Positions 1-64,000 of a stretch of 64,000 nt of DNA are shown piece after piece. The translations under genes were made by a program, and so were the position numbers. Each line of letters starts with the position of its first letter. The stretch's first letter is position 1. The stretch lies in contig DASPKU010000006.1 in NCBI GenBank assembly GCA_035627955.1, positions 186,001 through 250,000 on the forward strand. Reading direction: 5' to 3'. Under the pieces are notes generated by a model. The model was not told the origin of the DNA. It saw only the letters and a program-made list of their open reading frames with translations, and searched no databases. The DNA comes from Phycisphaerales bacterium. Lineage in GTDB: Bacteria; Planctomycetota; Phycisphaerae; Phycisphaerales; UBA1924.

Positions 1-549
1 GCGCATCATGAGGGCGTCGGCGGTCCCGCCCGCGTAACCCGCCACGGCCCCGTACACCGTGCCGATGAACACCGACAGCAACGCGGCCGCGAGTCCGATG
101 CCCAGCGACAGCCCCCCGCCCGCCAGGCACCGCAGCAGCAGGCTGCGCCCCAGCACGTCGGTGCCGAGAAAGTACCGTGGCCAGTGCTCGCTGAGCGCCT
201 CCGCGGCAGGGCCGCTGGTCGCGCTGAGAACATTCTGAACGCTCATCGCGTGATCGCGGGCGACGCGCTCGACGACCGCGGCATCGACCACCGCGTTGAG
301 GCGCGCCCGCTGCGTCGGTGTGGGCGTCACCCATGAGGGCGGCAGCCGCCCATACGCCGGCGTTCCCTCGTTGTACCTTGGTCCTGACTTGCCCGCCGGC
401 ACGCCGAGCGTCCACGGCAGCGACCCCAGGCACACCGCCAGCATCAGCCCCAGGAACGCCATCCCGATCATCCCGGCCACGCTGCGCGTGAACGGGTTAT
501 CCCGCTTCAGCGGCGGCGCGGCGATGGCTGGGACCGACTCCTCGGGCAT
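1..549 (-). CDS. ABC transporter permease, OppC/DppC type (3' part missing)
   Basis: The frame is open from an ATG at 549 to the window edge, giving the first 183 residues. It would be an inner-membrane permease of a peptide/nickel-type ABC importer. A first membrane segment lies at about residues 24-44, followed by a periplasmic stretch of about 80 residues. Then comes the signature 'FLGTDVLGRSLLLR' (about 128-140) that marks the OppC/DppC subfamily, and a second hydrophobic segment (about 147-170). The EAA loop that contacts the ATPase would lie beyond the edge. The gene runs divergently from imuA. Substrate cannot be told. Confidence 0.85.
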   Translation of the reverse strand, partial: MPEESVPAIAAPPLKRDNPFTRSVAGMIGMAFLGLMLAVCLGSLPWTLGVPAGKSGPRYNEGTPAYGRLPPSWVTPTPTQRARLNAVVDAAVVERVARDHAMSVQNVLSATSGPAAEALSEHWPRYFLGTDVLGRSLLLRCLAGGGLSLGIGLAAALLSVFIGTVYGAVAGYAGGTADALMMR

Positions 550-570
550 GGGCGGTCACCATATCGGAAC

Positions 571-598
571 AAAAGAGCCGATCGCGCAAGCGATCGAG
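571..598. repeat. REP-like palindrome, 'AGCCGATCGC' family
   Basis: The core CGATCGC-GCAA-GCGATCG folds into a 7-bp stem with a GCAA tetraloop and is flanked by AAAGAGC. Related copies occur as an inverted pair inside imuB (3253-3344) and as an inverted pair between convergent genes (59738-59847). Here it lies in the 245-bp divergent gap between the permease and imuA. Confidence 0.75.
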
Positions 599-721
599 TA
601 TTCAACCTCAGACTGCCCCCGGACAGCCCACCCGCCCGTTTCCGCCGGCCCACGCTCGCCCTGGCTCCACGTCCCGGGTCAGCCCAGCGCAAAACCACCA
701 AACAAAATCCTTCTCATCCCA

Positions 722-749
722 TTGACGAAGCCCCGTCTATCCGTATCCT
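722..749 (+). promoter_or_regulatory. candidate sigma-70-type promoter of imuA-imuB-dnaE2
   Basis: TTGACG (722-727) and TATCCT (744-749) are separated by 16 bp and lie 46 bp upstream of the imuA ATG. A small palindrome, CCAGCT-CGCA-AGCTGG, lies just downstream at about 761-776 and could be an operator or a leader hairpin. I do not see a LexA box of the E. coli or B. subtilis type, so SOS control is not shown by sequence. Confidence 0.4.
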
Positions 750-794
750 AACAAAAGTCGTCCAGCTCGCAAGCTGGCTGCTTGAAGGTACGCC

Positions 795-1751
795 ATGGGC
801 TCCCGGGAATCACTCCAAGCCATTCTGGATCAAGGGCTTGTCCGACGTGTGAAGGACACTGACGCCCCCGCGCCAACCGACGCCCCGATCATCCCCACCG
901 GCATCGCCGATCTCGACGCCACCCTCCCCGGCGGCGGCCTCGCCCGCGGCATGACGCACGAGTGGGTCCTCGATGGCCTTGATGGCTTTGGGTACCCCGC
1001 CACTCCGTGGCGGTCTTCGGGCGATCAGGGCAGTTCTGAACCTTCAGTACCAAGGAAGGTGAGTAGGAGTCGCCGCGGAGCGGCGGGGTACCCAAGGGCG
1101 GGTCACCCAAACCCAGAGGTCTGGCACCCACCTCTCCTGATCCTTACGTACCTGGCCGCGCGTCCGCCGGGGCTGACGGTCTTCATCGGCCAGCGCTGCT
1201 GGCCCTGCCCGTGGACGATCGCGAAGGTCGGCCTGGACTTCTCCCGCTGCCTGTTTATCGACCCGCGCCCGGAGGAGCGCGCGTGGGCCATCGACCAGGC
1301 GCTCCGCTGCCCCGGCATCGGCGCCGTGGTGGGGGATGTCGAGGGCATGGACATGGCCGATAGCCGCCGACTCCAGCTCGCGGCCGAGGCGGGGCAGACG
1401 CTCGGCCTGCTCACGCGTCCCGCGCCCGAGATCAAGCTGCTGTCGGCATCGGGCACGCGCTGGGTGGTCTCGCCGCAGCCTGGGATGAGCGACCGCGTGC
1501 GGTGGAAGGTGGAGCTGCGGAGGTGCAAGGCCGCGGCGTTGTGGGCGGCGGCATCGGGCGGGTCGGTGCGTGAGTGGGTGCTGGAATGGGACGAGCGCCG
1601 GCGCGGCGTGCAGGTCGTGACCGGCGCGCCGGGCGAGGTGTCGGTGGATGGTGCGGGGGTGCAGGAGGTGCGGCGTGAAGCGGGTGGCGTGCGTGTGGCT
1701 GCCGATGTGGCCCGTCGATCTGGCGCGGCGGAGGTCCGCCGCACTGCATGA
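795..1751 (+). CDS. imuA: ImuA, RecA-like SOS mutagenesis accessory protein
   Basis: 318 residues. ImuA proteins are RecA-fold accessory factors that work with ImuB and DnaE2 in error-prone translesion synthesis. The recognisable N-terminal core 'GIADLDATLPGGGLARGMTHEW' region lies at about residues 36-58, and the RecA-like body resumes at 'PPLLILTYLAARPPG'. Between them is an in-frame repeat insertion (see 988-1095) not expected in the family. GAAGG lies 6 nt before the ATG. The last 77 bp overlap the start of imuB in another frame. Identity rests on motif and on the imuA-imuB-dnaE2 order, which is a well known cassette. Confidence 0.9.
   Translation: MGSRESLQAILDQGLVRRVKDTDAPAPTDAPIIPTGIADLDATLPGGGLARGMTHEWVLDGLDGFGYPATPWRSSGDQGSSEPSVPRKVSRSRRGAAGYPRAGHPNPEVWHPPLLILTYLAARPPGLTVFIGQRCWPCPWTIAKVGLDFSRCLFIDPRPEERAWAIDQALRCPGIGAVVGDVEGMDMADSRRLQLAAEAGQTLGLLTRPAPEIKLLSASGTRWVVSPQPGMSDRVRWKVELRRCKAAALWAAASGGSVREWVLEWDERRRGVQVVTGAPGEVSVDGAGVQEVRREAGGVRVAADVARRSGAAEVRRTA
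988..1095 (+). repeat. 108-bp terminal-inverted-repeat element inside imuA
   Basis: The ends are imperfect inverted repeats of about 25 bp: TTGGGTACCCCGCCACTCCG at the left, and at the right its reverse complement with two changes, ending GGCGGGGTACCCAA. The length is 36 codons, so the imuA frame is kept. Single arms of the same family (GCCGCGGAGCGGCGGGGTAC) recur at 5050-5076, 32575-32601 and 37833-37860. Confidence 0.8.
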
Positions 1752-3726
1752 GGGCGGGCCTCAGGGTGGGCAAGGTCGGCGCGAGGTCCTGCTCATGCAG
1801 GTCAAGGCCAACCAGCAGCTCGTCACGGCGTGCTGCGGCCAATGCCTCCGCGCCGGCGTGCGCCCGGGCATGACCATCGCCCATGCGCGGGCGCTGCTGC
1901 GCGACCCTGTCGTTGTCGATGCTGACCCGGGGCGCGACCGCCGCTCGCTTGAAAAGCTGGCGCGGTGGATGATGCGGTTCTCGCCCTTCGTCGCCGTCGA
2001 TCGCACCTTCGAAGATGAAGGCCGCGAGCCCGACGGCCTGCTGCTGGACCTCACCGGCTGCGATCGGCTCTTCGGCGGCGAGCGCTGCCTGCTGGGCCTG
2101 ATGAGCGCGGCGTTGACGGGCCTGCGGCTGCACCACCGGATCGGCGTGGGGCCGAATATCGCGAGTGCGTGGGCGGGGGCGCACTACGGAGGAGAGGTGG
2201 TGACGGTTGTGGGGGAGGCGCCGCCTCTTCGCTCCGAAGGAGCGCCAGAGTGTTGCCACGGGTGGAGCAAGGTCGCCTCTGGCGACCGAGCGGAACCCGT
2301 GGTGACGGGTGAGAAAGTCGGGAGCCCCGAAGGGGCGAAGGCCTCAAGTTTGGAATCCAGCGCCCCTTCGGGGCTCCAATGCTCAGCGCCCATTACCACG
2401 GGTGCCCGGAGGACCGGGGCGCGAAGCGCGTCCGCTCGGTCGCAAAGCCGACCGTCGCTCCACCCATGGCAACACTCTTCTGCCCCTTTGGGGCAAAGAG
2501 AGGCGGCAGAGGCCGACCTCACCACCTTCTTCTCCCCTCTCCCCACCGCCTCCCTCCGCCTTCCCGCGAACGTGCTCCACGCCCTTGAGGAGCTCGGCCT
2601 CGAGACCGTCGCCGATGTCCTGAAACTGCCGCGCATCTCCCTGCCCTCGCGTTTCGGGCGCATCCTGCTCACGCGTATCGACCAGGCGTTCGGGCGCACC
2701 CCCGAGTCCTTCACGCCTCTCACGGTCGAGCCGCCGCTCGTGCTCGAGCACGTGCTCGAGGGCCCGACCACCAACCCCGAGGCGATTGAGATCGTCACAC
2801 GCGAGCTCCTCCGCGGCCTCGCGCAAGAGCTCGCCCGCCGCGAGTCGGGCGTCACGCGCCTGTGCCTCCAGATCGACCGCGTCAAGGAGGACTGCCGCGG
2901 CGTTGAGGTCGCGGAAGAAGCCCTCACCCTCAGCCGCCCCTCGCGCAACGCCAAGCACCTGTGGACGCTGCTGCGCCCGCGTGTGGAGCGGCTGCACCTG
3001 GGCAACGGCGTCGAGCGGGTCGCGCTGATCGCCAAGCGGCAGCGGCGCGTGCGCCACCGGCAGGTCACGCGTGATGATTCCATGCCCGGGCGCGGTGCCG
3101 CAGGATCAGACGAGAGCCTTTCGCAGGCCGCGGGCGAGCTGATCGATGCGCTGGTGAACCGCCTGGGCGAGGACCGGGTGCTGCGGGCGATGCCGCGGAA
3201 CTCGCACCTGCCCGAGCGGGTGGAGGCATACGAGAAGATCGTGGATGAAGACAAAGGAGCCGATCGCGCGAGTGATCGGGGTGATCTTCTGGCCGCTTCC
3301 CATCAAAGCACAAAGCATCGATCGCTCGCGCGATCGGCTCTTTTCTGGTCCACCTCGCCACGCCCCAGCGTGCTGCTCGATCCGCCGCAGCACATCGAGG
3401 CGATCGCCGTGGTTCCTGATCGCCCGCCCTCGCGCATCACTTGGAATGGCGAGGACCACCTGATGATCCGCGGCATCGGCCCCGAGCGGCTGAACGAGGA
3501 GTGGTGGAAGGTCGCCCGTGCCACCGAGATGTCTTCATCTCGGTGTTCCTCAGAGACAGCGGTGCTCCCCACCAATCGGCGCGTCGTCAGCCGCACCATT
3601 GCCCCCGCGCCGGCTTCCACTGTCTACCGCGACTACTACCGCATCCAGGACAAGGCCGGGCGGTGGCTGTGGGTGTTCAAGGAGTCCGAGTCGGGCCGCT
3701 GGTTTGTCCATGGAGTGTGGGCATGA
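1675..3726 (+). CDS. imuB: ImuB, Y-family DNA polymerase-like mutasome protein
   Basis: 683 residues from the GTG at 1675, chosen because AGGAGG (1663-1668) sits 6 nt upstream and the protein then begins 'VKRVACVWLPMWPVDLARRR', as ImuB proteins do. The Y-family position-I acidic residues are absent (LPMWPVDL instead of the usual D.D.FF pattern), fitting the known role of ImuB as a non-catalytic hub that links DnaE2 to the sliding clamp. The palm ('DGLLLDLTGCDRLFGGE') and little-finger regions are present. The protein is longer than usual for ImuB because of three in-frame repeat insertions (2231-2494, 3253-3344, 3522-3545). dnaE2 begins 12 bp after the stop. Confidence 0.9.
   Translation: MKRVACVWLPMWPVDLARRRSAALHEGGPQGGQGRREVLLMQVKANQQLVTACCGQCLRAGVRPGMTIAHARALLRDPVVVDADPGRDRRSLEKLARWMMRFSPFVAVDRTFEDEGREPDGLLLDLTGCDRLFGGERCLLGLMSAALTGLRLHHRIGVGPNIASAWAGAHYGGEVVTVVGEAPPLRSEGAPECCHGWSKVASGDRAEPVVTGEKVGSPEGAKASSLESSAPSGLQCSAPITTGARRTGARSASARSQSRPSLHPWQHSSAPLGQREAAEADLTTFFSPLPTASLRLPANVLHALEELGLETVADVLKLPRISLPSRFGRILLTRIDQAFGRTPESFTPLTVEPPLVLEHVLEGPTTNPEAIEIVTRELLRGLAQELARRESGVTRLCLQIDRVKEDCRGVEVAEEALTLSRPSRNAKHLWTLLRPRVERLHLGNGVERVALIAKRQRRVRHRQVTRDDSMPGRGAAGSDESLSQAAGELIDALVNRLGEDRVLRAMPRNSHLPERVEAYEKIVDEDKGADRASDRGDLLAASHQSTKHRSLARSALFWSTSPRPSVLLDPPQHIEAIAVVPDRPPSRITWNGEDHLMIRGIGPERLNEEWWKVARATEMSSSRCSSETAVLPTNRRVVSRTIAPAPASTVYRDYYRIQDKAGRWLWVFKESESGRWFVHGVWA
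2231..2494 (+). repeat. 264-bp inverted-repeat element inside imuB
   Basis: The terminal arms of about 38 bp are inverted: GAGTGTTGCCACGGGTGGAG at left and GCTCCACCCATGGCAACACTC-type at right, each bordered by a CCGAAGG/CCTTTGG hairpin. An internal GCCCCGAAGGGGC hairpin pair is also present. The length is exactly 88 codons. The element is translated in the same frame as the related element in dnaE2 (6026-6262), so both proteins carry 'APECCHGWS', 'EPVV', 'GSPEGA' and 'SRPSLHPWQHS'. Confidence 0.8.
3253..3344 (+). repeat. inverted pair of REP-like palindromes inside imuB
   Basis: A copy of the AAAG(G)AGCCGATCGCGC family at 3253-3279 faces an inverted copy at about 3318-3344 across about 38 bp. 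The arrangement is like a bacterial interspersed mosaic element but lies within coding sequence. It adds about 31 residues (about 527-557 of ImuB) without a stop. Confidence 0.75.
3522..3545 (+). repeat. 24-bp palindrome, 'CACCGAGATG' family, inside imuB
   Basis: CACCGAGATG and CATCTCGGTG form a 10-bp stem around TCTT. It adds eight residues to ImuB at about 616-624. Near-identical copies end two other genes: 29954-29979 (methyltransferase) and 61687-61712 (solute-binding protein). Confidence 0.75.
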
Positions 3727-3738
3727 CGGAGCTAACGC

Positions 3739-6700
3739 ATGCCTGAAACCCCGATCCACAAGATCCGCCCGCACCCCGCGAAGAACCCCGAGTCACTCGG
3801 CAGCGCCGTCACCTACGCGAGCGGCCCTAGGTACGCCGAGCTTCAGGTTGCGAGCAACTTCTCGTTCCTGCGGGGGGCGAGTCACCCGGACGAGCTCGTC
3901 GCCCAGGCCGCGGCCATGGGCTGCTCGGGCATCGCGATCACCGATATCAACACGCTGGCGGGCGTGGTGCGGGCCCACATCGCGGCCAAGGAGGTGGGCA
4001 TCGGCTTCGCCGTGGGCTCGTGGATTGTGCTGGGCGACACGGAGCGCGGCAAGGCGCTGGAGTCTGAAGGCGGAAGTGGCGAAGTGGCAGAGTGGCAAAG
4101 TGGCAAAGTGAAAGAGGAGGACTGGTCTTCCAAGTCTTCACTCTGCCACTCCGCCACTTTGCCACTCAGCCACTTCCTCCTCTACCCCACCGACCGCGCC
4201 TCCTACGGCCGCCTGTGCCGGCTGCTCACCCGCGGCAAGCGCAAGGCCATCAAGGGCCACTGCCGCCTCGAGCTCGACGACGTGCGCGAGTTCAGCGAGG
4301 GGCTGCTGTGCATCGCCATCCCGCCAGCGGACCTGGAGAAGGGCGGGCCGGCGGATGGGCTGCGCCGACAACTGGCGACGCTGCGGGGCATCTTCGACGC
4401 CGACCGGCTTTCGCTCGCGACCTCGTGCATCTTCGGACCCGACGACCACGCGCGCCTGGAGCTGATCGCGGACGTCGCGCACGACGCCCGCGTGCCGCTC
4501 GTGGCCACCAATGACGTGCACTACCACGTGCCCTACCGGCGGGCGCTGCAGGATGTGCTCACGTGCATCCGCCACACGACGACCATCGACCGGGCCGCGC
4601 ACCTGCTCTTCCCGCACGCGGAGCGGTTCATCAAGGGAGCGTGGGAGATGTCGCGCCTGTTTGGCCGTTACCCGCAGGCGATCGACCGCACGATGGAGGT
4701 CTTCGAGCGTGCCCGCGAGTTCTCGCTCGATCAGCTCCGCTACGAGTACCCGCAGGAGGTCTGTCCGCCGGGCAAGACGCCGATGAGCTACCTGCGTGAG
4801 CTGACGTGGAAGGGCGCGATGGAGCGCTACAAGCGCCCGCCCGAAGACCGCGGGCTCATCGAACCCGGCGGCGCGTGGACCAGTGAGCCGGCGGGCGAAG
4901 TGGGGGAGGTGCGGAAGAAGACGAGGAAGAAGGCACGCAAGGGCTCGAGTTCCGAGAGCCCCTCCCCGAGGGAGGGGTTGGGGTGGGTTGGAGAGGCTGG
5001 CGATCAACAGCAGTTGCATGTCGCAGCTGCTGCAGGCGAGGCGAGCGAAGAGCCGCCGCGGAGCGGCGGGGTACCCAGTACTGAAGACCTCCCCGTCTCC
5101 GGCGTCGCCGGCTTAAAACCCTTCTCCTACATCCCCAACGACGTCCTGCTCCGCATCGAGCACGAGTTCCAGCTCATCGAGGAGCTCGGATATGCCAAGT
5201 ACTTCCTCACCGTCTACGACATCGTGAAGTACGCGCGGAGCAAGGGCATCCTCTGCCAGGGGCGCGGGGCCGCGGCCAACTCGGCCGTGTGCTACTGCCT
5301 GGGCGTCACCAGCGTGGACCCCGACCGCATCGACCTGCTCTTTGAGCGCTTTGTGAGCAAGGAGCGCAACGAGCCGCCCGACATCGACATCGACTTTGAG
5401 CATGAGCGGCGCGAGGAGGTCATCCAGTACATCTATGAGAAGTACGGGCGCGACCGGGCCGCGCTCACGTGCGAGGTGATTACTTACCGCGGGCGCTCGG
5501 CCGTGCGCGAGGTGGGCAAGGCGATGGGGCTGTCGCTCGACTGCGTCGACCGGCTGGCCAAGCAGATCGACTGGTGGCAGAAAGGCCCGCCGCGGGATGA
5601 GCAAATCAGGTCGCAAGGGCTGGACCCCGAGGACCCCACGATCAAGCAGGTAGCGGAGCTGACCAACGAGCTGCTCGGCTTCCCGCGCCACATCTCGCAG
5701 CACGTGGGTGGCTTCGTGATCACGCAGGGGCTGCTGGAGGAGACGGTCCCGATCGAGAACGCGGCCATGCCCGACCGCACGGTGGTGGAGTGGGACAAGG
5801 ACGACATCGACGCGATGGGCATGCTGAAGGTGGACTGCCTGGGGCTGGGCATGCTGACGGTGATCAAGAAGGGTTTTAAGTTCCTGGAGGCGGGGCTGAG
5901 CGCGGGGGAGTTGGTTGATGCTGCGCGCCCCGGATCAGCGGGGACTCTCCTGAGCCCCATAGGGGCGGCTTTTAGTAGCCCCGGGTGGAGCGAGCGTGAG
6001 CGAGCGGAACCCGGGGTTGGGTTTCGCCCCAACGGGGCGCCAGAGTGTTGCCACGGGTGGAGCGAGCGTGAGCGAGCGGAACCCGTGGTGGATGCGGAGG
6101 ACATCGGGAGCCCCGAAGGGGCGACGGATGAAAGCGCAACCGAGCCAGAGTCCGCCGCCCCTTCGGGGCTTCACAACCTTGGGCCCGGCACCACGGGTTG
6201 CGCTCGGTCGCAAAGCCGACCTTCGCTCCACCCGTGGCAACACTCAAACACCCCTTCGGGGCGGGGAACTGCCCTTGAGAACGGGCGTGCGGAGAATCCG
6301 GCCGACGCTCCCCCCTCCGGCCTCAACCTCGCCTCCATCCCCCAGGACGACCCCGCCGTCTACGAGATGTTCCAGCACGCCGACACCGTGGGCGTGTTCC
6401 AGATCGAATCCCGCGCCCAGATGTCCATGCTGCCGCGTTTGAAGCCCAAGACCTTCTACGACCTCGTCATCGAGGTCGCCATCGTGCGGCCCGGGCCCAT
6501 CCAGGGCAACATGGTCCACCCTTACCTTCGCCGGCGCATGGGGCTGGACAAGTGGGACTTCCCCTCGCCGGAAGTCAAAGACGTGCTTGGCAAAACGCTC
6601 GGCGTGCCGCTCTTCCAGGAGCAGGCAATGAAGCTCGCGATCGTCGCGGCGGGGTTCACACCCGGCGAGGCGGACCAGCTTCGCCGCGCGATCGCCGCGT

Positions 6701-7929
6701 GGAAGAAGCGGCCGGGGCAGCTCGAGCTCTTCGGCGACCGGCTCATCTCGGGCATGCTCCGCAACGGCTACTCGCGCCAGTTCGCGGAGCAGTGCTACCA
6801 GCAGATCCAGGGCTTCAGCGGCTACGGCTTCCCCGAGAGCCATGCCGCGAGCTTCGCCCTGCTCGTGTACGTCTCCGGCTGGCTCAAGCGCCACCACCCC
6901 GCCGCGTTCTGCGCCGCCCTCATCAACAGCCAACCCATGGGCTTCTACGCCCCCGCCCAGCTCGTCCGCGACGCCAAGGAGCACGGTGTTGAGGTCCGGC
7001 CGGTCGATGTGAACCTCAGCACGTGGGATTGCACCTTGGAGCCGAAGTGGCAAAGTGGCGAAGTGGCAAAGTGGCAAAGTGAGAATGCCCTGCCTTCCAC
7101 TTTGCCACTTTGCCACTCTGCCACTTCGCCACTTTCCTTCGGCCTCCACGGGCCCGCCCTTCGCCTGGGCCTCCGCCTCATCTCCGGCTTGCGCGAGGAC
7201 CATGTCAACGCCATCTCCGCGGCCGTGAAACGGCACGGCCACTTCAAAACCATCCACTCCCTCTGGATGGCCGCGCAGGTCCCCGTCGCCACGCTCCGCC
7301 GCCTCGCCAGTGCCGACGCGTTTGGCTCGATGGGCCTCTCACGCCGGCAGGCGTTGTGGGAGGTCCGCAACCTGCGTGACGAGCACCTGCCGCTGTTTGA
7401 CGCCGTCGCTGCTCCTCCACTCCTCCGCTCCTCTACTCCTCCACTCGACCACACCGACCCGCCCCCCGCGACAATCCCCCTCCCCCAGCAGCCCCCCGAC
7501 CGCGCCGTGCTCCAGGACTACGCCGCGATGGGGCTGTCCCTGAAGGCCCACCCGATTTCCTTCCTGCGCGACGCCCTCGACGGCGCCAAGGCGATCAAGA
7601 ACGAAGTGCTCAGGGACACGAAACGGACGCCGCAGGGCAGGCGCGTCTCGGTCGCAGGGATCGTGCTCGTCCGCCAGCGGCCCGGCACGGCCTCCGGCAT
7701 CGTCTTCATGACCATCGAGGACGAGAGCGGCATCGCCAACCTCATCATCCGCCCGCACATCTTTGAGAAGTTCCGCAAGGCGGCCCGCCACAGCGTGTGC
7801 GTGCTCGCGACCGGCACCGTCGAGCGGCAGGGCGAGGTGATCCACGTGCAGGTGCAGAAACTCCAGGAACTCTCCGAGGCACTCAAGCGGGACGTAGGGC
7901 TGTCGAGCATGTCGCGGGACTTCCACTAG
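3739..7929 (+). CDS. dnaE2: DnaE2, error-prone DNA polymerase III alpha subunit
   Basis: 1396 residues; DnaE2 proteins are usually about 1050-1150. The N-terminal PHP domain begins 'YAELQVASNFSFLRGASHP' (about 33). Catalytic acids are intact: 'PDIDIDF' at about 547 and 'KVDCLGLGM' at about 699. A C-terminal OB-fold region ('VSVAGIVLVRQRPGTASG') is present. It would perform lesion bypass together with ImuB. GGAG lies 7 nt before the ATG. The excess length is accounted for by in-frame repeat insertions at about residues 112-147, 408-446, 736-842 and 1102-1133, all between conserved blocks. xseA starts 15 bp downstream. Confidence 0.95.
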   Translation: MPETPIHKIRPHPAKNPESLGSAVTYASGPRYAELQVASNFSFLRGASHPDELVAQAAAMGCSGIAITDINTLAGVVRAHIAAKEVGIGFAVGSWIVLGDTERGKALESEGGSGEVAEWQSGKVKEEDWSSKSSLCHSATLPLSHFLLYPTDRASYGRLCRLLTRGKRKAIKGHCRLELDDVREFSEGLLCIAIPPADLEKGGPADGLRRQLATLRGIFDADRLSLATSCIFGPDDHARLELIADVAHDARVPLVATNDVHYHVPYRRALQDVLTCIRHTTTIDRAAHLLFPHAERFIKGAWEMSRLFGRYPQAIDRTMEVFERAREFSLDQLRYEYPQEVCPPGKTPMSYLRELTWKGAMERYKRPPEDRGLIEPGGAWTSEPAGEVGEVRKKTRKKARKGSSSESPSPREGLGWVGEAGDQQQLHVAAAAGEASEEPPRSGGVPSTEDLPVSGVAGLKPFSYIPNDVLLRIEHEFQLIEELGYAKYFLTVYDIVKYARSKGILCQGRGAAANSAVCYCLGVTSVDPDRIDLLFERFVSKERNEPPDIDIDFEHERREEVIQYIYEKYGRDRAALTCEVITYRGRSAVREVGKAMGLSLDCVDRLAKQIDWWQKGPPRDEQIRSQGLDPEDPTIKQVAELTNELLGFPRHISQHVGGFVITQGLLEETVPIENAAMPDRTVVEWDKDDIDAMGMLKVDCLGLGMLTVIKKGFKFLEAGLSAGELVDAARPGSAGTLLSPIGAAFSSPGWSERERAEPGVGFRPNGAPECCHGWSERERAEPVVDAEDIGSPEGATDESATEPESAAPSGLHNLGPGTTGCARSQSRPSLHPWQHSNTPSGRGTALENGRAENPADAPPSGLNLASIPQDDPAVYEMFQHADTVGVFQIESRAQMSMLPRLKPKTFYDLVIEVAIVRPGPIQGNMVHPYLRRRMGLDKWDFPSPEVKDVLGKTLGVPLFQEQAMKLAIVAAGFTPGEADQLRRAIAAWKKRPGQLELFGDRLISGMLRNGYSRQFAEQCYQQIQGFSGYGFPESHAASFALLVYVSGWLKRHHPAAFCAALINSQPMGFYAPAQLVRDAKEHGVEVRPVDVNLSTWDCTLEPKWQSGEVAKWQSENALPSTLPLCHSATSPLSFGLHGPALRLGLRLISGLREDHVNAISAAVKRHGHFKTIHSLWMAAQVPVATLRRLASADAFGSMGLSRRQALWEVRNLRDEHLPLFDAVAAPPLLRSSTPPLDHTDPPPATIPLPQQPPDRAVLQDYAAMGLSLKAHPISFLRDALDGAKAIKNEVLRDTKRTPQGRRVSVAGIVLVRQRPGTASGIVFMTIEDESGIANLIIRPHIFEKFRKAARHSVCVLATGTVERQGEVIHVQVQKLQELSEALKRDVGLSSMSRDFH
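4072..4177 (+). repeat. inverted array of AAGTGGC units inside dnaE2
   Basis: The left arm has repeated (A/C)AAGTGGC/AGTGGCA units and the right arm is their reverse complement (GCCACTT, GCCACTC). They are separated by about 30 bp and can form one long hairpin. The translated product contains 'EVAEWQSGKV' and 'LCHSATLPLSHF'. A sister copy in the same frame lies at 7044-7137. Confidence 0.75.
4959..4977 (+). repeat. small palindrome CCCCTCCC-CGA-GGGAGGGG inside dnaE2
   Basis: A perfect 8-bp stem with a 3-nt loop, followed by TTGGGGTGGG. It lies in a 70-80 residue stretch (about 385-460 of DnaE2) that has no counterpart in ordinary DnaE2 and also carries the GGTACC-family arm at 5050-5076. Confidence 0.55.
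5050..5076 (+). repeat. GGTACC-family palindromic arm inside dnaE2
   Basis: GCCGCGGAGCGGCGGGGTAC matches the right end of the imuA element. It is translated here as 'EPPRSGGVP', a different frame from the 'SRRGAAGYP' seen in ImuA. Confidence 0.75.
5945..6262 (+). repeat. composite inverted-repeat element inside dnaE2
   Basis: A complete element (6026-6262, 237 bp, 79 codons) has inverted ends GAGTGTTGCCACGGGTGGAG and GCTCCACCCGTGGCAACACTC-type. It is preceded by a partial left arm (about 5945-6025) with CCCCGGGTGGAGCGAGCGTG. The element shares sequence and reading frame with imuB 2231-2494. It separates 'KKGFKFLEAG' from 'LNLASIPQDDPAVYEMF', which are normally close together in DnaE2. Confidence 0.8.
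7044..7137 (+). repeat. second inverted array of AAGTGGC units inside dnaE2
   Basis: Left-arm units GAAGTGGCAAAGTGGC and right-arm units GCCACTTTGCCACT form a long hairpin. It is translated in the same frame as 4072-4177 ('EVAKWQSEN', 'LCHSATSPLSF'). A further TCCTCCACTCC-type tandem stretch lies nearby at about 7407-7448. Confidence 0.75.
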
Positions 7930-7944
7930 AATCACACGGAAAGC

Positions 7945-9438
7945 ATGTCGCGATCTCTCTACAACCTGCCCCCTATTGCCCCGCCGCCAACGGGCCCCAC
8001 CAACGGCGGCGGGCGCTCGCCCGAGGCGTCGATCTCCGTCACCGAGCTGGCGTCGAAGATCGAGTCGGCGCTGCGCCTTAGCACGCCCGCGTCCATCCGC
8101 TTCCACGGCGAGGTCACCGGCTTCACCGAGCGCACGCACTGGTACTTCAACCTCAAGGACGCGAACGCGGTGGTCTCGTGCGTGATGTTCCAGACCGCTG
8201 CCCGTCGAACCGGGTTCGTGCCGCGGGATGGGCAGCAGGTGATCGCCAGCGGGCGCGTGGAGTTCTACGCAAAGACGGGGCGTGTGTCGGTCATCCTCAA
8301 TACGCTGGAGCCGGCGGGGCTGGGCAGCCTGGAGCAGGCGCTCAAGGCCCTGATGGAAGAACTGCGGCTCCAGGGCTACTTCGCGCCCGAGCACAAGGTG
8401 GCCCTGCCCACGTTCCCGCGTCGTGTGGCGGTGATCACCAGCCGCACGGGAGCCGCGCTGCAGGACGTCATCGTCACGATGCGGAAGCGCTGCCCGGCCG
8501 TTGGCGTGCTGCTGTGCGACGTGCGCGTGCAGGGCAGCGCGGCGGCGCCCGAAGTCGCGGCCATGATCCGGCATGTGGACGCGAACGCGGAGGCGCTGGG
8601 CGTCGACGCCATCATCCTCACCCGCGGCGGCGGCTCGCTCGAGGACCTGTGGGCCTTCAACGAACGAGAGGTGGCCGATGCGGTGTTCGCGTGCCGCCTG
8701 CCGATCGTGGCCGCGATCGGGCACGAGACGGACACGACTATTGCGGAGCTGGTGGCCGACGAGCGGTGCGCCACGCCCACGCAGGCCGCCATGCGGCTGA
8801 CACCCGACACCGCCGCGCTGCTCCAGCAGGTCGATTCGCTGGGCGGCCAGCTCACCACGAGCCTCCAGCGGATGGCAAGGTTCGAGCGCCAGCGGCTCGT
8901 TGGCGCTGCCCGCCACCCGTTCTTCATGAACCCGCGGGCGCTGATCGAGCGTGCCCGCGAGCGGCTGGTGAGCGCCGAGGAGTGCCTGGGCGAGGCTCTC
9001 TCCAAGAGAATCACCGCTTTGCGGCACCGGACCGAGCAGCTCGGGGCACGCCTGGAGCGCAACAGCCCTGCAACCGTGCACACCCGCATCGTGTCGCGCG
9101 TCGCCGCGAATGAGCAGCGGCTGGCTCGGGCGCTGCAGGTCCGCGTGCAGCAGAGCCGCGCGACCATCGACGGCGTCGAGCGGCACCTCGGTTCCGTCAG
9201 TCCCTTGCGGATCCTGGACCGCGGATTCTCCGTGACGATGACGCTCGATGGACGGGTGGTGCGGTCCCCAGCGGATATCAGCCCCGGCGAGGTGATCGAG
9301 TCGCGCGTGAAGGGCGGGACGGTGAGGTCGGTGGTGGGGGAGAGGGATGCGGTTGCGGCGCCGGCTGCTGTGCCGCCGGCAGTACCGGCGCGCAGGAAGA
9401 GCGGTGCAGGCCCAGCGGGGCCGGGGCTCTTCGGGTGA
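7945..9438 (+). CDS. xseA: exodeoxyribonuclease VII large subunit
   Basis: 497 residues, cytoplasmic. Exonuclease VII degrades single-stranded DNA from both ends to acid-soluble oligonucleotides. An N-terminal OB fold ('VTELASKIESAL', 'FHGEVTGFTERTHWYFNLKD') is followed by the catalytic domain ('VAVITSRTGAALQDVI', 'ILTRGGGSLEDLWAFNEREV', 'AIGHETDTT') and a coiled-coil region. The ATG lies 15 bp after the dnaE2 stop, and xseB follows after 111 bp, so the two exonuclease subunits are co-oriented with the mutasome. A DNA-repair theme for the whole block is a reasonable inference. Confidence 0.95.
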   Translation: MSRSLYNLPPIAPPPTGPTNGGGRSPEASISVTELASKIESALRLSTPASIRFHGEVTGFTERTHWYFNLKDANAVVSCVMFQTAARRTGFVPRDGQQVIASGRVEFYAKTGRVSVILNTLEPAGLGSLEQALKALMEELRLQGYFAPEHKVALPTFPRRVAVITSRTGAALQDVIVTMRKRCPAVGVLLCDVRVQGSAAAPEVAAMIRHVDANAEALGVDAIILTRGGGSLEDLWAFNEREVADAVFACRLPIVAAIGHETDTTIAELVADERCATPTQAAMRLTPDTAALLQQVDSLGGQLTTSLQRMARFERQRLVGAARHPFFMNPRALIERARERLVSAEECLGEALSKRITALRHRTEQLGARLERNSPATVHTRIVSRVAANEQRLARALQVRVQQSRATIDGVERHLGSVSPLRILDRGFSVTMTLDGRVVRSPADISPGEVIESRVKGGTVRSVVGERDAVAAPAAVPPAVPARRKSGAGPAGPGLFG

Positions 9439-9478
9439 TCGTGCGTCGCCGCCAACCCGGGGCTTCGGTCGAGGCGAC

Positions 9479-9524
9479 CTCAGTCCCGGCGTCGTGTGGC
9501 TGGCGGCTCAGTCCCGGCGTCGTG
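9479..9524 (+). repeat. 18-bp direct repeat between xseA and xseB
   Basis: CTCAGTCCCGGCGTCGTG occurs at 9479-9496 and 9507-9524, a 28-bp step, just upstream of xseB. It may be a protein-binding site or a recent small duplication; nothing more can be said. Confidence 0.5.
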
Positions 9525-9549
9525 AGAGGCATGCTACTTTGAGGCACCC

Positions 9550-9798
9550 GTGAGCCAGCAAACCAACCAGCCCGACGCAAGCCTGACCTTTGAGGAGGCC
9601 CTCGCGCGCCTGGAGGAGATCATCGAGCGGATCGAATCGGGCGAGGTGGGGCTGGAAAAGGCCATCGGCGAGTACGAGCGGGGGGTCGTCCTCATCCGCC
9701 GCTGCAAGGACATTCTCCAGAAAGCCGAGCAACGGGTCGATGAACTGACGCGGCCTGCGTCGCCGCCGCCACCGCCCAACCCCTCGGGCGGGGCGTAA
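9550..9798 (+). CDS. xseB: exodeoxyribonuclease VII small subunit
   Basis: 82 residues from GTG 9550. The core 'LTFEEALARLEEIIERIESG' and 'LEKAIGEYERGVVLIRRCKDIL' is typical of XseB, a small helical protein that coats the XseA coiled coil to form the active exonuclease VII. The C-terminal tail is Pro-rich. Length matches the family. It lies directly after xseA. Confidence 0.95.
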   Translation: MSQQTNQPDASLTFEEALARLEEIIERIESGEVGLEKAIGEYERGVVLIRRCKDILQKAEQRVDELTRPASPPPPPNPSGGA

Positions 9799-9823
9799 CC
9801 GAAGCTGGAATCAAGACTTGCTG

Positions 9824-11212
9824 ATGCTGGGCATGGATGCGCTGCAGAGGATCGAGCTGATGGGCCAGATCGTGGCCGTGCTGTTCGTCATGGCCTTTGG
9901 CGCCTGCATCGGCTCGCTGCTGAACGTGCTGGTTTACCGGCTGCCGCTTGGGCTGGACGTAGTAACCCCCACATCCCGGTGCCCGTCATGCGAGACGTAC
10001 CTCACCTGGAGGGAGAACATCCCGGTCTTCGGCTGGCTGCTGCTGCGCGGGAAGTGCCGGTTCTGCCGGTCACCCATCAGCCCCGAGTATCCGCTGGTGG
10101 AGGCGTTCGTCGCGGTGCTGTGGGCGGCGGTGTTCCTGGTGCTCTACGCCCAGGACGGCTCGTTCCTGGGGATCAACTTCGGGGCGGTGCAGCCGGAGTG
10201 GGGCAAGGGCGGTTTCGTCGCGACGTGGCCCATTTTCCTGACGGTGCTTTGCCTGTTCTCGTGCCTTGTGGCGATGACGCTCGTCGACGCCAAGACCTGC
10301 TTTATCCCCATGCAGTTGACGACCACGCCGGTGGTGTTCGCGGTCATCGCGCATCCGCTTGCGGCGTTATGGGTTGAGCACCGCTACGGCAAGCTGCCGT
10401 ACGCGGCGCCCGGGCAGGTGTGGTCGATGTGGACCCCCGGGCACCAGGGGTGGTGGTGGATCGGGGCGTCAATCGGCGGGGTCGCGGGGCTGGTGATCTC
10501 CAACATCCTGCTGCACAAGAAGTTGATCCGCCGCAGCTTCGCTGATTACGAGGCATGGGAAAAGGAGCAGGTCGAGCAGCAGCGGTTGGAGGCCGAGGCT
10601 GCTGCCGCTGCCACGCCGACCTTGCCGGAGGGCCAACTAGAAAACCCCGGCCCGAAAGCCGGTGCCACGCCGCACCCGACCGACCTCTGGATTCAATATC
10701 CGCACGCCCGCCGCGAGATGCTCAAGGAGCTCGTCTTCCTGGCCCCCGCGATCAGCCTCGCGCTGCTGGGAGGCGCGGTGGCAATCCGGCTTGCGGGGCC
10801 TATGGAGCAAAACGGATTCGGCGGCGTCACCTTCGCTCACCAGGCCCCGCTGTGGCTGGTGGTGCTGAGCGGCGTGTTCCTGGGGTACCTGATCGGCGGC
10901 GGGATCGTGTGGCTGACGCGCATCCTCGGCACGCTGGGCTTCGGCAAAGAGGCGATGGGCCTGGGCGATGTCCACATGATGGCCGCGGTCGGCGCCTGCA
11001 TCGGCTGGACCGACGCGGTGCTGGGCTTCTTCGGCGCGGCCTTCGTCGGGACGCTCTTCGCTATCTTGGGCGTCATCTTCTCCGGCGCGTTCAAGCGGGC
11101 GATGCCCTTCGGGCCGTACCTGGCGATCGGGACGGTGCTCGTGTGGTTCGCCAAGCCGGCGGTGGAGGCGCTGCTGAGCTTCCTGGCCAAGGGGCCGGTG
11201 AACCTGCCGTAA
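9824..11212 (+). CDS. prepilin peptidase / N-methyltransferase (PilD/GspO family)
   Basis: About 463 residues; usual length is 250-290. This inner-membrane aspartic protease cleaves type IV prepilin leaders. The cytosolic zinc motif has two Cys pairs ('CPSCETYL' and 'CRFCRS'), typical of the methyltransferase domain. The catalytic Asp residues are in 'LVDAKTCFIP' and 'GLGDVHMM'. The extra length is a cytoplasmic Glu/Ala/Pro-rich linker of about 75 residues between membrane segments (nt about 10525-10720). ATG 9824 was chosen; a TTG at 9818 with GGAA 7 nt upstream is also possible. Its likely substrates are the pilin-like proteins encoded at 44722-47139. Confidence 0.9.
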   Translation: MLGMDALQRIELMGQIVAVLFVMAFGACIGSLLNVLVYRLPLGLDVVTPTSRCPSCETYLTWRENIPVFGWLLLRGKCRFCRSPISPEYPLVEAFVAVLWAAVFLVLYAQDGSFLGINFGAVQPEWGKGGFVATWPIFLTVLCLFSCLVAMTLVDAKTCFIPMQLTTTPVVFAVIAHPLAALWVEHRYGKLPYAAPGQVWSMWTPGHQGWWWIGASIGGVAGLVISNILLHKKLIRRSFADYEAWEKEQVEQQRLEAEAAAAATPTLPEGQLENPGPKAGATPHPTDLWIQYPHARREMLKELVFLAPAISLALLGGAVAIRLAGPMEQNGFGGVTFAHQAPLWLVVLSGVFLGYLIGGGIVWLTRILGTLGFGKEAMGLGDVHMMAAVGACIGWTDAVLGFFGAAFVGTLFAILGVIFSGAFKRAMPFGPYLAIGTVLVWFAKPAVEALLSFLAKGPVNLP

Positions 11213-11411
11213 GAGCAGGCTGCCGGAAACCGGCCACAAGCGACAGAAATCGACGGACAACCTGTCGTTTGCGGCTGTCAGTTGGTGCGCAAAATCGCCG
11301 CGCAAATCGTGGGCCGCAGAGCGCGGAAGTTGCCGATAGGATGGTCGGCGCGCCCGGGCGGAGGTGCCCGCGGCTTCAACGGACTGAACCGTACAACGAG
11401 AAGGGATTGTC

Positions 11412-12038
11412 ATGCAGGTGCTTCGTCGCGGTGGGATGCTGCTGGTCGGGATGATCGGGCTCGCCCTGTTCGTCGGTGGTTGCTCCAAGAACAAGCAGGC
11501 GGACCTGACGGCGCAGGAGAACGCCGAGCTCCGCGAGAAGATCGCGGCCCTGGAAGAGGCCAACCGCCAGGCCGCCGTGCGCGACGCCGAGCGCAACCAG
11601 ATGACCGACAACGGCGGCTGGGAGCCCGAGCCGGCCCCGCGCAACGTTCGCGGCGGCGGCACCCCTGTGTTCACCGACAACGAGCAGGGCCAGCCCCAGG
11701 CGACGATCGCCGGCGACGTGCTCTTCGCCAGCGGCTCGGCCACGATCAAGGCCGACGCCCGCAAGACGCTCGACCGCGTCGCGACCGAGATCAAGCGTGA
11801 CTACGCGGGCGCGACTGTTCGCGTGGAGGGCTACACCGACAGCGACCCGCTGGTGAAGACCAAGAAGCAGTGGGGCACCAACGAGAAGCTCAGCCAGGCC
11901 CGCGCCAACGCCGTGAAGACCTACCTGGCGAACAAGGGCATCAAGAGCAGCCGCATCGAGGCGATGGGCTTCGGCTCGGCCAAGCCCAAGGCGACCAAGG
12001 CCCAGAGCCGTCGCGTCGAGATCATCATCGAGCAGTAA
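11412..12038 (+). CDS. OmpA-family lipoprotein (Pal-like)
   Basis: 208 residues. A lipoprotein signal ends in the lipobox 'LFVGGC' (Cys at about 24). A short coiled coil ('ENAELREKIAALEEANRQ') follows, then a low-complexity linker and a C-terminal OmpA domain (about 95-208) with 'LFASGSATIKADARKTLD', 'VEGYTDSDP' and 'LSQARANAVKTYL'. Such proteins tie the outer membrane to peptidoglycan. GAAGGGA precedes the ATG. No tol genes are nearby, so I do not assign pal. A strong terminator follows. Confidence 0.9.
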   Translation: MQVLRRGGMLLVGMIGLALFVGGCSKNKQADLTAQENAELREKIAALEEANRQAAVRDAERNQMTDNGGWEPEPAPRNVRGGGTPVFTDNEQGQPQATIAGDVLFASGSATIKADARKTLDRVATEIKRDYAGATVRVEGYTDSDPLVKTKKQWGTNEKLSQARANAVKTYLANKGIKSSRIEAMGFGSAKPKATKAQSRRVEIIIEQ

Positions 12039-12074
12039 TCCACCGAGCGTCACGCTCCGGTGATTGGTGAACGA

Positions 12075-12110
12075 ACAGACGCCGACCGAAGGGTCGGCGT
12101 CTGTCATTTT
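12075..12110 (+). terminator. Rho-independent terminator after the OmpA-family gene
   Basis: A perfect 13-bp stem (12075-12087 with 12092-12104, ACAGACGCCGACC) has a GAAG loop and is followed by CATTTT. Confidence 0.9.
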
Positions 12111-12237
12111 GTGGACTCTGCAGAGGCCGGTGAATCTGGCCTACCGCGGCCGCGAAGCAAGCGTGCCGGGCCCCGTTCAGCGGCCCGGATCCAAACACGC
12201 TGCGGGCCGTCGCCCGCACACAACTCAGGAGTATGTG

Positions 12238-13194
12238 ATGAAGGCTTGCATGGTCATGGTGGCCGGGGTGTCCGCTGCGCTGGTGGCGCCGGTGTTCGGT
12301 CAGTGCGAGAGCACGGAGAGCGCGCCGACGGTGATGCTGGCGGCGCACGAGCAGCCCGCGGGTAAGAAGGACGCCAAGGCCGCGGACATCGTGGACACGG
12401 CGGTGGCGGCGGGCAGCTTCAAGACGCTGGTCGCGGCGGTGAAGGCCGCGGGGCTGGCGGAGGCGCTCAAGGGCAAAGGGCCGTTCACGGTGTTCGCGCC
12501 CACGGACGAGGCGTTCGCGAAGCTGCCCAAGGGCACGCTGGAGTCGCTGCTCAAGCCTGAGAACAAGGACAAGCTCGCGGCCATCCTGAAGTACCACGTG
12601 GTGCCCGCCAAGGTGCTCGCGGCGGACGTCAAGCCCATGGGCGCTGACACGCTCAACGGTCAGCGCATCGACGTGACGGTGAAGGAGGGCAAGGTCAGCG
12701 TCGACAAGGCCAACGTCATCGCGACCGACGTCGTGTGCACCAACGGCGTGATCCACGTGATCGACAGCGTGATCCTGCCCAGCGACAAGAACATCGTCGA
12801 GACCGCCGCGGCCGCGGGCAGCTTCACCACGCTCGCCTCGCTGCTGGAGAAGGCGGGCCTGGTGGACGCGCTCAAGGGTGAGGGGCCGTTCACGGTCTTC
12901 GCGCCCACCGACGAGGCGTTCGCAAAGCTGCCCAAGGAGACGGTCGAGAGCCTGCTCAAGCCGGAGAACAAGGACAAGCTCGCCGCGATCCTGAAGTACC
13001 ACGTGGTGAGCGGGCGGGTGTTCAGTGACGCGGCCGCGAAGGGCGCGAACGTCGCCACGCTCCAGGGCCAGAAGGTCCAGACCAAGGGCAAGGACGGCAA
13101 GGTGACGGTGGAGGGCGCCACGGTGACGGCGGCGGACATCGACGCCAGCAACGGCGTGATCCACGTGATCGACACGGTGATCCTGCCCAAGTGA
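12238..13194 (+). CDS. secreted protein with two fasciclin (FAS1) domains
   Basis: 318 residues from ATG 12238, which has AGGAG 6 nt upstream and gives a clean signal peptide ([21 protein letters not shown]). A longer frame extends upstream but lacks such signals. Two FAS1 domains (about 40-178 and 180-318) are tandem duplicates: both contain '[18 protein letters not shown]', '[19 protein letters not shown]' and 'NGVIHVID'. FAS1 domains are adhesion modules of the cell surface or periplasm. A hairpin terminator follows. Confidence 0.93.
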
Positions 13195-13207
13195 TCTCTC
13201 CTTTGTA

Positions 13208-13246
13208 GACGCCGGCGGGGCCACCCGCCCCCCGGCGTCATTTGTT
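13208..13246 (+). terminator. hairpin terminator after the fasciclin gene
   Basis: GACGCCGG at 13208 pairs with CCGGCGTC ending at 13239, with further G:C pairs inside. A short T-rich stretch (ATTTGTT) follows. Confidence 0.7.
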
Positions 13247-13272
13247 AGTGAGGGGGCCCGGCAGGAGGCAGC

Positions 13273-14082
13273 ATGTCCCCGGCGTGCGTTACAGCAGTCC
13301 TGAGGGAGCGGCTCGGATGCTTGAAGGCCGGTTCAGGCCCCACTCAATCCTGTGCCCGGAGCCGGGGGGACTCTTACAATCACCGGTCCGGGGCCCGCAG
13401 GCCCGGGGCTCCGCGGCCGGCCGGCCGGGGGGCTTGCCAGGCCACCGGTCGGGAAGGGTTCGCCATCGCCTCTGAATACCTGCTCCATCGTGTCAGCACC
13501 GGGGACTCCGCGGCGATCGAGGAGTTGATCGCCCGCTTCGGCGGGCTGGTGTGGTCGCTTGCGCGCCGAATCGGCCTGCCCGAGGCCGAGACCGAGGACG
13601 CGGTGCACGAGGTATTCACCGAGCTCTGGCGCAACGGCAACCGCTATGACCCCAACATCGCCTCCGAGACGGCGTTCGTGGCGACGATCGCGCGCCGCCG
13701 ACTGATTGATCGGAGGCGTCGCCTGGGGCGTCAGCCGGGGCGTCAGCAGCTGACGGATGCGGAGCCTGCGAAGGAAGTGCTGTCGCCGCGGTCGGAGGTG
13801 GGGGAGGAGGCCGCGCGGGCGGCGCGTGCCTTCGAGCAGCTCTCGCCCGAGCAGCAGCGGGTGCTGCGGCTGTCGGTGTACGAGGGGCTGTCGCACGAGC
13901 TGATCTCGCGATCGACGGGGCTGCCGCTGGGCACCGTGAAGACGCACGCGCGCCGGGGGCTGATCCGCCTGCGCGAGATGCTCAACAAGGACAAGACCAG
14001 CGAAAACGGTGGCGGCGGCGGCGCGGCCGAGAGCAATGGGCGCGAGTCAACTCCCCAGACTTCGACCGGGGGTGACGCGTGA
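13273..14082 (+). CDS. ECF-type RNA polymerase sigma factor
   Basis: 269 residues from ATG 13273 (GGAGG 4 nt upstream). Region 2 is seen in 'ASEYLLHRVSTGDSAAIEELIARFGGLV' onwards with 'AETEDAVHEVFTELWRN', and region 4 in 'LSPEQQRVLRLSVYEGLSHELIS' with 'GTVKTHARRGLIRLREML'. The first 60 or so residues do not look like sigma factor, so true translation may begin later, though no ATG, GTG or TTG was found close to the conserved part. The stop overlaps the start of the anti-sigma gene by 4 nt (GTGA). Confidence 0.88.
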   Translation: MSPACVTAVLRERLGCLKAGSGPTQSCARSRGDSYNHRSGARRPGAPRPAGRGACQATGREGFAIASEYLLHRVSTGDSAAIEELIARFGGLVWSLARRIGLPEAETEDAVHEVFTELWRNGNRYDPNIASETAFVATIARRRLIDRRRRLGRQPGRQQLTDAEPAKEVLSPRSEVGEEAARAARAFEQLSPEQQRVLRLSVYEGLSHELISRSTGLPLGTVKTHARRGLIRLREMLNKDKTSENGGGGGAAESNGRESTPQTSTGGDA

Positions 14083-14873
14083 GCGCCATCGCCCCCGAGG
14101 ACAGCAGGCTGACCGAGCTGCTCGCCGACCAGGCGCTGGTGGGCCTGACCAACGAGCAGGAGCTGGAGCTGGAGACGCTGCTCGCCCGCGAGGGGCGGGA
14201 GGGTGAGTGGTCGCTGGCGACCACGGCAGCGCTGCTCGAGCTGGGGATGCTGAAGAGCGACGACTGGGAGCCGATGCCTGAGGAGGTGCAGCATCGGCTG
14301 GTGAAGGCGGGCAACGGGTGGGCGACGGCGACCTCGAGCGTGCTCAAGCCGCCGACTCTCTCAGAGAGCCCCGTAATGGCGATGTCTCGCCGGGCGACCC
14401 GCCTGGTGTGGAGTTCGGGGCCTTGGCTGGTCGCTGCGGCGAGCTTCATCCTGGTGGCAATCGCGGTGTACAGCTGGTCGCCGTGGACGCGTCAGGACAT
14501 CGTGCACGTGGTGAACCGCGACCCGGACCGCGAGGTCATCCACTGGAAGGACTGGGACAACCCCGAGGTCAAGGGCGTGCTCGGGGAGGTGGTGTGGTGC
14601 GAGGATCAGCAGTTGGGCTACATGCGGTTCGTGGGCCTGCGGCCCAATGACCCCTCCAAGGAGCAGTACCAGGTCTGGATCGTCGACGAGCGCGGCATGG
14701 GGCAGCGGATCAGCGGCGGGGTGTTCGACGCCGAGGACGACGGCGAGACCATCGTGCCTGTGAAGCCGGCCATGCCCGTCCGTGGTGCGAAGCTGTTCGC
14801 GGTGACGATCGAGCCGCCGGGGGGCCTGTGGGTTTCGGACATGACTCGCCGTGTGACGGTAGCGGCCAAGTGA
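14079..14873 (+). CDS. anti-sigma factor, RskA-like
   Basis: 264 residues from GTG 14079, overlapping the sigma gene. The N-terminal part (about 1-90) is helical, a membrane segment lies at about 108-130 ('GPWLVAAASFILVAIAVYSW'), and the C-terminal extracytoplasmic domain ('YQVWIVDERG', 'VPVKPAMPVRGAKLFAVTIEPPGG') matches the anti-sigma-K/RskA fold. It would hold the upstream ECF factor at the membrane until an envelope signal triggers proteolysis. The zinc-finger HxxxCxxC motif is not seen. Confidence 0.88.
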   Translation: MSAIAPEDSRLTELLADQALVGLTNEQELELETLLAREGREGEWSLATTAALLELGMLKSDDWEPMPEEVQHRLVKAGNGWATATSSVLKPPTLSESPVMAMSRRATRLVWSSGPWLVAAASFILVAIAVYSWSPWTRQDIVHVVNRDPDREVIHWKDWDNPEVKGVLGEVVWCEDQQLGYMRFVGLRPNDPSKEQYQVWIVDERGMGQRISGGVFDAEDDGETIVPVKPAMPVRGAKLFAVTIEPPGGLWVSDMTRRVTVAAK

Positions 14874-14968
14874 GCCCGCGCCGGGGTCCACCGTTGTGAG
14901 GTCATCTCGCTGGACGTGGGCATTTCAACGCACCTGAGAGGGTTTATGGCCGGTGCTATGCTGGGTTC

Positions 14969-17449
14969 ATGACCACCGGGCTGGGAGGGAAGAGTTGCGG
15001 CACGGGCGTGGCGGAGGCGCCGCGGTCGGTGTCGCTGGAAGTGCTGCCCAGCAAGCCTGCGCGCCAGGCGGTCAAGAAGAGCAAGGTCTCCAAGTGGCGG
15101 GCGGGCGTGCTCATCGGCGTGCACGTGCTGATGATCGCACACATCATTCAGTGGCTGATCCAGGGCCGCACGATCGCGCCGGTGGAGCCCTCGGAGGCGA
15201 TGTACGCGCTGGAGCTGGGGCGGCTGAACGCCGGGTTCATCTTCTTCTGCGCGGCCCTGCTCGCGACGTTTATCTTCGGGCGGTTCTTCTGCGGGTGGGC
15301 GTGCCACGTGGTGGCGCTGCAGGACCTGTGCGCCCACTGGATGAACAGGATGGGCGTGCGGCCCAAGCCGCTGCGCTCGCGCCTGCTGCTGTGGGCGCCG
15401 CTGCTGCTGGCGCTGTACATGTTCGTCTGGCCAACGTTCAAGCGCGTGGCCCTGGTGCCGCTGGAAACGCAGATCGCCAAATGGGTTGAGAAGAGCGACC
15501 CCGCGCGGGCGGAGAAGTGGACGTTCCCCGACTGGCTGCTCGACCTTTCGCAGGCGCGGGCCCAGGCGGGGCACCCGGGCTTCCACAAGGAGTTCATCGT
15601 CGAGGAGTACTGGGCGACCTTCCCCACGGAGTGGTACATCATCGTCCCGTTCCTGGGCGTGTGCGGGTTCGCGACGGTGTACTTCCTGGGCAGCAAGGGT
15701 TTCTGCACGTACGGCTGCCCCTACGGCGGCTTCTTCGCGCCGATGGACAAGGTGTCGATCGGGCGGATCGTGGTCGATCACGACAAGTGCGAGGGGTGCG
15801 GGCACTGCACGGCCGCGTGCACGAGCAACGTGCGGGTGTCGCAGGAGGTCAAGGACTTCGGGATGGTGGTGGACCCCGGGTGCATGAAGTGCCTGGACTG
15901 TGTGAGCGTGTGCCCCAACGACGCGCTGAGCTTCTCGTTCGCGCGTCCTGCGGTGTTCAAGAAGGCGCACACGGAGGAGGCGAAGCAGGGAAAGACCCGC
16001 CGGCCGGAGTACGACGTCTCGTGGTGGCAGGACGCGGCGCTGCTCGTGCTGTGCGTGGTGTTCTTCATCGGCTTCCGGCAGATGTTCAACAAGATCCCGC
16101 TGCTGATGGCGGCGGGGATGGCGCTGTGCGGCGGGTTCATCGCGTGGAAGCTGTGGACACTGGCGACGGAACCGAACGTGCGGCTGCAGAGCCTGCAGCT
16201 GAAGCTCAAGGGGAAGCTGAAGCCGGCTGGCTTGGTGGTGGCGGTCCTGGGCTCGCTGTACTTGGCCTGGGGCGCGTGGGGGGCGACGAACCAGGGCCTG
16301 CAGTTCGCGGCCAACTACTACGACATAAAGGTCAAGACGCCCTTCGAGCGGGTGTTCTCGGCAGGCTACACGCCGACCAGCGAAGACGCGGCTAACGCCG
16401 GGCAGGTGGTGAAGCTGCTCAAGCTCGCCGGGCCCGTGGGCGAGGGCGGGATGGGGTGGACCCATTCGGTTGAGCTCAACCTGCGCCTGGCGTGGAACCT
16501 CGCGGTGCTGGGGGAGCGTGCGGAGGCCGAGGAGTACCTGCGTCGCGCGATTGCGAAGGAGCGGCCGTCGCCGCAGGCGAGCACGCGCGTGGTGCAGCTG
16601 GCGCAACTGCTGGGACTGCGGGGCATGCCGCAGGCGGAGGTGCTGAAGGAGATCGAGGCGATCGCCGCGGCCAAGCCGCACCTGTACGGCGTGCGGCTGA
16701 TGCTGGCGCAGGAGGCGCTGGGGAAGGGGAACCGCGAGCGGGCGATCCAGATTGCGGAAGCGGTGCTCGCGTCGGAGAAGCCGGAGCTGACGGTTGGCGA
16801 GCGCATCCAGGCGGCCACCGTGCTCTTCTATGCGGAGGTCACCGAGAAGGGGTTTGCGGAGCTCGAGAAGGCGATCGATCAGGCACGCGATCCCGAGCGC
16901 CGTACCGACGTGCACGGGCTGCTGCAGGCGGCCGAAACGTACCTGCAGCTGGGTCGTGGTGCCCGTGCTGCGGACCTTGCGGAATGGGTGCTGAAGATGG
17001 AGCGGCGGCCGTTCCCGGGCATCCAGATGCACGCTGTGAGCGTGATGCTGCGATCGGGGCGGGGCGAGGACTCCCTCAAGTACCTTCCACAGATCCTCGA
17101 GCACAGGAAGCCGCGTCCGGATGCGGGCATGGTGACACAGATCGGCGACCTGTATCTGCAGGCGGGCAAGATGAAGGAGGCGGAGGAGACGCTCGCGGCC
17201 GCGGTCAAGGAGCACCCGAAGGTGGCGTTCGCACGGGCGACGTACGCTCGGGCGCTGGCGATGAACGGGAGAAATGAGCAGGCGCTGGCGGAACTCGAGG
17301 CCGCGTGTGCCTTGGATGGTGCGCCCGAATACCTGAGCGCCAAGGCCGAGCTGCTCAACGCAATGGGGCGCACGGCGGAGGCGCAGAAGGCGCTTGAGGC
17401 GGCGCAGCGGGCCGCGGATCGGCGCTTGCAGCCGGCAGGGCAGCCGTAA
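14969..17449 (+). CDS. membrane 4Fe-4S protein (NapH/CcoG-like) fused to TPR domain
   Basis: 826 residues. Several membrane segments occur (about 47-65, 83-105, 140-160, 220-240, and two at 355-400). Cys motifs are 'FFCGWACHV', 'CTYGCPYG' and two ferredoxin-type clusters, 'CEGCGHCTAAC' and 'CMKCLDCVSVCP'. This layout is that of NapH/RdxA/CcoG-type electron-transfer membrane proteins. Unlike these, the last 400 residues form tetratricopeptide-like helices ('RLAWNLAVLGERAEAEEYLRRA', 'ALAELEAACALDGAPEYLSA'). Redox partner unknown. It follows the anti-sigma gene by 95 bp. Confidence 0.85.
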   Translation: MTTGLGGKSCGTGVAEAPRSVSLEVLPSKPARQAVKKSKVSKWRAGVLIGVHVLMIAHIIQWLIQGRTIAPVEPSEAMYALELGRLNAGFIFFCAALLATFIFGRFFCGWACHVVALQDLCAHWMNRMGVRPKPLRSRLLLWAPLLLALYMFVWPTFKRVALVPLETQIAKWVEKSDPARAEKWTFPDWLLDLSQARAQAGHPGFHKEFIVEEYWATFPTEWYIIVPFLGVCGFATVYFLGSKGFCTYGCPYGGFFAPMDKVSIGRIVVDHDKCEGCGHCTAACTSNVRVSQEVKDFGMVVDPGCMKCLDCVSVCPNDALSFSFARPAVFKKAHTEEAKQGKTRRPEYDVSWWQDAALLVLCVVFFIGFRQMFNKIPLLMAAGMALCGGFIAWKLWTLATEPNVRLQSLQLKLKGKLKPAGLVVAVLGSLYLAWGAWGATNQGLQFAANYYDIKVKTPFERVFSAGYTPTSEDAANAGQVVKLLKLAGPVGEGGMGWTHSVELNLRLAWNLAVLGERAEAEEYLRRAIAKERPSPQASTRVVQLAQLLGLRGMPQAEVLKEIEAIAAAKPHLYGVRLMLAQEALGKGNRERAIQIAEAVLASEKPELTVGERIQAATVLFYAEVTEKGFAELEKAIDQARDPERRTDVHGLLQAAETYLQLGRGARAADLAEWVLKMERRPFPGIQMHAVSVMLRSGRGEDSLKYLPQILEHRKPRPDAGMVTQIGDLYLQAGKMKEAEETLAAAVKEHPKVAFARATYARALAMNGRNEQALAELEAACALDGAPEYLSAKAELLNAMGRTAEAQKALEAAQRAADRRLQPAGQP

Positions 17450-17537
17450 GTCAGACGGCGATAGCGTGCAATCGCGCCGTATTCCCGCAATGCGGCGGGC
17501 CTGTCGCGCCATGTGCTATCGAGAACATGGAGGGCTC

Positions 17538-18395
17538 ATGCTGCGCATCGCGACAGGTCTGGTAGCCATCTGGCTGGGGGCGTCGGCGTTCGGTCAGGTG
17601 GTCACGCTCACACCCGTGGCCGATAACACGCTGTACGAGTCGCCCGACATGGCGGTGAGCAACGCCGTGGGGCCGCACGTTTACTGCGGCAAGACGAACA
17701 CGAACGTGCTGCGGCGGGCCCTCATGCGGTTCGACGTCTCCGCGATTCCTGCGGGCGCGATGGTGACCGATGTGGAGCTGCGGCTCTACCTCAATCGCGG
17801 GGAGGGCGATGGGGTGCGGTACCAGATTCACCGCGTCACGAGCTCGTGGGGGCAGGGGACCTCGAACGCGGGAGATCCGGGTGGGCTGGGCGCGGCCGCG
17901 ACGCCGGGGGATCCGACGTGGACGGCGAGCTTCTTCGGCTCGCAACTTTGGACCACGCCGGGCGGGGACTTCGAGGGCGAACCCAGCGCCGAGGTGGTCG
18001 TGGGTTCGTCCTTCGCGACCTACAGCTGGAGTGGGCCGGGGGTGGTCGCCGACGTTCAGGGCTGGGTGGGCGACGGTTCGTCGAACTTCGGATGGCTGCT
18101 CCGCGGGGCGGAGGACACGCTGGGCTCGGCCCTACGTTGGTCGTCGATGGAGGGGGAGAACCCGCCGCAGTTGATCGTGACGTACCAGGCGGGCTCTACC
18201 TGCGGCACGGCCGACTACAACGGCGACGGCGACGTTGGAACTGATCAGGACATCGAGGCGTTTTTCGCTTGCCTGGGTGGGACGTGCTGCGACACCTGCT
18301 GGCACTTGGGGGGCGACTTTAATGGCGATGGGGATACCGGGACCGACCAGGACATCGAGTCGTTCTTCCGGGTGCTGGGCGGGGGGCCCTGCTGA
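17538..18395 (+). CDS. exported DNRLRE-domain protein with GC-type dockerin tail
   Basis: 285 residues from ATG 17538 (GGAGGG just upstream). A signal peptide (MLRIATGLVAIWLGASAFGQ) precedes a DNRLRE-like beta domain ('ADNTLYESPDMAVSNAVG', 'RRALMRFDVSAIPAGAMVTD', 'DVQGWVGDGSSNFGWLL'). The tail has two Ca-binding-like repeats, 'DYNGDGDVGTDQDIEAFFACL' and 'DFNGDGDTGTDQDIESFFRVL', with several Cys and a terminal 'GGGPC'. The tail probably serves surface attachment or sorting. The body is paralogous to the protein at 54981, which has a different tail. Confidence 0.88.
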   Translation: MLRIATGLVAIWLGASAFGQVVTLTPVADNTLYESPDMAVSNAVGPHVYCGKTNTNVLRRALMRFDVSAIPAGAMVTDVELRLYLNRGEGDGVRYQIHRVTSSWGQGTSNAGDPGGLGAAATPGDPTWTASFFGSQLWTTPGGDFEGEPSAEVVVGSSFATYSWSGPGVVADVQGWVGDGSSNFGWLLRGAEDTLGSALRWSSMEGENPPQLIVTYQAGSTCGTADYNGDGDVGTDQDIEAFFACLGGTCCDTCWHLGGDFNGDGDTGTDQDIESFFRVLGGGPC

Positions 18396-18488
18396 GGCCG
18401 GAATGAGCCGGATGGCCCCCGAGCGGGGCTGAGGAAAAACGTCGGCGGGGCCGATATACTCTGGACCCAGTGCCGGGAACGGCATGAT

Positions 18489-18562
18489 GGGCGATTGGCG
18501 CAGTTGGCTAGCGCGCATGCATGACACGCATGAGGTCCCGAGTTCGAGTCTCGGATCGCCCA
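18489..18562 (+). tRNA. tRNA-Val(GAC)
   Basis: A 74-nt cloverleaf: acceptor stem GGGCGAT/ATCGCCC, D-arm GCGC...GCGC, anticodon stem CATGC/GCATG with loop ATGACAC (anticodon GAC), and T-arm CCGAG-TTCGAGT-CTCGG. CCA is not encoded. A terminator follows. Confidence 0.95.
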
Positions 18563-18570
18563 CTTGAATG

Positions 18571-18602
18571 AACCCCCGGCCGCGACGGTCGGGGGTTTTT
18601 TC
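18571..18602 (+). terminator. Rho-independent terminator after tRNA-Val
   Basis: AACCCCCGGCC pairs with GGTCGGGGGTT (one G:T pair) around GCGAC, followed by TTTTT. Confidence 0.88.
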
Positions 18603-18646
18603 GTGCCCTCGTTCAATCCTTGGCGGGCGTCCACCTAGGCTGGGGA

Positions 18647-19150
18647 ATGGAACAGCCCACCCGCCTGCCGCATCCGATGCTGGACGCCTTCGACGCCCGC
18701 GTGGCCGGGTGGATGGGGCGGTACGGCATCCCGCTGCTGCGGTGGTCGCTGGGGATCGTGTTCATCTGGTTCGGGTTGCTCAAGCCATGGCGGCTGAGCC
18801 CGGCGGATGACCTCATCGAGGCGACTGTCTACTGGGTCGACCCGGCGTGGTTCATCCCGCTGCTGGGATGGTGGGAGGTGGCGATCGGGGTAGGGCTGCT
18901 GGTGCGGCCGCTCAACCGTGTAGCGATCCTGCTGCTGTTCCTGCAGATGCCCGGGACGATGCTGCCGCTGGTGCTGCTGCCGGAGGTGTGCTTCGTGCAC
19001 GTGCCGTGGGCGCCGACGCTGGAGGGCCAGTACATCATCAAGAACCTGGTGCTGATCTCGGCGGCGCTGGTGGTGGGCGGCACGGTGCGGAAGCGGCGCG
19101 AGACGATTCAGGGGGCCTCGGGCTCGGGCGGGGGTTCGGGGGCGCGGTAG
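18647..19150 (+). CDS. DoxX-like integral membrane protein
   Basis: 167 residues from ATG 18647 (GGGGA just upstream; a TTG at 18620 is possible). Four hydrophobic segments: about 30-48 ('LLRWSLGIVFIWFGLLKPW'), 62-85, 90-112 and 130-150. The first resembles the DoxX/DUF417 start, where a K-P pair ends helix 1. Function unknown beyond membrane location. The 3' end overlaps the convergent CNNM gene by 43 bp. Confidence 0.75.
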   Translation: MEQPTRLPHPMLDAFDARVAGWMGRYGIPLLRWSLGIVFIWFGLLKPWRLSPADDLIEATVYWVDPAWFIPLLGWWEVAIGVGLLVRPLNRVAILLLFLQMPGTMLPLVLLPEVCFVHVPWAPTLEGQYIIKNLVLISAALVVGGTVRKRRETIQGASGSGGGSGAR

Positions 19151-20427
19151 GCCAGCAGCTTGTCCACGCGGGCGCCGTCCATATCGACAACCTCAATGCG
19201 CCAGCCGTGCCAGTCGGTCCATTCGCCCGCGTGCGGGATCCTCCCCAAGACCGCGAGCACGAGCCCCGCGGCGGTGCTGACGTCCGGCAGCTCGTCCTGC
19301 TGGGCGTCGGTAATGCTGAGCGTGCCAACGAGCTCGTGCAGCGGCATGCGGCCGTCGATGAGCCACGAGCCGTCCTGGCGGCGTTTGGCGCCCGGAGGGG
19401 CCTGCTCGCCACGCCGGGTGATGTCGCCGACGAGTGCGGTGGTGACGTCGTTGAGGGTGACGAGGCCGAGCGTGCCGCCGTGCTCGTCGACAACGAAGAC
19501 GATGTGGCTCCTGGTGGTGCGGAAGTGATCCAGGGCCTTGAGTGCGGGCATGGTCTCTGGGACGAAGACGGGCTTGCGGGCGACGCGGTTGACGGTGAAG
19601 TTGAGGCCGCCGAGCAGGCCGTAGGAGATGAGGTCCTTGATGTGCACTACGCCGACGAGGTCGTCGAGGCTGTCCTTTGCGATGGGGAAGTGGGAGTAGG
19701 GCGAGGTGCCGACGTGGATCTTGAGCTCCTCCACGGTGGTGGTCTCGGGCAGCCAGACGACCTCGGTGCGGGGCACCATGAGGTCGCGGACGGTGAGGTC
19801 GCCGACGCGGAGCACGCGCTGCAGGATGGTGTGCTCCTGGGGCGTGAAGACGCCGGTGCTGGCGGCGCGGGCGACGATGGCCTGCACGTCCTCGGCGGAG
19901 ACATCGTCGTCGGTGCGCTGCTTAACACGGATGGCCCTGAGGATGAGGTGTGTCGTGGCGGTGAGGAGTCGGACGGGCCAGGCCGCGAGCTTGGAGAGGA
20001 TGGCGAGGGGGCGGGCGATGGCGGAGGCGATGGCCTCGGGGTAGGCCATGGCCAGGCGCTTGGGGACGAGCTCGCCCAGCACCAGCGAGAAGTAGGTGAT
20101 CACGAGGACGACAAGCGCGAGCGCGGCCTTGTCGGCGTAGGCCTCTGGCAGGCCCAGACGGATGAGCAGGTCCTGGATCGGCTGGGTCATGGCCCGCTCG
20201 CCGATGGCGCCCGCGAAGATGCCGACGAGGGTGATGCCGACCTGAACGGTGGAGAGGAAGCGGGTGGGGTCGCGCCGGAGGTCGAGGGCGGTGGCGGCGG
20301 AGCGGCTGCCGCGGGAGGCGTCGGCCTGCAGGCGGGAGGCGCGGGAGGTCATCATGGCCAGCTCGGCCATGGCGAAGATGCCGTTGAGCAGCAGGAGGAA
20401 GAGGAGGACGACGATCGCTAGGAGCAT
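19108..20427 (-). CDS. CNNM/CorC-type membrane protein with CBS pair (hemolysin family)
   Basis: 439 residues from ATG 20427, where the first membrane helix starts directly (MLLAIVVLLFLLLLNGIFAMAE); a GTG at 20445 is an alternative. DUF21/CNNM membrane domain about 1-185, CBS pair about 205-325 ('DLMVPRTEVVWLPETTTVEEL', 'SHIVFVVDEHGGTLGLVTLND'), and CorC_HlyC domain about 345-435. Family members are linked to Mg/Co efflux; 'hemolysin' is a historical name. Divergent from the HDOD regulator. Confidence 0.92.
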   Translation of the reverse strand: MLLAIVVLLFLLLLNGIFAMAELAMMTSRASRLQADASRGSRSAATALDLRRDPTRFLSTVQVGITLVGIFAGAIGERAMTQPIQDLLIRLGLPEAYADKAALALVVLVITYFSLVLGELVPKRLAMAYPEAIASAIARPLAILSKLAAWPVRLLTATTHLILRAIRVKQRTDDDVSAEDVQAIVARAASTGVFTPQEHTILQRVLRVGDLTVRDLMVPRTEVVWLPETTTVEELKIHVGTSPYSHFPIAKDSLDDLVGVVHIKDLISYGLLGGLNFTVNRVARKPVFVPETMPALKALDHFRTTRSHIVFVVDEHGGTLGLVTLNDVTTALVGDITRRGEQAPPGAKRRQDGSWLIDGRMPLHELVGTLSITDAQQDELPDVSTAAGLVLAVLGRIPHAGEWTDWHGWRIEVVDMDGARVDKLLAYRAPEPPPEPEAP

Positions 20428-20641
20428 GGGCGGATTATCGCACAAACGGGGGGCGTTCGGGGTCGGTGCGGGCGAGCGTTGGGCGGCGTGTGGACGGCGG
20501 CGGTCCGTTTATGCGGGCGCGGTGGGAAGCGGGGCCGACTGGCGGGTTTATACGGAGTCAAAAGTCCCCAGCATGAGTGCCGATCTCAGGGGAGTCCTTT
20601 GACAGCGTTGCAACCGGGTCCTGCCGGCGAGGAGCCTACAC

Positions 20642-22474
20642 ATGCGACTTCTGATCATCGACGACGACGAGCTCACGCGCCTGGCGATGGCGTTTGCTTT
20701 GGAGAAGGCGGGGCACGAGGTGGTCCACAGCGCGCTGGCGCAGGACGGCCTGCGGCAACTGCGCGAGTCGAAGTTCGATGGGCTGCTGCTGGACCTGGAG
20801 ATGACGCCGACCGACGGCGTGCAGTGCCTCATGGCCGTTCGCGCCGATGAGCGGCTCAGGGCGCTGCCGGTCATTCTGGTTTCCGCACGTCCGCAGCGGG
20901 AGGCGGTGGTAAGGATCGCGCGGCTGGGCGTTCGCGGGCTGATCATCAAAAGCAATGGGTTCATCCAGGAGGTCGTCAAGCGGGTGGGCGGGCTGGCCGC
21001 CCCGGAGCCGTGCGTGGGGACTCCCGCCAGCGAGCGCGTGCAGGACGCGGAGAAGGCGGCTGCGACACCCGCGGCACCCGCGAGCGCGAGGCTGGTGGGG
21101 ACGCCGGAGCCCTCCCCGAAGAGCCAGGATGAGCGGCTGGACACGGCCGGTGCGATTGAGGAGCTCAAGTCGCTCAAGCCGATCCTGAGCCGGCAGGAGT
21201 TGCTCGACAAAGTTCTGAGCGGGAACGAGTTGAAAGCGATGGGCCCGGCCGCGCGGCAGGTGCTGTCGCTTACGGGCAACAGCGGGTCATCCGTCGATAC
21301 GGTCGCAAAGGCGCTGCGGCAGGATCAGGCGATGTCGCTGCGGATCCTGAAGCTCGCAAACTCGAGCCTGTATCGGCGTGGGGCGCCGGTGGACACCGTC
21401 GCAAAGGCGGTGGCGCGGATCGGCACGGACCAGATCCGCCAGACGATCCTGTCCATGAGCGTGTTGGAGCGGTTCGGTGCCGCGGGAACGCAGGGCCGCA
21501 TCCGTGCTGACTGGTTCTGGGAGCACGGTATCGCGACGGGCCTGTTTGCGTCGGGGATCGCGCGGGCGCGCGGGTGCGGCAACGAGCAGTGCGACGCGAT
21601 GTTCACGGCGGGGCTGCTGCACGACATCGGCCGCATGCTGTTCGCCGAGCGGCTGGGGGATGTTTACGCGGGCGTGCTGGAGGTGGCGGACCGGCTGGAG
21701 CTGCCGCTGGAGGGGGTGGAGTCGCGCCTGCTGCTGATCAACCACGCGGACCTGACCGATCGTCTACTCCGGGAGTGGACCTTCCCGGCCGAGATGATCA
21801 ACCCGATCGCGTACCACCACCTGAGCGTTGGCAACGTGCGGAACGTGGCGCCGCGGGCGTTGATTGAGGTGACGACGCTCGGGCTCGCGAATCGGCTGGC
21901 GCACGCGTGCCTGCTGGGGACGAGCGGGAACGACGTGCTGTACCCCATCGAGGAGTGCATCGCGGCGCTGGGGCTGCGGAAGGGCGTGGTCGCGGAGCTC
22001 TGCCGCGAAGTGCCTGACATGACGCTTGACATGCGGATGACGATGCTGTCGCACTCGAGCGACGCTGGGACTTCGTGGGTCGAGGTGGCGAAGGGCGCAT
22101 TGGGAGAAGGGGTCCGGGCGGAGCTGGTTGCACTCAACCGTGAGACCACCGCGGCGGGGTACTTCCTGGAGCGGCTGGGCGTAAGCGCCGGCGTGGAGCA
22201 GCCAAACGTGCTGGTGGTGCGTGTGGCCAATGCGAGCGAGCGGGCGCCGCTCATGGATCGCGTGCGCGAAGCGGAGAAGGCGACAGGGCAGTCGGGGCTT
22301 CCCGTGCTGGTGCTGGCCGGGTCGCCGGGGGCGTTCTTCGGGCAGGGGGTGCTGGGGGAGCGCCGGGTGGAGCAGCTGGTCTCGCCCGTACGGGTGGAGC
22401 GCGTCCTGCGGGCCTTGGCGTCGCTGGCGGGCGTTAGCGAGGTTGCAAGCCGCGGAGTGAAGGCCGCAGCGTGA
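20642..22474 (+). CDS. response regulator receiver-HDOD protein
   Basis: 610 residues. Receiver domain about 1-115 with acidic D7-D9, phosphoacceptor D51 in 'LLLDLEM', a Ser at 'LVSARP' and Lys in 'LIIKS'. A Pro/Ala linker follows, then an HDOD domain (about 180-390: 'ALRQDQAMSLRILKLANSSLYRRG', 'LLHDIGRMLFAERLG'). The C-terminal 200 residues have no clear match. HDOD regulators act in c-di-GMP and motility signalling; no dedicated histidine kinase is adjacent. The start is preceded by GAGGAG. Confidence 0.9.
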   Translation: MRLLIIDDDELTRLAMAFALEKAGHEVVHSALAQDGLRQLRESKFDGLLLDLEMTPTDGVQCLMAVRADERLRALPVILVSARPQREAVVRIARLGVRGLIIKSNGFIQEVVKRVGGLAAPEPCVGTPASERVQDAEKAAATPAAPASARLVGTPEPSPKSQDERLDTAGAIEELKSLKPILSRQELLDKVLSGNELKAMGPAARQVLSLTGNSGSSVDTVAKALRQDQAMSLRILKLANSSLYRRGAPVDTVAKAVARIGTDQIRQTILSMSVLERFGAAGTQGRIRADWFWEHGIATGLFASGIARARGCGNEQCDAMFTAGLLHDIGRMLFAERLGDVYAGVLEVADRLELPLEGVESRLLLINHADLTDRLLREWTFPAEMINPIAYHHLSVGNVRNVAPRALIEVTTLGLANRLAHACLLGTSGNDVLYPIEECIAALGLRKGVVAELCREVPDMTLDMRMTMLSHSSDAGTSWVEVAKGALGEGVRAELVALNRETTAAGYFLERLGVSAGVEQPNVLVVRVANASERAPLMDRVREAEKATGQSGLPVLVLAGSPGAFFGQGVLGERRVEQLVSPVRVERVLRALASLAGVSEVASRGVKAAA

Positions 22475-22492
22475 GCGTCACTACGATGGCAG

Positions 22493-23725
22493 GTGAGCGC
22501 GAGCAGGCCCAAGGTGCTGGTGGCGATGTCGGGCGGGGTGGATTCCTCCGTCGCGGCGGCGCTGCTCCAGCGCGAGGGGTACGAGGTGGTCGGGTGCTTC
22601 ATGCGGCTTGGGTCGCCAGGGGAGACCTTGGATGAGCTGATCCCGGGGGAAGAAGCGTGCCCGGCTAGCTCGGCTGGGGCGGGCAAGGGCGTGAAGATCG
22701 GGCACCAGGGGTGCTGCTCCATCAACGACGCGGCGGACGCGCGGCTGGTCGCGGCGGAGCTGGGCATCCCGTTCTACGTGTGCAACTTCAAGAAGGACTT
22801 CGGGCGGATCATCGACTACTTCGTGGATGAGTACGCCGCGGGTCGGACGCCCAACCCGTGCGTGCGGTGCAACGACTGGCTGAAGTTCGGCAAGCTGCAC
22901 GAGTACGCGCGGCAGATCGGGGCGGAGTTTGTCGCGAGCGGGCACTATGCCCGGGTGGCAAGGTGCCAAAGTGGCGGAGTTGCAGCGTGCGGAGACGAGT
23001 TCGCCCTGTTGCGCGGCGTTGATCACAGCAAGGACCAGAGCTATGTGCTCTTCGGCGTGCCGCGGGCGCAGCTGGCGCACATGCTGCTGCCGATCGGTGG
23101 TATGGCGAAGCCGCGGGTGAGGGAACTCGCGAAGGAGTTCGGGCTGCCGGTGTTCGACAAGCCGGACTCGCAGGAGATCTGCTTCGTTCCTGACAACGAC
23201 TACGCGGGGTTGGTGGAGCGGCGGCGGCCGGGCGTGGTGAGCACGGGAAAGATCGTGGACCGCGAGGGTCGCGAGGTCGGTGAGCACGGTGGGCAGCATC
23301 GTTTCACGGTGGGGCAGCGCCGCGGCCTGGATATCTCGCTCGGCTACCGCGTGTACGTGACCGGCAAGGACCCGAAGACGAACACGGTGACGGTTGGCGG
23401 GAAGTCGGACCTGATGGCGGCGTCGTGTGTGGTGGGGGAGGCGAACTGGCTCATCGAGGAGCCCGCGGGAGAAGTTCGCTGCTGGGCGAAGTACAGGTAC
23501 AACACGCCGGCGTGCGAGGCGCGGGTGCGGGTGATTGAGTGCGCGGAGTTCGCGACCCCATCGAGCCGGACCGGCCGGTTCGTGGTGGAGTTCGAGCGGC
23601 CGCAGGAGGCGGTGGCCGCGGGGCAGGCGGTGGTGCTGTACGGGAACGACAGCACCGGTCGCGGGACCGGTGCTGACAGAGTTCTGGGTGGCGGGTGGAT
23701 CGAGAGCGTGGCCTTAGCGAAGTAA
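22493..23725 (+). CDS. mnmA: tRNA 2-thiouridine(34) synthase MnmA
   Basis: 410 residues from GTG 22493. The PP-loop 'VAMSGGVDSS' binds ATP. Catalytic Cys residues are in 'NPCVRCN' and 'DSQEICFVPD'. 'GHYAR' and 'KDQSYVLFG' are hallmark motifs. It thiolates U34 of tRNA Lys, Glu and Gln. The start overlaps no gene and lies 18 bp after the HDOD gene. A small AAGTGGC-family trace (22955-22985) sits right after 'GHYAR', and an extra Cys-rich insert (about 50-70) precedes 'HQGCCSINDAADAR'. Confidence 0.95.
   Translation: MSASRPKVLVAMSGGVDSSVAAALLQREGYEVVGCFMRLGSPGETLDELIPGEEACPASSAGAGKGVKIGHQGCCSINDAADARLVAAELGIPFYVCNFKKDFGRIIDYFVDEYAAGRTPNPCVRCNDWLKFGKLHEYARQIGAEFVASGHYARVARCQSGGVAACGDEFALLRGVDHSKDQSYVLFGVPRAQLAHMLLPIGGMAKPRVRELAKEFGLPVFDKPDSQEICFVPDNDYAGLVERRRPGVVSTGKIVDREGREVGEHGGQHRFTVGQRRGLDISLGYRVYVTGKDPKTNTVTVGGKSDLMAASCVVGEANWLIEEPAGEVRCWAKYRYNTPACEARVRVIECAEFATPSSRTGRFVVEFERPQEAVAAGQAVVLYGNDSTGRGTGADRVLGGGWIESVALAK
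22955..22985 (+). repeat. partial AAGTGGC-family unit inside mnmA
   Basis: GGGTGGCAAGGTGCCAAAGT-type sequence is translated 'VARCQSGGVAA', in the same frame as the 'VAKWQSGEVA' of the dnaE2 copies. It is short and degenerate, so assignment is tentative. Confidence 0.45.
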
Positions 23726-23768
23726 GACACGACCGTCAGGGCACGTCGTGGCGCGGGGTAACTGACGA

Positions 23769-24470
23769 TCACACGCGGGCGGGTTCCGCCATGCGGCCGG
23801 GCACGTGCACGGCCGCGTGGCTAGGGCGCGGAGGTTCGGGGTCCTCCTTCTCACCCGTGATCGGATTGTTGAAGTGGGACTCCTGCACGGGGACGACTGA
23901 CTCGAGGATGTGCTCAAGGACGCGCCCGGGCGAGCCGGTGGCGTCGACCTCCTTGATGATGTCCCGGGGGTAGTACTCGAGGACGGGGAACGTCTCGCGC
24001 TCGTACACGTCCCAGCGGCGGCGGATGACCTCTTCCTTGGCGTCGTCGATGCGGTTTTCCTTCAGGGCCCGGCGGCGGAGACGCTTGATCATCTCCTCCT
24101 TGTTGGGGCACACCAGGTGCAGGATGCAGAGCACCTCGATGTGGTCCTCGAGGATGCGGGCCTGGTTGACGTTGCGCGGGATGCCGTCCAGCACGAGGAG
24201 GTCGACGTGCGGCTTGAAGTCGGCGAGGACCGTGCGGGCCTTCATGTTGTTGTGCCACATCTCGATGGTGGCCTCGTCGGGGACGAGCTCGCCGCGGGAC
24301 GAGTACTGCATGAAGAGCTTGCCCAGGTCGCTGGACATGTCGAGCGTGCGGAAGACCTCGCCGCAGGAGAGGTGGTAGAAGCCGGGGATGGACCCCAGGA
24401 TCTTGCCCTGCGTGCCCTTGCCGGCGCCGGGGGCGCCGAAGAGGAGGACGGTCTGGTAACGCTGAGCCAT
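23769..24470 (-). CDS. adk: adenylate kinase family protein
   Basis: 233 residues. P-loop 'LLFGAPGAGKGTQ' (about 8-20), NMP-binding region with 'LSCGEVFR', and 'VLDGIPRNVNQA' where adenylate kinases have DG.PR. The lid is short and has no Zn Cys cluster. The C-terminal 30 residues (after 'VVPVQESHFNNPITGEK') are an extension. It equilibrates AMP and ATP with ADP in the cytoplasm. As NMP-binding residues deviate ('CGEVFRT'), specificity for another NMP cannot be excluded. Confidence 0.82.
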   Translation of the reverse strand: MAQRYQTVLLFGAPGAGKGTQGKILGSIPGFYHLSCGEVFRTLDMSSDLGKLFMQYSSRGELVPDEATIEMWHNNMKARTVLADFKPHVDLLVLDGIPRNVNQARILEDHIEVLCILHLVCPNKEEMIKRLRRRALKENRIDDAKEEVIRRRWDVYERETFPVLEYYPRDIIKEVDATGSPGRVLEHILESVVPVQESHFNNPITGEKEDPEPPRPSHAAVHVPGRMAEPARV

Positions 24471-24670
24471 GGCGAGTCTCCCGATGTCGTACGGCCGGCG
24501 ACGCCGACCAGTTGGGGCGGTTACACCCTAAACCGCAAACCGGGTCATAGCAAGGCAGAACCGGCTGATCGGGCGTTTACCCCGCCCGGCGGTAGGGGTT
24601 GGAACGGCTGCCCGGGGCAGGGCCCGGGGGTGCACCGGTCTGTGGTGTCTGGTCGGGTTTGGCGCAGGAG

Positions 24671-25816
<1,146 letters not shown>

Positions 25817-26350
25817 TCAGGCGTTGCCCGGGGGCGGGTCGCCCGCGTGCGTGGCCCGCCACTGCGTGATGGAGACGTGCAGGTCGGCGAGGGAAGCAAG
25901 GGCGATGCGGGTTTCGCGGAGGAGTTTGAGTGACCCGGCGACCAGGCCCGCGACGCCCAGCACCGCGAGGAGGGAGGTCATCACCTGCGTGAACAGCGGC
26001 ACGCCGGGGATGCTGAAGTAGCCCGCAAAGGCGCCCAGCAGGGCCATGCAGGTGCCCGCCGCGAAGCAGCCCGCGGCGAAGTAGAAGCTGCGGAGGCCGC
26101 TCACGAGCATCTCGGCGCGCCGGTGGGCGTGCTGGAACTCGCGGTGGTTGGCGGCTGTGTCGATGCCCGGCGACTTGGCGTTGAGGATCGCGGTGGAGGC
26201 GAGGCGGGCGCGGTCGGAGGCGCGGGCGAGGCGGTTGCTGGTGCTCAGGATCAGCAGCGTGGACGCGTTGGTGAGGATCGCCGGCGCAGCGAGGAACGTG
26301 AGCACCGCGAAGGGGTTGTCGGCGATGTGGGTGTCGATGGGTGCGTCCAT
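25817..26350 (-). CDS. DUF2721 family membrane protein
   Basis: 177 residues. 'NPFAVLTFLAAPAILTNASTLLILSTSNRLARASDRAR' at the N-terminus is the hallmark of DUF2721. Membrane segments lie at about 12-34, 88-110 and 118-142. Function unknown. It follows the dihydroorotase gene by 36 bp on the same strand and may be co-transcribed with it. Confidence 0.85.
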   Translation of the reverse strand: MDAPIDTHIADNPFAVLTFLAAPAILTNASTLLILSTSNRLARASDRARLASTAILNAKSPGIDTAANHREFQHAHRRAEMLVSGLRSFYFAAGCFAAGTCMALLGAFAGYFSIPGVPLFTQVMTSLLAVLGVAGLVAGSLKLLRETRIALASLADLHVSITQWRATHAGDPPPGNA

Positions 26351-26386
26351 CGGGGCTCCGGGGCGGGGCGGCTTTGCGAGGAGAAG

Positions 26387-27709
26387 TCAGGCCATCGCGG
26401 GCTGCTTCGCGTGCGAGTTCTCGTAGACAACCTTGCCCGCGACGATGGTGTGGGTGGCGCGGCCCTTCACCTTGCGGCCCAGGAACGGCGTGTTCCAGGA
26501 ACGTGAACGGAGTTCCGCGCGGGTGATGGTCCACTCGAGGTCGGGATCGATGATGGTGAGGTCGGCGGGCCCGCCGGTCGTGAGCTTGCCCAGGCCCTGA
26601 CGATCGAGGTTGCAGAGGCGGGCTGGCTCGAGGGTCATCATGGCGATCATGCGCGGCCAGTCGATGAGACCCGTCGCGATGAGCGCCTCGGCGTAGAGGG
26701 CGAGCGCGGTCTCCAGTCCGATGAAACCGAACGGTGCGTCCTCGAACGGCAGGGCCTTCTCGTCGGCCGAGTGCGGCGCGTGGTCGGTGGCGAGGATCGT
26801 GATGGTGCCGTCGGCGACGCCCTGGCGCACGGCCTGCACGTCCTTGCTCTCGCGAAGGGGAGGGTTCACCTTCGCGAGCGTGTTGTAGCCGTCGCAGGCT
26901 TCGTGGGTGAGCAGGAGGTGGTGGGGGGCCGCCTCGGCGGTGATGTTCTTGTGCCCGGCTGCGCGGGCGCGCCGGATGATGTCCACCGATTCGCCCGAGG
27001 AGATGTGCTGCACGTGGTAGCGGCTGCCCGCGGCGGCGCGGGCGAGGCGGATGTCGCGCTCGATGATGATCTCTTCGGCCACGCGGGGCCAGCCGCCCAG
27101 GCCCAGGCGGGTGGAGACTTCGCCGGCGTGCATGGCCGCGCCCTTGGTGAGGGTGGGGTCCTGGCAATGCTGCATGAAGCACAGGCCGGTGGCGGAGGTG
27201 GCGGCGAGGACGCGGGCCATCATGCCGGCGGTCGGGATGCAGTCGCCATCGTCGGAGAAGGCGACCGCGCCCGCGCGGGCCATGAGGGCAATCTCGGTGA
27301 GGTCCTCGCCCTTGCGGCCCTTGGTGGCGGCGGCGACGGGGAAGACGCGGCAGGCCGCGGTGGCCGCGGAGCGGGCGAGGACAAAGCCGACCAGCTCGGG
27401 CGTGTCCAGGGCCGGGCTGGTGTTGGGCATGCAGCAGACAGTGGTGAACCCGCCGGCGACCGCGGCCTGCGAGCCGGTGGCGAGGGTCTCCTTGTGCTCC
27501 TGCCCGGGCTCGCGGAGGTGGACGTGAGGGTCGATGAGGCCAGGGGTGACGAGGCAGCCCTCGGCGTCAATCACGCGGTCCGCGGGGGAGCGGGAGAGGC
27601 CGGGGCCAATGGCGGTGATCCTCCCGTCACGCACTGCGACGTCGGCGACCTGGTCCATCCCCGAGGCAGGGTCGATGAGGCGCCCGCCGACGATGAGCAG
27701 AGAATCCAT
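26387..27709 (-). CDS. pyrC: dihydroorotase, class I
   Basis: 440 residues from ATG 27709 ('MDSLLIVGGRLIDPASG'). Amidohydrolase fold with metal ligands in 'DPHVHLREPG', a His in 'YHVQHISSGE' and the late Asp in 'ATDHAPHSADEK'. It interconverts carbamoyl-aspartate and dihydroorotate in pyrimidine synthesis. No pyrB is adjacent. A second amidohydrolase (hydA, 53483) is in the window but has distinct hydantoinase motifs. Confidence 0.93.
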   Translation of the reverse strand: MDSLLIVGGRLIDPASGMDQVADVAVRDGRITAIGPGLSRSPADRVIDAEGCLVTPGLIDPHVHLREPGQEHKETLATGSQAAVAGGFTTVCCMPNTSPALDTPELVGFVLARSAATAACRVFPVAAATKGRKGEDLTEIALMARAGAVAFSDDGDCIPTAGMMARVLAATSATGLCFMQHCQDPTLTKGAAMHAGEVSTRLGLGGWPRVAEEIIIERDIRLARAAAGSRYHVQHISSGESVDIIRRARAAGHKNITAEAAPHHLLLTHEACDGYNTLAKVNPPLRESKDVQAVRQGVADGTITILATDHAPHSADEKALPFEDAPFGFIGLETALALYAEALIATGLIDWPRMIAMMTLEPARLCNLDRQGLGKLTTGGPADLTIIDPDLEWTITRAELRSRSWNTPFLGRKVKGRATHTIVAGKVVYENSHAKQPAMA

Positions 27710-27850
27710 GCGGGGCAGGATACGGGCTTGGTGAGGCGGTTTGTGGGCCATGGGAAGGGTTTACGGGCCGTCTTGGAAACGTGTTTTCAGCGGGCCTATC
27801 CTCCCCTCTAACCCACTGGGGCTTTCGGGCGTCAGGGGTGACATGGTGAA

Positions 27851-27925
27851 CGGGGTATAGCGCAGCTTGGTTAGCGCGTCTGACTGGGGGTCAGAAGGTC
27901 GGCGGTTCGAATCCGCCTACCCCGA
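27851..27925 (+). tRNA. tRNA-Pro(GGG)
   Basis: A 75-nt cloverleaf: acceptor CGGGGTA/TACCCCG, anticodon stem TCTGA/TCAGA with loop CTGGGGG (anticodon GGG), and T-arm GGCGG-TTCGAAT-CCGCC. CCA is not encoded. A terminator follows. Confidence 0.95.
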
Positions 27926-27935
27926 CTTGGAGATC

Positions 27936-27972
27936 GCCCCGCAGGTTGATGACCTGCGGGGCTGTCGTTTTT
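27936..27972 (+). terminator. Rho-independent terminator after tRNA-Pro
   Basis: A perfect 11-bp stem GCCCCGCAGGT/ACCTGCGGGGC has loop TGATG and is followed by TGTCGTTTTT. Confidence 0.9.
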
Positions 27973-28059
27973 GGGGCTTGAGCATCTACCTTCCGCACGC
28001 CCCGTAACGGCCCCGCGTTGAGCGGGCGGGCGAGTGCTCCCCGGGTTAGTATCGGTCGC

Positions 28060-28563
28060 GTGAGCGCCCGCGACGCCTACGACACGATCGGTGCGATCCT
28101 GAACATCCATTCGATGGTCACCGGTTTTCTCATCGAGACGGTGGAGGATGTTCCAGAGTCGCGCATGGCGGAGCAGCCGGGTGGGATCGTCAATCATCCG
28201 GCATGGACGCTTTCGCACCTCAACGCGTACGCGGGGGTGTTGCTGTCGATGCTCGATGATCAGAGCGCGCCGACGGCCACCGCGGAGATGGAACGGTTCG
28301 GGTACGGCTCCAATCCGGTGCCCGAGCGGGGTGTGTATGCGATGAAGCGCGAGCTGCTCGACACATTCAGGGAGCGCAACACGCGGCTTGGGGCGGTTGT
28401 CGCGGAGAAGCACGCAGACTACTTCCCGCGGCCCGCGCCGGGCAGGTTCCAGCCGCAGTTGATTGGGCACATCGCTATTACGCTGCTCGTGGCGCACCCG
28501 CCGCATCACTTGGGCCAGCTGAGGCAGTGGCGGCGGGCGGCGGGGCTCGCGGGGAGAGCGTGA
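28060..28563 (+). CDS. DinB-like superfamily protein
   Basis: 167 residues from GTG 28060 (start uncertain; an upstream in-frame start at 28018 exists). A four-helix protein with His positions typical of DinB/YfiT-like metal sites: 'HPAWTLSHLNAYAG' and 'VAHPPHHLGQLRQWRRAAG'. DinB-superfamily proteins are often metal-dependent thiol transferases; the substrate is unknown. The DUF1801 gene follows at 40 bp. Confidence 0.78.
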   Translation: MSARDAYDTIGAILNIHSMVTGFLIETVEDVPESRMAEQPGGIVNHPAWTLSHLNAYAGVLLSMLDDQSAPTATAEMERFGYGSNPVPERGVYAMKRELLDTFRERNTRLGAVVAEKHADYFPRPAPGRFQPQLIGHIAITLLVAHPPHHLGQLRQWRRAAGLAGRA

Positions 28564-28602
28564 AGACCGCAGTCCGAGTGAGGCAAGTCGAAAGGGATCG
28601 GA

Positions 28603-29112
28603 ATGGCGAAGAAGGCGAGCCGCGATGGCCGGAGTACCTCGACGGGCAGCGGGCCGGCGCGGACGGCGACCGTATCGAAGCGACGCGCGAACACCGCGAA
28701 GACACGTAAGCCGAAGCTGCTCTCGGGTGGCAACCCGCAGATCGCAAAGGGTGACGGGGACGGCCCGGTGCAGGCGTACATCGCGGCCATGCCGGGGTGG
28801 AAGCGGGATGTGGGGCGGCGGCTGGACGCGATGATTGAGCGCATCGTGCCTGGGGTGAAGAAGGCCGTGCGGTGGAACTCGCCGTTCTATGGCGTCGAGG
28901 GGCAGGGCTGGTTCATCGGGGTGCACTGCATCACGAAGTACATCAAGGTGGCGTTCTTCAGCGGTGCGTCACTGGAGCCCCAGCCGCCGGTGGATTCCAA
29001 GCACAAGGACGTGCGGTACTTCCACATATACGAGGGCGATCGAGTGGAGACGCCGCAGCTGGAGGACTGGGTCCGGCAGGCGGCGGCACGCCCGGGGACT
29101 GACTGCTTCTGA
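28603..29112 (+). CDS. DUF1801 domain protein
   Basis: 169 residues. The first 45 are Lys/Arg/Thr/Ser-rich and basic. The rest carries the DUF1801 (YdhG-like) pattern 'VQAYIAAMPGWKRDVGRRLDAMIERIVPGV', 'VRWNSPFYGVEG', 'ITKYIKVAFFSG'. Function unknown; the basic tail could bind nucleic acid. It follows the DinB-like gene on the same strand. Confidence 0.82.
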   Translation: MAKKASRDGRSTSTGSGPARTATVSKRRANTAKTRKPKLLSGGNPQIAKGDGDGPVQAYIAAMPGWKRDVGRRLDAMIERIVPGVKKAVRWNSPFYGVEGQGWFIGVHCITKYIKVAFFSGASLEPQPPVDSKHKDVRYFHIYEGDRVETPQLEDWVRQAAARPGTDCF

Positions 29113-29164
29113 TGAGCGATGACCGGCGCCATTGATCGCGCGGTCGGGCCCACTACCCTGCCGC

Positions 29165-30052
29165 ATGCAGGCAGGACGGACGACGCCGGCGGGGGACTTT
29201 GATTACGACCAGTTCGGGCGCGGGTATTCGCAGCTGCGGCGGACGGAGCCGCGGATCGCGGCGATGGTGCACGCGGCTCTCGGGAATGCACGCACGGTTG
29301 TAAACGTAGGCGCGGGTGCGGGGTCGTACGAGCCGCGGGACCGGTACGTGGTGGCGATCGAGCCGTCGGCGGCGATGCGAGCGCAGAGGCCGCGGGAGAT
29401 TGCGCCGGCGATCGACGGCGTGGCAGAGCGGCTGCCGCTGGATGACGGCTCGGTGGACGCGGCCATGTCGACGCTCTCGGTGCACCAGTGGCAGGACTGG
29501 CGACGGGGACTGCGGGAACTGCGGCGGGTGAGCCGCGGGCCGGTCGTGGTCATGACCTTCGATGGTGACGAGATCAACCGCTTCTGGCTGGCGGAGTACT
29601 GCCCGGAGGTGATCGCGGCCGAGCACGGGCGGTTTCCTCCGATCGCGGAGATCGCGGCAGTGCTAGGAGGCCGCACGCGGGTGCAGAAGGTGCCGATCCC
29701 GATCGACTGCGTGGACGGGTTCACGGAGGCGTACTACGCCCGGCCTGCGGCGTTTCTGGACGCGCGGGTGCGTGGTTCTCAGTCGGCATGGGGCTTTGTG
29801 AGCGCTGAGGTGCAGGAGCGGTTCGTGCGTGAGCTGACGGCCGAAATCGAGAACGGCGAGTGGGAGCGCAAGCACGGGCACCTGCGGAGCGAGCCGGTGT
29901 TCTGGGGGGCGCTGCGGCTGATTGTGAGCGAGCCGTGGGGCGCGCATCCGAAGCATCGAGATGAGGACATCTCGGTGGCATGGGCGTCGCCCGGATCAAG
30001 CGCTCAGCAAGGGCCGCCGCCGAGGACGCGGAAGAACGACTCGATGTCCTGA
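29165..30052 (+). CDS. class I SAM-dependent methyltransferase
   Basis: 295 residues from ATG 29165. Motif I is 'VVNVGAGAGSYEP', then 'VVAIEPSAAMRAQR', 'AERLPLDDGSVDAAMSTLSVHQW' and 'LRELRRVSRGPVVVMTFDG' follow, a methyltransferase-11-like Rossmann fold. Substrate unknown. The last 30 or so residues are read through a CACCGAGATG-family palindrome (29954-29979) and then antisense to the dockerin tail of the next gene, overlapping it by 49 bp; the natural C-terminus may have ended just before the palindrome. Confidence 0.85.
   Translation: MQAGRTTPAGDFDYDQFGRGYSQLRRTEPRIAAMVHAALGNARTVVNVGAGAGSYEPRDRYVVAIEPSAAMRAQRPREIAPAIDGVAERLPLDDGSVDAAMSTLSVHQWQDWRRGLRELRRVSRGPVVVMTFDGDEINRFWLAEYCPEVIAAEHGRFPPIAEIAAVLGGRTRVQKVPIPIDCVDGFTEAYYARPAAFLDARVRGSQSAWGFVSAEVQERFVRELTAEIENGEWERKHGHLRSEPVFWGALRLIVSEPWGAHPKHRDEDISVAWASPGSSAQQGPPPRTRKNDSMS
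29954..29979. repeat. CACCGAGATG-family palindrome at the methyltransferase 3' end
   Basis: CATCGAGATG-AGGA-CATCTCGGTGGC, a copy of the palindromes at 3522-3545 and 61687-61712, translated as 'HRDEDISVA'. Confidence 0.7.
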
Positions 30053-31278
30053 TCGGTGCCCGCGTCGCCATCGGCGTTGAAGTCCGAGCCGCCGGGGAAG
30101 CACGATGCGCAGCAGGTGCCGCCGAGGCATGCGAAGAAGGCCTCAATGTCCTGGTCGGTGCCGATGTCGCCGTCGCCGTTGTAGTCGGCGGTGCCGCACA
30201 CGGGCGTCGAGGGAAGCAGAGCCATCTGACGCAGGTCGTCGATTCCCGTCCCGGTTGCGACCAGCAGGTTCGCCCGCTCGCCGGGCGTGCTGAAGAGACC
30301 GTCGTTGTCTACGTCGTGAAGGTGCACGATCCGCTTGCCGGTGTTGTCGCTCAGGAGGAGGTCGCCGTTGGGCAGCGAAAGAACATCGGAGATGCCGAAG
30401 TTGGCCTCGCCGGTCGAGAACACCATGACAGCCTCGCCCGCGTCGTCCGCGTCCCCGTCCGCGGAGGTGTCGGCCAGCCGCAGGATCTGGTCGACGCCGC
30501 CCGAAGCAAGGTTGGTGTAGTACAGCGAGCCGGGGCGTGCTTGGTCTTTCTCGAGGATGAGCCCTGCGTTGGTGCCGGTGTACCAGCGGCGGAACTCCAT
30601 GGTGTCGTCGTCCGCACGCCCGTTGCCGTTGAGGTCCTCGATGCGGTAGACGCCGAACAGGCCGGAGGACGAGTTACGCAGATAACCCACGCCCGCCCCG
30701 TCGACCACGATCTCCTGCGGGCTGAACGGGCCGCCGCAGGACACGAAAGCAACCGGGCTATCGGCGACCCAAGCCGACATTTCGCCAGGCCCCTGCCAGT
30801 TCCCGTCGGCGTTGACGTCGCGGCAGCGGTACACCGCGTCGCAGCCGGAGGCGTTGCTCGAGTTGACCACGAGCACGTCGCCACTGGGCATGAATGAGCC
30901 GCCGCTCGGGGCCGCCGTGCTCGCGCCTGAGGCGTTGCTGACATCCGAGAGCAGGCGCGACTCGCCCGCGTCCAGCACGTCGCCATCAGCGTTGAGATCC
31001 TTGAACCAGTAGTAGGCACGCACGGCGGTGTCCCCACCGATGATGGTGCCGTCGGGCGCCGCGAATAACGCGTTGATGCTGTCGGGCAGTCCTGTGCCGG
31101 AAGCGTTGGTCTCGTCGTACCAGAGGAAGATTTCTTCGGTCTCGATCGACCCGTTGTTGTTGACGTCCGTGAGACGCCAGATCTTGTTCGTCCCGCGGTC
31201 GGCGAGCAGCAGCGACACACCCGCATGGGCGGTTGAGGTCAGTGAAGCAACGACAACGGCGAGAACGGCAGTGCGCAT
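30004..31278 (-). CDS. secreted protein with GC-type dockerin tail
   Basis: 424 residues. Signal peptide MRTAVLAVVVASLTSTAHAG. The body consists of beta-propeller-like repeats with acidic loops ('DRGTNKIWRLTDVNNNGSIE', 'YRCRDVNADGN', 'IEDLNGNGRADDD', 'LHDVDNDGLFSTPGER'). The tail 'DYNGDGDIGTDQDIEAFFACL' plus 'DFNADGDAGTDQDIESFFRVL' and terminal 'GGGPC' matches the tails of the genes at 17538 and 58746. Likely surface or extracellular. A Fur-like palindrome overlaps its candidate promoter. Confidence 0.85.
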   Translation of the reverse strand: MRTAVLAVVVASLTSTAHAGVSLLLADRGTNKIWRLTDVNNNGSIETEEIFLWYDETNASGTGLPDSINALFAAPDGTIIGGDTAVRAYYWFKDLNADGDVLDAGESRLLSDVSNASGASTAAPSGGSFMPSGDVLVVNSSNASGCDAVYRCRDVNADGNWQGPGEMSAWVADSPVAFVSCGGPFSPQEIVVDGAGVGYLRNSSSGLFGVYRIEDLNGNGRADDDTMEFRRWYTGTNAGLILEKDQARPGSLYYTNLASGGVDQILRLADTSADGDADDAGEAVMVFSTGEANFGISDVLSLPNGDLLLSDNTGKRIVHLHDVDNDGLFSTPGERANLLVATGTGIDDLRQMALLPSTPVCGTADYNGDGDIGTDQDIEAFFACLGGTCCASCFPGGSDFNADGDAGTDQDIESFFRVLGGGPC

Positions 31279-31327
31279 GGGACTCTCTCCAGGCGAGTGT
31301 CCATCAGCCTATCCGGCTGAAACGCAG

Positions 31328-31344
31328 TTGCAACTCAGTCTCAA
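31328..31344 (-). promoter_or_regulatory. Fur-like palindrome over a candidate -35 box
   Basis: TTGCAACTCAGTCTCAA is an imperfect 8-1-8 palindrome of the kind seen in Fur-family operators. On the minus strand, TTGCAA within it and TAGGCT 16 bp downstream could be the promoter of the dockerin gene starting at 31278. Evidence is by eye only. Confidence 0.3.
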
Positions 31345-31355
31345 CAAGGTTTTGT

Positions 31356-32543
31356 CTAGAGCGCCCGGCGCAGCTCGCTGCCCAGCCGCTGGAGGTGATC
31401 CAGGGTGTGCTTTGCGGACACGGTCAACCGGAAGAACATGGGCGTCGGGCCGCCGGGGTACTCGATGAAGGGGGCGTAGATGCCGGCCTCGAGCAGCTCG
31501 CGGTGCACGCGTTCCATGGTCTCGCGGGACTCGAGCGTGAAGGTGAAGATCGGGACCTTCTCGGAGGCGGTGGAAGTGGCGGGCGGCGTGAGGGTGGCGG
31601 TACCACCTGCGTGGGCGGCGTGGGGGGCTTGGAGACGGGAAGAGGTGTTGATCGAGACGTCGCTGAGCTCGATGTTGAGGTCGGCGAGGATCTGGCGCAG
31701 GGCGGCGGTGTTGCGGCGCAGGAGGGCCACCAGCTCAGTTTCACGCTGCATAACGCCCAGGGCGGCCCGCACGGCCATGGCGATGGGCGTAGGCGCGGGC
31801 GTGGAGCGGCGGTAGACGTCCGCCTGCTCGCGGACCTGGTCGATGAGGGTGCGGCGGCCGAGGACCGCGCCGCCGTAGCAGCCGAAGCCCTTGGCCAGGG
31901 TGGTGGTGATGCACAGGCGGGGGTCGCTGAGTCCCGTCTCGTTCACGGTGCCGCGCCCGAGCTCGCCTAGCACGCACACGCCGTGGCAGTCGTCGACGAT
32001 GAGCGTGCTGCGGTGCTTAGGGAGGATGGCAAGGAGGTCGGCGACGGGGGCCACCGCGCCGTCGGCGGCGAAGACGCCATCGGTGAACAGGGCGATCCCC
32101 TGGTCGCCGTACTGACGCACCAGCCACGCGGCGGAATCGGGGTTCAGGTGCTCGTACTCGAAGACCTGCATGCCCGCCGAGGTGGCCGCGGAGCGGAGGC
32201 TGCGGTGGGCGCGGGCGTCGATGAGGGCGACGCCGTGCTTGTGGCAGAGGGCCTGAGCAATGGCGATGTTGGCCGTGTAGCCCTCTGCGGTGAGGATCGC
32301 GGCTTCCTGGCCGATGAACGCGGCCAGTTCGCGCTCGAGGCTCTCGTGAACGTTGGTGTTGCCGGTGGTCTCACGCGAGGCGGTGGTGCTGATTCCGTAG
32401 CGGGCGAGGCCCTCGCGCACGGCGCCGAGCACGGCCGGGTGGTGCGCGAGGCCGAGGTAGTTGCAACCGCCGAAAGCGAGCAGTTCACGCCCGTCGACGG
32501 TCATGTGCGTGGCGGTAGAGGATTCGACGTTGAGACGGGCCAT
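31356..32543 (-). CDS. alpha-oxoamine synthase family aminotransferase (KBL/BioF-like)
   Basis: 395 residues from ATG 32543; the upstream frame is read through a repeat (32575-32601) and is rejected. PLP fold type I with 'GGCNYLGLAHHP', 'DDCHGVCVLGELGRG' and the Schiff-base Lys in 'TTTLAKGFGCYGG'. The family (2-amino-3-ketobutyrate CoA ligase, 8-amino-7-oxononanoate synthase, serine palmitoyltransferase) condenses an amino acid with an acyl-CoA. No other biotin genes are nearby. The DapB-like dehydrogenase gene lies 108 bp upstream on the same strand, suggesting a shared pathway. Confidence 0.85.
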   Translation of the reverse strand: MARLNVESSTATHMTVDGRELLAFGGCNYLGLAHHPAVLGAVREGLARYGISTTASRETTGNTNVHESLERELAAFIGQEAAILTAEGYTANIAIAQALCHKHGVALIDARAHRSLRSAATSAGMQVFEYEHLNPDSAAWLVRQYGDQGIALFTDGVFAADGAVAPVADLLAILPKHRSTLIVDDCHGVCVLGELGRGTVNETGLSDPRLCITTTLAKGFGCYGGAVLGRRTLIDQVREQADVYRRSTPAPTPIAMAVRAALGVMQRETELVALLRRNTAALRQILADLNIELSDVSINTSSRLQAPHAAHAGGTATLTPPATSTASEKVPIFTFTLESRETMERVHRELLEAGIYAPFIEYPGGPTPMFFRLTVSAKHTLDHLQRLGSELRRAL

Positions 32544-32574
32544 GGTGCAGTCCTGTTGCGTGGTGGGTACCGCA

Positions 32575-32601
32575 CTGGGTACCCCGCCGCTCCGCGGCGG
32601 T
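32575..32601. repeat. GGTACC-family palindromic arm upstream of the oxoamine synthase gene
   Basis: CTGGGTACCCCGCCGCTCCG followed by CGGCGGT, in reverse orientation to the right arm in imuA. A second GGTACC lies 10 bp to the left. Intergenic here. Confidence 0.75.
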
Positions 32602-32651
32602 GCTGATCCCTGTATTTCGGCAGGCATGAACTGAAAACCTGAGGCTGCGCT

Positions 32652-33659
32652 TCAGCGATTCTCCGCACGGGCCGTGGCGTGGATCGGCGGGGGGATCGTG
32701 GCCATGGTGTGCAGGCCGGGCGGAGCCTTGAGCAGGCGCGGGATGGCGTTGATGGCGATGGCGCAGGTGGCGATGTCGCCGTGCACGCCGCCGGGGATGA
32801 CCATGTCGATCGGCGGCTCGCCCTGGATGACAACCCGGTCGTGGGGGCCTTCCTGGCCGACCGCGGCCTGAAACTCCAGGCGGATGACCTCGCGCTCGTC
32901 GTAGTAGCCGCGGGCGACCTGGCGGACGCCCGAGCAGCGCCCGCGGGGGATGGGGCCCAGGCCGCACACGAGGTCGCGCTCGGCCTTGACGGGTGCGATG
33001 TCCTCTTCCCAACGCTCGATTGGGATGCCGACGTAATGGGCGATGTAGTGCAGGCTCTCGCCCAGGCCGACGTGCCGCAGGCTGCCGTCCTTCACGCGGG
33101 CGGAGAACTGGGCGTCGTCCAGCCCGGCGCCGATCTTCTTCTGGAAGGGGATGCGGCGGACGGAAGCGTCCTGCACGCGGTAAACCGCGATGCCGCGGAC
33201 GGAGTGGCTGACGCAGGTGAGGAACGCGGGCAGAGCGTCCATCAGGAAGCCGGGGTTGACCCCCGTGCCGAGCAGGCGCCCGCCGGTCTTCTTGCAGAGG
33301 TCATCGAGCTCTTCGGCGAGAGCGACGTGGCGGAGCCAGGGGTAGACGAGCTCTTCGCAGGTGCTGACGACGGCCTTGCCGTGGCGGAGGATGTCGCGGA
33401 AGGTGTGCTCGCAGGACTTGAGGTCGCTGCTGGTGCTGACGATGGCGACGTCGATCTCGTCCCAGTTGTCCACGGCCGCGAGGTTGGGCAGGATTCGGAG
33501 CTTGGGGTCGGCGGCGGGGACGACCTTGGTCAGCAGCTGGCCGGCGAGGGAGGGCGACATGTCCACGGCGGCGACGACGTGCCCGAGGTTGCGCTCGTGG
33601 ACCTCGTTGAGGATCTTGACACCCAGCGGGCCGATGCCGACGTGGAGGATTCGCTTCAT
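32652..33659 (-). CDS. dihydrodipicolinate reductase-like NAD(P)-dependent dehydrogenase
   Basis: 335 residues. N-terminal Rossmann motif 'ILHVGIGPLGVKI' and a DapB-like N-domain ('VAIVSTSSDLKSC', 'VVSTCEELVYPWL'). The central 'LLGTGVNPGFLMDALPAFLT' resembles the 2,4-diaminopentanoate dehydrogenase branch rather than true DapB, which is shorter. The reaction is not certain. An enzyme acting on a diamino or amino-keto acid would suit the oxoamine synthase encoded next door. Confidence 0.75.
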   Translation of the reverse strand: MKRILHVGIGPLGVKILNEVHERNLGHVVAAVDMSPSLAGQLLTKVVPAADPKLRILPNLAAVDNWDEIDVAIVSTSSDLKSCEHTFRDILRHGKAVVSTCEELVYPWLRHVALAEELDDLCKKTGGRLLGTGVNPGFLMDALPAFLTCVSHSVRGIAVYRVQDASVRRIPFQKKIGAGLDDAQFSARVKDGSLRHVGLGESLHYIAHYVGIPIERWEEDIAPVKAERDLVCGLGPIPRGRCSGVRQVARGYYDEREVIRLEFQAAVGQEGPHDRVVIQGEPPIDMVIPGGVHGDIATCAIAINAIPRLLKAPPGLHTMATIPPPIHATARAENR

Positions 33660-33756
33660 GGGCGGAGGGTAGCGGCGCGCGGGGGATCGGGGCTAGCCCG
33701 GGATGGGTGGGATGGCGCAACCGACAGCAGGGCCTGCGTCATTGCAAGGCGGGACG

Positions 33757-33783
33757 AAAGCCCAGGGATCATGATCCCTGGGC
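33757..33783 (-). terminator. perfect 24-bp palindrome, candidate terminator of murQ
   Basis: A fully self-complementary sequence at 33760-33783 (half-site GCCCAGGGATCA), followed on the minus strand by TTTCGTCC. It lies 23 bp after the murQ stop. Confidence 0.55.
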
Positions 33784-33805
33784 ATTGGGGCCCGGGGTGC
33801 GGGCG

Positions 33806-34786
33806 TCACTCACTCAAGGCTCGGCCGAGGTGGCCTGAGCAGCGCTCGAGCTCGGCTTCCGCTTCTGTTCGGGGCAGTCCGCGCCGGTGCATTACAACAG
33901 CCGTTTTTACCGAGCCGCCCGCGCTCTCCAAAAGCTCGAATGAACTCTCACGGGCCAGTCCGGTGAGGGTCGCGACGATGCGGGCCGCGCGATCCTTGAG
34001 CTTGTCGTTGGTGGCGCGAACGTCGACCATGAGGTTCTGGTAGACGCGTCCGCTGCGGACCATGAGCGTGGTGGAGATGGTGTTGAGGGTGAGCTTGGTG
34101 GCGGTCCCGGCCTTCATGCGGGTGGAACCGGTAAGGACCTCGGGGCCGGTCTTGAGCATGATGAGGTGGTCGGCGCTCGCGGGCGGGTCCATGGTGGTGC
34201 AGACAAGCAGGCCGGTGAGGGGCTGCTGGCCTGCGGGGAGGTGTTTGCAGTATTCGAGGGCGCCCCGGGCGTAGGGGGTGGTGCCGCCCGCGGCGATGGC
34301 GAGCACCGTGTCATTCTGCGTGAGAGCGAGTGCCTCGAGTTCGGGCCAGGCACCGCGGGGGTCGTCTTCTTTGGACTCGCTGGACTTGCGGAGGGCCGCG
34401 TCGCCGCCGGCGATGAGACCGACGATCTTGCCGGGATCGACCTGGAAGGTGGGCGGGGCCTCGGACGCATCAAGCACGCCAAGGCGGCCGGAGGTGCCGG
34501 CGCCGACGTAGATGAGGCGGCCGCCGGCGGTGAAGCCGGGCTCCGCGGCCTCGATGAACCGCGTGATGGTCTTGCCCGCGCGCTTGAGGGCGTGCAGGAC
34601 CTCGCGGTCTTCCTGGTGGATCAGCTCAACGATCTCGCGCGTGGAGAGCGTGTGCAGGTGCATCGTGCGCGGGTTGCGCTTTTCGGTGGAGATGTGGGAG
34701 CGGTCGGGGGGTGTGTTGCTCGCTGAAGTCGTCACCGACGAGCCCCGAACGGAGTGAGGGGTTTCTGACGGATGCTGTTCGCTCAT
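33806..34786 (-). CDS. murQ: N-acetylmuramic acid 6-phosphate etherase
   Basis: 326 residues from ATG 34786, whose ATGA overlaps the anmK stop. An N-terminal Ser/Thr/Pro-rich stretch of about 30 residues precedes the family start 'TEKRNPRTMHLHTLSTREIVE'. SIS-domain motifs 'YVGAGTSGRLGVLDASEAPPTF' and 'LTGSTRMKAGTATKLTLN' are typical. It cleaves the lactyl ether of MurNAc-6-P to GlcNAc-6-P in peptidoglycan recycling, directly downstream of AnmK in the pathway. Confidence 0.96.
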   Translation of the reverse strand: MSEQHPSETPHSVRGSSVTTSASNTPPDRSHISTEKRNPRTMHLHTLSTREIVELIHQEDREVLHALKRAGKTITRFIEAAEPGFTAGGRLIYVGAGTSGRLGVLDASEAPPTFQVDPGKIVGLIAGGDAALRKSSESKEDDPRGAWPELEALALTQNDTVLAIAAGGTTPYARGALEYCKHLPAGQQPLTGLLVCTTMDPPASADHLIMLKTGPEVLTGSTRMKAGTATKLTLNTISTTLMVRSGRVYQNLMVDVRATNDKLKDRAARIVATLTGLARESSFELLESAGGSVKTAVVMHRRGLPRTEAEAELERCSGHLGRALSE

Positions 34787-35883
34787 GGATACACCCAAGC
34801 CCCGGAGAGCGGGGCCTGCTTGACGCCGGTCACGGCGGGGATGGTAATGGGGACCTTGTCCTGGCAGAGGGCGCCGAGGACCGCGAAGCAGATGGCCTCG
34901 CGGTACTCAATGGGAATGCCGTAGTCCTCAGTCGTTTCGACAGGTCGGCCGATTCTGGCCCCGAGGGCAATGCGAAGGCCGCGGTTCCGGCTGCCGCCGC
35001 CTGCGATAACCATGCCTGCGTACCAGCCGTGGCCGGCCTCGTAGACCATCTGCGCGATGGCCTCACATGCAGAGCGAAGGAGCGCAGGTGTGGGAACATG
35101 GTCGAGGGAGGTGAGAGCCTTCTCTAGCTCGTCGCCAGTACCAAGAGAACGACGGCTTGCACGCTGCTCCCGAAGAAGTTCACAGAAACGCGTGTATGTG
35201 ATGTCGTCGCAGACGCCGTTGAATGCGACGTGCCCGTCTTCGTCATAGGGGCGATTCATGCGCTGACGAGCGATTGCATCAAGCAGTTGGTTGCAAGCGC
35301 AGATATCTCCGCCTTCAATCCGAAGCCGTGGCTCGTACTCGGCCGGGAACTCCTCTTCTGGTAGTAGCTGCGTCTGCCACTCGGTGTAGTTTGCGAACCC
35401 ACCCAGATTGACGACCTTCATCGGGTCATGCCGCCTGCGGAAGAGAATCCAGTCCGCGATCGGGGTAATGGGGGCGCCCTGCCCTCCCGCCGCGAGGTCA
35501 GCCTGGCGCAGGTCGTACACCACCGGGCACCCCACGGCCTGCGCGATGGGGGCGGGCTGCATGAGTTGCCAGCTGAGCGGGGGCTGGTGGAAGACGGTCT
35601 GGCCGTGGACGCAGATGAGGTCGGCCTTCTCGCCGGCGAGCAGCTCGAGGATGGCGCTCGCGTGCAGGAGGGCGAAGTCGCGCGAGAGGACCGCGATCTG
35701 GCCGGCGGTCATGGGCTGCTGCTCGGCGAGGGCGCGGAGGCGCGGGGCGAGGCCGCCGAGGTCTCTGGTGATGTTGCGGACGGGCTTTGCGCGCATGGCG
35801 AGGCCGTGCCCTTCGATCTCGACGAGCGAGGCGTCGAGGGCGTCGATGCTGGTGCCTGTCATACATCCGACAACGCGGCGCAT
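34783..35883 (-). CDS. anmK: anhydro-N-acetylmuramic acid kinase
   Basis: 366 residues. Starts 'MRRVVGCMTGTSIDALDASLVEI', the hallmark ASKHA phosphate loop of AnmK. Also 'PLSWQLMQPAPIAQAVGCPVVYDLR', 'VNLGGFANYTE' and 'VIAGGGSRNRGLRIAL'. It hydrolyses the 1,6-anhydro bond and phosphorylates anhydroMurNAc to MurNAc-6-P. It lies between the GH20 gene (15 bp) and murQ (overlap), forming an operon. Confidence 0.96.
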   Translation of the reverse strand: MRRVVGCMTGTSIDALDASLVEIEGHGLAMRAKPVRNITRDLGGLAPRLRALAEQQPMTAGQIAVLSRDFALLHASAILELLAGEKADLICVHGQTVFHQPPLSWQLMQPAPIAQAVGCPVVYDLRQADLAAGGQGAPITPIADWILFRRRHDPMKVVNLGGFANYTEWQTQLLPEEEFPAEYEPRLRIEGGDICACNQLLDAIARQRMNRPYDEDGHVAFNGVCDDITYTRFCELLREQRASRRSLGTGDELEKALTSLDHVPTPALLRSACEAIAQMVYEAGHGWYAGMVIAGGGSRNRGLRIALGARIGRPVETTEDYGIPIEYREAICFAVLGALCQDKVPITIPAVTGVKQAPLSGAWVYP

Positions 35884-35898
35884 GGTGGTCCTATCGGG

Positions 35899-37746
35899 TC
35901 AGAGTTCGATCTTGCGGTAGAAGCCGCAGCTGTGGTCGAGGCCGCCTTCGCGGGAGCGGAGGAGCCAGAGGCGGCGGTGCTCGTCGATGATGGATTGGAG
36001 CTGGTGGCGGAGGTCGCTGCGATGTGAGTCGGTGAGGCCGTCGGCTTGCCGGCGACCGCTGGCGCGGGCGGCGGCGAAGCGGGCGACGGCCAGCGTGTGG
36101 TTGAGCTCGTCGTCGAGCTGCTGACGCAGGCCAGCGGGCTTCCGCGCGGCGATCTCCTCGAGGCGGTCGCGGGCGTCGAGCCAGTCGCTGGAGCGGCCGA
36201 CACTGCTCTGCTCATCGAGCTTCTTGAACATATCGATGAAGAGCGCGGACTGGTTGGGCAGCTTCACGCGCCCGGGCGCGGAAAGCTCGCCGCAGGCGCG
36301 GCGGAGGGCGATGTCGGTATCGCCGAGGTCATCGAGCCATTGGCCGATTTGGAGCGAGCGGTCGCCGAAAACGTGCAGCGACACGGCCCGCAGGTCCACC
36401 TCCGCGTCGGGGTTCCAGGCCTTGGCCGCTCCGTACGCGATCCCGTGCAGGGCGATGGGCCACTGTTGGTGGTGGCCGGTGTCGCCCCAGTCGCACACGA
36501 GGAAGCCGGTGGCCTTGCCGCGCCCGGCGCTGGCGGCCGCGTCGATGTTGCCGCGCCGTTCGGTCGTGCGCCCGGTGATGCTGCGCCAGGAGCTCGTGCC
36601 GGGGCAGACCCAGACCTCGCGCCCGGCCGATTGCAGCAGGTCGCACCAGCGGGCGAAGGGGGACTCGGGCTCGTAGCCCCATGCGAGGGAGATGAGGTCT
36701 TCCGGGATGTCGTTCACGCACTCGGGGTGTGAGAGGGCGATGTCGGCCCAGAACATCGGGCGCTTGCCGTGCGCCTTAGCGACCTCACAAATCTGCCGCA
36801 CGAAGTCGAGATACACGGCCGCGCGCCCGCGCCTCGCGACCTCGTCCTTTGAGCGTCCGTAGGCGATGTCGTACGTCTCGTCGCAGCCGATGTTGACCAG
36901 AGGGGAGGTGAAGCAGGGGAGCAGCTGCCCGAGCAGGTCCTTGATCAGCGCAATCGAGCGCGGGTCGGTTGGGCAGAGCGAGAACGGGCCGGAGCGTGGC
37001 CAGACGTCGAACACCCAGTCGCCGTGGGTCTCGGCGATGTCCGCGTACTTCGGGTGCCGCAGCCAGGAGGCGAGGTGGCCGAAGCAGTTCTGATTCGCGG
37101 CGAGCTCGATCGTTGGTCGGCAGAGCGCGTCGAGCGTGCGGATGTCGTCGGGCGTGAGCGGGGACCAGGCGCGCCAGACATCTTCGTGGCCGGCATAGGC
37201 GAAGGTGTGCTCGGTGTAGAGCTGGAGGTGGTTGATCTTGAGCCAGCCAAGCTCGCCGACGAGGCGGGCGAGCTCGCGGTTGGTGGGCACGCGGTCACGC
37301 GAGACGTCGAGCATGACGCCGCGGGTGGCGAAGGCGGGGGCGTCCTCGATCACGAGCGTGGGACACCGACGAGTGGTGGCGTACTGGTGGCGAAGCTGGA
37401 GGAAGGTGCGGAGAGCGTGCATGTGCCCGCGAATGTCCGCGGCGGTGATGGTGACGACCGCACGCCCCTGCTCGTCGGCGGTGATCTCTAGGCGGTAGGA
37501 CTCGGGGGCGCCAGGGGCCGTGACGTAACGCAACTGGCCAGACTTCTCCGCGGCGACGATCGGGTCCTTGGGCCGGTCGAGTGGGCGGGACTCTTCGGGG
37601 AGCGACCAGGATTCGGTGACGAGCACCGGAGGCCGGCTGGGGGCGGGTACGAAGGTGCTCAGGTCGGCGGTGCCGCCGGTGAGGGTCAGGGAGCGGGGGT
37701 AGGGGATGAGCAGCGGGTCCAACGCCGCGGGGTCGGGGTTGGGCAT
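35899..37746 (-). CDS. glycoside hydrolase family 20 beta-N-acetylhexosaminidase
   Basis: 615 residues from ATG 37746 (GGAGG 6 nt upstream). A GH20b-like N-domain (about 1-140), then the catalytic barrel with 'GVMLDVSRDRVPTNRELARLV', 'WLKINHLQLYTEHTFAY' and the catalytic Asp-Glu pair in 'VNIGCDETYD'. A helical C-terminal domain (about 440-615) follows. No signal peptide is seen, so it may act in the cytoplasm. Together with anmK and murQ it would supply MurNAc sugars by removing terminal GlcNAc from muropeptides. Confidence 0.9.
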   Translation of the reverse strand: MPNPDPAALDPLLIPYPRSLTLTGGTADLSTFVPAPSRPPVLVTESWSLPEESRPLDRPKDPIVAAEKSGQLRYVTAPGAPESYRLEITADEQGRAVVTITAADIRGHMHALRTFLQLRHQYATTRRCPTLVIEDAPAFATRGVMLDVSRDRVPTNRELARLVGELGWLKINHLQLYTEHTFAYAGHEDVWRAWSPLTPDDIRTLDALCRPTIELAANQNCFGHLASWLRHPKYADIAETHGDWVFDVWPRSGPFSLCPTDPRSIALIKDLLGQLLPCFTSPLVNIGCDETYDIAYGRSKDEVARRGRAAVYLDFVRQICEVAKAHGKRPMFWADIALSHPECVNDIPEDLISLAWGYEPESPFARWCDLLQSAGREVWVCPGTSSWRSITGRTTERRGNIDAAASAGRGKATGFLVCDWGDTGHHQQWPIALHGIAYGAAKAWNPDAEVDLRAVSLHVFGDRSLQIGQWLDDLGDTDIALRRACGELSAPGRVKLPNQSALFIDMFKKLDEQSSVGRSSDWLDARDRLEEIAARKPAGLRQQLDDELNHTLAVARFAAARASGRRQADGLTDSHRSDLRHQLQSIIDEHRRLWLLRSREGGLDHSCGFYRKIEL

Positions 37747-37832
37747 CGGGGGCCTCCGTGCCCCGTGGGGACGGGGGGAGGACAAGATAGCGGGAAGCGT
37801 GCTGCGGGACGGAAGGAGAGAACGGCCAGAAG

Positions 37833-37860
37833 AGCCGCCGCGGAGCGGCGGGGTACCCGG
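37833..37860. repeat. GGTACC-family palindromic arm
   Basis: AGAGCCGCCGCGGAGCGGCG then GGGTACCC, the same arm as at 5050-5076. Confidence 0.75.
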
Positions 37861-37931
37861 GACAAGGCCAAAAACAACAAGACTCGGGCCGCGGCCGTCC
37901 GCTGTTCCCGAGTCGCCTAACTCTTGATTTG

Positions 37932-38105
37932 AAACCCGGCTACGTGTTTCCGCCCGCAGCCGAGTATAGGAGGAGAGAGAGACAAGACGCTGGCAGAAGT
38001 TCGGGGGCCGATCGGGCTTTCGCCCACCCAGAGACCCGGACTTCAGTAAACCCGGCTACGTGTTTCCGCCCGCAGCCGAGTATTAGGAGGAGAGAGAGAC
38101 AAGAC
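37932..38105. repeat. pair of 57-58 bp direct repeats
   Basis: Copy 1 at 37932-37988 and copy 2 at 38048-38105 start AAACCCGGCTACGTGTTTCC and end GGAGGAGAGAGAGACAAGAC. They differ by one inserted T (TATAGG versus TATTAGG). The period is 116 bp. Between them, GGCCGATCGGGC-type sequence occurs once. Confidence 0.85.
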
Positions 38106-38213
38106 TTTGGGACCATGCCACAGGTTTCTGGACCTGCCAACCGAATGGGAAAGATTTTCTGAGTTGGCGGTTGAAGCCGGTGAAAGTGGTTGTGGCGGCT
38201 GGGTTTGCGCGTA

Positions 38214-38241
38214 AAAGGAAAACGCCCGCGACGCGGGCGTT
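38214..38241 (-). terminator. Rho-independent terminator of the superoxide dismutase gene
   Basis: On the minus strand AACGCCCGC-GTC-GCGGGCGTT is followed by TTCCTTTT. It lies 26 bp after the stop. Confidence 0.85.
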
Positions 38242-38266
38242 GGCGGGAACGAACTGGTGGGAGTCC

Positions 38267-39061
38267 TCAGGCCATCGCCTGGTCGAACAGGCTGGCGGCG
38301 AAGCCCCAGTTCACCACGTTGAACCAGGCGTTGACGTAGTCGCTGCGGCGGTTCTGGTACTTGAGGTAGTAGGCGTGCTCCCAGACGTCCAGGCCCAAGA
38401 TGGGTCGGGCGCCGGTCAGGAACATGTCCTGCTGCTTCTCCTCCTGGATGATGTGCAGCAGGCGGGAGTGGGGGTCGAGGATGAGCCAGGCCCAGCCGCC
38501 GCCCTCGACCTGGTTGGCCGCGGCCTTGAAGTGAGCGGTGAACTTGTCGAAGCCGCCGAAGGACTGGTTGATGGCTTCGGCAAGGCGTCCCTGAGGTTGA
38601 CCGCCGCCGCCCTTGCCGGCGGGGGCCATCATGTTCCAGAACAGGGTGTGGTTGATGTGGCCGGAGCCGTGGAAGCTGAGCTCCCGGGACCAGTGCTTCA
38701 CGAGCGCGGCGTCGCCGCCGTCGCGGATGGCGCGGAGCTCGCGGATGGCCTTGTTGAGGCCCGCGACGTACGCGGCGTGGTGCTTGCTGTGGTGCAGGCC
38801 CATGGTCATCGCGTCGATGTGAGGCTCGAGGGCCTCAGGGTCGTAGGGCAGCTGCGGGAGCGTGTACTCGCCCTTCTGCGCGTCGAAGCCGAGCTGCGCG
38901 GGCGTGAGGGGCTGCGGGCGGGTTGGCTGGTTGGAGGGCTCGGGGAGCGCCGCCGGGTAGGTGCTTTTAGTGGGCTGCCCGAATGCGGTGGTCGCGAGGG
39001 TGGCAGCGCCGATGGCGCCGAAGGCCGCCAGGGCGTCGCGCCGGTCGAGGGGAAGGTTCAT
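38267..39061 (-). CDS. exported Fe/Mn superoxide dismutase
   Basis: 264 residues from ATG 39061 (GGAGG shortly upstream). A Tat/Sec-like leader with twin Arg ('LDRRDALAAFGAIGAATLATTAFGQ') precedes the enzyme. Metal ligands: His in 'HHSKHHAAYVAGLN', His in 'INHTLFWNMM', and Asp/His in 'DVWEHAYYLKYQNRR'. It dismutates superoxide. Most Fe/Mn SODs are cytoplasmic, so the leader indicates a periplasmic location. Metal choice cannot be settled by eye. Confidence 0.93.
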   Translation of the reverse strand: MNLPLDRRDALAAFGAIGAATLATTAFGQPTKSTYPAALPEPSNQPTRPQPLTPAQLGFDAQKGEYTLPQLPYDPEALEPHIDAMTMGLHHSKHHAAYVAGLNKAIRELRAIRDGGDAALVKHWSRELSFHGSGHINHTLFWNMMAPAGKGGGGQPQGRLAEAINQSFGGFDKFTAHFKAAANQVEGGGWAWLILDPHSRLLHIIQEEKQQDMFLTGARPILGLDVWEHAYYLKYQNRRSDYVNAWFNVVNWGFAASLFDQAMA

Positions 39062-39122
39062 CAAGTCCTCCAGTGGGTGCTCGGGCATGACTAGGAGGAT
39101 CGGGCGCAAGCGAGGGATGAAA

Positions 39123-39153
39123 TGAAAAAAGGGGCGGGCTGAAGCCCCGCCCC
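39123..39153 (-). terminator. Rho-independent terminator of the rpsB-tsf operon
   Basis: On the minus strand GGGGCGGGGC-TTCA-GCCCGCCCC is followed by TTTTTT, 28 bp after the tsf stop. Confidence 0.92.
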
Positions 39154-39180
39154 TGCGGAAGGTTGCGGCTCGAAATCAGA

Positions 39181-39999
39181 TCAGGCCTGCTCGCCCACGG
39201 CCCAGCGGTAGAAGGCAACGATGCGGGCCTTGTCGCCCACGATGTCCTTGATCTTCTTCTCGGGGTTCATGACGAAGGGCTGCTCGAGGAGCGAGATCTC
39301 CTCGAAGAACTTGCGCATGCCGCCCTCGACCATCTTCTCGGCGATCTGCTGGGGCTTGCCCGACTCCATCGCCTGCTCGATGCGGAAGCGACGCTCCTTG
39401 TCCACGATGTGGGCGGGGATGTCGTTGGCGCTGATGCCCTGCGGGCGGGGGTGCGCGGCCGTGATGTGCATGCAAATCTGGCGGAGCGTCTCGTCGGAGA
39501 TGCTGCCCTCGGCCTGCACGAGCACGCCGGTCTTGCCGTCGTGGTGGACGTAAGAACCGAAGGTGCCGCTGCCGGGGTCCTGGGTAAGCTTGTGAGCGCG
39601 AGCCACGGACGCGTTCTCACCGGTCGAGATGCGCAGCTCGTCGATGATCGCGGAGACCGACGCCGGCACCGGCGTGATCTCGCCGGACTTCTCGTTGATG
39701 CAGAGGTCGGCGATCTTCTGCACGGCGTTGACGAACTTCTCGTTCTTGGCCGTAAAGTCGGTTTCGGTGCGGACCTCGACGATGGTCGCGGCTTCCTTGG
39801 AGCGGCTGATGGCGATGCGGCCCTCGCCGGCGGCGCGGTCGAGCTTGGTCTCCATCTTGCCCTTGAGCTGCTTGCGGAGGAGCTCCTCGGCCTTCTCAAC
39901 GTCGCCGTTGGCCTCGCCAAGGGCGGCCTTGCAGGCCATCATGGGCAGGCCGGTTTTGTTGCGAAGGTTCATCACGTCTTTTGCGTTGATCTCTGCCAT
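39181..39999 (-). CDS. tsf: translation elongation factor Ts
   Basis: 272 residues. N-terminal UBA-like 'MNLRNKTGLPMMACKAALGEANGDVEKAEELLRK', then the signature 'VRTETDFTAKNEKFV' and the dimerisation core. EF-Ts exchanges GDP on EF-Tu. It lies 85 bp after rpsB in the usual rpsB-tsf order. Confidence 0.98.
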   Translation of the reverse strand: MAEINAKDVMNLRNKTGLPMMACKAALGEANGDVEKAEELLRKQLKGKMETKLDRAAGEGRIAISRSKEAATIVEVRTETDFTAKNEKFVNAVQKIADLCINEKSGEITPVPASVSAIIDELRISTGENASVARAHKLTQDPGSGTFGSYVHHDGKTGVLVQAEGSISDETLRQICMHITAAHPRPQGISANDIPAHIVDKERRFRIEQAMESGKPQQIAEKMVEGGMRKFFEEISLLEQPFVMNPEKKIKDIVGDKARIVAFYRWAVGEQA

Positions 40000-40084
40000 G
40001 GCACGGTCTCCGCGGGCCCCTGCGTTGCAGGGGTTTGAAAGTCCAAGGGTGGACGGGTGAGCTGGGGGATTCTACGGGTAGAGC

Positions 40085-40921
40085 TTACTGAGCAGCGCCG
40101 ACGGACTGAGCCCGGGTGCCGCCCTGGGCCTCGCCGCCCTCGTCGGAGCGGAACTGGGCCCGCCGGCTGCGGCGGGGCTGGTCGGACGCGGCCTCGGTGG
40201 GGGCCGTGCTGGAGCCGCCGCCCTGCTGGGCGAGCTCGCGCTGCTGGCGACCCTCGGCCACGGCGAGGCAGAGCTCGCGGATGACGACGTCGATGGAGCG
40301 CATGCTGTCGTCGTTGCCCGGGATCGGGATGTCAACGAGCTCGGGGTCGCCGTCGGTGTCGATCAGGCAGATGGTGGGGATGCCCAGCTTGCGGGCTTCC
40401 TTGAGTGCGGTGAGCTCGGACTTCACGTCCACGACAACGAGGGCGCCGGGGAGCTTGTCCATGTGGCGGATGCCCTCGAGGTTGCGTGCGATCTTCTTCT
40501 GCTCCCGCTTCAGCTGGCTCTCCATCTTCTTGGAGTAGCTGGCGAAGTTGTCGGCCTGCTGGATCGCCTCGAGCTCCTCAAGGCGCTTGAGGCGGAGGCG
40601 GATGGTGCGGAAGTTGGTCAGCGTGCCGCCGAGCCAGCGCTCGGTGACGTAGTGCATCTTGACGTCGGGCACGCGGGTCTCGAGGACGTTCTTAGCCTGG
40701 CGCTTGGTGCCAACGAAGCAGATGTCCTTGCCCTCGGCGACGGACTTGGCGATGTACTTCTTGGCGAGGAGGAGGCCCTTGATGGTCTCCTTGATGTCGA
40801 TGATGTGGATGCCGTTGCGCTTGCCGTATATGTACGGGGCCATCTTCGGATTCCAGCCGCTGGCGCGCTGGCCGAAGTGGATGCCGGACTCGATGAGGTC
40901 TTGAACGAGAGTGTTTGCCAT
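40085..40921 (-). CDS. rpsB: 30S ribosomal protein S2
   Basis: 278 residues from ATG 40921 (AAAGGA upstream). 'LIESGIHFGQRASGWNPKMAPYIYGKRNGIHIIDI', 'RWLGGTLTNFRTI' and 'LGIPTICLIDTDGDPELVDIPIPGNDD' are S2 signatures. The C-terminal 50 residues are a Ser/Arg/Gln-rich extension beyond the usual core. Confidence 0.98.
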   Translation of the reverse strand: MANTLVQDLIESGIHFGQRASGWNPKMAPYIYGKRNGIHIIDIKETIKGLLLAKKYIAKSVAEGKDICFVGTKRQAKNVLETRVPDVKMHYVTERWLGGTLTNFRTIRLRLKRLEELEAIQQADNFASYSKKMESQLKREQKKIARNLEGIRHMDKLPGALVVVDVKSELTALKEARKLGIPTICLIDTDGDPELVDIPIPGNDDSMRSIDVVIRELCLAVAEGRQQRELAQQGGGSSTAPTEAASDQPRRSRRAQFRSDEGGEAQGGTRAQSVGAAQ

Positions 40922-41340
40922 GGGACAGGTCCTTTGCAGCGGCACCGGCGGTCAGGATCGCGGGGCGGTGGGGGTATTCCCTCCGCCTCGTGACACGCAC
41001 AAGGGCGCTTCATGGGGGCAGATGCCCCGGGTGTTGTGGCTGCGACCGGACCCGAACAGAAGGGCCTGACCGCCGAGGGCCCAGCCCCGATCCCGGGCTG
41101 GGTTGCCGGAAGTATAGAAAGCACTTTCCCCGGGACAAGAAAGTGGCTGGAAGGCGGCGCCCGACGGGCGGAAAGCCGGTTCCGGGCGGAGCTCCTGCCC
41201 CCGCGAGGGGTTATCGGCCGCCTTGGTGGGGGGGTGGACGCCGGCAAAGGGGTTTTCGGGCGGTAGCGTCTTAACCCGGGTCTCCGGGCGGCCGATCTGA
41301 CCCAGCGGTCCATCGCGCAACCGCAGAGAGGTTCCCGGGC
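40922..41340. other. divergent intergenic region rpsB / PilZ gene
   Basis: 419 bp without a recognisable gene. It holds the candidate rpsB promoter and a long leader (about 180 nt) of the rpsB transcript, long enough for S2 autoregulation, though no leader structure was verified. The side facing the PilZ gene shows nothing clear. Confidence 0.5.
41111..41138 (-). promoter_or_regulatory. candidate sigma-70-type promoter of rpsB-tsf
   Basis: On the minus strand TTGTCC (41138-41133) and TATACT (41116-41111) are separated by 16 bp, about 190 bp upstream of the rpsB ATG. Confidence 0.55.
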
Positions 41341-41760
41341 ATGAACGACACCCAGAACATGGCACGTCAGTCGGTGCGGTACGACGTCTCGATCCGCGGG
41401 AGCGCGGCCGTGGCGGGCGAGCACCAGGACAACATCCGTTTCGGTGCGGGTGCGGGTGCGCGGGACGGCTGGGTGGACCTGGACATCGTGGACTTCAGCA
41501 GCAACGGCATCGGCATGATCTCGCCGGTGTTCATCCCCCGGAGGACGCTGCTGACGGTGCGGGCGTACTCGTACGGCGAGGAGCCGCGGGTCATCCTCGA
41601 GGTGCCGGTGCGAGTGCAGCGGGTGTGCATGACCGACCGCCGGCCGGCGTACCTGATCGGCACGGCCTTCGCCGATCCTGGTCCTGATGCGAGCAAGCAG
41701 GTTGCGGCGCTGCTGGCGCTGCTCGCGGACGACACACGCGCGGAGGGGGCGGCGGCCTAA
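41341..41760 (+). CDS. PilZ-domain protein
   Basis: 139 residues. 'RQSVRYDV' (RxxxR) and 'VDFSSNGIGM' (D/NxSxxG) form the c-di-GMP-binding signature of PilZ. It is followed after 15 bp by the GspE/PilB ATPase gene, so it could couple c-di-GMP to pilus or secretion activity (inference). Confidence 0.85.
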   Translation: MNDTQNMARQSVRYDVSIRGSAAVAGEHQDNIRFGAGAGARDGWVDLDIVDFSSNGIGMISPVFIPRRTLLTVRAYSYGEEPRVILEVPVRVQRVCMTDRRPAYLIGTAFADPGPDASKQVAALLALLADDTRAEGAAA

Positions 41761-41775
41761 GAGCCCCGGCAACAC

Positions 41776-43449
41776 ATGGACTCCAAGCACTTCATCGTGA
41801 GGACGCTCGTCGCGGACGGGCTGGTGACCGAGACGGACATCCGGCGGGCGGGCGAGGCGCCGCTCAAGCCCGGCGAGAACCTGCTGGATGCACTGGTGTC
41901 GCTGGGGGTGATCTCCTCGCGGAAGTTGGCGATCGCGAAGGCGAAGATCTGCGAGTACCCCTTCGTCGACCTCGCGCAGTTCGACATCAGCATCCAGAAC
42001 ATGAAGTACCTGCCCCGCGCGGTGGCGGAGCGCCTGGCGGCGTTCCCGCTGTTCGTGCTGGACGGTACCGCCACGGTGGCGATGCTGGACCCGCTGAACC
42101 TGCAGGCGATCGATCAGATCCGGCAGATCCTGAAGGCTGAGGTCGATCCGGTCATTGCTGACAGCGATCAGCTGCGGGCGCTGATCGCTCGAGCGTACAG
42201 CCTGGCGCAGGCGGAGAGCGGGTTTGTTTCGACGGCCGTGGTCAAGGAAGAGGCGCTGACGACCGGCGAGGAGCCGATCGTCGCGGCCGTCAACCAGATC
42301 GTCTCGGGCGCGGTGGACGCGGGGGCAAGCGACATCCACATCAACCCCGACGAGAACGAGTTGATCCTGCGGTACCGCGTGGACGGTGTGCTGCAGACGC
42401 AGCAGGGCCCCCCGAAGAGCTCGCACGTGAACATCGTTCAGCGGCTGAAGGTGCTCGCGAAGCTCGACCTGACGCAGACCCGCAAGCCGCAGGACGGCAA
42501 GTTCCGCTTTACGCACCGCAGCGGCGAGAACGTGGACATCCGTCTGAGCCTGATCCCCACGATCCATGGCGAGAACGTGGTCATGCGTCTGCTCCGCTCG
42601 GCGGGCAAGATCGGCCCGGTGTCGGGCCTGGGCATGCCCGCGGAGATGACGCGCTGGTACGAGGAGGCGATCGAGCGGCCGCACGGGATGATCCTGGTGA
42701 CCGGGCCGACGGGGTCTGGCAAGACGACGACGCTCTACACCGCGCTCAACCACCTGAACTCACCCTCGCGCAACATCATCACCATCGAGGACCCGGTTGA
42801 GATCCGGCTGCCGCTGATCCGGCAGGTGCAGGCGAACGCGGAGGTGGGGCTCTCGTTCGCGGCGGCGCTGCGGAGCGTGCTGCGTCAGGACCCCGACATC
42901 GTGCTGGTGGGCGAGATCCGCGACCAGGAGACGGCGAAGATCGCGGTGCAGGCCGCGTTGACGGGTCACCTGGTGCTCTCGACGCTGCATACGAACGACG
43001 CGGTGGGGGCGCTGTCGCGCCTGAAGGACTTCGGGGTGCCGATGTTCGCGGTGAACAGCGCGCTGCTGTGCGTGATCGCGCAGCGGCTGGTGCGCAAGCT
43101 GTGCGAGCAGTGTGCGCAGGCGGAGAACGACCAGCGGATTCTGGCGATGGTTCCCGCGGCCCTGCGGCAGTCGCCGTTCAAGCGCGGCTGCGGGTGCGGC
43201 GCGTGCCGAAATACGGGGTACAAGGGGCGGCTGGGCGCTTTCGAGATGTTCCGCATGACGCCTCGGGTGATCAAGCTGGTGGAGCAGGAGGCGACCATCA
43301 CTGAGATCCAGGCGGCGGCGATGCAGGATGGGATGAAGCTGATGTGGGATGACGGGCTGGCGAAGGCGGCCCGAGGTCTGACAAGCCTGAGCGAGGTGGC
43401 GAAGCTGCACGCGACGGGCGCAGAGCAGGAAGTGAGGATCGCGGCATGA
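41776..43449 (+). CDS. gspE: GspE/PilB-type assembly ATPase
   Basis: 557 residues. N-terminal MshEN/GSPII_E-like domain (about 1-150), then the ATPase with Walker A 'LVTGPTGSGKTTTLYTAL', Asp box 'IIGIEDPVE'-like 'IITIEDPVEIRLP', and the His box region 'LTGHLVLSTLHTNDA'. A zinc tetracysteine is present ('CEQCAQ' and 'CGCGACRNTG'). It powers pseudopilus or pilus assembly from the cytoplasm. gspF begins within its stop codon (ATGA). Confidence 0.95.
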   Translation: MDSKHFIVRTLVADGLVTETDIRRAGEAPLKPGENLLDALVSLGVISSRKLAIAKAKICEYPFVDLAQFDISIQNMKYLPRAVAERLAAFPLFVLDGTATVAMLDPLNLQAIDQIRQILKAEVDPVIADSDQLRALIARAYSLAQAESGFVSTAVVKEEALTTGEEPIVAAVNQIVSGAVDAGASDIHINPDENELILRYRVDGVLQTQQGPPKSSHVNIVQRLKVLAKLDLTQTRKPQDGKFRFTHRSGENVDIRLSLIPTIHGENVVMRLLRSAGKIGPVSGLGMPAEMTRWYEEAIERPHGMILVTGPTGSGKTTTLYTALNHLNSPSRNIITIEDPVEIRLPLIRQVQANAEVGLSFAAALRSVLRQDPDIVLVGEIRDQETAKIAVQAALTGHLVLSTLHTNDAVGALSRLKDFGVPMFAVNSALLCVIAQRLVRKLCEQCAQAENDQRILAMVPAALRQSPFKRGCGCGACRNTGYKGRLGAFEMFRMTPRVIKLVEQEATITEIQAAAMQDGMKLMWDDGLAKAARGLTSLSEVAKLHATGAEQEVRIAA

Positions 43450-44648
43450 TCTCCTACGCGTACAAGGCCGTCAGCCAGTCGGGGACAAAGACCAAGGGCT
43501 ACGTGAAGGGCGTGGACGAGCAGGACGCCCTGCGCCGCATCGGCGCCATGGGCCTGACGCCCGTGAAGGTCACCAAGGCGGTGCAGAGGAGCAAGGCCAC
43601 CTTCTCGTGGCAGCAGGTGAAGCCCGCGGACATCGTGAACCTCACGCGCGAGCTCGCGGTGCTGGTGGAGGCCCGCGTGCCGATCGACCGCGGCATGGTG
43701 TCGATCGCGGAGGGCGACTGCAAGCCCGATATGCGGACGATGCTGCTGGACATGGCGGCAATGATCGAGTCGGGCCTGCCCATGACGCAGGCGCTCGAGA
43801 AGTACAAGCACGTGTTCGGCAGCGTGTTCATTGAGACGGTCCGCGCGGCGGAGAAGTCCGGCAGCATGGTGGAGGTGATGAACCACCTCGCCGAGCTGCT
43901 GGAGAAGCAGATGGAGACCAGCCAGCAGCTCAAGCGGGCGATGACCTACCCGGCCATCGTGCTGAGCGTGGTGTTCCTGGCGGTGACGGTCATCATCGTG
44001 TTCGTGGTGCCCAAGTTCGGCGCGATCTTCGAGAGCCAGGGCGCGGCCCTGCCGATCACCACGCGGGTGGTGCAGGCGCTGGGCGACTCGGTGCGGGCTT
44101 ACTGGTGGGCGTACCTGGGCGCGATCATCGGCTTCTTCACGACGATTGTGCTCATGTGGAAGAACCCGGCGGGGCGGCTCAAGCTCGAGAACCTGCTGCT
44201 GCACATTCCCTATGTCCGGAAGATCATCCTGGCGGTGACGGCCGGGCGCTTCGCCCGCGTGCTGGGCATCGGCATGCAGTCGGGCCTGGACATGATCGAG
44301 GCGCTGCAGATGGGCGCCCGGGCGACTGGCCGGCCGGTGTTCATCAACGACTGCAACGCGATGGTGGACCAGCTCCGCCAGGGGCACGCTATTACGGATG
44401 TGCTGCGCGGCACCCGCTACCTGCCCAGCTTTGCCCGCCGCATGATCGGCGCCGGCAAGGACTCGGCGGACCTGGCCCGCTCGTGCGACGTGGTGGCGCG
44501 GTATTACGACCGCGAGTCCTCGCACCTCACCAAGAACGTCAACACCATCATCGAGCCCATCATGACGGTGGCGATGGCGGGCATCGTGCTGCTCGTCGCG
44601 CTCTCGGTGTTCCTGCCGATGTGGGGCATGGTGCGGCTGCAGAAGTGA
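43446..44648 (+). CDS. gspF: GspF/PilC-type inner-membrane platform protein
   Basis: 400 residues. Two T2SSF domains (about 65-190 and 270-390) with three membrane segments: about 167-195, 220-240 and 370-395. 'LTRELAVLVEARVPIDRGM' and 'RFARVLGIGMQSGLDMIEAL' are the family repeats. It is the platform that couples the ATPase to pilin polymerisation. The ATGA overlap with gspE implies translational coupling. Confidence 0.95.
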   Translation: MISYAYKAVSQSGTKTKGYVKGVDEQDALRRIGAMGLTPVKVTKAVQRSKATFSWQQVKPADIVNLTRELAVLVEARVPIDRGMVSIAEGDCKPDMRTMLLDMAAMIESGLPMTQALEKYKHVFGSVFIETVRAAEKSGSMVEVMNHLAELLEKQMETSQQLKRAMTYPAIVLSVVFLAVTVIIVFVVPKFGAIFESQGAALPITTRVVQALGDSVRAYWWAYLGAIIGFFTTIVLMWKNPAGRLKLENLLLHIPYVRKIILAVTAGRFARVLGIGMQSGLDMIEALQMGARATGRPVFINDCNAMVDQLRQGHAITDVLRGTRYLPSFARRMIGAGKDSADLARSCDVVARYYDRESSHLTKNVNTIIEPIMTVAMAGIVLLVALSVFLPMWGMVRLQK

Positions 44649-44721
44649 TACCGGCGGCACAGGCCGCAGTGGGCGCGGGCGTTCGGGCACGCCCGGGTGG
44701 CCCCGAGGCGGGAAGTTACCG

Positions 44722-45231
44722 ATGGGGAGCAGTATGAGCACCGTACCGATGAGCACACGACCGTTCGGCCTGCGACGCGCGTTCTCCATGCTGGAGATCA
44801 TGGTGGTGGTGCTGATCGTGGGCGTCCTCGCGGCGGTGGTGGTGCCGCGGTTCGGCGGCGTGACCGATGATGCCAAGAGCGGGGCGACCGAGGGTGCGCT
44901 CGGTGGCGTGCGCTCGGGGATCGCGGCCTTCCGCAGCAAGGCGATGCTCTCGGGCACCTCGCCCTTCCCGACGCTGACGGAGCTGAACACCCTTGGCACC
45001 GTGCTCCAGACCGCCATGCCTAAGAACCCGTACAACGGGCTGTCGAATGTGCAGGCGGTGACGCAGGCGCAGGCCGCGGCCCGTACGGTGGTGAACGGCA
45101 CGACGGTGGGGTGGAACTATTACGTGGACAACGCGGCCAGCCCGCCCACGGCGATTTTCTACTGCAACAGCTCGACCGCGACCACCGTCTCGAATGGCGC
45201 GGGCGGGTTCAAGACGGCCAACCAGCTCTAA
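44722..45231 (+). CDS. gspG: major pseudopilin / type IV pilin-like protein (GspG-like)
   Basis: 169 residues from ATG 44722 (GGAAG 6 nt upstream; ATG 44734 with GGGGAG is equally possible). The prepilin motif is 'RRAFSMLEIMVVVLIVGVL': cleavage before Phe, Glu at +5, but Ala instead of Gly at -1. The GspG-like body has 'PRFGGVTDDAKSGATEGALGGVRSGIAAFR' and 'MPKNPYNGLS'. A 7-bp hairpin (44676-44695) separates it from gspF and may tune its mRNA level. Confidence 0.9.
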   Translation: MGSSMSTVPMSTRPFGLRRAFSMLEIMVVVLIVGVLAAVVVPRFGGVTDDAKSGATEGALGGVRSGIAAFRSKAMLSGTSPFPTLTELNTLGTVLQTAMPKNPYNGLSNVQAVTQAQAAARTVVNGTTVGWNYYVDNAASPPTAIFYCNSSTATTVSNGAGGFKTANQL

Positions 45232-45255
45232 GGACTCGGAACGGGCACGAAGATC

Positions 45256-45786
45256 ATGCGTAGCGCACGACGTCAACGCCGCGGGTTTACGCTCCTGGAG
45301 ATGGGGGTGGTCATCGTTGTCATCGCGGTGGTGTCGGTGACGGTCGTGCCTGCGTGGAACAGCTTGACGGGGACGCGTCAGGCCGCCGCGGCGGAGGAGG
45401 TTGAGCGCCGGCTGATTTCGGCGCGGTCGCTGGCAGTGTCCGAGGGCCACCCGGTGGGTGTGCGGATTGACCCTTCGGCCGATACGGTGCAGTACTACAC
45501 GATCGCGTCCTTTGGCGCGGCCCCGGCGGTGATGAACATGATCGATGGGCAGCCAGATCCGGTCATGTACCTGGGCAAGACGTACCCCGCGGCCGACATC
45601 ACCTCCTTTACCGGGGGTGCGGGCACCGGCGGGGCGCAGGTCCTGTGGTTCGGTTTCGATGGGACGCCCGAGCTGCGGACCGCGGCCGGGGCGCTTATTG
45701 GCGGGTGGACCAACGACGCGCTGATCGGGTTCGCGGGCGGGTCGACCATCACGGTGCGCAAGGGCACGGGGATGGTGGTGCGATGA
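45256..45786 (+). CDS. prepilin-like protein, GspH/FimT type
   Basis: 176 residues. Canonical leader 'RRGFTLLEMGVVIVVIAV' with Gly at -1 and Glu at +5. The rest ('EVERRLISARSLAVSEGHPVGVRIDPSADTVQYY') matches minor pseudopilins of the GspH/FimT kind. It sits in the pilin run; the next gene starts within its stop (ATGA). Confidence 0.85.
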   Translation: MRSARRQRRGFTLLEMGVVIVVIAVVSVTVVPAWNSLTGTRQAAAAEEVERRLISARSLAVSEGHPVGVRIDPSADTVQYYTIASFGAAPAVMNMIDGQPDPVMYLGKTYPAADITSFTGGAGTGGAQVLWFGFDGTPELRTAAGALIGGWTNDALIGFAGGSTITVRKGTGMVVR

Positions 45787-46268
45787 GACACATGCGTGGA
45801 ACATCGCGGCGTGGCTTCACGCTCATTGAGGCGGTGGTCGTTGTGCTGGCGCTGTCGATCTCGCTGCCGACCACGCTCATCTGGCTGGGTGAGGCCAACC
45901 AGCGGCGGGCCGACAGCGTGAACACGACGAGGGCGACGGCGCTGGGGACGCTGGTAATGGAGCAGGTGCTGGCGGATGTCTCGAGCAAGAGCGCGGGGCT
46001 GGGCTTTTCCGCCCTGGCGAACTCGGCGACGTACCTCAACACAGCGACGACGGGGCTGGTGGCGCGGCTCTCGTCCATCACGAGCCTGTACACGGGCATG
46101 GGGATCAACTACGGCGTGACGATCGGCGGACTGGTGGACAAGTCGGGCGCCGCGACGGGGGTGACCTCTCAGGACCTCTTCCGCAGCGTGACCGTCACCG
46201 TAACATTCACTGGTTCCGACGGCTCGGCCCGGACCCTGTCCCTGCAATCCATGGTGACGTCGCTATGA
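45783..46268 (+). CDS. prepilin-like minor pilin (GspI position)
   Basis: 161 residues from ATG 45783 overlapping the previous stop. Leader 'SRRGFTLIEAVVVVLALSISLP' has Gly at -1 and Glu at +5. The body is Ala/Thr/Ser-rich with no specific match. Position suggests a GspI-like minor pilin; this is inference. The next gene again starts within the stop. Confidence 0.82.
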   Translation: MRHMRGTSRRGFTLIEAVVVVLALSISLPTTLIWLGEANQRRADSVNTTRATALGTLVMEQVLADVSSKSAGLGFSALANSATYLNTATTGLVARLSSITSLYTGMGINYGVTIGGLVDKSGAATGVTSQDLFRSVTVTVTFTGSDGSARTLSLQSMVTSL

Positions 46269-46777
46269 GGCACGCTCGTTCCAACCTGGTGCGGCGGGCC
46301 TTCACGCTGGTAGAGGTCACGATGACGGTGCTGATCCTGGGGATCATCAGCGCCAGCGTGGTGCCGATCGTGTTCACCGCGGGCGATGCCTACGTGCAGG
46401 CCGCGAATGTGCGGCGCACGGCGGAGAAGGCTGCGTACGCGATGGAGCGTGTGGTGCGGACGTTGCGGGACTCTCCCGAGGGTGCTGTTCGCGGCACACT
46501 GGACCTGAGCATCGCGTCGCCCTCGCAGGTGCGGTTCGGGTCGGGCAAGGGCATCGAGCTCACAGGGACCACGCTGTACGAGCGGGCGACGGACGGGACG
46601 CTCTCGCCACTGTGCGACCAGGTGAGCAGCTTCGTGGTGGAGTACCTGGCCAGCGACGGCGTCACCAGCACGAGCGCGACGCCGAGCACGACCCAGCGGT
46701 ACAACATCACGATTGTTTGCAACGGGTTCGAGCTGCGGTCTTCCGCGTTCGCCAGAGTGAGGGTGGTGGACCCATGA
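46265..46777 (+). CDS. prepilin-like minor pilin (GspJ position)
   Basis: 170 residues. Leader 'VRRAFTLVEVTMTVLILGIIS' has Ala at -1 and Glu at +5. 'RRTAEKAAYAMERVVRTLRD' follows as the amphipathic helix. GspJ/PilW-like by position and length. ATGA overlaps on both sides. Confidence 0.82.
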   Translation: MRHARSNLVRRAFTLVEVTMTVLILGIISASVVPIVFTAGDAYVQAANVRRTAEKAAYAMERVVRTLRDSPEGAVRGTLDLSIASPSQVRFGSGKGIELTGTTLYERATDGTLSPLCDQVSSFVVEYLASDGVTSTSATPSTTQRYNITIVCNGFELRSSAFARVRVVDP

Positions 46778-47139
46778 TGAGCGTGAAACGCAAGCGGCTG
46801 CGGAGGGGATGCGGCATCGCCGCGGTGGTGATCATGCTCGCGGCGATCAATCTGGCGGTGATCGGCAGCGTGAACGCCTCGGGCACCGAGGCGCAAACTG
46901 GAGCGCTGCGGGCGGAGACCGCTCGGGCGTTTTACGCCGCCGAGAGCGGGGGGCGGATCATCATCAAGTGCAACAACCAGGGGCTCGCTCTACCGGCGGT
47001 CAACTCCACGTTGACGATGGGGCAGGCGACCGTGACGTACGTGTCGCTACCCGCCGCCAACTCGCCGGGAGACGCCGTGGTCCGCGGGGCCGACGGCACG
47101 ACCACTCGCCGCCTGAAGATCACCCTTTCGGCGCCCTGA
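46774..47139 (+). CDS. small membrane protein, PilX/GspK-like
   Basis: 121 residues from ATG 46774, overlapping the previous stop. A basic start (MMSVKRKRLRRGC) precedes a hydrophobic helix (about 14-36) and 'RAETARAFYAAESGG', a pattern seen after the helix of PilX/GspK minor pilins. A Phe at +1 and a canonical Glu at +5 are not evident, so processing by the peptidase is doubtful. Confidence 0.7.
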   Translation: MMSVKRKRLRRGCGIAAVVIMLAAINLAVIGSVNASGTEAQTGALRAETARAFYAAESGGRIIIKCNNQGLALPAVNSTLTMGQATVTYVSLPAANSPGDAVVRGADGTTTRRLKITLSAP

Positions 47140-47218
47140 CCCGCCGGATTTCACCAAAGTCGCGCTCACGCCCGGCCGATGCAGAGCAAGGTCCAGTCAC
47201 TCTTGCAAAGGGGTCCCC

Positions 47219-48901
47219 GTGTTCGGACGAGACCAGATTCTGATCGGACTTTCCCCCACGTGCCTGCGCGTGGCGACGCTCAAGGGCGGGCGCCTGCAGA
47301 AGGTCGTGGCCTTGCCGCTTGACGCGACTGCCTGGGAGCAGACGTGGGAGAACGGGCTCAGCGGCTTGGACGACAAGCTTGCGACCGCGATCAAGGAGCT
47401 GGGCGTTGCCCGACGCTCCGCCGCGCGGGTGGTGTACTACAGCCGCAAGGCGACGGCCGAGGTGTACAGCCCGCCGGTGCGCGGGGCCGCGGCATTCAGC
47501 GCGGCGCAGTTTTCCCTGAATGAATCACTGCCGAGCCACGGCGAGCCGTGGCCGACGTCGCTGCACCCCCTTGAGTCCGACCCTGCGTCGGCAGCGAACC
47601 CCAAGGTGCACATTCTGGGCATGGCGGATGCGCCCGCAGACACCGAGGCCATTGCGAACTGGGTGCGGCGTGCCGGCCTGACTATTCGTGACTTCATCCC
47701 GGCGAAGGCGGCGGCCCTCAAGCACGCGGTGCGGGTCGCTTCTTCACTGCCCCCGAGCGGCACGCACGCGGTGCTGTGGGTGGCGGACCACGCGACGGTG
47801 CTTGCGGGGTGGAGCGAGGGGCGGCTGATCTTCGCACGCTCGCTGGACTTTGGATTCCACATGCTGGCGGACGCGGTGATGCGCGGGTCGAGGATCGCTG
47901 ACCGGCGCGGCATCTCGCAGCCGATGGCGTACGCAACTCTCTTTCAGGCGGGTGTCCCGCAGCGGGGCGTGCCGGTCACACCGACGGAGGCGGGCGTCGT
48001 CATGGACGGCGTGATCCCGCTCATGCAGCCGGTGTTCCAGCGGTACGCGATCGAGACGCGCCAGACTCTACGGTTCAGCGTTCCTGAGTCGGAGCAGGCC
48101 CGCCTCAAGATCACACTGGCCGGCCCCGGGGCGAGCGTCCCGGGGTTCGCGCAGGCCCTCGAAGCCCAGTTCGATACGGGCATCGAGGTGCACCTGGAGG
48201 ACCACGGCGACCAGGTCCCCGCGCAGGATGCGGGAGAACTCGGTGGCTTCGGGCACTACGCGGCGGTGACGGGCGTGGTCTCGCCCACTGAGTTCGTGAA
48301 CCGGATGAACGGGCGCCTCTACGCCGGCGTGCGGCTCGGCGGCGTGATCGCGGCGATGGCGCTGCTGGCGCACGCGGGCTGGACGTACGCGCAGACGTCA
48401 CGCACCCGGCGTCAGATCGACAGCCTCCAGGAGCGGGTCGAAGCGATGTCGGCCCACGAACTGCAGGTCGCGCGTGCGCAGCAGCTCTCGACCGACCTCG
48501 CGGCCGCCACGCAGAGCATCAAGGACACCATCGGCGACCGGCCGCGGTGGATCGCAGGGCTTGCACTGGTCTCGCGTGATTGCGGCGATGTCATCGAGCT
48601 CAACCATATCGCCGGCACCTACGGCACCGATAAGGAGCGCAGCCCCATCCTGACGCTCAGCGGCACGGCCTACCCGGGGAACGGGAAGGACTCACTCACG
48701 GAGTTCGTCACACGCCTGTCCAAGAGCCCGGTGGTGGCGGGTGTCAAGATCGTGTCGACCCACGCCTCAGAGATCTCGGGTGTCGAGGCGAAGACGTTCA
48801 TCGTGAGCGTTCAGCTGCGGGGGATCACGGCCGACGTGGGTCTTGCCGGAGTGCTGGACGCGAAACCGGCCGGCCTGGCCAGCGTGGAGGAGCAGCCATG
48901 A
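47219..48901 (+). CDS. PilM-PilN-type fusion protein
   Basis: 560 residues from GTG 47219. The first 360 residues look like an actin-fold PilM/GspL cytoplasmic domain ('GRDQILIGLSPTCLRVATLKGG', 'HAVLWVADHATVLAGWSEGR', 'LAGPGASVPGFAQALEAQF'). A single membrane helix follows at about 373-392, then a coiled coil and a PilN/GspL-like periplasmic ferredoxin fold. GspL of type II systems has the same architecture, so GspL is an equal description. ATGA overlap with the PilO-like gene. Confidence 0.82.
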   Translation: MFGRDQILIGLSPTCLRVATLKGGRLQKVVALPLDATAWEQTWENGLSGLDDKLATAIKELGVARRSAARVVYYSRKATAEVYSPPVRGAAAFSAAQFSLNESLPSHGEPWPTSLHPLESDPASAANPKVHILGMADAPADTEAIANWVRRAGLTIRDFIPAKAAALKHAVRVASSLPPSGTHAVLWVADHATVLAGWSEGRLIFARSLDFGFHMLADAVMRGSRIADRRGISQPMAYATLFQAGVPQRGVPVTPTEAGVVMDGVIPLMQPVFQRYAIETRQTLRFSVPESEQARLKITLAGPGASVPGFAQALEAQFDTGIEVHLEDHGDQVPAQDAGELGGFGHYAAVTGVVSPTEFVNRMNGRLYAGVRLGGVIAAMALLAHAGWTYAQTSRTRRQIDSLQERVEAMSAHELQVARAQQLSTDLAAATQSIKDTIGDRPRWIAGLALVSRDCGDVIELNHIAGTYGTDKERSPILTLSGTAYPGNGKDSLTEFVTRLSKSPVVAGVKIVSTHASEISGVEAKTFIVSVQLRGITADVGLAGVLDAKPAGLASVEEQP

Positions 48902-49560
48902 AGAAGCAGGAATCACAGGCTGGTATGCACGGGGCGCCCGGGCGTCCCCAGTTCATGGCCGCTTTCATGGTGTGCGTGGGCGTGTGCGCCGGGTGGTACC
49001 TGGCGGTGCGACCGCTGGAGCAGAGGTTCCGCGACACCAAGGCTGAGCTGGGCGCGATCCACGCGCAGCTCGCGCTGTTTGATGAGATGATCGACACGGA
49101 GGCCCCGCTGGAAGTGGTGATCGAGGCCCTGAGCGCCAAGGGTCGCCGCACCAACCAGGCTACGGCGCTCAGCGGCAACGCCACGCGCCTGTACGACGCG
49201 GTGCACGACCTCGCCAAGACGCACTCGGTGAAGCTCGCGCGCATCGAGCCGAGCACGGGTCGCGGGGCCAACCAGGCGCCGGTCAACGGCAAGGCCCTCA
49301 AAGGCACGGAAGTGTTCGGCTACAGCATCGAGGTGAGCGGTACGTACGAGTCGGTGTGCCGCTTTGTGGATGCGTGCGAGCAGAACCTTGGTGTCTCCAA
49401 GGTCGGCAGCTTCCACCTCTCGCCCCAGACCGTCGGCAGCACCGCGCGGGACCCCGTCGTGACGGGTGTCATCGAAACGACGCACCTGAAGCTGCAGATC
49501 CCCAACGTGGACACCCGCAAGACGGCCCACGTGAACGTTTCCGAGGAGAAGGGCTCATGA
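48898..49560 (+). CDS. PilO/GspM-like protein
   Basis: 220 residues. One membrane helix (about 20-38), then a coiled coil ('LEQRFRDTKAELGAIHAQLALFDEMID') and a periplasmic ferredoxin-like domain ('YSIEVSGTYESVCRFVDACEQNLGVSKVGSFHLSP'), the PilO layout. It would pair with the upstream PilMN protein in the inner-membrane alignment complex. Its stop overlaps the next start. Confidence 0.8.
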   Translation: MKKQESQAGMHGAPGRPQFMAAFMVCVGVCAGWYLAVRPLEQRFRDTKAELGAIHAQLALFDEMIDTEAPLEVVIEALSAKGRRTNQATALSGNATRLYDAVHDLAKTHSVKLARIEPSTGRGANQAPVNGKALKGTEVFGYSIEVSGTYESVCRFVDACEQNLGVSKVGSFHLSPQTVGSTARDPVVTGVIETTHLKLQIPNVDTRKTAHVNVSEEKGS

Positions 49561-50132
49561 GGTTCGAGACGCTGACCGTCGGAACGACCAAGCTCCCGTG
49601 GCCGCTGGTGGCCGCGGCATTGGCGGTGATGCCGCTCCTGGGCGTTGCGGGCGTGCGGATGCTCAAGCGTGCGCCGTCCTCGGCTTTCGGGCAGGAGACG
49701 CCCACAGTAACGCCCTTCAAGCCTGCGCCCGAGACCACGCCGACGGCCAATGCGGTGGCGCTGGTCAGCCAGTTCAACGCCGAGGCTTCGCGGGGTTTCG
49801 GCCCTTCGCCGATGCTCAACCGGGCGCCTCCGCCCCCGGTGCAGCCAAAGGTCCCAGACCCGGAGGTCAAGCCGCGCGTGGTCGATGAGCCTCCGGTGCG
49901 CGTCTCCACACCTCAGCAGGCGACGCCGCCGGAGCTCCAGATCACCTCCATCATGGCGACGAACAAGGGTTCCGTCGCGGTGATCAACGGCAAGCTGCGC
50001 CGCGTGGGCGACGCCGTCGGGAATGGGTACAAGATCGCCGCCATCAACGCGGGCACCGGCGAGGTTGAGATCGTCGGGGCCGCTGGTGACAAGGTCATGT
50101 TCCAGTTCAAGAAGCGCGTCAGCGAGGAGTAG
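49557..50132 (+). CDS. GspC/PilP-like periplasmic anchored protein
   Basis: 191 residues from ATG 49557. A membrane helix (about 14-34), a Pro-rich linker (about 50-120) and a small C-terminal beta domain ('ITSIMATNKGSVAVINGKLRRVGDAVGNGYKIAAINAGTGEVEI') that resembles the HR domain of GspC/PilP, which docks to the secretin. Last gene of the operon; no secretin gene follows. Confidence 0.7.
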   Translation: MRFETLTVGTTKLPWPLVAAALAVMPLLGVAGVRMLKRAPSSAFGQETPTVTPFKPAPETTPTANAVALVSQFNAEASRGFGPSPMLNRAPPPPVQPKVPDPEVKPRVVDEPPVRVSTPQQATPPELQITSIMATNKGSVAVINGKLRRVGDAVGNGYKIAAINAGTGEVEIVGAAGDKVMFQFKKRVSEE

Positions 50133-50189
50133 GCTCCGGACTGGACCGGGGAACGCGTCGGGCAAGGGTGTGATACCCTTGGATCGACG

Positions 50190-50954
50190 ATGCTCACCCC
50201 CATGACCACAGGCTTTATCGGGCGCTTGCGGGCCAATGACCAGGCCGCGTGGTTTGAGCTTTGGGAGACGTTCGGGCCGGTAGTCCGCGCCCAACTGACC
50301 AAGTGGGGGAAAGGGCGGATCGGTTCTGAAACCGTCCGCGACCTTTCCCAAGAAACACTTGCGGCCCTCAGCGAGTCCATCGACCGCTACGACCCTGCGC
50401 GCGGGGCGAGGTTCTCGACCTGGCTCCTGGCGATCGCTAAGCACGTCCTGGGGGACGAGCTCGACCGTCGTCTCGCCCAGAAGCGCGGCGGCAACAGGAA
50501 GGCAACCGAGCTCGACGAGAGCTGGATGGCCGCGTGCGCCGGGCAGTCGGTGGATGAGCAGTACGAGGCCGCGGTGTTCCGCAGCAAAGTGGAGGCGGCG
50601 ATCCGGCTGGTGGAGAAGGAAGCCGACTTCACCGACTTCTCCATCTACTCCATGCGGGTGTTGGAGAACAAACCCGGCAAGGAGGTCGCGGCGTCGCTGG
50701 GCATCAGCGAGCCCACCGTCAGCCGCCGGCTGGCCCGCGTGCGCGACATGCTCCGGCAGCGGCTGGGCGAGGTGATCGCGATTTACAGCTTCACCCGCGA
50801 GGAGATGGACGAGGCGGCGCGAAACGGCCTTGTCCTGTCCCCCAAGAACGATCCTGCCCCCTCCGACGATGTCCTCTTCGACGAGGCCATTTCGGAGATC
50901 TACCACCGCCAGATGGAGCTGCGCCGGCAGGACCAGGCCCAGCGCCTGGCGTAG
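50190..50954 (+). CDS. ECF-type RNA polymerase sigma factor
   Basis: 254 residues. Region 2 'FIGRLRANDQAAWFELWETFGPVV', 'DLSQETLAALSESIDRYDPARGARFSTWLLAIAKH'; region 4 'KPGKEVAASLGISEPTVSRRLARVRDMLRQRL'. A C-terminal extension of about 60 residues goes beyond sigma-4. The membrane Ser/Thr kinase gene starts 42 bp downstream, an arrangement common in planctomycetes where kinases may regulate ECF factors (inference). Confidence 0.88.
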   Translation: MLTPMTTGFIGRLRANDQAAWFELWETFGPVVRAQLTKWGKGRIGSETVRDLSQETLAALSESIDRYDPARGARFSTWLLAIAKHVLGDELDRRLAQKRGGNRKATELDESWMAACAGQSVDEQYEAAVFRSKVEAAIRLVEKEADFTDFSIYSMRVLENKPGKEVAASLGISEPTVSRRLARVRDMLRQRLGEVIAIYSFTREEMDEAARNGLVLSPKNDPAPSDDVLFDEAISEIYHRQMELRRQDQAQRLA

Positions 50955-50996
50955 CGGGGCGGGAAGGACCGCCTCGCCCGCGGTCGGAGGTTGGCG

Positions 50997-53486
50997 ATGG
51001 GATCCACGTTGCTGATGGTGCTCGGCGTGCTCGCGGCCGTCACGGTCGGGGCGGTCGTGTTCGTCATGCTGCTCATCCCCTTCTTCAAGGGCGTGGGCTG
51101 GGTGCTGTCGCGGCTGTTCACCTTTATCACCAGCGAAATCGGCGATGTGTTCCGCTTTGTCGGGGCCGTGCTGCTGGCGGTGCTCTATGTGCCGGCGGTG
51201 GTGGGGAGCGTGCTCATCGGGAAGTGGTCGGCCGCGCGTCACTTCGGTCGGGCGTTCCAGGGTGAGCTGGGGCAGGCGGGCGCGTGCGTGTACAGGTTGA
51301 TTGTGGGCAATCCCGTGCGGCTGTTCGGGCTGGGCGGGCTGACGGAGGGCATCGAGCGGCGGCTGCCGGAGGTTGTGCGGGCGGTGCCCGGGACCGAGGG
51401 CACCGCGGCTGGCGGTGGCGCAGCCGCGCCGCGCACAGGCCAGTTCGATGGATATCGCATCGTGGGCACCCTCGCGGGTGGCGGGTCGGGGGCGAAGCTG
51501 TACATCGCAACGCCCGAGCCGGAGAAGCGGGCGGCGTTCGTGCGCGAGGGGCTGCACGATGTGGCCCAGGTGGTGATCAAGTCGTTCTCGCTCTCCGACG
51601 GCAGCAGCCTGCCGCAGATCGTCCGTGAGAGCCGCTCCCTGGACGCCGCCAAGCGGATGGGCCTGATTCTCGACCACGAGCTGAGCCAGCACCGCTTCTA
51701 CTACGTGATGCGGTACGTGCCCGGCGAGTCGCTGAGCATGGTGACGCGCCGGCTGCACGCCGCGAGCCCGCCCGAAGGGCTAGCCGAGCCGCAGCTGCGG
51801 CTCGCGATCGGCTATGCGTGCGACCTGATGGAGACGCTCTCGGAGTACCACCGCGGCGGCCTCTGGCACAAGGATGTCAAGCCCGACAACATCATCGTGG
51901 ATGCCGGGCCCAACCCGCGGGCGCACCTGGTGGACTTCGGGCTGGTGTCATCGCTGCGATCGGCGATGACGCTGACCACCCACGGTACCGAGTACTTCCG
52001 CGATCCCGAGCTCGTGCGGCAGGCCCTCAAGGGCGTGAAGGTGCACGAAGTTGACGGCACCCGGTTCGACATCTACGCCGCGGGGGCCGTGGTGTACTCG
52101 ATGCTGGAGGACTCATTCCCCGCGCACGGCGTGCTCTCGGCCGTTTCGAAGCGCTGCCCGGACGCGGTGAAGTGGATCATCCGGCGGGCCATGACGGATT
52201 ACGACAAGCGGTACACCTCGGCCGAGATGATGCTGGCGGATCTTCGCGCGGTTGTGCGGGCTGCCGATCCGTTTGAGGTGAAGCCGGTGGATCTGCCCAG
52301 CATGTCGGGGAGCCCAACACCGGTTGCGACGCCCGCGGCCGCGGTGGTCGCGGGTGTGGGGGCGGTGGCGGCGGCAGGAATGGCGGCCGCGGGCGTTGCC
52401 CCCGCAGCGGCGGCCGCGCCGATCGCGGGTGCGGCGGCAGTGGGCGCTCCGCTCGGGGCAGCGGCGATGGCAGGCGCCGCCGGCCTCGCGGGGGCTGCTG
52501 CGGAGGTCGTGCGTCGCGCTCCGCGCCTGCGGATGGTGAACTGGTGGAGCGGGCGGGCGGAGGTAGACCCCGCGGCCGCTCCGCGCGCGCACGAGCCGGT
52601 GTACGGGCAGCCGCCTTCGGATGTCGCGGTCCGGGCCGGCGAGATTGCGGAGAAGTCCGTACGCGAGGCGCGACGGGTCGTCGGCAGCGCGTGGGCTGGT
52701 GTGCAGGCGGGGCTTGGCCGCGCGCGGCACGCACCCGAGAACCCGGGCCGCCCGTGGGTGCCGCCGGCAGGTCCGCGGAAGCCGGCGCGCGAGCAGTTGG
52801 CATCTGCCCGCGCGCGCATGGAGGCCGCGCGCCAGCGGGCCCACACACGAACAGGCGCGGCGGGCGAACTGCGCTCGTCGGGCATGAAGGGTGTGCTGGG
52901 TGCTGTGGCGGTGTTCCTGGTGGGCGTCGCGTTCGTGATTTCGATGGCCAACCGCGGTGGCGGGAGTGCGCAGGTTGAGCAGCCGGCGCCCACTGGCGTG
53001 TTTGTCAATGGCGTGGAGGTGGAGCGCGATGAGTTCATTCCCGCGGAGAAGCTGTCAGTTCCGATGGGGCTGCGCGTGCTGATGATTAATGACATCCGCC
53101 GGCCGTGGACGCCGGAGGTGTCGGAGTCGATCGAGGACCTCGTCGCCTCGATGCTGCACACGGGCGTGACGCCAATGGGCGAGGTGCCCAACCCCGAGGA
53201 GCGGAGCGGGGAGGTTGACGCCGCGGCTAAGGCGCGGCTGGTGCTCGACAGCGAGCAGGTCCCGGTGGACTCCAGTCAGGCTCCGGAGCGGTTCCGCGAC
53301 TGGTTCGCGAGCGAGGGCTCGGGCGTGGACGCGGTGCTGTGGATCGCGCCGGCGGTCGAGGGCGCGGGCGGCCACCCGCGTGCGTTTGTGTTCACCCCGC
53401 ACAGCGGCGACAACCTGCGGACGCGAGCGATTGTCTCGTCGCTCGAGCCGATCGCGCCCCGTCCCCCGGACGATGAGCGGCGCTAA
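50997..53486 (+). CDS. membrane Ser/Thr protein kinase
   Basis: 829 residues from ATG 50997 (GGAGG 6 nt upstream). Two N-terminal membrane segments (about 4-30, 45-75). Kinase domain about 140-430 with Gly loop 'LAGGGSGAKLY', Lys in 'VVIKSF', catalytic loop 'LWHKDVKPDNIIV' (HKD for HRD) and 'VDFGLVSS'. An Ala/Val-rich stretch (about 445-500) and a third helix (about 622-642) are followed by a periplasmic domain. Its end overlaps the convergent hydA stop by 4 bp. Confidence 0.9.
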   Translation: MGSTLLMVLGVLAAVTVGAVVFVMLLIPFFKGVGWVLSRLFTFITSEIGDVFRFVGAVLLAVLYVPAVVGSVLIGKWSAARHFGRAFQGELGQAGACVYRLIVGNPVRLFGLGGLTEGIERRLPEVVRAVPGTEGTAAGGGAAAPRTGQFDGYRIVGTLAGGGSGAKLYIATPEPEKRAAFVREGLHDVAQVVIKSFSLSDGSSLPQIVRESRSLDAAKRMGLILDHELSQHRFYYVMRYVPGESLSMVTRRLHAASPPEGLAEPQLRLAIGYACDLMETLSEYHRGGLWHKDVKPDNIIVDAGPNPRAHLVDFGLVSSLRSAMTLTTHGTEYFRDPELVRQALKGVKVHEVDGTRFDIYAAGAVVYSMLEDSFPAHGVLSAVSKRCPDAVKWIIRRAMTDYDKRYTSAEMMLADLRAVVRAADPFEVKPVDLPSMSGSPTPVATPAAAVVAGVGAVAAAGMAAAGVAPAAAAAPIAGAAAVGAPLGAAAMAGAAGLAGAAAEVVRRAPRLRMVNWWSGRAEVDPAAAPRAHEPVYGQPPSDVAVRAGEIAEKSVREARRVVGSAWAGVQAGLGRARHAPENPGRPWVPPAGPRKPAREQLASARARMEAARQRAHTRTGAAGELRSSGMKGVLGAVAVFLVGVAFVISMANRGGGSAQVEQPAPTGVFVNGVEVERDEFIPAEKLSVPMGLRVLMINDIRRPWTPEVSESIEDLVASMLHTGVTPMGEVPNPEERSGEVDAAAKARLVLDSEQVPVDSSQAPERFRDWFASEGSGVDAVLWIAPAVEGAGGHPRAFVFTPHSGDNLRTRAIVSSLEPIAPRPPDDERR

Positions 53487-54868
53487 GCCTCGTCGGTGTG
53501 GCGCGGCACCATCCGCCCGTGCCCCAGGCGGCCGACGAACTTGCCGTCGCGGGCCATGACCGATCCGCGGACCGTTACGACGCTGGGGCGGCCCTTGATC
53601 TCCCACCCTTCGAACGCGCTGTAGTCGGTCGCCATGTGGTGGGTCTTGGCAGAGATCGTGCCGCGGTAGCCGGGGTCGTAGACGACCAGGTCCGCATCCG
53701 CTCCCACTGCGATTGTGCCCTTGCCCTCCAGATTGAACAGGCGGGCCGCCTGGGTGCTGGCGGCTTCAACAAACGTGTGCAGGTCGATACGGCCGGTGCA
53801 CACGCCGTGCGTGTAGAGCAGGTTCACGCGGTCCTCAACCGAGGGGATGCCGTTGGGAATCTTCGTGAACGCGTCCCGTCCCATCGTCTTCTGGGTCTCG
53901 AAGTCGAAGGGCGCGTGGTCGGTGGCGACCGTCGAAATGGTCCGGGAACGAAGGTGACCCCACATGGGCGAGAGCTGGGACTGATCGCGCAGGGGTGGTG
54001 ACATGACGTACTTCGCCCCCTCGAAGCCGTCGCGCATGGTGTACGAGCGGTCGAGCACCAGGTGCGGCAGAACGACCTCGATGTTGGCGCGGACGCCGCG
54101 GGCGACGGCGCGCTGGGCCTCCTCGACAGCCTCGACGCAGGAGGTGTGCACGACGTACACGCGCGCGCCCGTCAGCTCGGCGAAGGTCATCAGGTGGTGC
54201 ACGCCCTCGGCCTCCACGCGCACCGGGCGCGAGGGCTCGTGGAAGTGGGGGGCCGTGTGGCCCTCGGCGAGCAGCTCGGCCTGCCGCTCGGCCACGATGG
54301 TCTCGTTCTCGCAGTGTGCGGTGACGACGACGCCTAGCTCGCTGGCGAGCTTGAGGGTGTGGTACAGCTCGCGGTCATCGACCCCGAGGGCGCCCTTGTA
54401 CGCGAGGAACACCTTAAACGAGGTCACGCCGCGGCGGACGATCTCGCGCAGCTGCTTCTCAGCAAGGTCGTCGTAGCGGGTGACGCCCATATGGAAGGTG
54501 TAGTCGCAGGGCGCGACGCCCTGGACCTTGCTCAGCCACGTCTCGAACGCAACCATGGGCTCGTCGGCCTTGCCTGGGCAGATCATCTCGATCAGCGTGG
54601 TGGTGCCGCCGACGATGGCCGCGCGCCCGGCGGTCTCCCACGTGTCCTTTGCGTACGTGCCCATGAAGGGCAGGTACACGTGCACGTGCGGGTCGATGAA
54701 CCCAGGGAAGACGTACTTGCCCGCGGCGTCGATGACCTCGGCCCCCGGGGTCGACCTCGGGTCGATCGACCGCTCAATGCGGGTGATGGTGTCGGCCTCG
54801 CAGTAGATGTCCGCCGTGTAGTCGTCGGTGGCGGTGATGATGCGCCCGTTCCTGATCAGCAGGGCCAT
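53483..54868 (-). CDS. hydA: dihydropyrimidinase / D-hydantoinase
   Basis: 461 residues. 'IDPHVHVYLPF', the Lys carbamylated in this family within 'TSFKVFLAYKG', 'VVTAHCENE', 'VYVVHTSC' and 'VATDHAPFDFETQK' are the metal-site motifs of the cyclic amidase family. It opens dihydropyrimidine or hydantoin rings in pyrimidine breakdown. No other catabolic gene is adjacent. Confidence 0.93.
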   Translation of the reverse strand: MALLIRNGRIITATDDYTADIYCEADTITRIERSIDPRSTPGAEVIDAAGKYVFPGFIDPHVHVYLPFMGTYAKDTWETAGRAAIVGGTTTLIEMICPGKADEPMVAFETWLSKVQGVAPCDYTFHMGVTRYDDLAEKQLREIVRRGVTSFKVFLAYKGALGVDDRELYHTLKLASELGVVVTAHCENETIVAERQAELLAEGHTAPHFHEPSRPVRVEAEGVHHLMTFAELTGARVYVVHTSCVEAVEEAQRAVARGVRANIEVVLPHLVLDRSYTMRDGFEGAKYVMSPPLRDQSQLSPMWGHLRSRTISTVATDHAPFDFETQKTMGRDAFTKIPNGIPSVEDRVNLLYTHGVCTGRIDLHTFVEAASTQAARLFNLEGKGTIAVGADADLVVYDPGYRGTISAKTHHMATDYSAFEGWEIKGRPSVVTVRGSVMARDGKFVGRLGHGRMVPRHTDEA

Positions 54869-54980
54869 GGGTCTCTCCGGGGGTGAGGGCAGAATGCTAC
54901 CGCGCGCCTGGGCGTCGCCGACAGCATCAATCTCGGACTTTGGTTGCCCCGCCCGCGATCAGCGGTTCTGTTCAGGGGTG

Positions 54981-55721
54981 ATGCGGCTCATCCCCGTTGT
55001 GTCCTGTATTGGCCTGCTCGCGAGCACCGGCGTCGCCCAGACCTCGGTCATGCTCGAGCCCTTGCGCGACACCTCTATTTTCGAGGCGGACCTCGGCGGC
55101 ATCAGCAATGGCGCGGGCCAGTACCTGTTCACCGGCGTCACTGCCATGAGCATCAAGCGGCGGGCGATGATCTCGTTCGACCTGTCGAGCATCCCCGCGG
55201 ATGCGGTGATCACCGACGTTATCCTCACCATGCACATGTCGCGAACGGTGTCCACCGGCACGCCGGTGGGCCTGCACGCGATGTCGCGCAACTGGGGCGA
55301 GGCGGGCTCCGATGCACCGGGCGAGGAGGGCGGTGGGGCCCCTGCAGAGGATGGCGACGCTACCTGGACGCACGCGTTCCACACACGCACCGCGTGGACC
55401 AGCTTCGGCGGCGACTTCGAGGAGCCGCCGAGCGCAATGTCGATCGTTGCGGGGATCGGGTTCTACCAGTGGTCTTCGCCGGAGCTGATTGCGGATGTGC
55501 AGTCGTGGCTCGAGGACTCTCCGAGCAACTTCGGCTGGATGATTCTGGGCGATGAGTCCCCCGGCGTGACCGCCACCGCCAAGCGCTTCGACAGCCGCGA
55601 GCACCCGGACCCTGCGCTGCGTCCCTCGCTGAGCGTCTCGTACATCGTGCCGACGCCTGGCACGCTCTCGATCATCGGCGTCGGGGCGCTGGTGCTCCGT
55701 CGCCGGGGCAGAAAGCCCTAA
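54981..55721 (+). CDS. exported DNRLRE-domain protein with PEP-CTERM-like tail
   Basis: 246 residues from ATG 54981. Signal peptide MRLIPVVSCIGLLASTGVAQ. The body is clearly paralogous to the dockerin protein at 17538 ('LRDTSIFEADLGGISNGAGQ', 'RRAMISFDLSSIPADAVITD', 'DVQSWLEDSPSNFGWMILG'). The tail 'VPTPGTLSIIGVGALVLRRRGR' is a PEP-CTERM-type sorting signal (Pro motif, membrane helix, Arg cluster). Confidence 0.87.
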   Translation: MRLIPVVSCIGLLASTGVAQTSVMLEPLRDTSIFEADLGGISNGAGQYLFTGVTAMSIKRRAMISFDLSSIPADAVITDVILTMHMSRTVSTGTPVGLHAMSRNWGEAGSDAPGEEGGGAPAEDGDATWTHAFHTRTAWTSFGGDFEEPPSAMSIVAGIGFYQWSSPELIADVQSWLEDSPSNFGWMILGDESPGVTATAKRFDSREHPDPALRPSLSVSYIVPTPGTLSIIGVGALVLRRRGRKP

Positions 55722-55832
55722 TCCATCCCAACCGTGTGAAAATGGGCGCTTGGTCCTCGGTTTCCCGGTATGCTGGCCCTTGGCCCCGCTCGCCCGGGGC
55801 GTTCGCGCGGCCCTCAGCAGAAGGGGTGTGAC

Positions 55833-57344
55833 GTGACAGCAGACTCTCCCTCTTTGTCCACCCCTTCGCGCCCGCTCTCGCGTCGCGGCCTGATCTCGGG
55901 AGCCGGGGCCTTCGCAGCGGTATGGGGCGCCGCCCGCACGGTCCTCGCACAGCCGCCGGTGGAAGCCTCGGCCGACGTCGATCCCGGGAGCCTTCTCACC
56001 AAGCTGGTGCGTCGCGTGACCTACGGGCCAACGGCCTCTGAGCTCGCCCTGGCCGCGCAGCTGGGGTACCACGGCTACCTCGACTATCAGCTTAACTACA
56101 CCGCCATCGATGACTCGGCGTGCGAGGCGCGGCTGTCCTCGCTCGCCACGCTGACGATGACCCAGCAGGAGCAGTACACCCAGACCGGCGGGGCCACGCT
56201 GCTCAGCAACGAGCTGACCGAGGCGACCATCCTGCGGGCGATCTTCAGCCAGCGGCAGCTCTACCAGCGCATGGTCGAGTTCTGGACCGACCACTTCAAC
56301 ATTGCGATCAACAGCGAGCCGGCGAACATGCTCAAGAGCATGGACGACCGCAACGTGATCCGTGTGCACGCGCTGGGCAACTTCGGCGACCTGCTGCGGG
56401 CCAGCGCCCACAGCCCGGCGATGCTGACGTACCTCGATAACTACCTGAGCACCGCTACAAACGTCAACGAGAACTACGGGCGCGAGATCCTCGAGCTGCA
56501 CACCATGGGGGCGGACAACGGCTACACCCAGGCGGACGTGCTCGATGTGTCGCGCTGCTTCAGCGGCTGGGGGTACGACTCGGTTGCGACGTCCCCGACG
56601 CGCGGCGCCTTCCGCTACAGCAGCACGCGCCACTACAACGGCGCCAAGACCATCTTCGCCGGGACGCCTTACCAGCTGAACATCGCCGCGGGCGGCGGGC
56701 AGACCGACGGCGACCGCGTGCTCAATGCCCTCATCGCCCACCCCAGCACCGCCCGCTACATCTCGCTCAAGATGGCCCGTTGGCTGCTCCGCGAAGACCC
56801 CAGCCCGTCGCTCGTCGACCGGGTGGCAGCCGTCTACACATCCACGGGCGGCGACATCAAGTCGATGATCCGCGAGATCCTCAAGCCCAACAACCTGGCC
56901 TCGGCGCCGCCCAAGTACAAACGGCCGTTCCACCTGATGGTTTCCGCGCTGCGGGCCCTGCCCTCGAACGTGACCGCGACGAGCGGTCTGCGTGGGCAGC
57001 TGACCTCGTGCGGCCACCGCCCGTTTTACTGGGAAACCCCCGATGGGTACCCCGACACCGCGATGTACTGGCAGGGTCTGATCCTGCCGCGGTGGAACTT
57101 CGGGGCCTCGCTGCTCAACGCCAACATCTCAGGATGCACCGTCGACTACCCGGCGTTCTTCAGCGGACTGACCACCGCCGGCCCCATGCTCAACAAGATC
57201 GAGGCCGAGCTGTTCGCGGGCGAGATGCCCGCCAGCGAGAAGGCCCGCCTCAACACCTACCTCGGCGCCGGCACCATCAGCTCGACCAAGACCAAAGAAG
57301 TGCTCGGCGTGGCGATCGCGGCCCCCAGCTTCCAGTGGTACTAG
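55833..57344 (+). CDS. DUF1800 family exported protein
   Basis: 503 residues from GTG 55833 (AAGGGG 6 nt upstream). Twin-Arg leader 'LSRRGLISGAGAFAAVWGAA'. DUF1800 signatures: 'LVRRVTYGPTASELALAAQLG', 'MVEFWTDHFNIAI', 'NENYGREILELHTMG', 'DVSRCFSGWGYD'. Function unknown. It precedes the DUF1501 gene by 18 bp, a pairing typical of planctomycetes. Confidence 0.92.
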   Translation: MTADSPSLSTPSRPLSRRGLISGAGAFAAVWGAARTVLAQPPVEASADVDPGSLLTKLVRRVTYGPTASELALAAQLGYHGYLDYQLNYTAIDDSACEARLSSLATLTMTQQEQYTQTGGATLLSNELTEATILRAIFSQRQLYQRMVEFWTDHFNIAINSEPANMLKSMDDRNVIRVHALGNFGDLLRASAHSPAMLTYLDNYLSTATNVNENYGREILELHTMGADNGYTQADVLDVSRCFSGWGYDSVATSPTRGAFRYSSTRHYNGAKTIFAGTPYQLNIAAGGGQTDGDRVLNALIAHPSTARYISLKMARWLLREDPSPSLVDRVAAVYTSTGGDIKSMIREILKPNNLASAPPKYKRPFHLMVSALRALPSNVTATSGLRGQLTSCGHRPFYWETPDGYPDTAMYWQGLILPRWNFGASLLNANISGCTVDYPAFFSGLTTAGPMLNKIEAELFAGEMPASEKARLNTYLGAGTISSTKTKEVLGVAIAAPSFQWY

Positions 57345-57362
57345 CCCCCAAGGAGCACTCCG

Positions 57363-58718
57363 ATGTCACACGACGAGACGATGTCCAGCGGGAGTTGCGG
57401 GTGCCAGGAGTACCGCGAGTTGAGCCGGCGCGGGTTCCTGGGGGCAGTGGGGGGCACCGCCGGCGCGATCAGCATTGCCGCGATGGCCGCCCCGGCATGG
57501 CTGCCGCGCGTCGCGATGGCGAAGGACTACCGGTCCACCCAGCGCGACGTGATGATCTCGATCTTCCTGCGCGGGGCCGCCGACGGGCTCTCGATGTGCG
57601 TGCCCTTCAGCGAGGCGAACTACTACGCCATGCGGCCGACGATCGCCGTGCCGCAGCCCGACAGCACCGCCACGTACCGCTGCACCGACCTTGGCGTCTC
57701 GGTTGCCGGGCCCAACGGGCCCACCGGCTTCGGCCTGCCGCCGGGCATGACCGCGCTGCTGCCCGCGTTCCAGGCCGGGCAGCTGCTCTTCGTGCACGCG
57801 TCGGGCTCCACAGACCCTTCGCGGTCGCACTTTGACGCTCAGCGGTTCATGGAGGTGGGCAAGCCGCGCGACGTGAGCCTCGTCACCGGCTGGCTGGGTC
57901 GGCACCTGGCCGCCACGGCCCCGGCCACACCAGGGTCGCTGCTGCGGGCCCTGAGCATCTCCACCGCCCTTCCCCGCGCACTGGTGGGCGGGCCGCTCAC
58001 GCTTCCGATCCCCAACCTCGACACGTTCGGCCTGACTGGTTCTTCGTCCACCGTCGCCGCGCGCACCGTGCCCATCCAGGGCATGTACTCCGACACCAGC
58101 GACCCGCTCCGCAGCGTGGGGCTCAACACCCTCAGCACCATCGACCTGCTCAACACCATCAACTTCGCGACCTACCAGCCCGCGGGCGGCGCCGCCTACC
58201 CCACCGGCAGCTTCGGCACCGCCATGAAGTCCACCGCGGCCCTCATCAAGGCCCAGGTGGGCGTCGAGGCGATCGCCATTGACCTGGGCGGCTGGGACAC
58301 GCACGAGAACCAGGGCACGGTGCCAAGCGGCACAACCCCCGGCGCCATGCACAACCTGATGACCACGCTCGCGACCGCACTGGCCGCGTTCAACACCGAC
58401 ATGACGGCCCTCACCGCGCCGACCTACTCCCTCGTGTGCATGTCCGAGTTCGGACGGCGTGCCGCGCAGACCGGCACCGGCACCGACCACGGGCACGGCA
58501 ACGTGATGATCGTGATGGGCAACGCGATCCACGGCGGGCGCGTGCTCACGCAGTGGCCCGGCCTCAACGCCAGCCAGCTGTACCAGGGCATCGATCTTCA
58601 GGTGACGACTGATTACCGCGACATCGTCGCCGAGATCGCCGTCAACCGCCTGGGCAACGACGATCTCCCCAACCTGTTCCCCGGCTACACGCCGACCTTC
58701 CGCGGCGTCACCCTCTGA
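57363..58718 (+). CDS. DUF1501 family exported protein
   Basis: 451 residues. Tat leader 'ELSRRGFLGAVGGTAGAISIAAMA'. DUF1501 motifs: 'ISIFLRGAADGLSMCVPFSEANYYAMRPTI', 'IDLGGWDTHENQG', 'LVCMSEFGRR', 'TDHGHGNVMIVMG', an alkaline-phosphatase-like fold. Reaction unknown. Partner of the upstream DUF1800 gene. Confidence 0.93.
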   Translation: MSHDETMSSGSCGCQEYRELSRRGFLGAVGGTAGAISIAAMAAPAWLPRVAMAKDYRSTQRDVMISIFLRGAADGLSMCVPFSEANYYAMRPTIAVPQPDSTATYRCTDLGVSVAGPNGPTGFGLPPGMTALLPAFQAGQLLFVHASGSTDPSRSHFDAQRFMEVGKPRDVSLVTGWLGRHLAATAPATPGSLLRALSISTALPRALVGGPLTLPIPNLDTFGLTGSSSTVAARTVPIQGMYSDTSDPLRSVGLNTLSTIDLLNTINFATYQPAGGAAYPTGSFGTAMKSTAALIKAQVGVEAIAIDLGGWDTHENQGTVPSGTTPGAMHNLMTTLATALAAFNTDMTALTAPTYSLVCMSEFGRRAAQTGTGTDHGHGNVMIVMGNAIHGGRVLTQWPGLNASQLYQGIDLQVTTDYRDIVAEIAVNRLGNDDLPNLFPGYTPTFRGVTL

Positions 58719-58745
58719 GTCACCTGTTCGCGCGAGGACGCAACC

Positions 58746-59723
58746 ATGACGATGAACCGCCCGCATGCAGTGCTCGCCGCCGCCTTCCTGGCCGCGGTTG
58801 CCGGTTCCGCCTCGGCTCAGAACGCTTTGCTGAGCAACCAGAGCGCGGACCCCAGCGTCGCGCCGTTGTCGACGGGCGCGACGGCCGCGAACGGCGCGAC
58901 CGCTCCTGCGGGCACGCTCTGGAGCGAGCTGCAGAGCGACGCGGGCGCGGCGAACGCCACGGGCGGGTTGGCGGTGCATGGGGCCGGCAGCGGCGGCGCC
59001 TTCCGCCTCGCGGACAACTTCACAATTCCCGCGGCGTGGCACATCGATCATGTGAAGCTCTACGCGTACCAGCCGGGCGCGGCCGCCAACCCGTTCGCGT
59101 CGGTCACGCTCCGCATCTGGACCGGCCGTCCGGGCGACGCTGGCAGCACGGTTGTGTGGGGCGACACGTCCACCAACCGCTTGGCGTCTGTTTCCGCGAC
59201 CAACCTGTACCGCGTGTTCAACTCCGCGGCCGCGCCGGCGCCGATGGCGCCCGACACCTCGAAGCCGATCTGGGAGCTGAACGTGTCGACGGCGCTGGTG
59301 CAGCTTCAGCCGGGCACCTACTGGCTGGACTGGCAGATCGTCCCGGCGAACACCGCCCTTGAGGTCTTCGCGCCCACGGTGACCAAGGCCGGGCTGCGGA
59401 CCGTCGCGGGCGCGAACGCCCGCCAGTTCGGCCCGAGCGGCTGGGCGGACGCGCTCGATGCGGGCAAACCCGCCAGCGCCGCGGATGTCAACGTGGAGCT
59501 GCCGTTCGTCCTCATGGGCTACCCCGGGCAGCCGCCCTGCTCCAGCGACTACAACGGTGACGGCGACCACGGCACGGACCAGGACATCGAGGCGTTCTTC
59601 GCGTGCATCGGCGGCACCTGCTGCCCCGCGTGCGGTCCGTCGGACTACAACAGCGACGGCGACGCGGGCACGGATCAGGACATCGAGGCATTCTTCCGAG
59701 TGCTGGGCGGGAATCCGTGCTGA
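58746..59723 (+). CDS. secreted protein with GC-type dockerin tail
   Basis: 325 residues. Signal peptide ending 'AAVAGSASAQ'. A beta-sandwich-like body ('FRLADNFTIPAAWHIDHVKLYAYQPG', 'PGTYWLDWQIVPAN') with no family I can name. The tail 'DYNGDGDHGTDQDIEAFFACI' plus 'DYNSDGDAGTDQDIEAFFRVL' and 'GGNPC' matches those at 17538 and 30004. It follows DUF1501 by 27 bp and may belong to that operon. Confidence 0.83.
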   Translation: MTMNRPHAVLAAAFLAAVAGSASAQNALLSNQSADPSVAPLSTGATAANGATAPAGTLWSELQSDAGAANATGGLAVHGAGSGGAFRLADNFTIPAAWHIDHVKLYAYQPGAAANPFASVTLRIWTGRPGDAGSTVVWGDTSTNRLASVSATNLYRVFNSAAAPAPMAPDTSKPIWELNVSTALVQLQPGTYWLDWQIVPANTALEVFAPTVTKAGLRTVAGANARQFGPSGWADALDAGKPASAADVNVELPFVLMGYPGQPPCSSDYNGDGDHGTDQDIEAFFACIGGTCCPACGPSDYNSDGDAGTDQDIEAFFRVLGGNPC

Positions 59724-59737
59724 GCGCGTAGTGCCCC

Positions 59738-59847
59738 AAAGAGCCGATTGCGCAAGCAATCGAGAGTGATCGAGTAGGACTCGGTAGCACTTCCCGTGCT
59801 AAGTCGACGTTGATTAGGATGTTCCGATCGCTTGCGCGATCGGCTCT
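59738..59847. repeat. inverted pair of REP-like palindromes between convergent genes
   Basis: AAAGAGCCGATTGCGCAAGC at 59738 faces an inverted copy (59824-59847, CGATCGCTTGCGCGATCG core). They flank about 55 bp and end just before the permease stop. The placement suits a bidirectional terminator or mRNA stabiliser. Confidence 0.75.
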
Positions 59848-59848
59848 A

Positions 59849-60784
59849 TCAGTCTTTCAGACCCTGCGTCGCCACCCCCTCGATGAGCGACCGCTGCGCG
59901 AGCAGGAAGACCACCATCACCGGCGCGATGACGATCACGCTGGCCGCCATGATGAGGTTCCAGGGCGTGCCGCCGTGCGCCGTCTGGTACATCTGCAGCC
60001 CTAATCCAGCCGTGTACTGCGACGGGTGGTTGATGAACACCAGCGGACCCGTGAAGTCGTTCCACGTCGCGATGAACTGCAGCAGGGCGACGACCACCAG
60101 CGCGGGGCGAGCGAGGGGCAGGATCACGTGCCAGAACGTGCCCAAGTGCCCGCAGCCGTCCAGCCGCGCGGCCTCGTCCAGCTCGCGCGGGATCCCCATG
60201 TAGAACTGCCGCAGCAGGAAGATGCTGAACCCGCCCCCGAACCAGCACGGCACCCACAGCGGCATCCACGACCCGATCCAGCCCAGGTGCTTGAAGAGCA
60301 GGAACTGCGGGGCCATGATCACCGTGAAAGGGATCATCATCGTCGCGAGAACCCCCAGGAAGAGCGTGTCCCGACCCTTCCAGCGGATGCGCGAGAACCC
60401 GTAGGCGATCACCGCGCTCGAGATGGTCATGCCCGCGACGCTCAGCGCCGCCACGATCAGCGAGTTGCGGATGTAGAGCTGGAAGTCCGCGTTGGGCGCA
60501 TCGATCACGGCCGTGTAGTTGGCCGCCACCTGCTCCGCCAGGCGTGCCGCGTACGAGATCTCATCGCCAGCGCCAGCAGCAGTGGGGGCGGGGGGCAGCT
60601 CCGGCAGCAGACCGACAGAGTCCGACAGCGCCTCGCGCTCGGGCTTGATGGAGGTGGACGCCATCCACACCAGCGGCAGCGCGTACAGCCCGCCGACGAA
60701 CGCCAGCAGCACGTACAGCACCGGGCGCGCGAGGCGGCTGTGCTTGGCACGACCGGTAGCGGGCTTGTCCATCGAAGAAGCCAT
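59849..60784 (-). CDS. carbohydrate ABC transporter permease (MalG-like)
   Basis: 311 residues, with about six membrane helices. The EAA loop is 'ELDEAARLDGCGHLGTFWHVILPLARP', which binds the ATPase. A periplasmic insert of about 60 residues follows helix 1 ('LSDSVGLLPELPPAPTAAGAG'). Last gene of an operon binding protein-MalF-like-MalG-like; no ATPase gene is in the window. Confidence 0.92.
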   Translation of the reverse strand: MASSMDKPATGRAKHSRLARPVLYVLLAFVGGLYALPLVWMASTSIKPEREALSDSVGLLPELPPAPTAAGAGDEISYAARLAEQVAANYTAVIDAPNADFQLYIRNSLIVAALSVAGMTISSAVIAYGFSRIRWKGRDTLFLGVLATMMIPFTVIMAPQFLLFKHLGWIGSWMPLWVPCWFGGGFSIFLLRQFYMGIPRELDEAARLDGCGHLGTFWHVILPLARPALVVVALLQFIATWNDFTGPLVFINHPSQYTAGLGLQMYQTAHGGTPWNLIMAASVIVIAPVMVVFLLAQRSLIEGVATQGLKD

Positions 60785-60790
60785 CGCCGC

Positions 60791-61669
60791 TCACGCCCCC
60801 CGGTAGTGCACGAACCGCCGCGCGATCATCAGGGCCACGCCCGTCAATGCCAGCGTCGCCAGCAGCTGCACCCACGCCAGAGCACTGGCGTACCCCATCC
60901 GCCCGTACGCGAACGCGTTGCTGTACACGTACATCGAGAACACCACCGTGGCGTTGTTGGGCCCCCCCTTGGTCATGATCAGCGGCACCGCGAACACCTG
61001 CAAGCCCCAGATGATGCTCATCACCGCGTTGAACAGGATCGCGGGCGAGATCATCGGCAGCGTCACGTGGCGGAACCGCGCGAGCGCGCCCATGCCATCC
61101 AGGTCCGCGGCCTCGTACAGCGCCGCGGGCACGTCCCGCAGGGCCGCGGTGCAGATCACGACGTACGACCCCACCACCCACAGGCTCATCAGGATGAGGC
61201 TGGGCATCGCGAAGGTGGGGTTCCCCAGCCAGTCCGGCGTGGGCAGACCGACCCGCCCGAGCACGGCGTTGAGCAGCCCGTGCTGGGCGTTGAACAGCCA
61301 CATCCACCCGATGCTCGCCGACACCACCGGGATGAGCGTCGGCAGGAACACGATCGCCCGCACAAGCCCGCGCCCGCGCAGCGGCTGCTCCAGCAGCACC
61401 GCGATGAGCACCGACACGACCGTCCCGAGCACGAGGAATGACAGGGCGTACAGGCCCGTGTTCCGCACCGCCTTCCAGAACACCGGGTCGCCCGCCATCT
61501 CGCGGTAGTTGGCGGCACCGACCCACACCGGCTCTTCGAGCAGCGAGTAGTCCGTGAACGAGACGTACGCCGTGATCGCCAGCGGCGCGAGCAGGAACGC
61601 GGCGACGCCGACCAGCCACGGCGACACCCACAGCAGCCCGGCCAGCAGGTTGCGGCGTGACTCGCGCAC
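60791..61669 (-). CDS. carbohydrate ABC transporter permease (MalF-like)
   Basis: 292 residues from GTG 61669, which follows the binding-protein stop with no gap. Six membrane helices; the EAA loop is 'ALYEAADLDGMGALARFRHVTLPMISP'. 'GLLWVSPWLVGVAAFLLAPL' starts helix 1 as in UgpA/MalF-type permeases. Confidence 0.92.
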   Translation of the reverse strand: MRESRRNLLAGLLWVSPWLVGVAAFLLAPLAITAYVSFTDYSLLEEPVWVGAANYREMAGDPVFWKAVRNTGLYALSFLVLGTVVSVLIAVLLEQPLRGRGLVRAIVFLPTLIPVVSASIGWMWLFNAQHGLLNAVLGRVGLPTPDWLGNPTFAMPSLILMSLWVVGSYVVICTAALRDVPAALYEAADLDGMGALARFRHVTLPMISPAILFNAVMSIIWGLQVFAVPLIMTKGGPNNATVVFSMYVYSNAFAYGRMGYASALAWVQLLATLALTGVALMIARRFVHYRGA

Positions 61670-63184
61670 TTACGCCAGCCCCCCGTGCCACCGAGATGTC
61701 TTCATCTCGTTGGACTCCCCGCGGCGGCCGCTCTGCCGCTGCCGCCTCCTCTCCTCCGCCGAGTCAATGAGCTGCTGCGCCCGCTCATTCAGCCCGGCCA
61801 GTGTCTGCTTCACATCCGCCCCGCCCCACACCGCGTCGAACGCGGCCGTGGTGAGGTCGGAGTACTGCTTCCACACCCGCGTCCGCGGCAAGACCATCGC
61901 GTTGCGGCTCCCGACGATCGCGTTGTGCACGCGGATCCCCGGGTGCCCGTGCCGCGCCAGGAACTCCGGCGACGGCGCCGCGAAGGGTGACGGCTTGAAG
62001 TGGTCCAAGGCCAGTTGCTCCTGCTCCCGCTGCTGCTGGTGGAAGCGCAGGAACTCGTACGCCTCCTCAGGGTGTGGGCACCCGCGCGGGATCATGAGCA
62101 CGTCGGCCTCGAGCAGCCCCACGGGGTTCGCGTCGTCGACCCGCCCGCTCGCACGCAACGCACCGGACACCGGCAGCGGCACCACCCCGAACTCCAGCGC
62201 GGGGTTCAGCGCCGCGATGAAGTTCGCCAGCCACGGCCCCTGCACGATCATCGCGAGCCGACCGGAGATGAAGGGGTCTTGGGCCGAGTGCATGCTGCGG
62301 CCGAAGGCCGCGGCGAAGGCGCGCGTGGCGGCCACGCCGTGCCGCCGGCGCGCGGTGGCCGCGATCCACTCGAACGCCTCCACGCACGCCGGCGAATCAA
62401 CCGTCGCGGCGTTCCTGCCCGCATCAAACAGCGCACCCCCGAACATCGCCGGCCACAGGTAGGGCCACCACCCCGGCAGGTTCTGCAAGAATCCCGCGCG
62501 GGTGATCCGCCCCTGCGCGTCCTGCGTCGTCAGCTCGTCCGCGATCGCATCCAGCTCCGCAACAGTGGTGGGGGCGTCCGCCCCAACCTCCCGCAGCATC
62601 GCCCTGTTGTAGTACAGCCCCAGCGTGTAGCAGGTGTTCACCCCCGCCCACTGCCTCCCCTCGTGCCACAGCAGCTCACGCACTCCCGGCGCGTACTCCG
62701 CGTCCGCAACCCCATCCCCCTCTCCGCGCCCTCCGCTCCCCCCTCCGCCAACTCCGCGTTCGCTTTCTGTCCCCGCTTCGAGCCTTCGCTCCCCTTCGCG
62801 CCCTTCGCGTTGAAGTCCCCCGCGCGACACAAACTCATCGAGCGGCATCACCGCCCGCGCCTCGGCGTACCCCGGCACGTTGTACGTGTACAAGCCCACC
62901 AGGTCCGGCGGGTCGCCGCCCCCGATCGCCACCATCGCCTTGGCGTCGATGTCCCCAACCGGGATGAGGTGCACCCACACCCGCTCCTGCGAGGCGTTGA
63001 ACCGGTCCACTAGCCGCTGGAGTGCCAATCCCTCCAGCCCCGTCCACTTCTCCCAGTACGTGAGTTCCACCCGCCCGCGCCCCCCACGGGGCACGCGCCG
63101 CCGCGACTTGGGGGTGTACGGCCACAGCACAGCGGCAGCCCCCAGCGCGGCCATGCCCGCCAGCACCGCCCGCCGAGATGTCAC
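61670..63184 (-). CDS. ABC transporter extracellular solute-binding protein
   Basis: 504 residues from GTG 63184 (a GTG at 63196 is possible). Leader 'TSRRAVLAGMAALGAAAVLW'. The body resembles sugar-binding proteins ('LTYWEKWTGLEGLALQRLVDRFN', 'GDPPDLVGLYTYNVPGYAEA', 'NTCYTLGLYYNRAMLREVG'). A low-complexity Arg/Glu/Gly insert of about 40 residues (62720-62814) lies after 'MPLDEFVSRGGLQ', and the C-terminus is read through a CACCGAGATG-family palindrome ('NEMKTSRWHGG'). Substrate unknown. Confidence 0.88.
   Translation of the reverse strand: MTSRRAVLAGMAALGAAAVLWPYTPKSRRRVPRGGRGRVELTYWEKWTGLEGLALQRLVDRFNASQERVWVHLIPVGDIDAKAMVAIGGGDPPDLVGLYTYNVPGYAEARAVMPLDEFVSRGGLQREGREGERRLEAGTESERGVGGGGSGGRGEGDGVADAEYAPGVRELLWHEGRQWAGVNTCYTLGLYYNRAMLREVGADAPTTVAELDAIADELTTQDAQGRITRAGFLQNLPGWWPYLWPAMFGGALFDAGRNAATVDSPACVEAFEWIAATARRRHGVAATRAFAAAFGRSMHSAQDPFISGRLAMIVQGPWLANFIAALNPALEFGVVPLPVSGALRASGRVDDANPVGLLEADVLMIPRGCPHPEEAYEFLRFHQQQREQEQLALDHFKPSPFAAPSPEFLARHGHPGIRVHNAIVGSRNAMVLPRTRVWKQYSDLTTAAFDAVWGGADVKQTLAGLNERAQQLIDSAEERRRQRQSGRRGESNEMKTSRWHGGLA
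61687..61712. repeat. CACCGAGATG-family palindrome at the binding-protein 3' end
   Basis: GCCACCGAGATG-TCTT-CATCTCG, nearly identical to 3522-3545. It supplies the last codons of the solute-binding protein gene. Confidence 0.72.
62720..62814. repeat. degenerate CTCCGCG/CTTCGCG repeat inside the binding-protein gene
   Basis: Short units such as CTCCGCGCCCTCCGCT and CCCTTCGCGCCCTTCGCG run for about 95 bp. They are translated as an Arg/Glu/Gly-rich insert absent from related proteins. Confidence 0.55.
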
Positions 63185-63224
63185 TCGCCCTGGCACGCCC
63201 GCAGGATACCCGGAAGAGGGACTC

Positions 63225-63382
63225 GAACCACAGAGCACACAGAAGCGCACAGGGGAAGGCAGGGAAAGGGTGTTGAAGCACTCGATCCCATCAACGAAAA
63301 AGGCCCGACGCACCACGCGCCGGGCCTCTGGCTTTCTTCCACACAAGGCCTTTCTCTGTGCCCTCTGTGTGCTCTGTGTTTC
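63225..63382. repeat. long-arm inverted repeat of ACAGAG units
   Basis: GAACCACAGAGCACACAGA at 63225 faces CTCTGTGTGCTCTGTGTTTC ending at 63382. Between them lies the terminator of the partial gene to the right. Intergenic. Confidence 0.65.
63296..63328 (-). terminator. Rho-independent terminator of the rightmost gene
   Basis: On the minus strand GGCCCGGCGCG...GTCGGGCC is followed by TTTTTCG, about 70 bp after the stop of the partial gene. Confidence 0.75.
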
Positions 63383-63399
63383 AAACCTGCCTTGTGGGC

Positions 63400-64000
63400 T
63401 TACGCCGCCAGCTTGCCCCCCACGCCGCTGGTCACCTCACCCTGCGTGACGATGGCGAAGTTGCCCCCGCCCGCGACGCCGAAGCGGACGGTGTAGGTCG
63501 TCGGCTCGCTGAGGTACTGGCCGCGGCGGCCCTGGATGACGTAGTTCACCTGGCCGGTGCCCGCGGGGATGGTGGTGTCCACGAACTCGCGGGTGGGCAC
63601 CGCGCCCACGATGGTGTAGTTGGTGCCGCCGTTGAGGGCCCGCGACACGCTGAAGAACGCGCCGGTGCTGGGGGCCGAGTTCGTGCTCTTCCAGTTGAGC
63701 GTGATGTAGCCCAGCTCGTTGATGCTCGCGACCAGGTTCTCTGGCTTTCCGGGGGCGCCCAGCGGGGTTGGGGGCGAGGGCGGATCGATCATGGCGATTT
63801 GAAAGACCGACGGGTTGTTGGTGGTGGCGGCGAAGTTGCGGATCTTGTTGATCAGCTCCTGGCCGTCGTCGTGCGCCTCGTCGGCGTCGGTGTAGAACTT
63901 CTGCGTCGCGGCCTTGCTCTCCAGCCGCAGTTTGTCGGCCGCGGCGAGCGAGCTCTGTGCCTTCTCAACCTTGGCGATCAGGGCATCGACTTCTTGCTGC
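63400..64000 (-). CDS. protein with C-terminal fibronectin-III-like domain (5' part missing)
   Basis: The frame is open from the window edge to the stop at 63400, giving the last 199 residues. A coiled coil ('QQEVDALIAKVEKAQSSLAAADKLRL') comes first, then 'DADEAHDDGQELINKIRNFAATTNNPSVFQIA', a Pro-rich hinge, and a beta domain ('PGKPENLVASINELGYITLNW', 'TGQVNYVIQGRRG', 'YTVRFG') with the look of fibronectin III. The ATG at 63792 is internal. Function unknown; such proteins recur in planctomycetes. Confidence 0.75.
   Translation of the reverse strand, partial: QQEVDALIAKVEKAQSSLAAADKLRLESKAATQKFYTDADEAHDDGQELINKIRNFAATTNNPSVFQIAMIDPPSPPTPLGAPGKPENLVASINELGYITLNWKSTNSAPSTGAFFSVSRALNGGTNYTIVGAVPTREFVDTTIPAGTGQVNYVIQGRRGQYLSEPTTYTVRFGVAGGGNFAIVTQGEVTSGVGGKLAA

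What the first reader, a model, noticed from the sequence alone, without database searches (positions are those of the whole stretch)
795..7929. SOS mutasome operon densely packed with translated palindromic elements
At least nine repeat insertions of five families lie inside imuA (1), imuB (3) and dnaE2 (5), all preserving frame, over about 7.1 kb. In the other 56 kb I see only a few intragenic traces (mnmA, binding-protein gene, one methyltransferase tail). Conserved blocks and DnaE2 catalytic acids remain intact, so the genes look alive. This resembles Rickettsia palindromic elements, which are known to be translated inside genes, but the concentration in an error-prone polymerase cassette is striking. 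Possible meanings: these proteins tolerate loops; the elements insert preferentially during damage repair; or the mutasome itself helps spread them. All three are hypotheses.
Basis: partly seen in the sequence, partly recalled or inferred. Interest (0 to 1): 0.88.

Follow-up and report, generated by a model that had tools for sequence, protein, structure and literature searches.

The report
Mobile elements nested in DNA-polymerase genes
The DNA-damage mutagenesis genes of this planctomycete carry several small mobile DNA elements that read as extra protein loops, and in related bacteria a full-sized relative of one of them, with its own gene inside, repeatedly sits at one spot of the DNA polymerase gene, so that one stretch of DNA encodes two proteins.

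Summary
imuA, imuB and dnaE2 carry at least nine in-frame repeat inserts; six are long palindromes within 7.1 kb, against four clearly intragenic ones in about 337 kb of sampled coding DNA. The mutasome is not unique: valS of the same genome is as loaded. REPs inside DnaE2, DnaE and tRNA synthetases are in print (PMC3733652).

Two systems are mixed. R4 is a REP flanking RAYT genes of this genome. The two AGTGGCAA-octamer palindromes in dnaE2 look like gene-less forms of a second element: inverted 7-9-nt arrays around an IVP (S23, PF05635) gene. In relatives the full element sits in the palm-fingers linker of dnaE2 (17 of 139 dnaE2-bearing genomes among 301) and dnaE (3 of 301), twice with AGTGGC arms.

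In 19 sense-oriented, unbroken cases the IVP gene is in host frame +1 and the host frame stays open; free IVPs rarely allow this (10 of 67). Carriers are scattered on the DnaE2 tree while their IVPs cluster, suggesting repeated arrival at one site; part of the signal is vertical. Ten literature searches listed no report of IVPs inside polymerase genes. Mobility and translation are inferred.

The parts
795..1751 (+). imuA
   Evidence: NCBIfam ImuA 1.3e-19, below that model's curated cut-off
988..1095 (.). R2 palindrome (GGGTACCCCGCC... pair) in imuA
   Evidence: IR score 19; insert aa 71-108 in the 22-row alignment; R2 at other places of the genome sample
1648..3726 (+). imuB
   Evidence: Pfam IMS 5.2e-9
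2218..2511 (.). R4 composite REP/BIME insert in imuB (98 aa)
   Evidence: alignment insert; 43 matches genome-wide, window copies included, several beside RAYT genes
3253..3344 (.). R3 palindrome (GCCGATCGCGC...) in imuB
   Evidence: IR score 20; further copies in window and sample
3522..3545 (.). R6 short palindrome (CACCGAGATG...CATCTCGGTG) in imuB
   Evidence: 33 strand hits in 464 kb, reversed control 0; a palindrome, so one place can count twice; alignment insert 3523-3615
3739..7929 (+). dnaE2, 1396 aa; relatives without inserts about 1040-1095 aa
   Evidence: NCBIfam PRK05672; alignment
4068..4181 (.). AGTGGCAA-octamer palindrome 1 (core 108, in the PHP part)
   Evidence: IR score 24; 4+4 octamers
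5050..5077 (.). R2 half element in dnaE2
   Evidence: family D15
5951..6263 (.). R4 composite at the palm-fingers linker (core 581-588), the site where relatives carry IVP elements
7043..7135 (.). AGTGGCAA-octamer palindrome 2 (core 838 linker)
   Evidence: IR score 28; 4+4 octamers
7412..7455 (.). one-sided GGAGTGGA-type octamer array

Best explanation
The mutasome genes are living genes that carry selfish palindromic elements read as extra surface loops. Two element systems are present. (1) REP/BIME elements: R4, and perhaps R2, R3 and R6, moved by RAYT transposases of the same genome. (2) Two AGTGGCAA-octamer palindromes, which look like gene-less (MITE-like) forms of IVP elements, that is, a four-helix-bundle IVP/S23 gene between inverted arrays of 7-9-nt units. 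Copies are kept where they fall in frame in inter-domain linkers. In related genomes the full IVP element recurs at one linker, between palm and fingers of dnaE2 and of dnaE, in one phase: the host frame reads through and the IVP is encoded one frame over. Shown: anatomy, phase, open frames, conservation of the IVP frame, one recurrent site. Inferred: mobility of IVP elements, translation, the MITE relation, lack of benefit to the host.
For: Density and alignments. R4 motifs on both sides of the Y1_Tnp gene in 3 of 6 fetched RAYT loci; 43 R4 matches in the genome. AGTGGC octamers: 77+68 pattern matches, control 1; of 24 arrays examined 8 are in frame in genes. IVP genes flanked by inverted short-period arrays: 79 of 100 loci score above 15.0, the 99th percentile of 99 within-locus controls (maximum 31.8), and 77 of the 79 have an arm period of 7, 8, 9, 14 or 15; own genome 3 of 6 by score, 5 of 6 by eye; 5 of 5 viral contigs. 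Arms of the same AGTGGCRA octamer flank the IVP in dnaE of G301 and G305. IVP inside dnaE2 in 17 of 139 dnaE2-bearing genomes (one reversed, one with a broken host frame) and inside dnaE in 3 of 301. Host frame open in 8 of 8 polymerase-resident IVPs against 10 of 67 GC-matched free ones, Fisher 2.6e-6. IVP-frame identity exceeds host-frame identity in 28 of 28 pairs. Polymerase IVPs clustered on the IVP tree (5 changes, shuffled 19.1) while carriers are not clustered on the DnaE2 tree (13 changes for 17 carriers, shuffled 14.6). In G018, G301 and G305 one dnaE was found, the one with the insert.
Against: No IVP gene lies in the window, and none of the six IVP matches of this genome has AGTGGC arms; the nearest, L159, has AGTGACGA, one base per unit away. 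So the gene-less relation rests on build, shared octamer and shared host genes. One of the six (L162) has arrays on one side only. Flanks of different genomes as a null have a heavy tail (99% at 31.5) that only 9 of 100 loci exceed. No target-site duplication could be read. IVPs have no known transposase activity (recalled). IVP and host distances correlate (Mantel r 0.43, 61 of 5000 permutations as high), so part of the signal is vertical or among close relatives. Only R4 was tied to RAYT genes; R2 and R3 were not, R6 was not tested.
Confidence: 0.75

Rival explanations
1. Mutasome-specific accumulation: elements insert during damage repair, or the error-prone polymerase itself spreads them.
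For: About 40- to 70-fold density over sampled coding DNA; dnaE2, imuB and DNA-active enzymes recur as hosts here and in PMC3733652.
Against: valS is as dense; the replicative dnaE carries the element in three relatives; in 34 relatives' loci all 9 palindromes found inside mutasome genes lie in dnaE2, none in imuA or imuB where these are present.
Confidence: 0.08
2. One ancestral IVP insertion in dnaE2, inherited vertically and precisely lost many times.
For: Same site and phase in the 16 sense-oriented, unbroken dnaE2 cases; partial host-IVP distance correlation (Mantel r 0.43).
Against: Carriers scattered, at least 9 changes forced by starred branches; one copy in reverse orientation (G148); the same element in dnaE; close relatives without it (G022 against G061, L018 against G008).
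Confidence: 0.17
3. The inserts are functional modules selected to tune polymerase or mutasome activity.
For: Recurrence at one site next to the palm; DNA-transaction hosts; suggestion in PMC3733652 that REP-tagged repair proteins may help make mutators.
Against: Host-frame residues are the less conserved frame (0.31 against 0.53 identity); no IVP was listed in dnaE2 of the other 122 of 139 genomes (capped list); window inserts are unlike those of relatives.
Confidence: 0.1
4. Assembly artefacts or decaying pseudogenes.
For: Where titles are shown the relatives are MAGs; the dnaE2 of G091 has a broken host frame.
Against: Frames open over 3-4 kb with intact domains; cases in two-contig genomes of 99-100% completeness (G061, G070); the only dnaE found in three genomes.
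Confidence: 0.03

Closest known systems
REP/BIME elements with RAYT transposases, including REPs inside ORFs (PMC3733652)
   Same: Small palindromes, in frame in genes, in DnaE2, DnaE and tRNA synthetases; R4 lies beside RAYT genes; some R4 copies start GTAG
   Different: Several families piled up in one operon; the octamer palindromes are not built like REPs
Rickettsia palindromic elements (RPE; recalled, and mentioned in PMC3733652)
   Same: Palindromes of about 100 bp read in frame inside genes
   Different: No sequence relation tested; octamer-array build; a gene-bearing full-length relative exists
IVS of 23S rRNA with S23p/IVP ORF (PMC4990558, part 1 of 6 read)
   Same: IVP/S23 gene between complementary flanks, inserted inside a host gene at few sites
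   Different: Hosts are protein-coding genes read through in frame; 40 of 40 IVP loci scanned by Rfam show no rRNA
Inteins and homing introns in polymerase genes
   Same: Recurrent insertion at one conserved site of replication genes, scattered carriers (intein habits recalled)
   Different: No splicing domain found; the insert is kept open in the host frame

Membership tests
REP/RAYT (REPtron) family | RAYT-type (Y1_Tnp) gene in the genome | tested here: met
   10 matches, 9 over cut-off
REP/RAYT (REPtron) family | RAYT gene flanked by copies of the same repeat | tested here: met
   R4 only: motifs on both sides in L255, L256, L257 (3 of 6 RAYT loci). R2 and R3 not so placed
REP/RAYT (REPtron) family | GTAG tag at one end | tested here: inconclusive
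   GTAG at window 5975 and in copies of L255 and L257 (on the other strand in part); other copies read GTTG
IVP/IVS elements | IVP/S23 (PF05635) gene inside | tested here: not met
   Not met by the window elements (no PF05635 match on their contig); met by the polymerase inserts of relatives
IVP/IVS elements | complementary flanking arms | tested here: met
   79 of 100 IVP loci; window palindromes
IVP/IVS elements | location in rRNA genes | tested here: not met
   no rRNA at 40 of 40 scanned IVP loci; window hosts are protein genes
IVP/IVS elements | excision from the transcript by RNase III | not testable with these tools
   needs RNA
Rickettsia palindromic elements | in-frame palindromes inside ORFs, many copies | tested here: met
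Rickettsia palindromic elements | sequence membership in an RPE family | not tested
   no RPE sequences compared
Inteins | protein-splicing domain in the insert | tested here: not met
   Pfam of window DnaE2 and of L194, L337, L338 lists none

The most novel reading that the evidence does not exclude
IVP elements are a widespread class of dual-coding mobile elements (an IVP gene between inverted 7-9-nt arrays, gene-less MITE forms, also on viral contigs) that enter genes, often for DNA-handling enzymes, and are read through in the host frame. One sub-lineage homes to the palm-fingers linker of C-family polymerases, moving between dnaE2 and dnaE and between species, as inteins do but without splicing.
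Probability: 0.45. Interest if true: 0.9.

Novelty: new variant of a known kind. Interest (0 to 1): 0.72.

Why it matters
IVP/S23 genes are common orphan genes without a known role; here they get a defined element anatomy and a recurrent landing site in replication genes. The cases form a natural set of overlapping genes in which a selfish ORF and a polymerase, in three genomes the only replicative one found, share one DNA stretch, so the rules of dual coding, loop tolerance of polymerases and site choice of tiny mobile elements become testable.

Tried and rejected
Self-BLAST repeat depth over 464 kb ranked what look like conserved protein motifs, not the elements; replaced by the inverted-repeat scan. 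Pairing flanks of different genomes as a null has a heavy tail (99% at 31.5, maximum 103), probably because homologous loci in opposite orientation match each other; only 9 of 100 loci exceed it, so I rely on the within-locus control (99% at 15.0, maximum 31.8). Target-site duplications: not readable, linkers too divergent. AlphaFold2 of the palm-insert-fingers segment of a dnaE (3-row alignment) gave mean pLDDT 38 and is not used. IVP location in 23S rRNA: not found at 40 loci. The idea that a shared octamer at two sites of one dnaE2 means local hopping was weakened, because AGTGGC is a genome-wide family. Several literature searches returned off-topic lists or nothing. Rows dropped before counts: 3 of 100 IVP loci under 75 aa in the first IVP tree; 30 of 114 rows of a divergent group in the second; six dnaE2 rows (fragments, duplicates, non-planctomycetes) in the DnaE2 trees and the broken G091. 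An early note of mine said all six own IVP genes have arrays on both sides; rechecking leaves five by eye.
Full report
OBSERVATION. The three ORFs are open and recognisable. A gapless inverted-repeat scan of the window and 20 sampled loci of the same genome (464 kb) found 23 merged elements at score 18 or more, 2 with the control pairing. Six elements of score 19 to 28 lie in the 7.1-kb mutasome: 988-1095, 2247-2478, 3253-3344, 4068-4181, 6043-6245 and 7043-7135. In the 400-kb sample four of score 16 or more lie well inside predicted genes (L123:13337, L124:4650, L124:9728, L131:1434); three more at residues 5, 14 and 21 of a predicted ORF I set aside. My gene finder missed imuA, so its element is printed as intergenic and counted here by hand. 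Expected 0.085 elements, observed 6, P 4.8e-10, about 3e-7 after allowing for 597 windows of that size; the sample is 9.4% of the genome. Alignments with relatives show the inserts as extra residues in ImuA and ImuB and in DnaE2.

NOT ONLY THE MUTASOME. The AGTGGCAA-octamer palindrome is a genome-wide family: 77 forward and 68 reverse pattern matches, control 1 and 0 (the list of places is capped). Of 24 arrays examined in the window and 27 fetched loci, 8 lie in frame inside a gene: 2 in dnaE2, 3 in valS, 1 each in UbiD-family, Dus-family and Wzy_C proteins, the last a single arm. valS also has a fourth, different array (read by eye). An essential gene is thus as loaded as the mutasome. In 34 planctomycete dnaE2 loci, 9 long palindromes lie in mutasome genes, all in dnaE2 (7 of 34 loci), against 4 in 253 kb outside; of 52 dnaE2 from other lineages, 1 has one.

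TWO SYSTEMS. R4, found in imuB and dnaE2, has 43 matches in the genome. Its motifs lie on both sides of the Y1_Tnp gene in three of six RAYT loci, so it is a REP family with its transposases; some copies begin GTAG. R2 and R3 were not found beside RAYT genes. The octamer palindromes are different. Of the six PF05635 (IVP) matches of this genome, three over the cut-off, five lie between inverted arrays of 8- or 9-nt units by eye, three also by score; the sixth (L162) has an array palindrome on one side only. Over 100 IVP loci from 39 genomes (100 of the 134 matches), the flanks pair better than 15.0, the 99th percentile of 99 within-locus controls, in 79, and 77 of these have an arm period of 7, 8, 9, 14 or 15; a second null with a heavy tail is exceeded by 9 only. 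Five of five viral contigs with an IVP relative show the same build (scores 16.8-28.7).

IVP ELEMENTS INSIDE POLYMERASES. Translating inserts at the palm-fingers linker of relatives' dnaE2 revealed an IVP gene one frame over. In a PF05635 search of 61 genomes, which knows nothing of hosts, 8 of the 100 loci tested have a host ORF of more than 3 kb running through them on the same strand: 7 in dnaE2 and 1 (L194, G018) in dnaE at the homologous place. The other seven spanning ORFs are shorter, six antisense and one in the IVP's own frame, and were not confirmed as genes. A search of 301 genomes of the order with the host-frame profile A1 gave 12 more open cases with frames of 1250 aa or more: nine dnaE2, two dnaE (G305, G301) and one amidohydrolase. 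Two further dnaE2 carry it with the IVP reversed (G148, host frame still open) or with a broken host frame (G091). In all 17 of the 139 genomes with dnaE2 and 3 of 301 for dnaE, plus G008 outside this sample. These are lower bounds: one search did not list all matches. PF05635 was confirmed in the IVP frame for 10 of 10 later cases given to Pfam (E 1e-29 or better). The site falls between residues aligned to about 573 and 583 of E. coli Pol III alpha (my count on the printed alignment), after the palm motif FDFLGL (its catalytic Asp is recalled). In G018, G301 and G305 one dnaE was found, the one with the insert.

DUAL CODING. In the 19 sense-oriented, unbroken cases the IVP is in host frame +1 and no stop interrupts the host frame across the insert. 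For the eight found without using the host frame, that frame is open in 8 of 8 against 10 of 67 free IVPs of similar GC (Fisher 2.6e-6). The other eleven were found with a host-frame profile and are biased on this point. The IVP frame is the conserved one: mean identity 0.53 against 0.31, 28 of 28 pairs, with differences at IVP codon positions 1, 2 and 3 of 0.38, 0.30 and 0.54. A start with a weak SD-like motif precedes the IVP in 18 of 21 polymerase copies and 63 of 89 free ones (lenient test). The G215 copy matches the solved chain 2gsc, XCC0516 of Xanthomonas (E 7.8e-27).

HISTORY. On a DnaE2 tree of 54 rows, 17 carriers need 13 changes, at least 9 forced by well-supported branches, about as many as shuffled labels (97 of 500 as low; carriers were added on purpose, so frequency cannot be read from it). 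On the first, smaller tree 8 carriers need 8 changes. The 21 polymerase-resident IVPs need 5 changes on the IVP tree against 19.1 shuffled (0 of 500); the fork that holds all 21 and five free ones has support 82, and the three dnaE copies group with three dnaE2 copies at support 98. Hosts and IVPs still correlate (Mantel r 0.43, 61 of 5000). Repeated arrival of one IVP sub-lineage at one site, with some inheritance, fits best.

LINK TO THE WINDOW. The IVP in dnaE of G301 and G305 has AGTGGCRA arms, the octamer of the two palindromes in the window's dnaE2. In this genome the nearest IVP arms are AGTGACGA (L159). The window's own palm-fingers linker holds an R4 REP instead. I infer that the window palindromes are gene-less forms of such elements; no intermediate was found.

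KNOWN AND NEW. For the IVP side I read part 1 of 6 of PMC4990558 and passages of PMC3919608 and PMC12926913; what I saw mentions no IVP in polymerases. The rows listed by the searches show no paper on IVP genes inside protein-coding genes or on their array flanks; some of these lists were cut to 8-15 of many, and most subscription journals are not held. A phylum search added IVPs read through in two N6/N4 DNA methylases confirmed by Pfam and a third by likeness, an Eco57I-type enzyme and an FGE-sulfatase-like protein, found with the host-frame profile and so biased to that phase.

Noticed in passing
L274:585-4475 (G000 contig C11): Valyl-tRNA synthetase gene of the same genome with three in-frame AGTGGC palindromes and a fourth, different array.
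   Followed up: partly
L358, L359, L360, L361, L362: IVP genes read through in the host frame inside DNA methylases, an Eco57I-type RM enzyme and an FGE-sulfatase-like protein in other families of the phylum; the methylase of G352/G373 also shows several further array-like inserts by eye.
   Followed up: partly
L332 (G148): dnaE2 with the IVP element in reverse orientation at the same linker, host frame still open; the same genome has an IVP in an amidohydrolase gene (L331).
   Followed up: yes
L365-L369: IVP genes with inverted short-period arrays on five viral contigs, a possible vehicle between species.
   Followed up: partly
L358:2133-2528, L359:2179-2550, L360:2303-2668, L361:2197-2652, L362:65-463: These IVPs also give sub-cut-off matches to Pfam bAvd (E 2e-9 to 3e-5), a hint of kinship with Avd proteins of diversity-generating retroelements (that role recalled).
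   Followed up: no
rows, family f2 (G180, G172, G089, G081, G092): dnaE2 open frames of 1501-1639 aa in genomes for which no IVP in dnaE2 was listed; other large inserts likely, not examined.
   Followed up: no
L245:1432-2442: IVP in its own frame fused without a stop to a downstream protein that looks like IspF (recalled motif, not tested).
   Followed up: no
L119, L122, L123, L124, L125, L129; window 34737: A frequent palindrome family (AACGAGCCCCGAACGAAGTGAG, 17 strand hits in 464 kb) absent from the mutasome.
   Followed up: no
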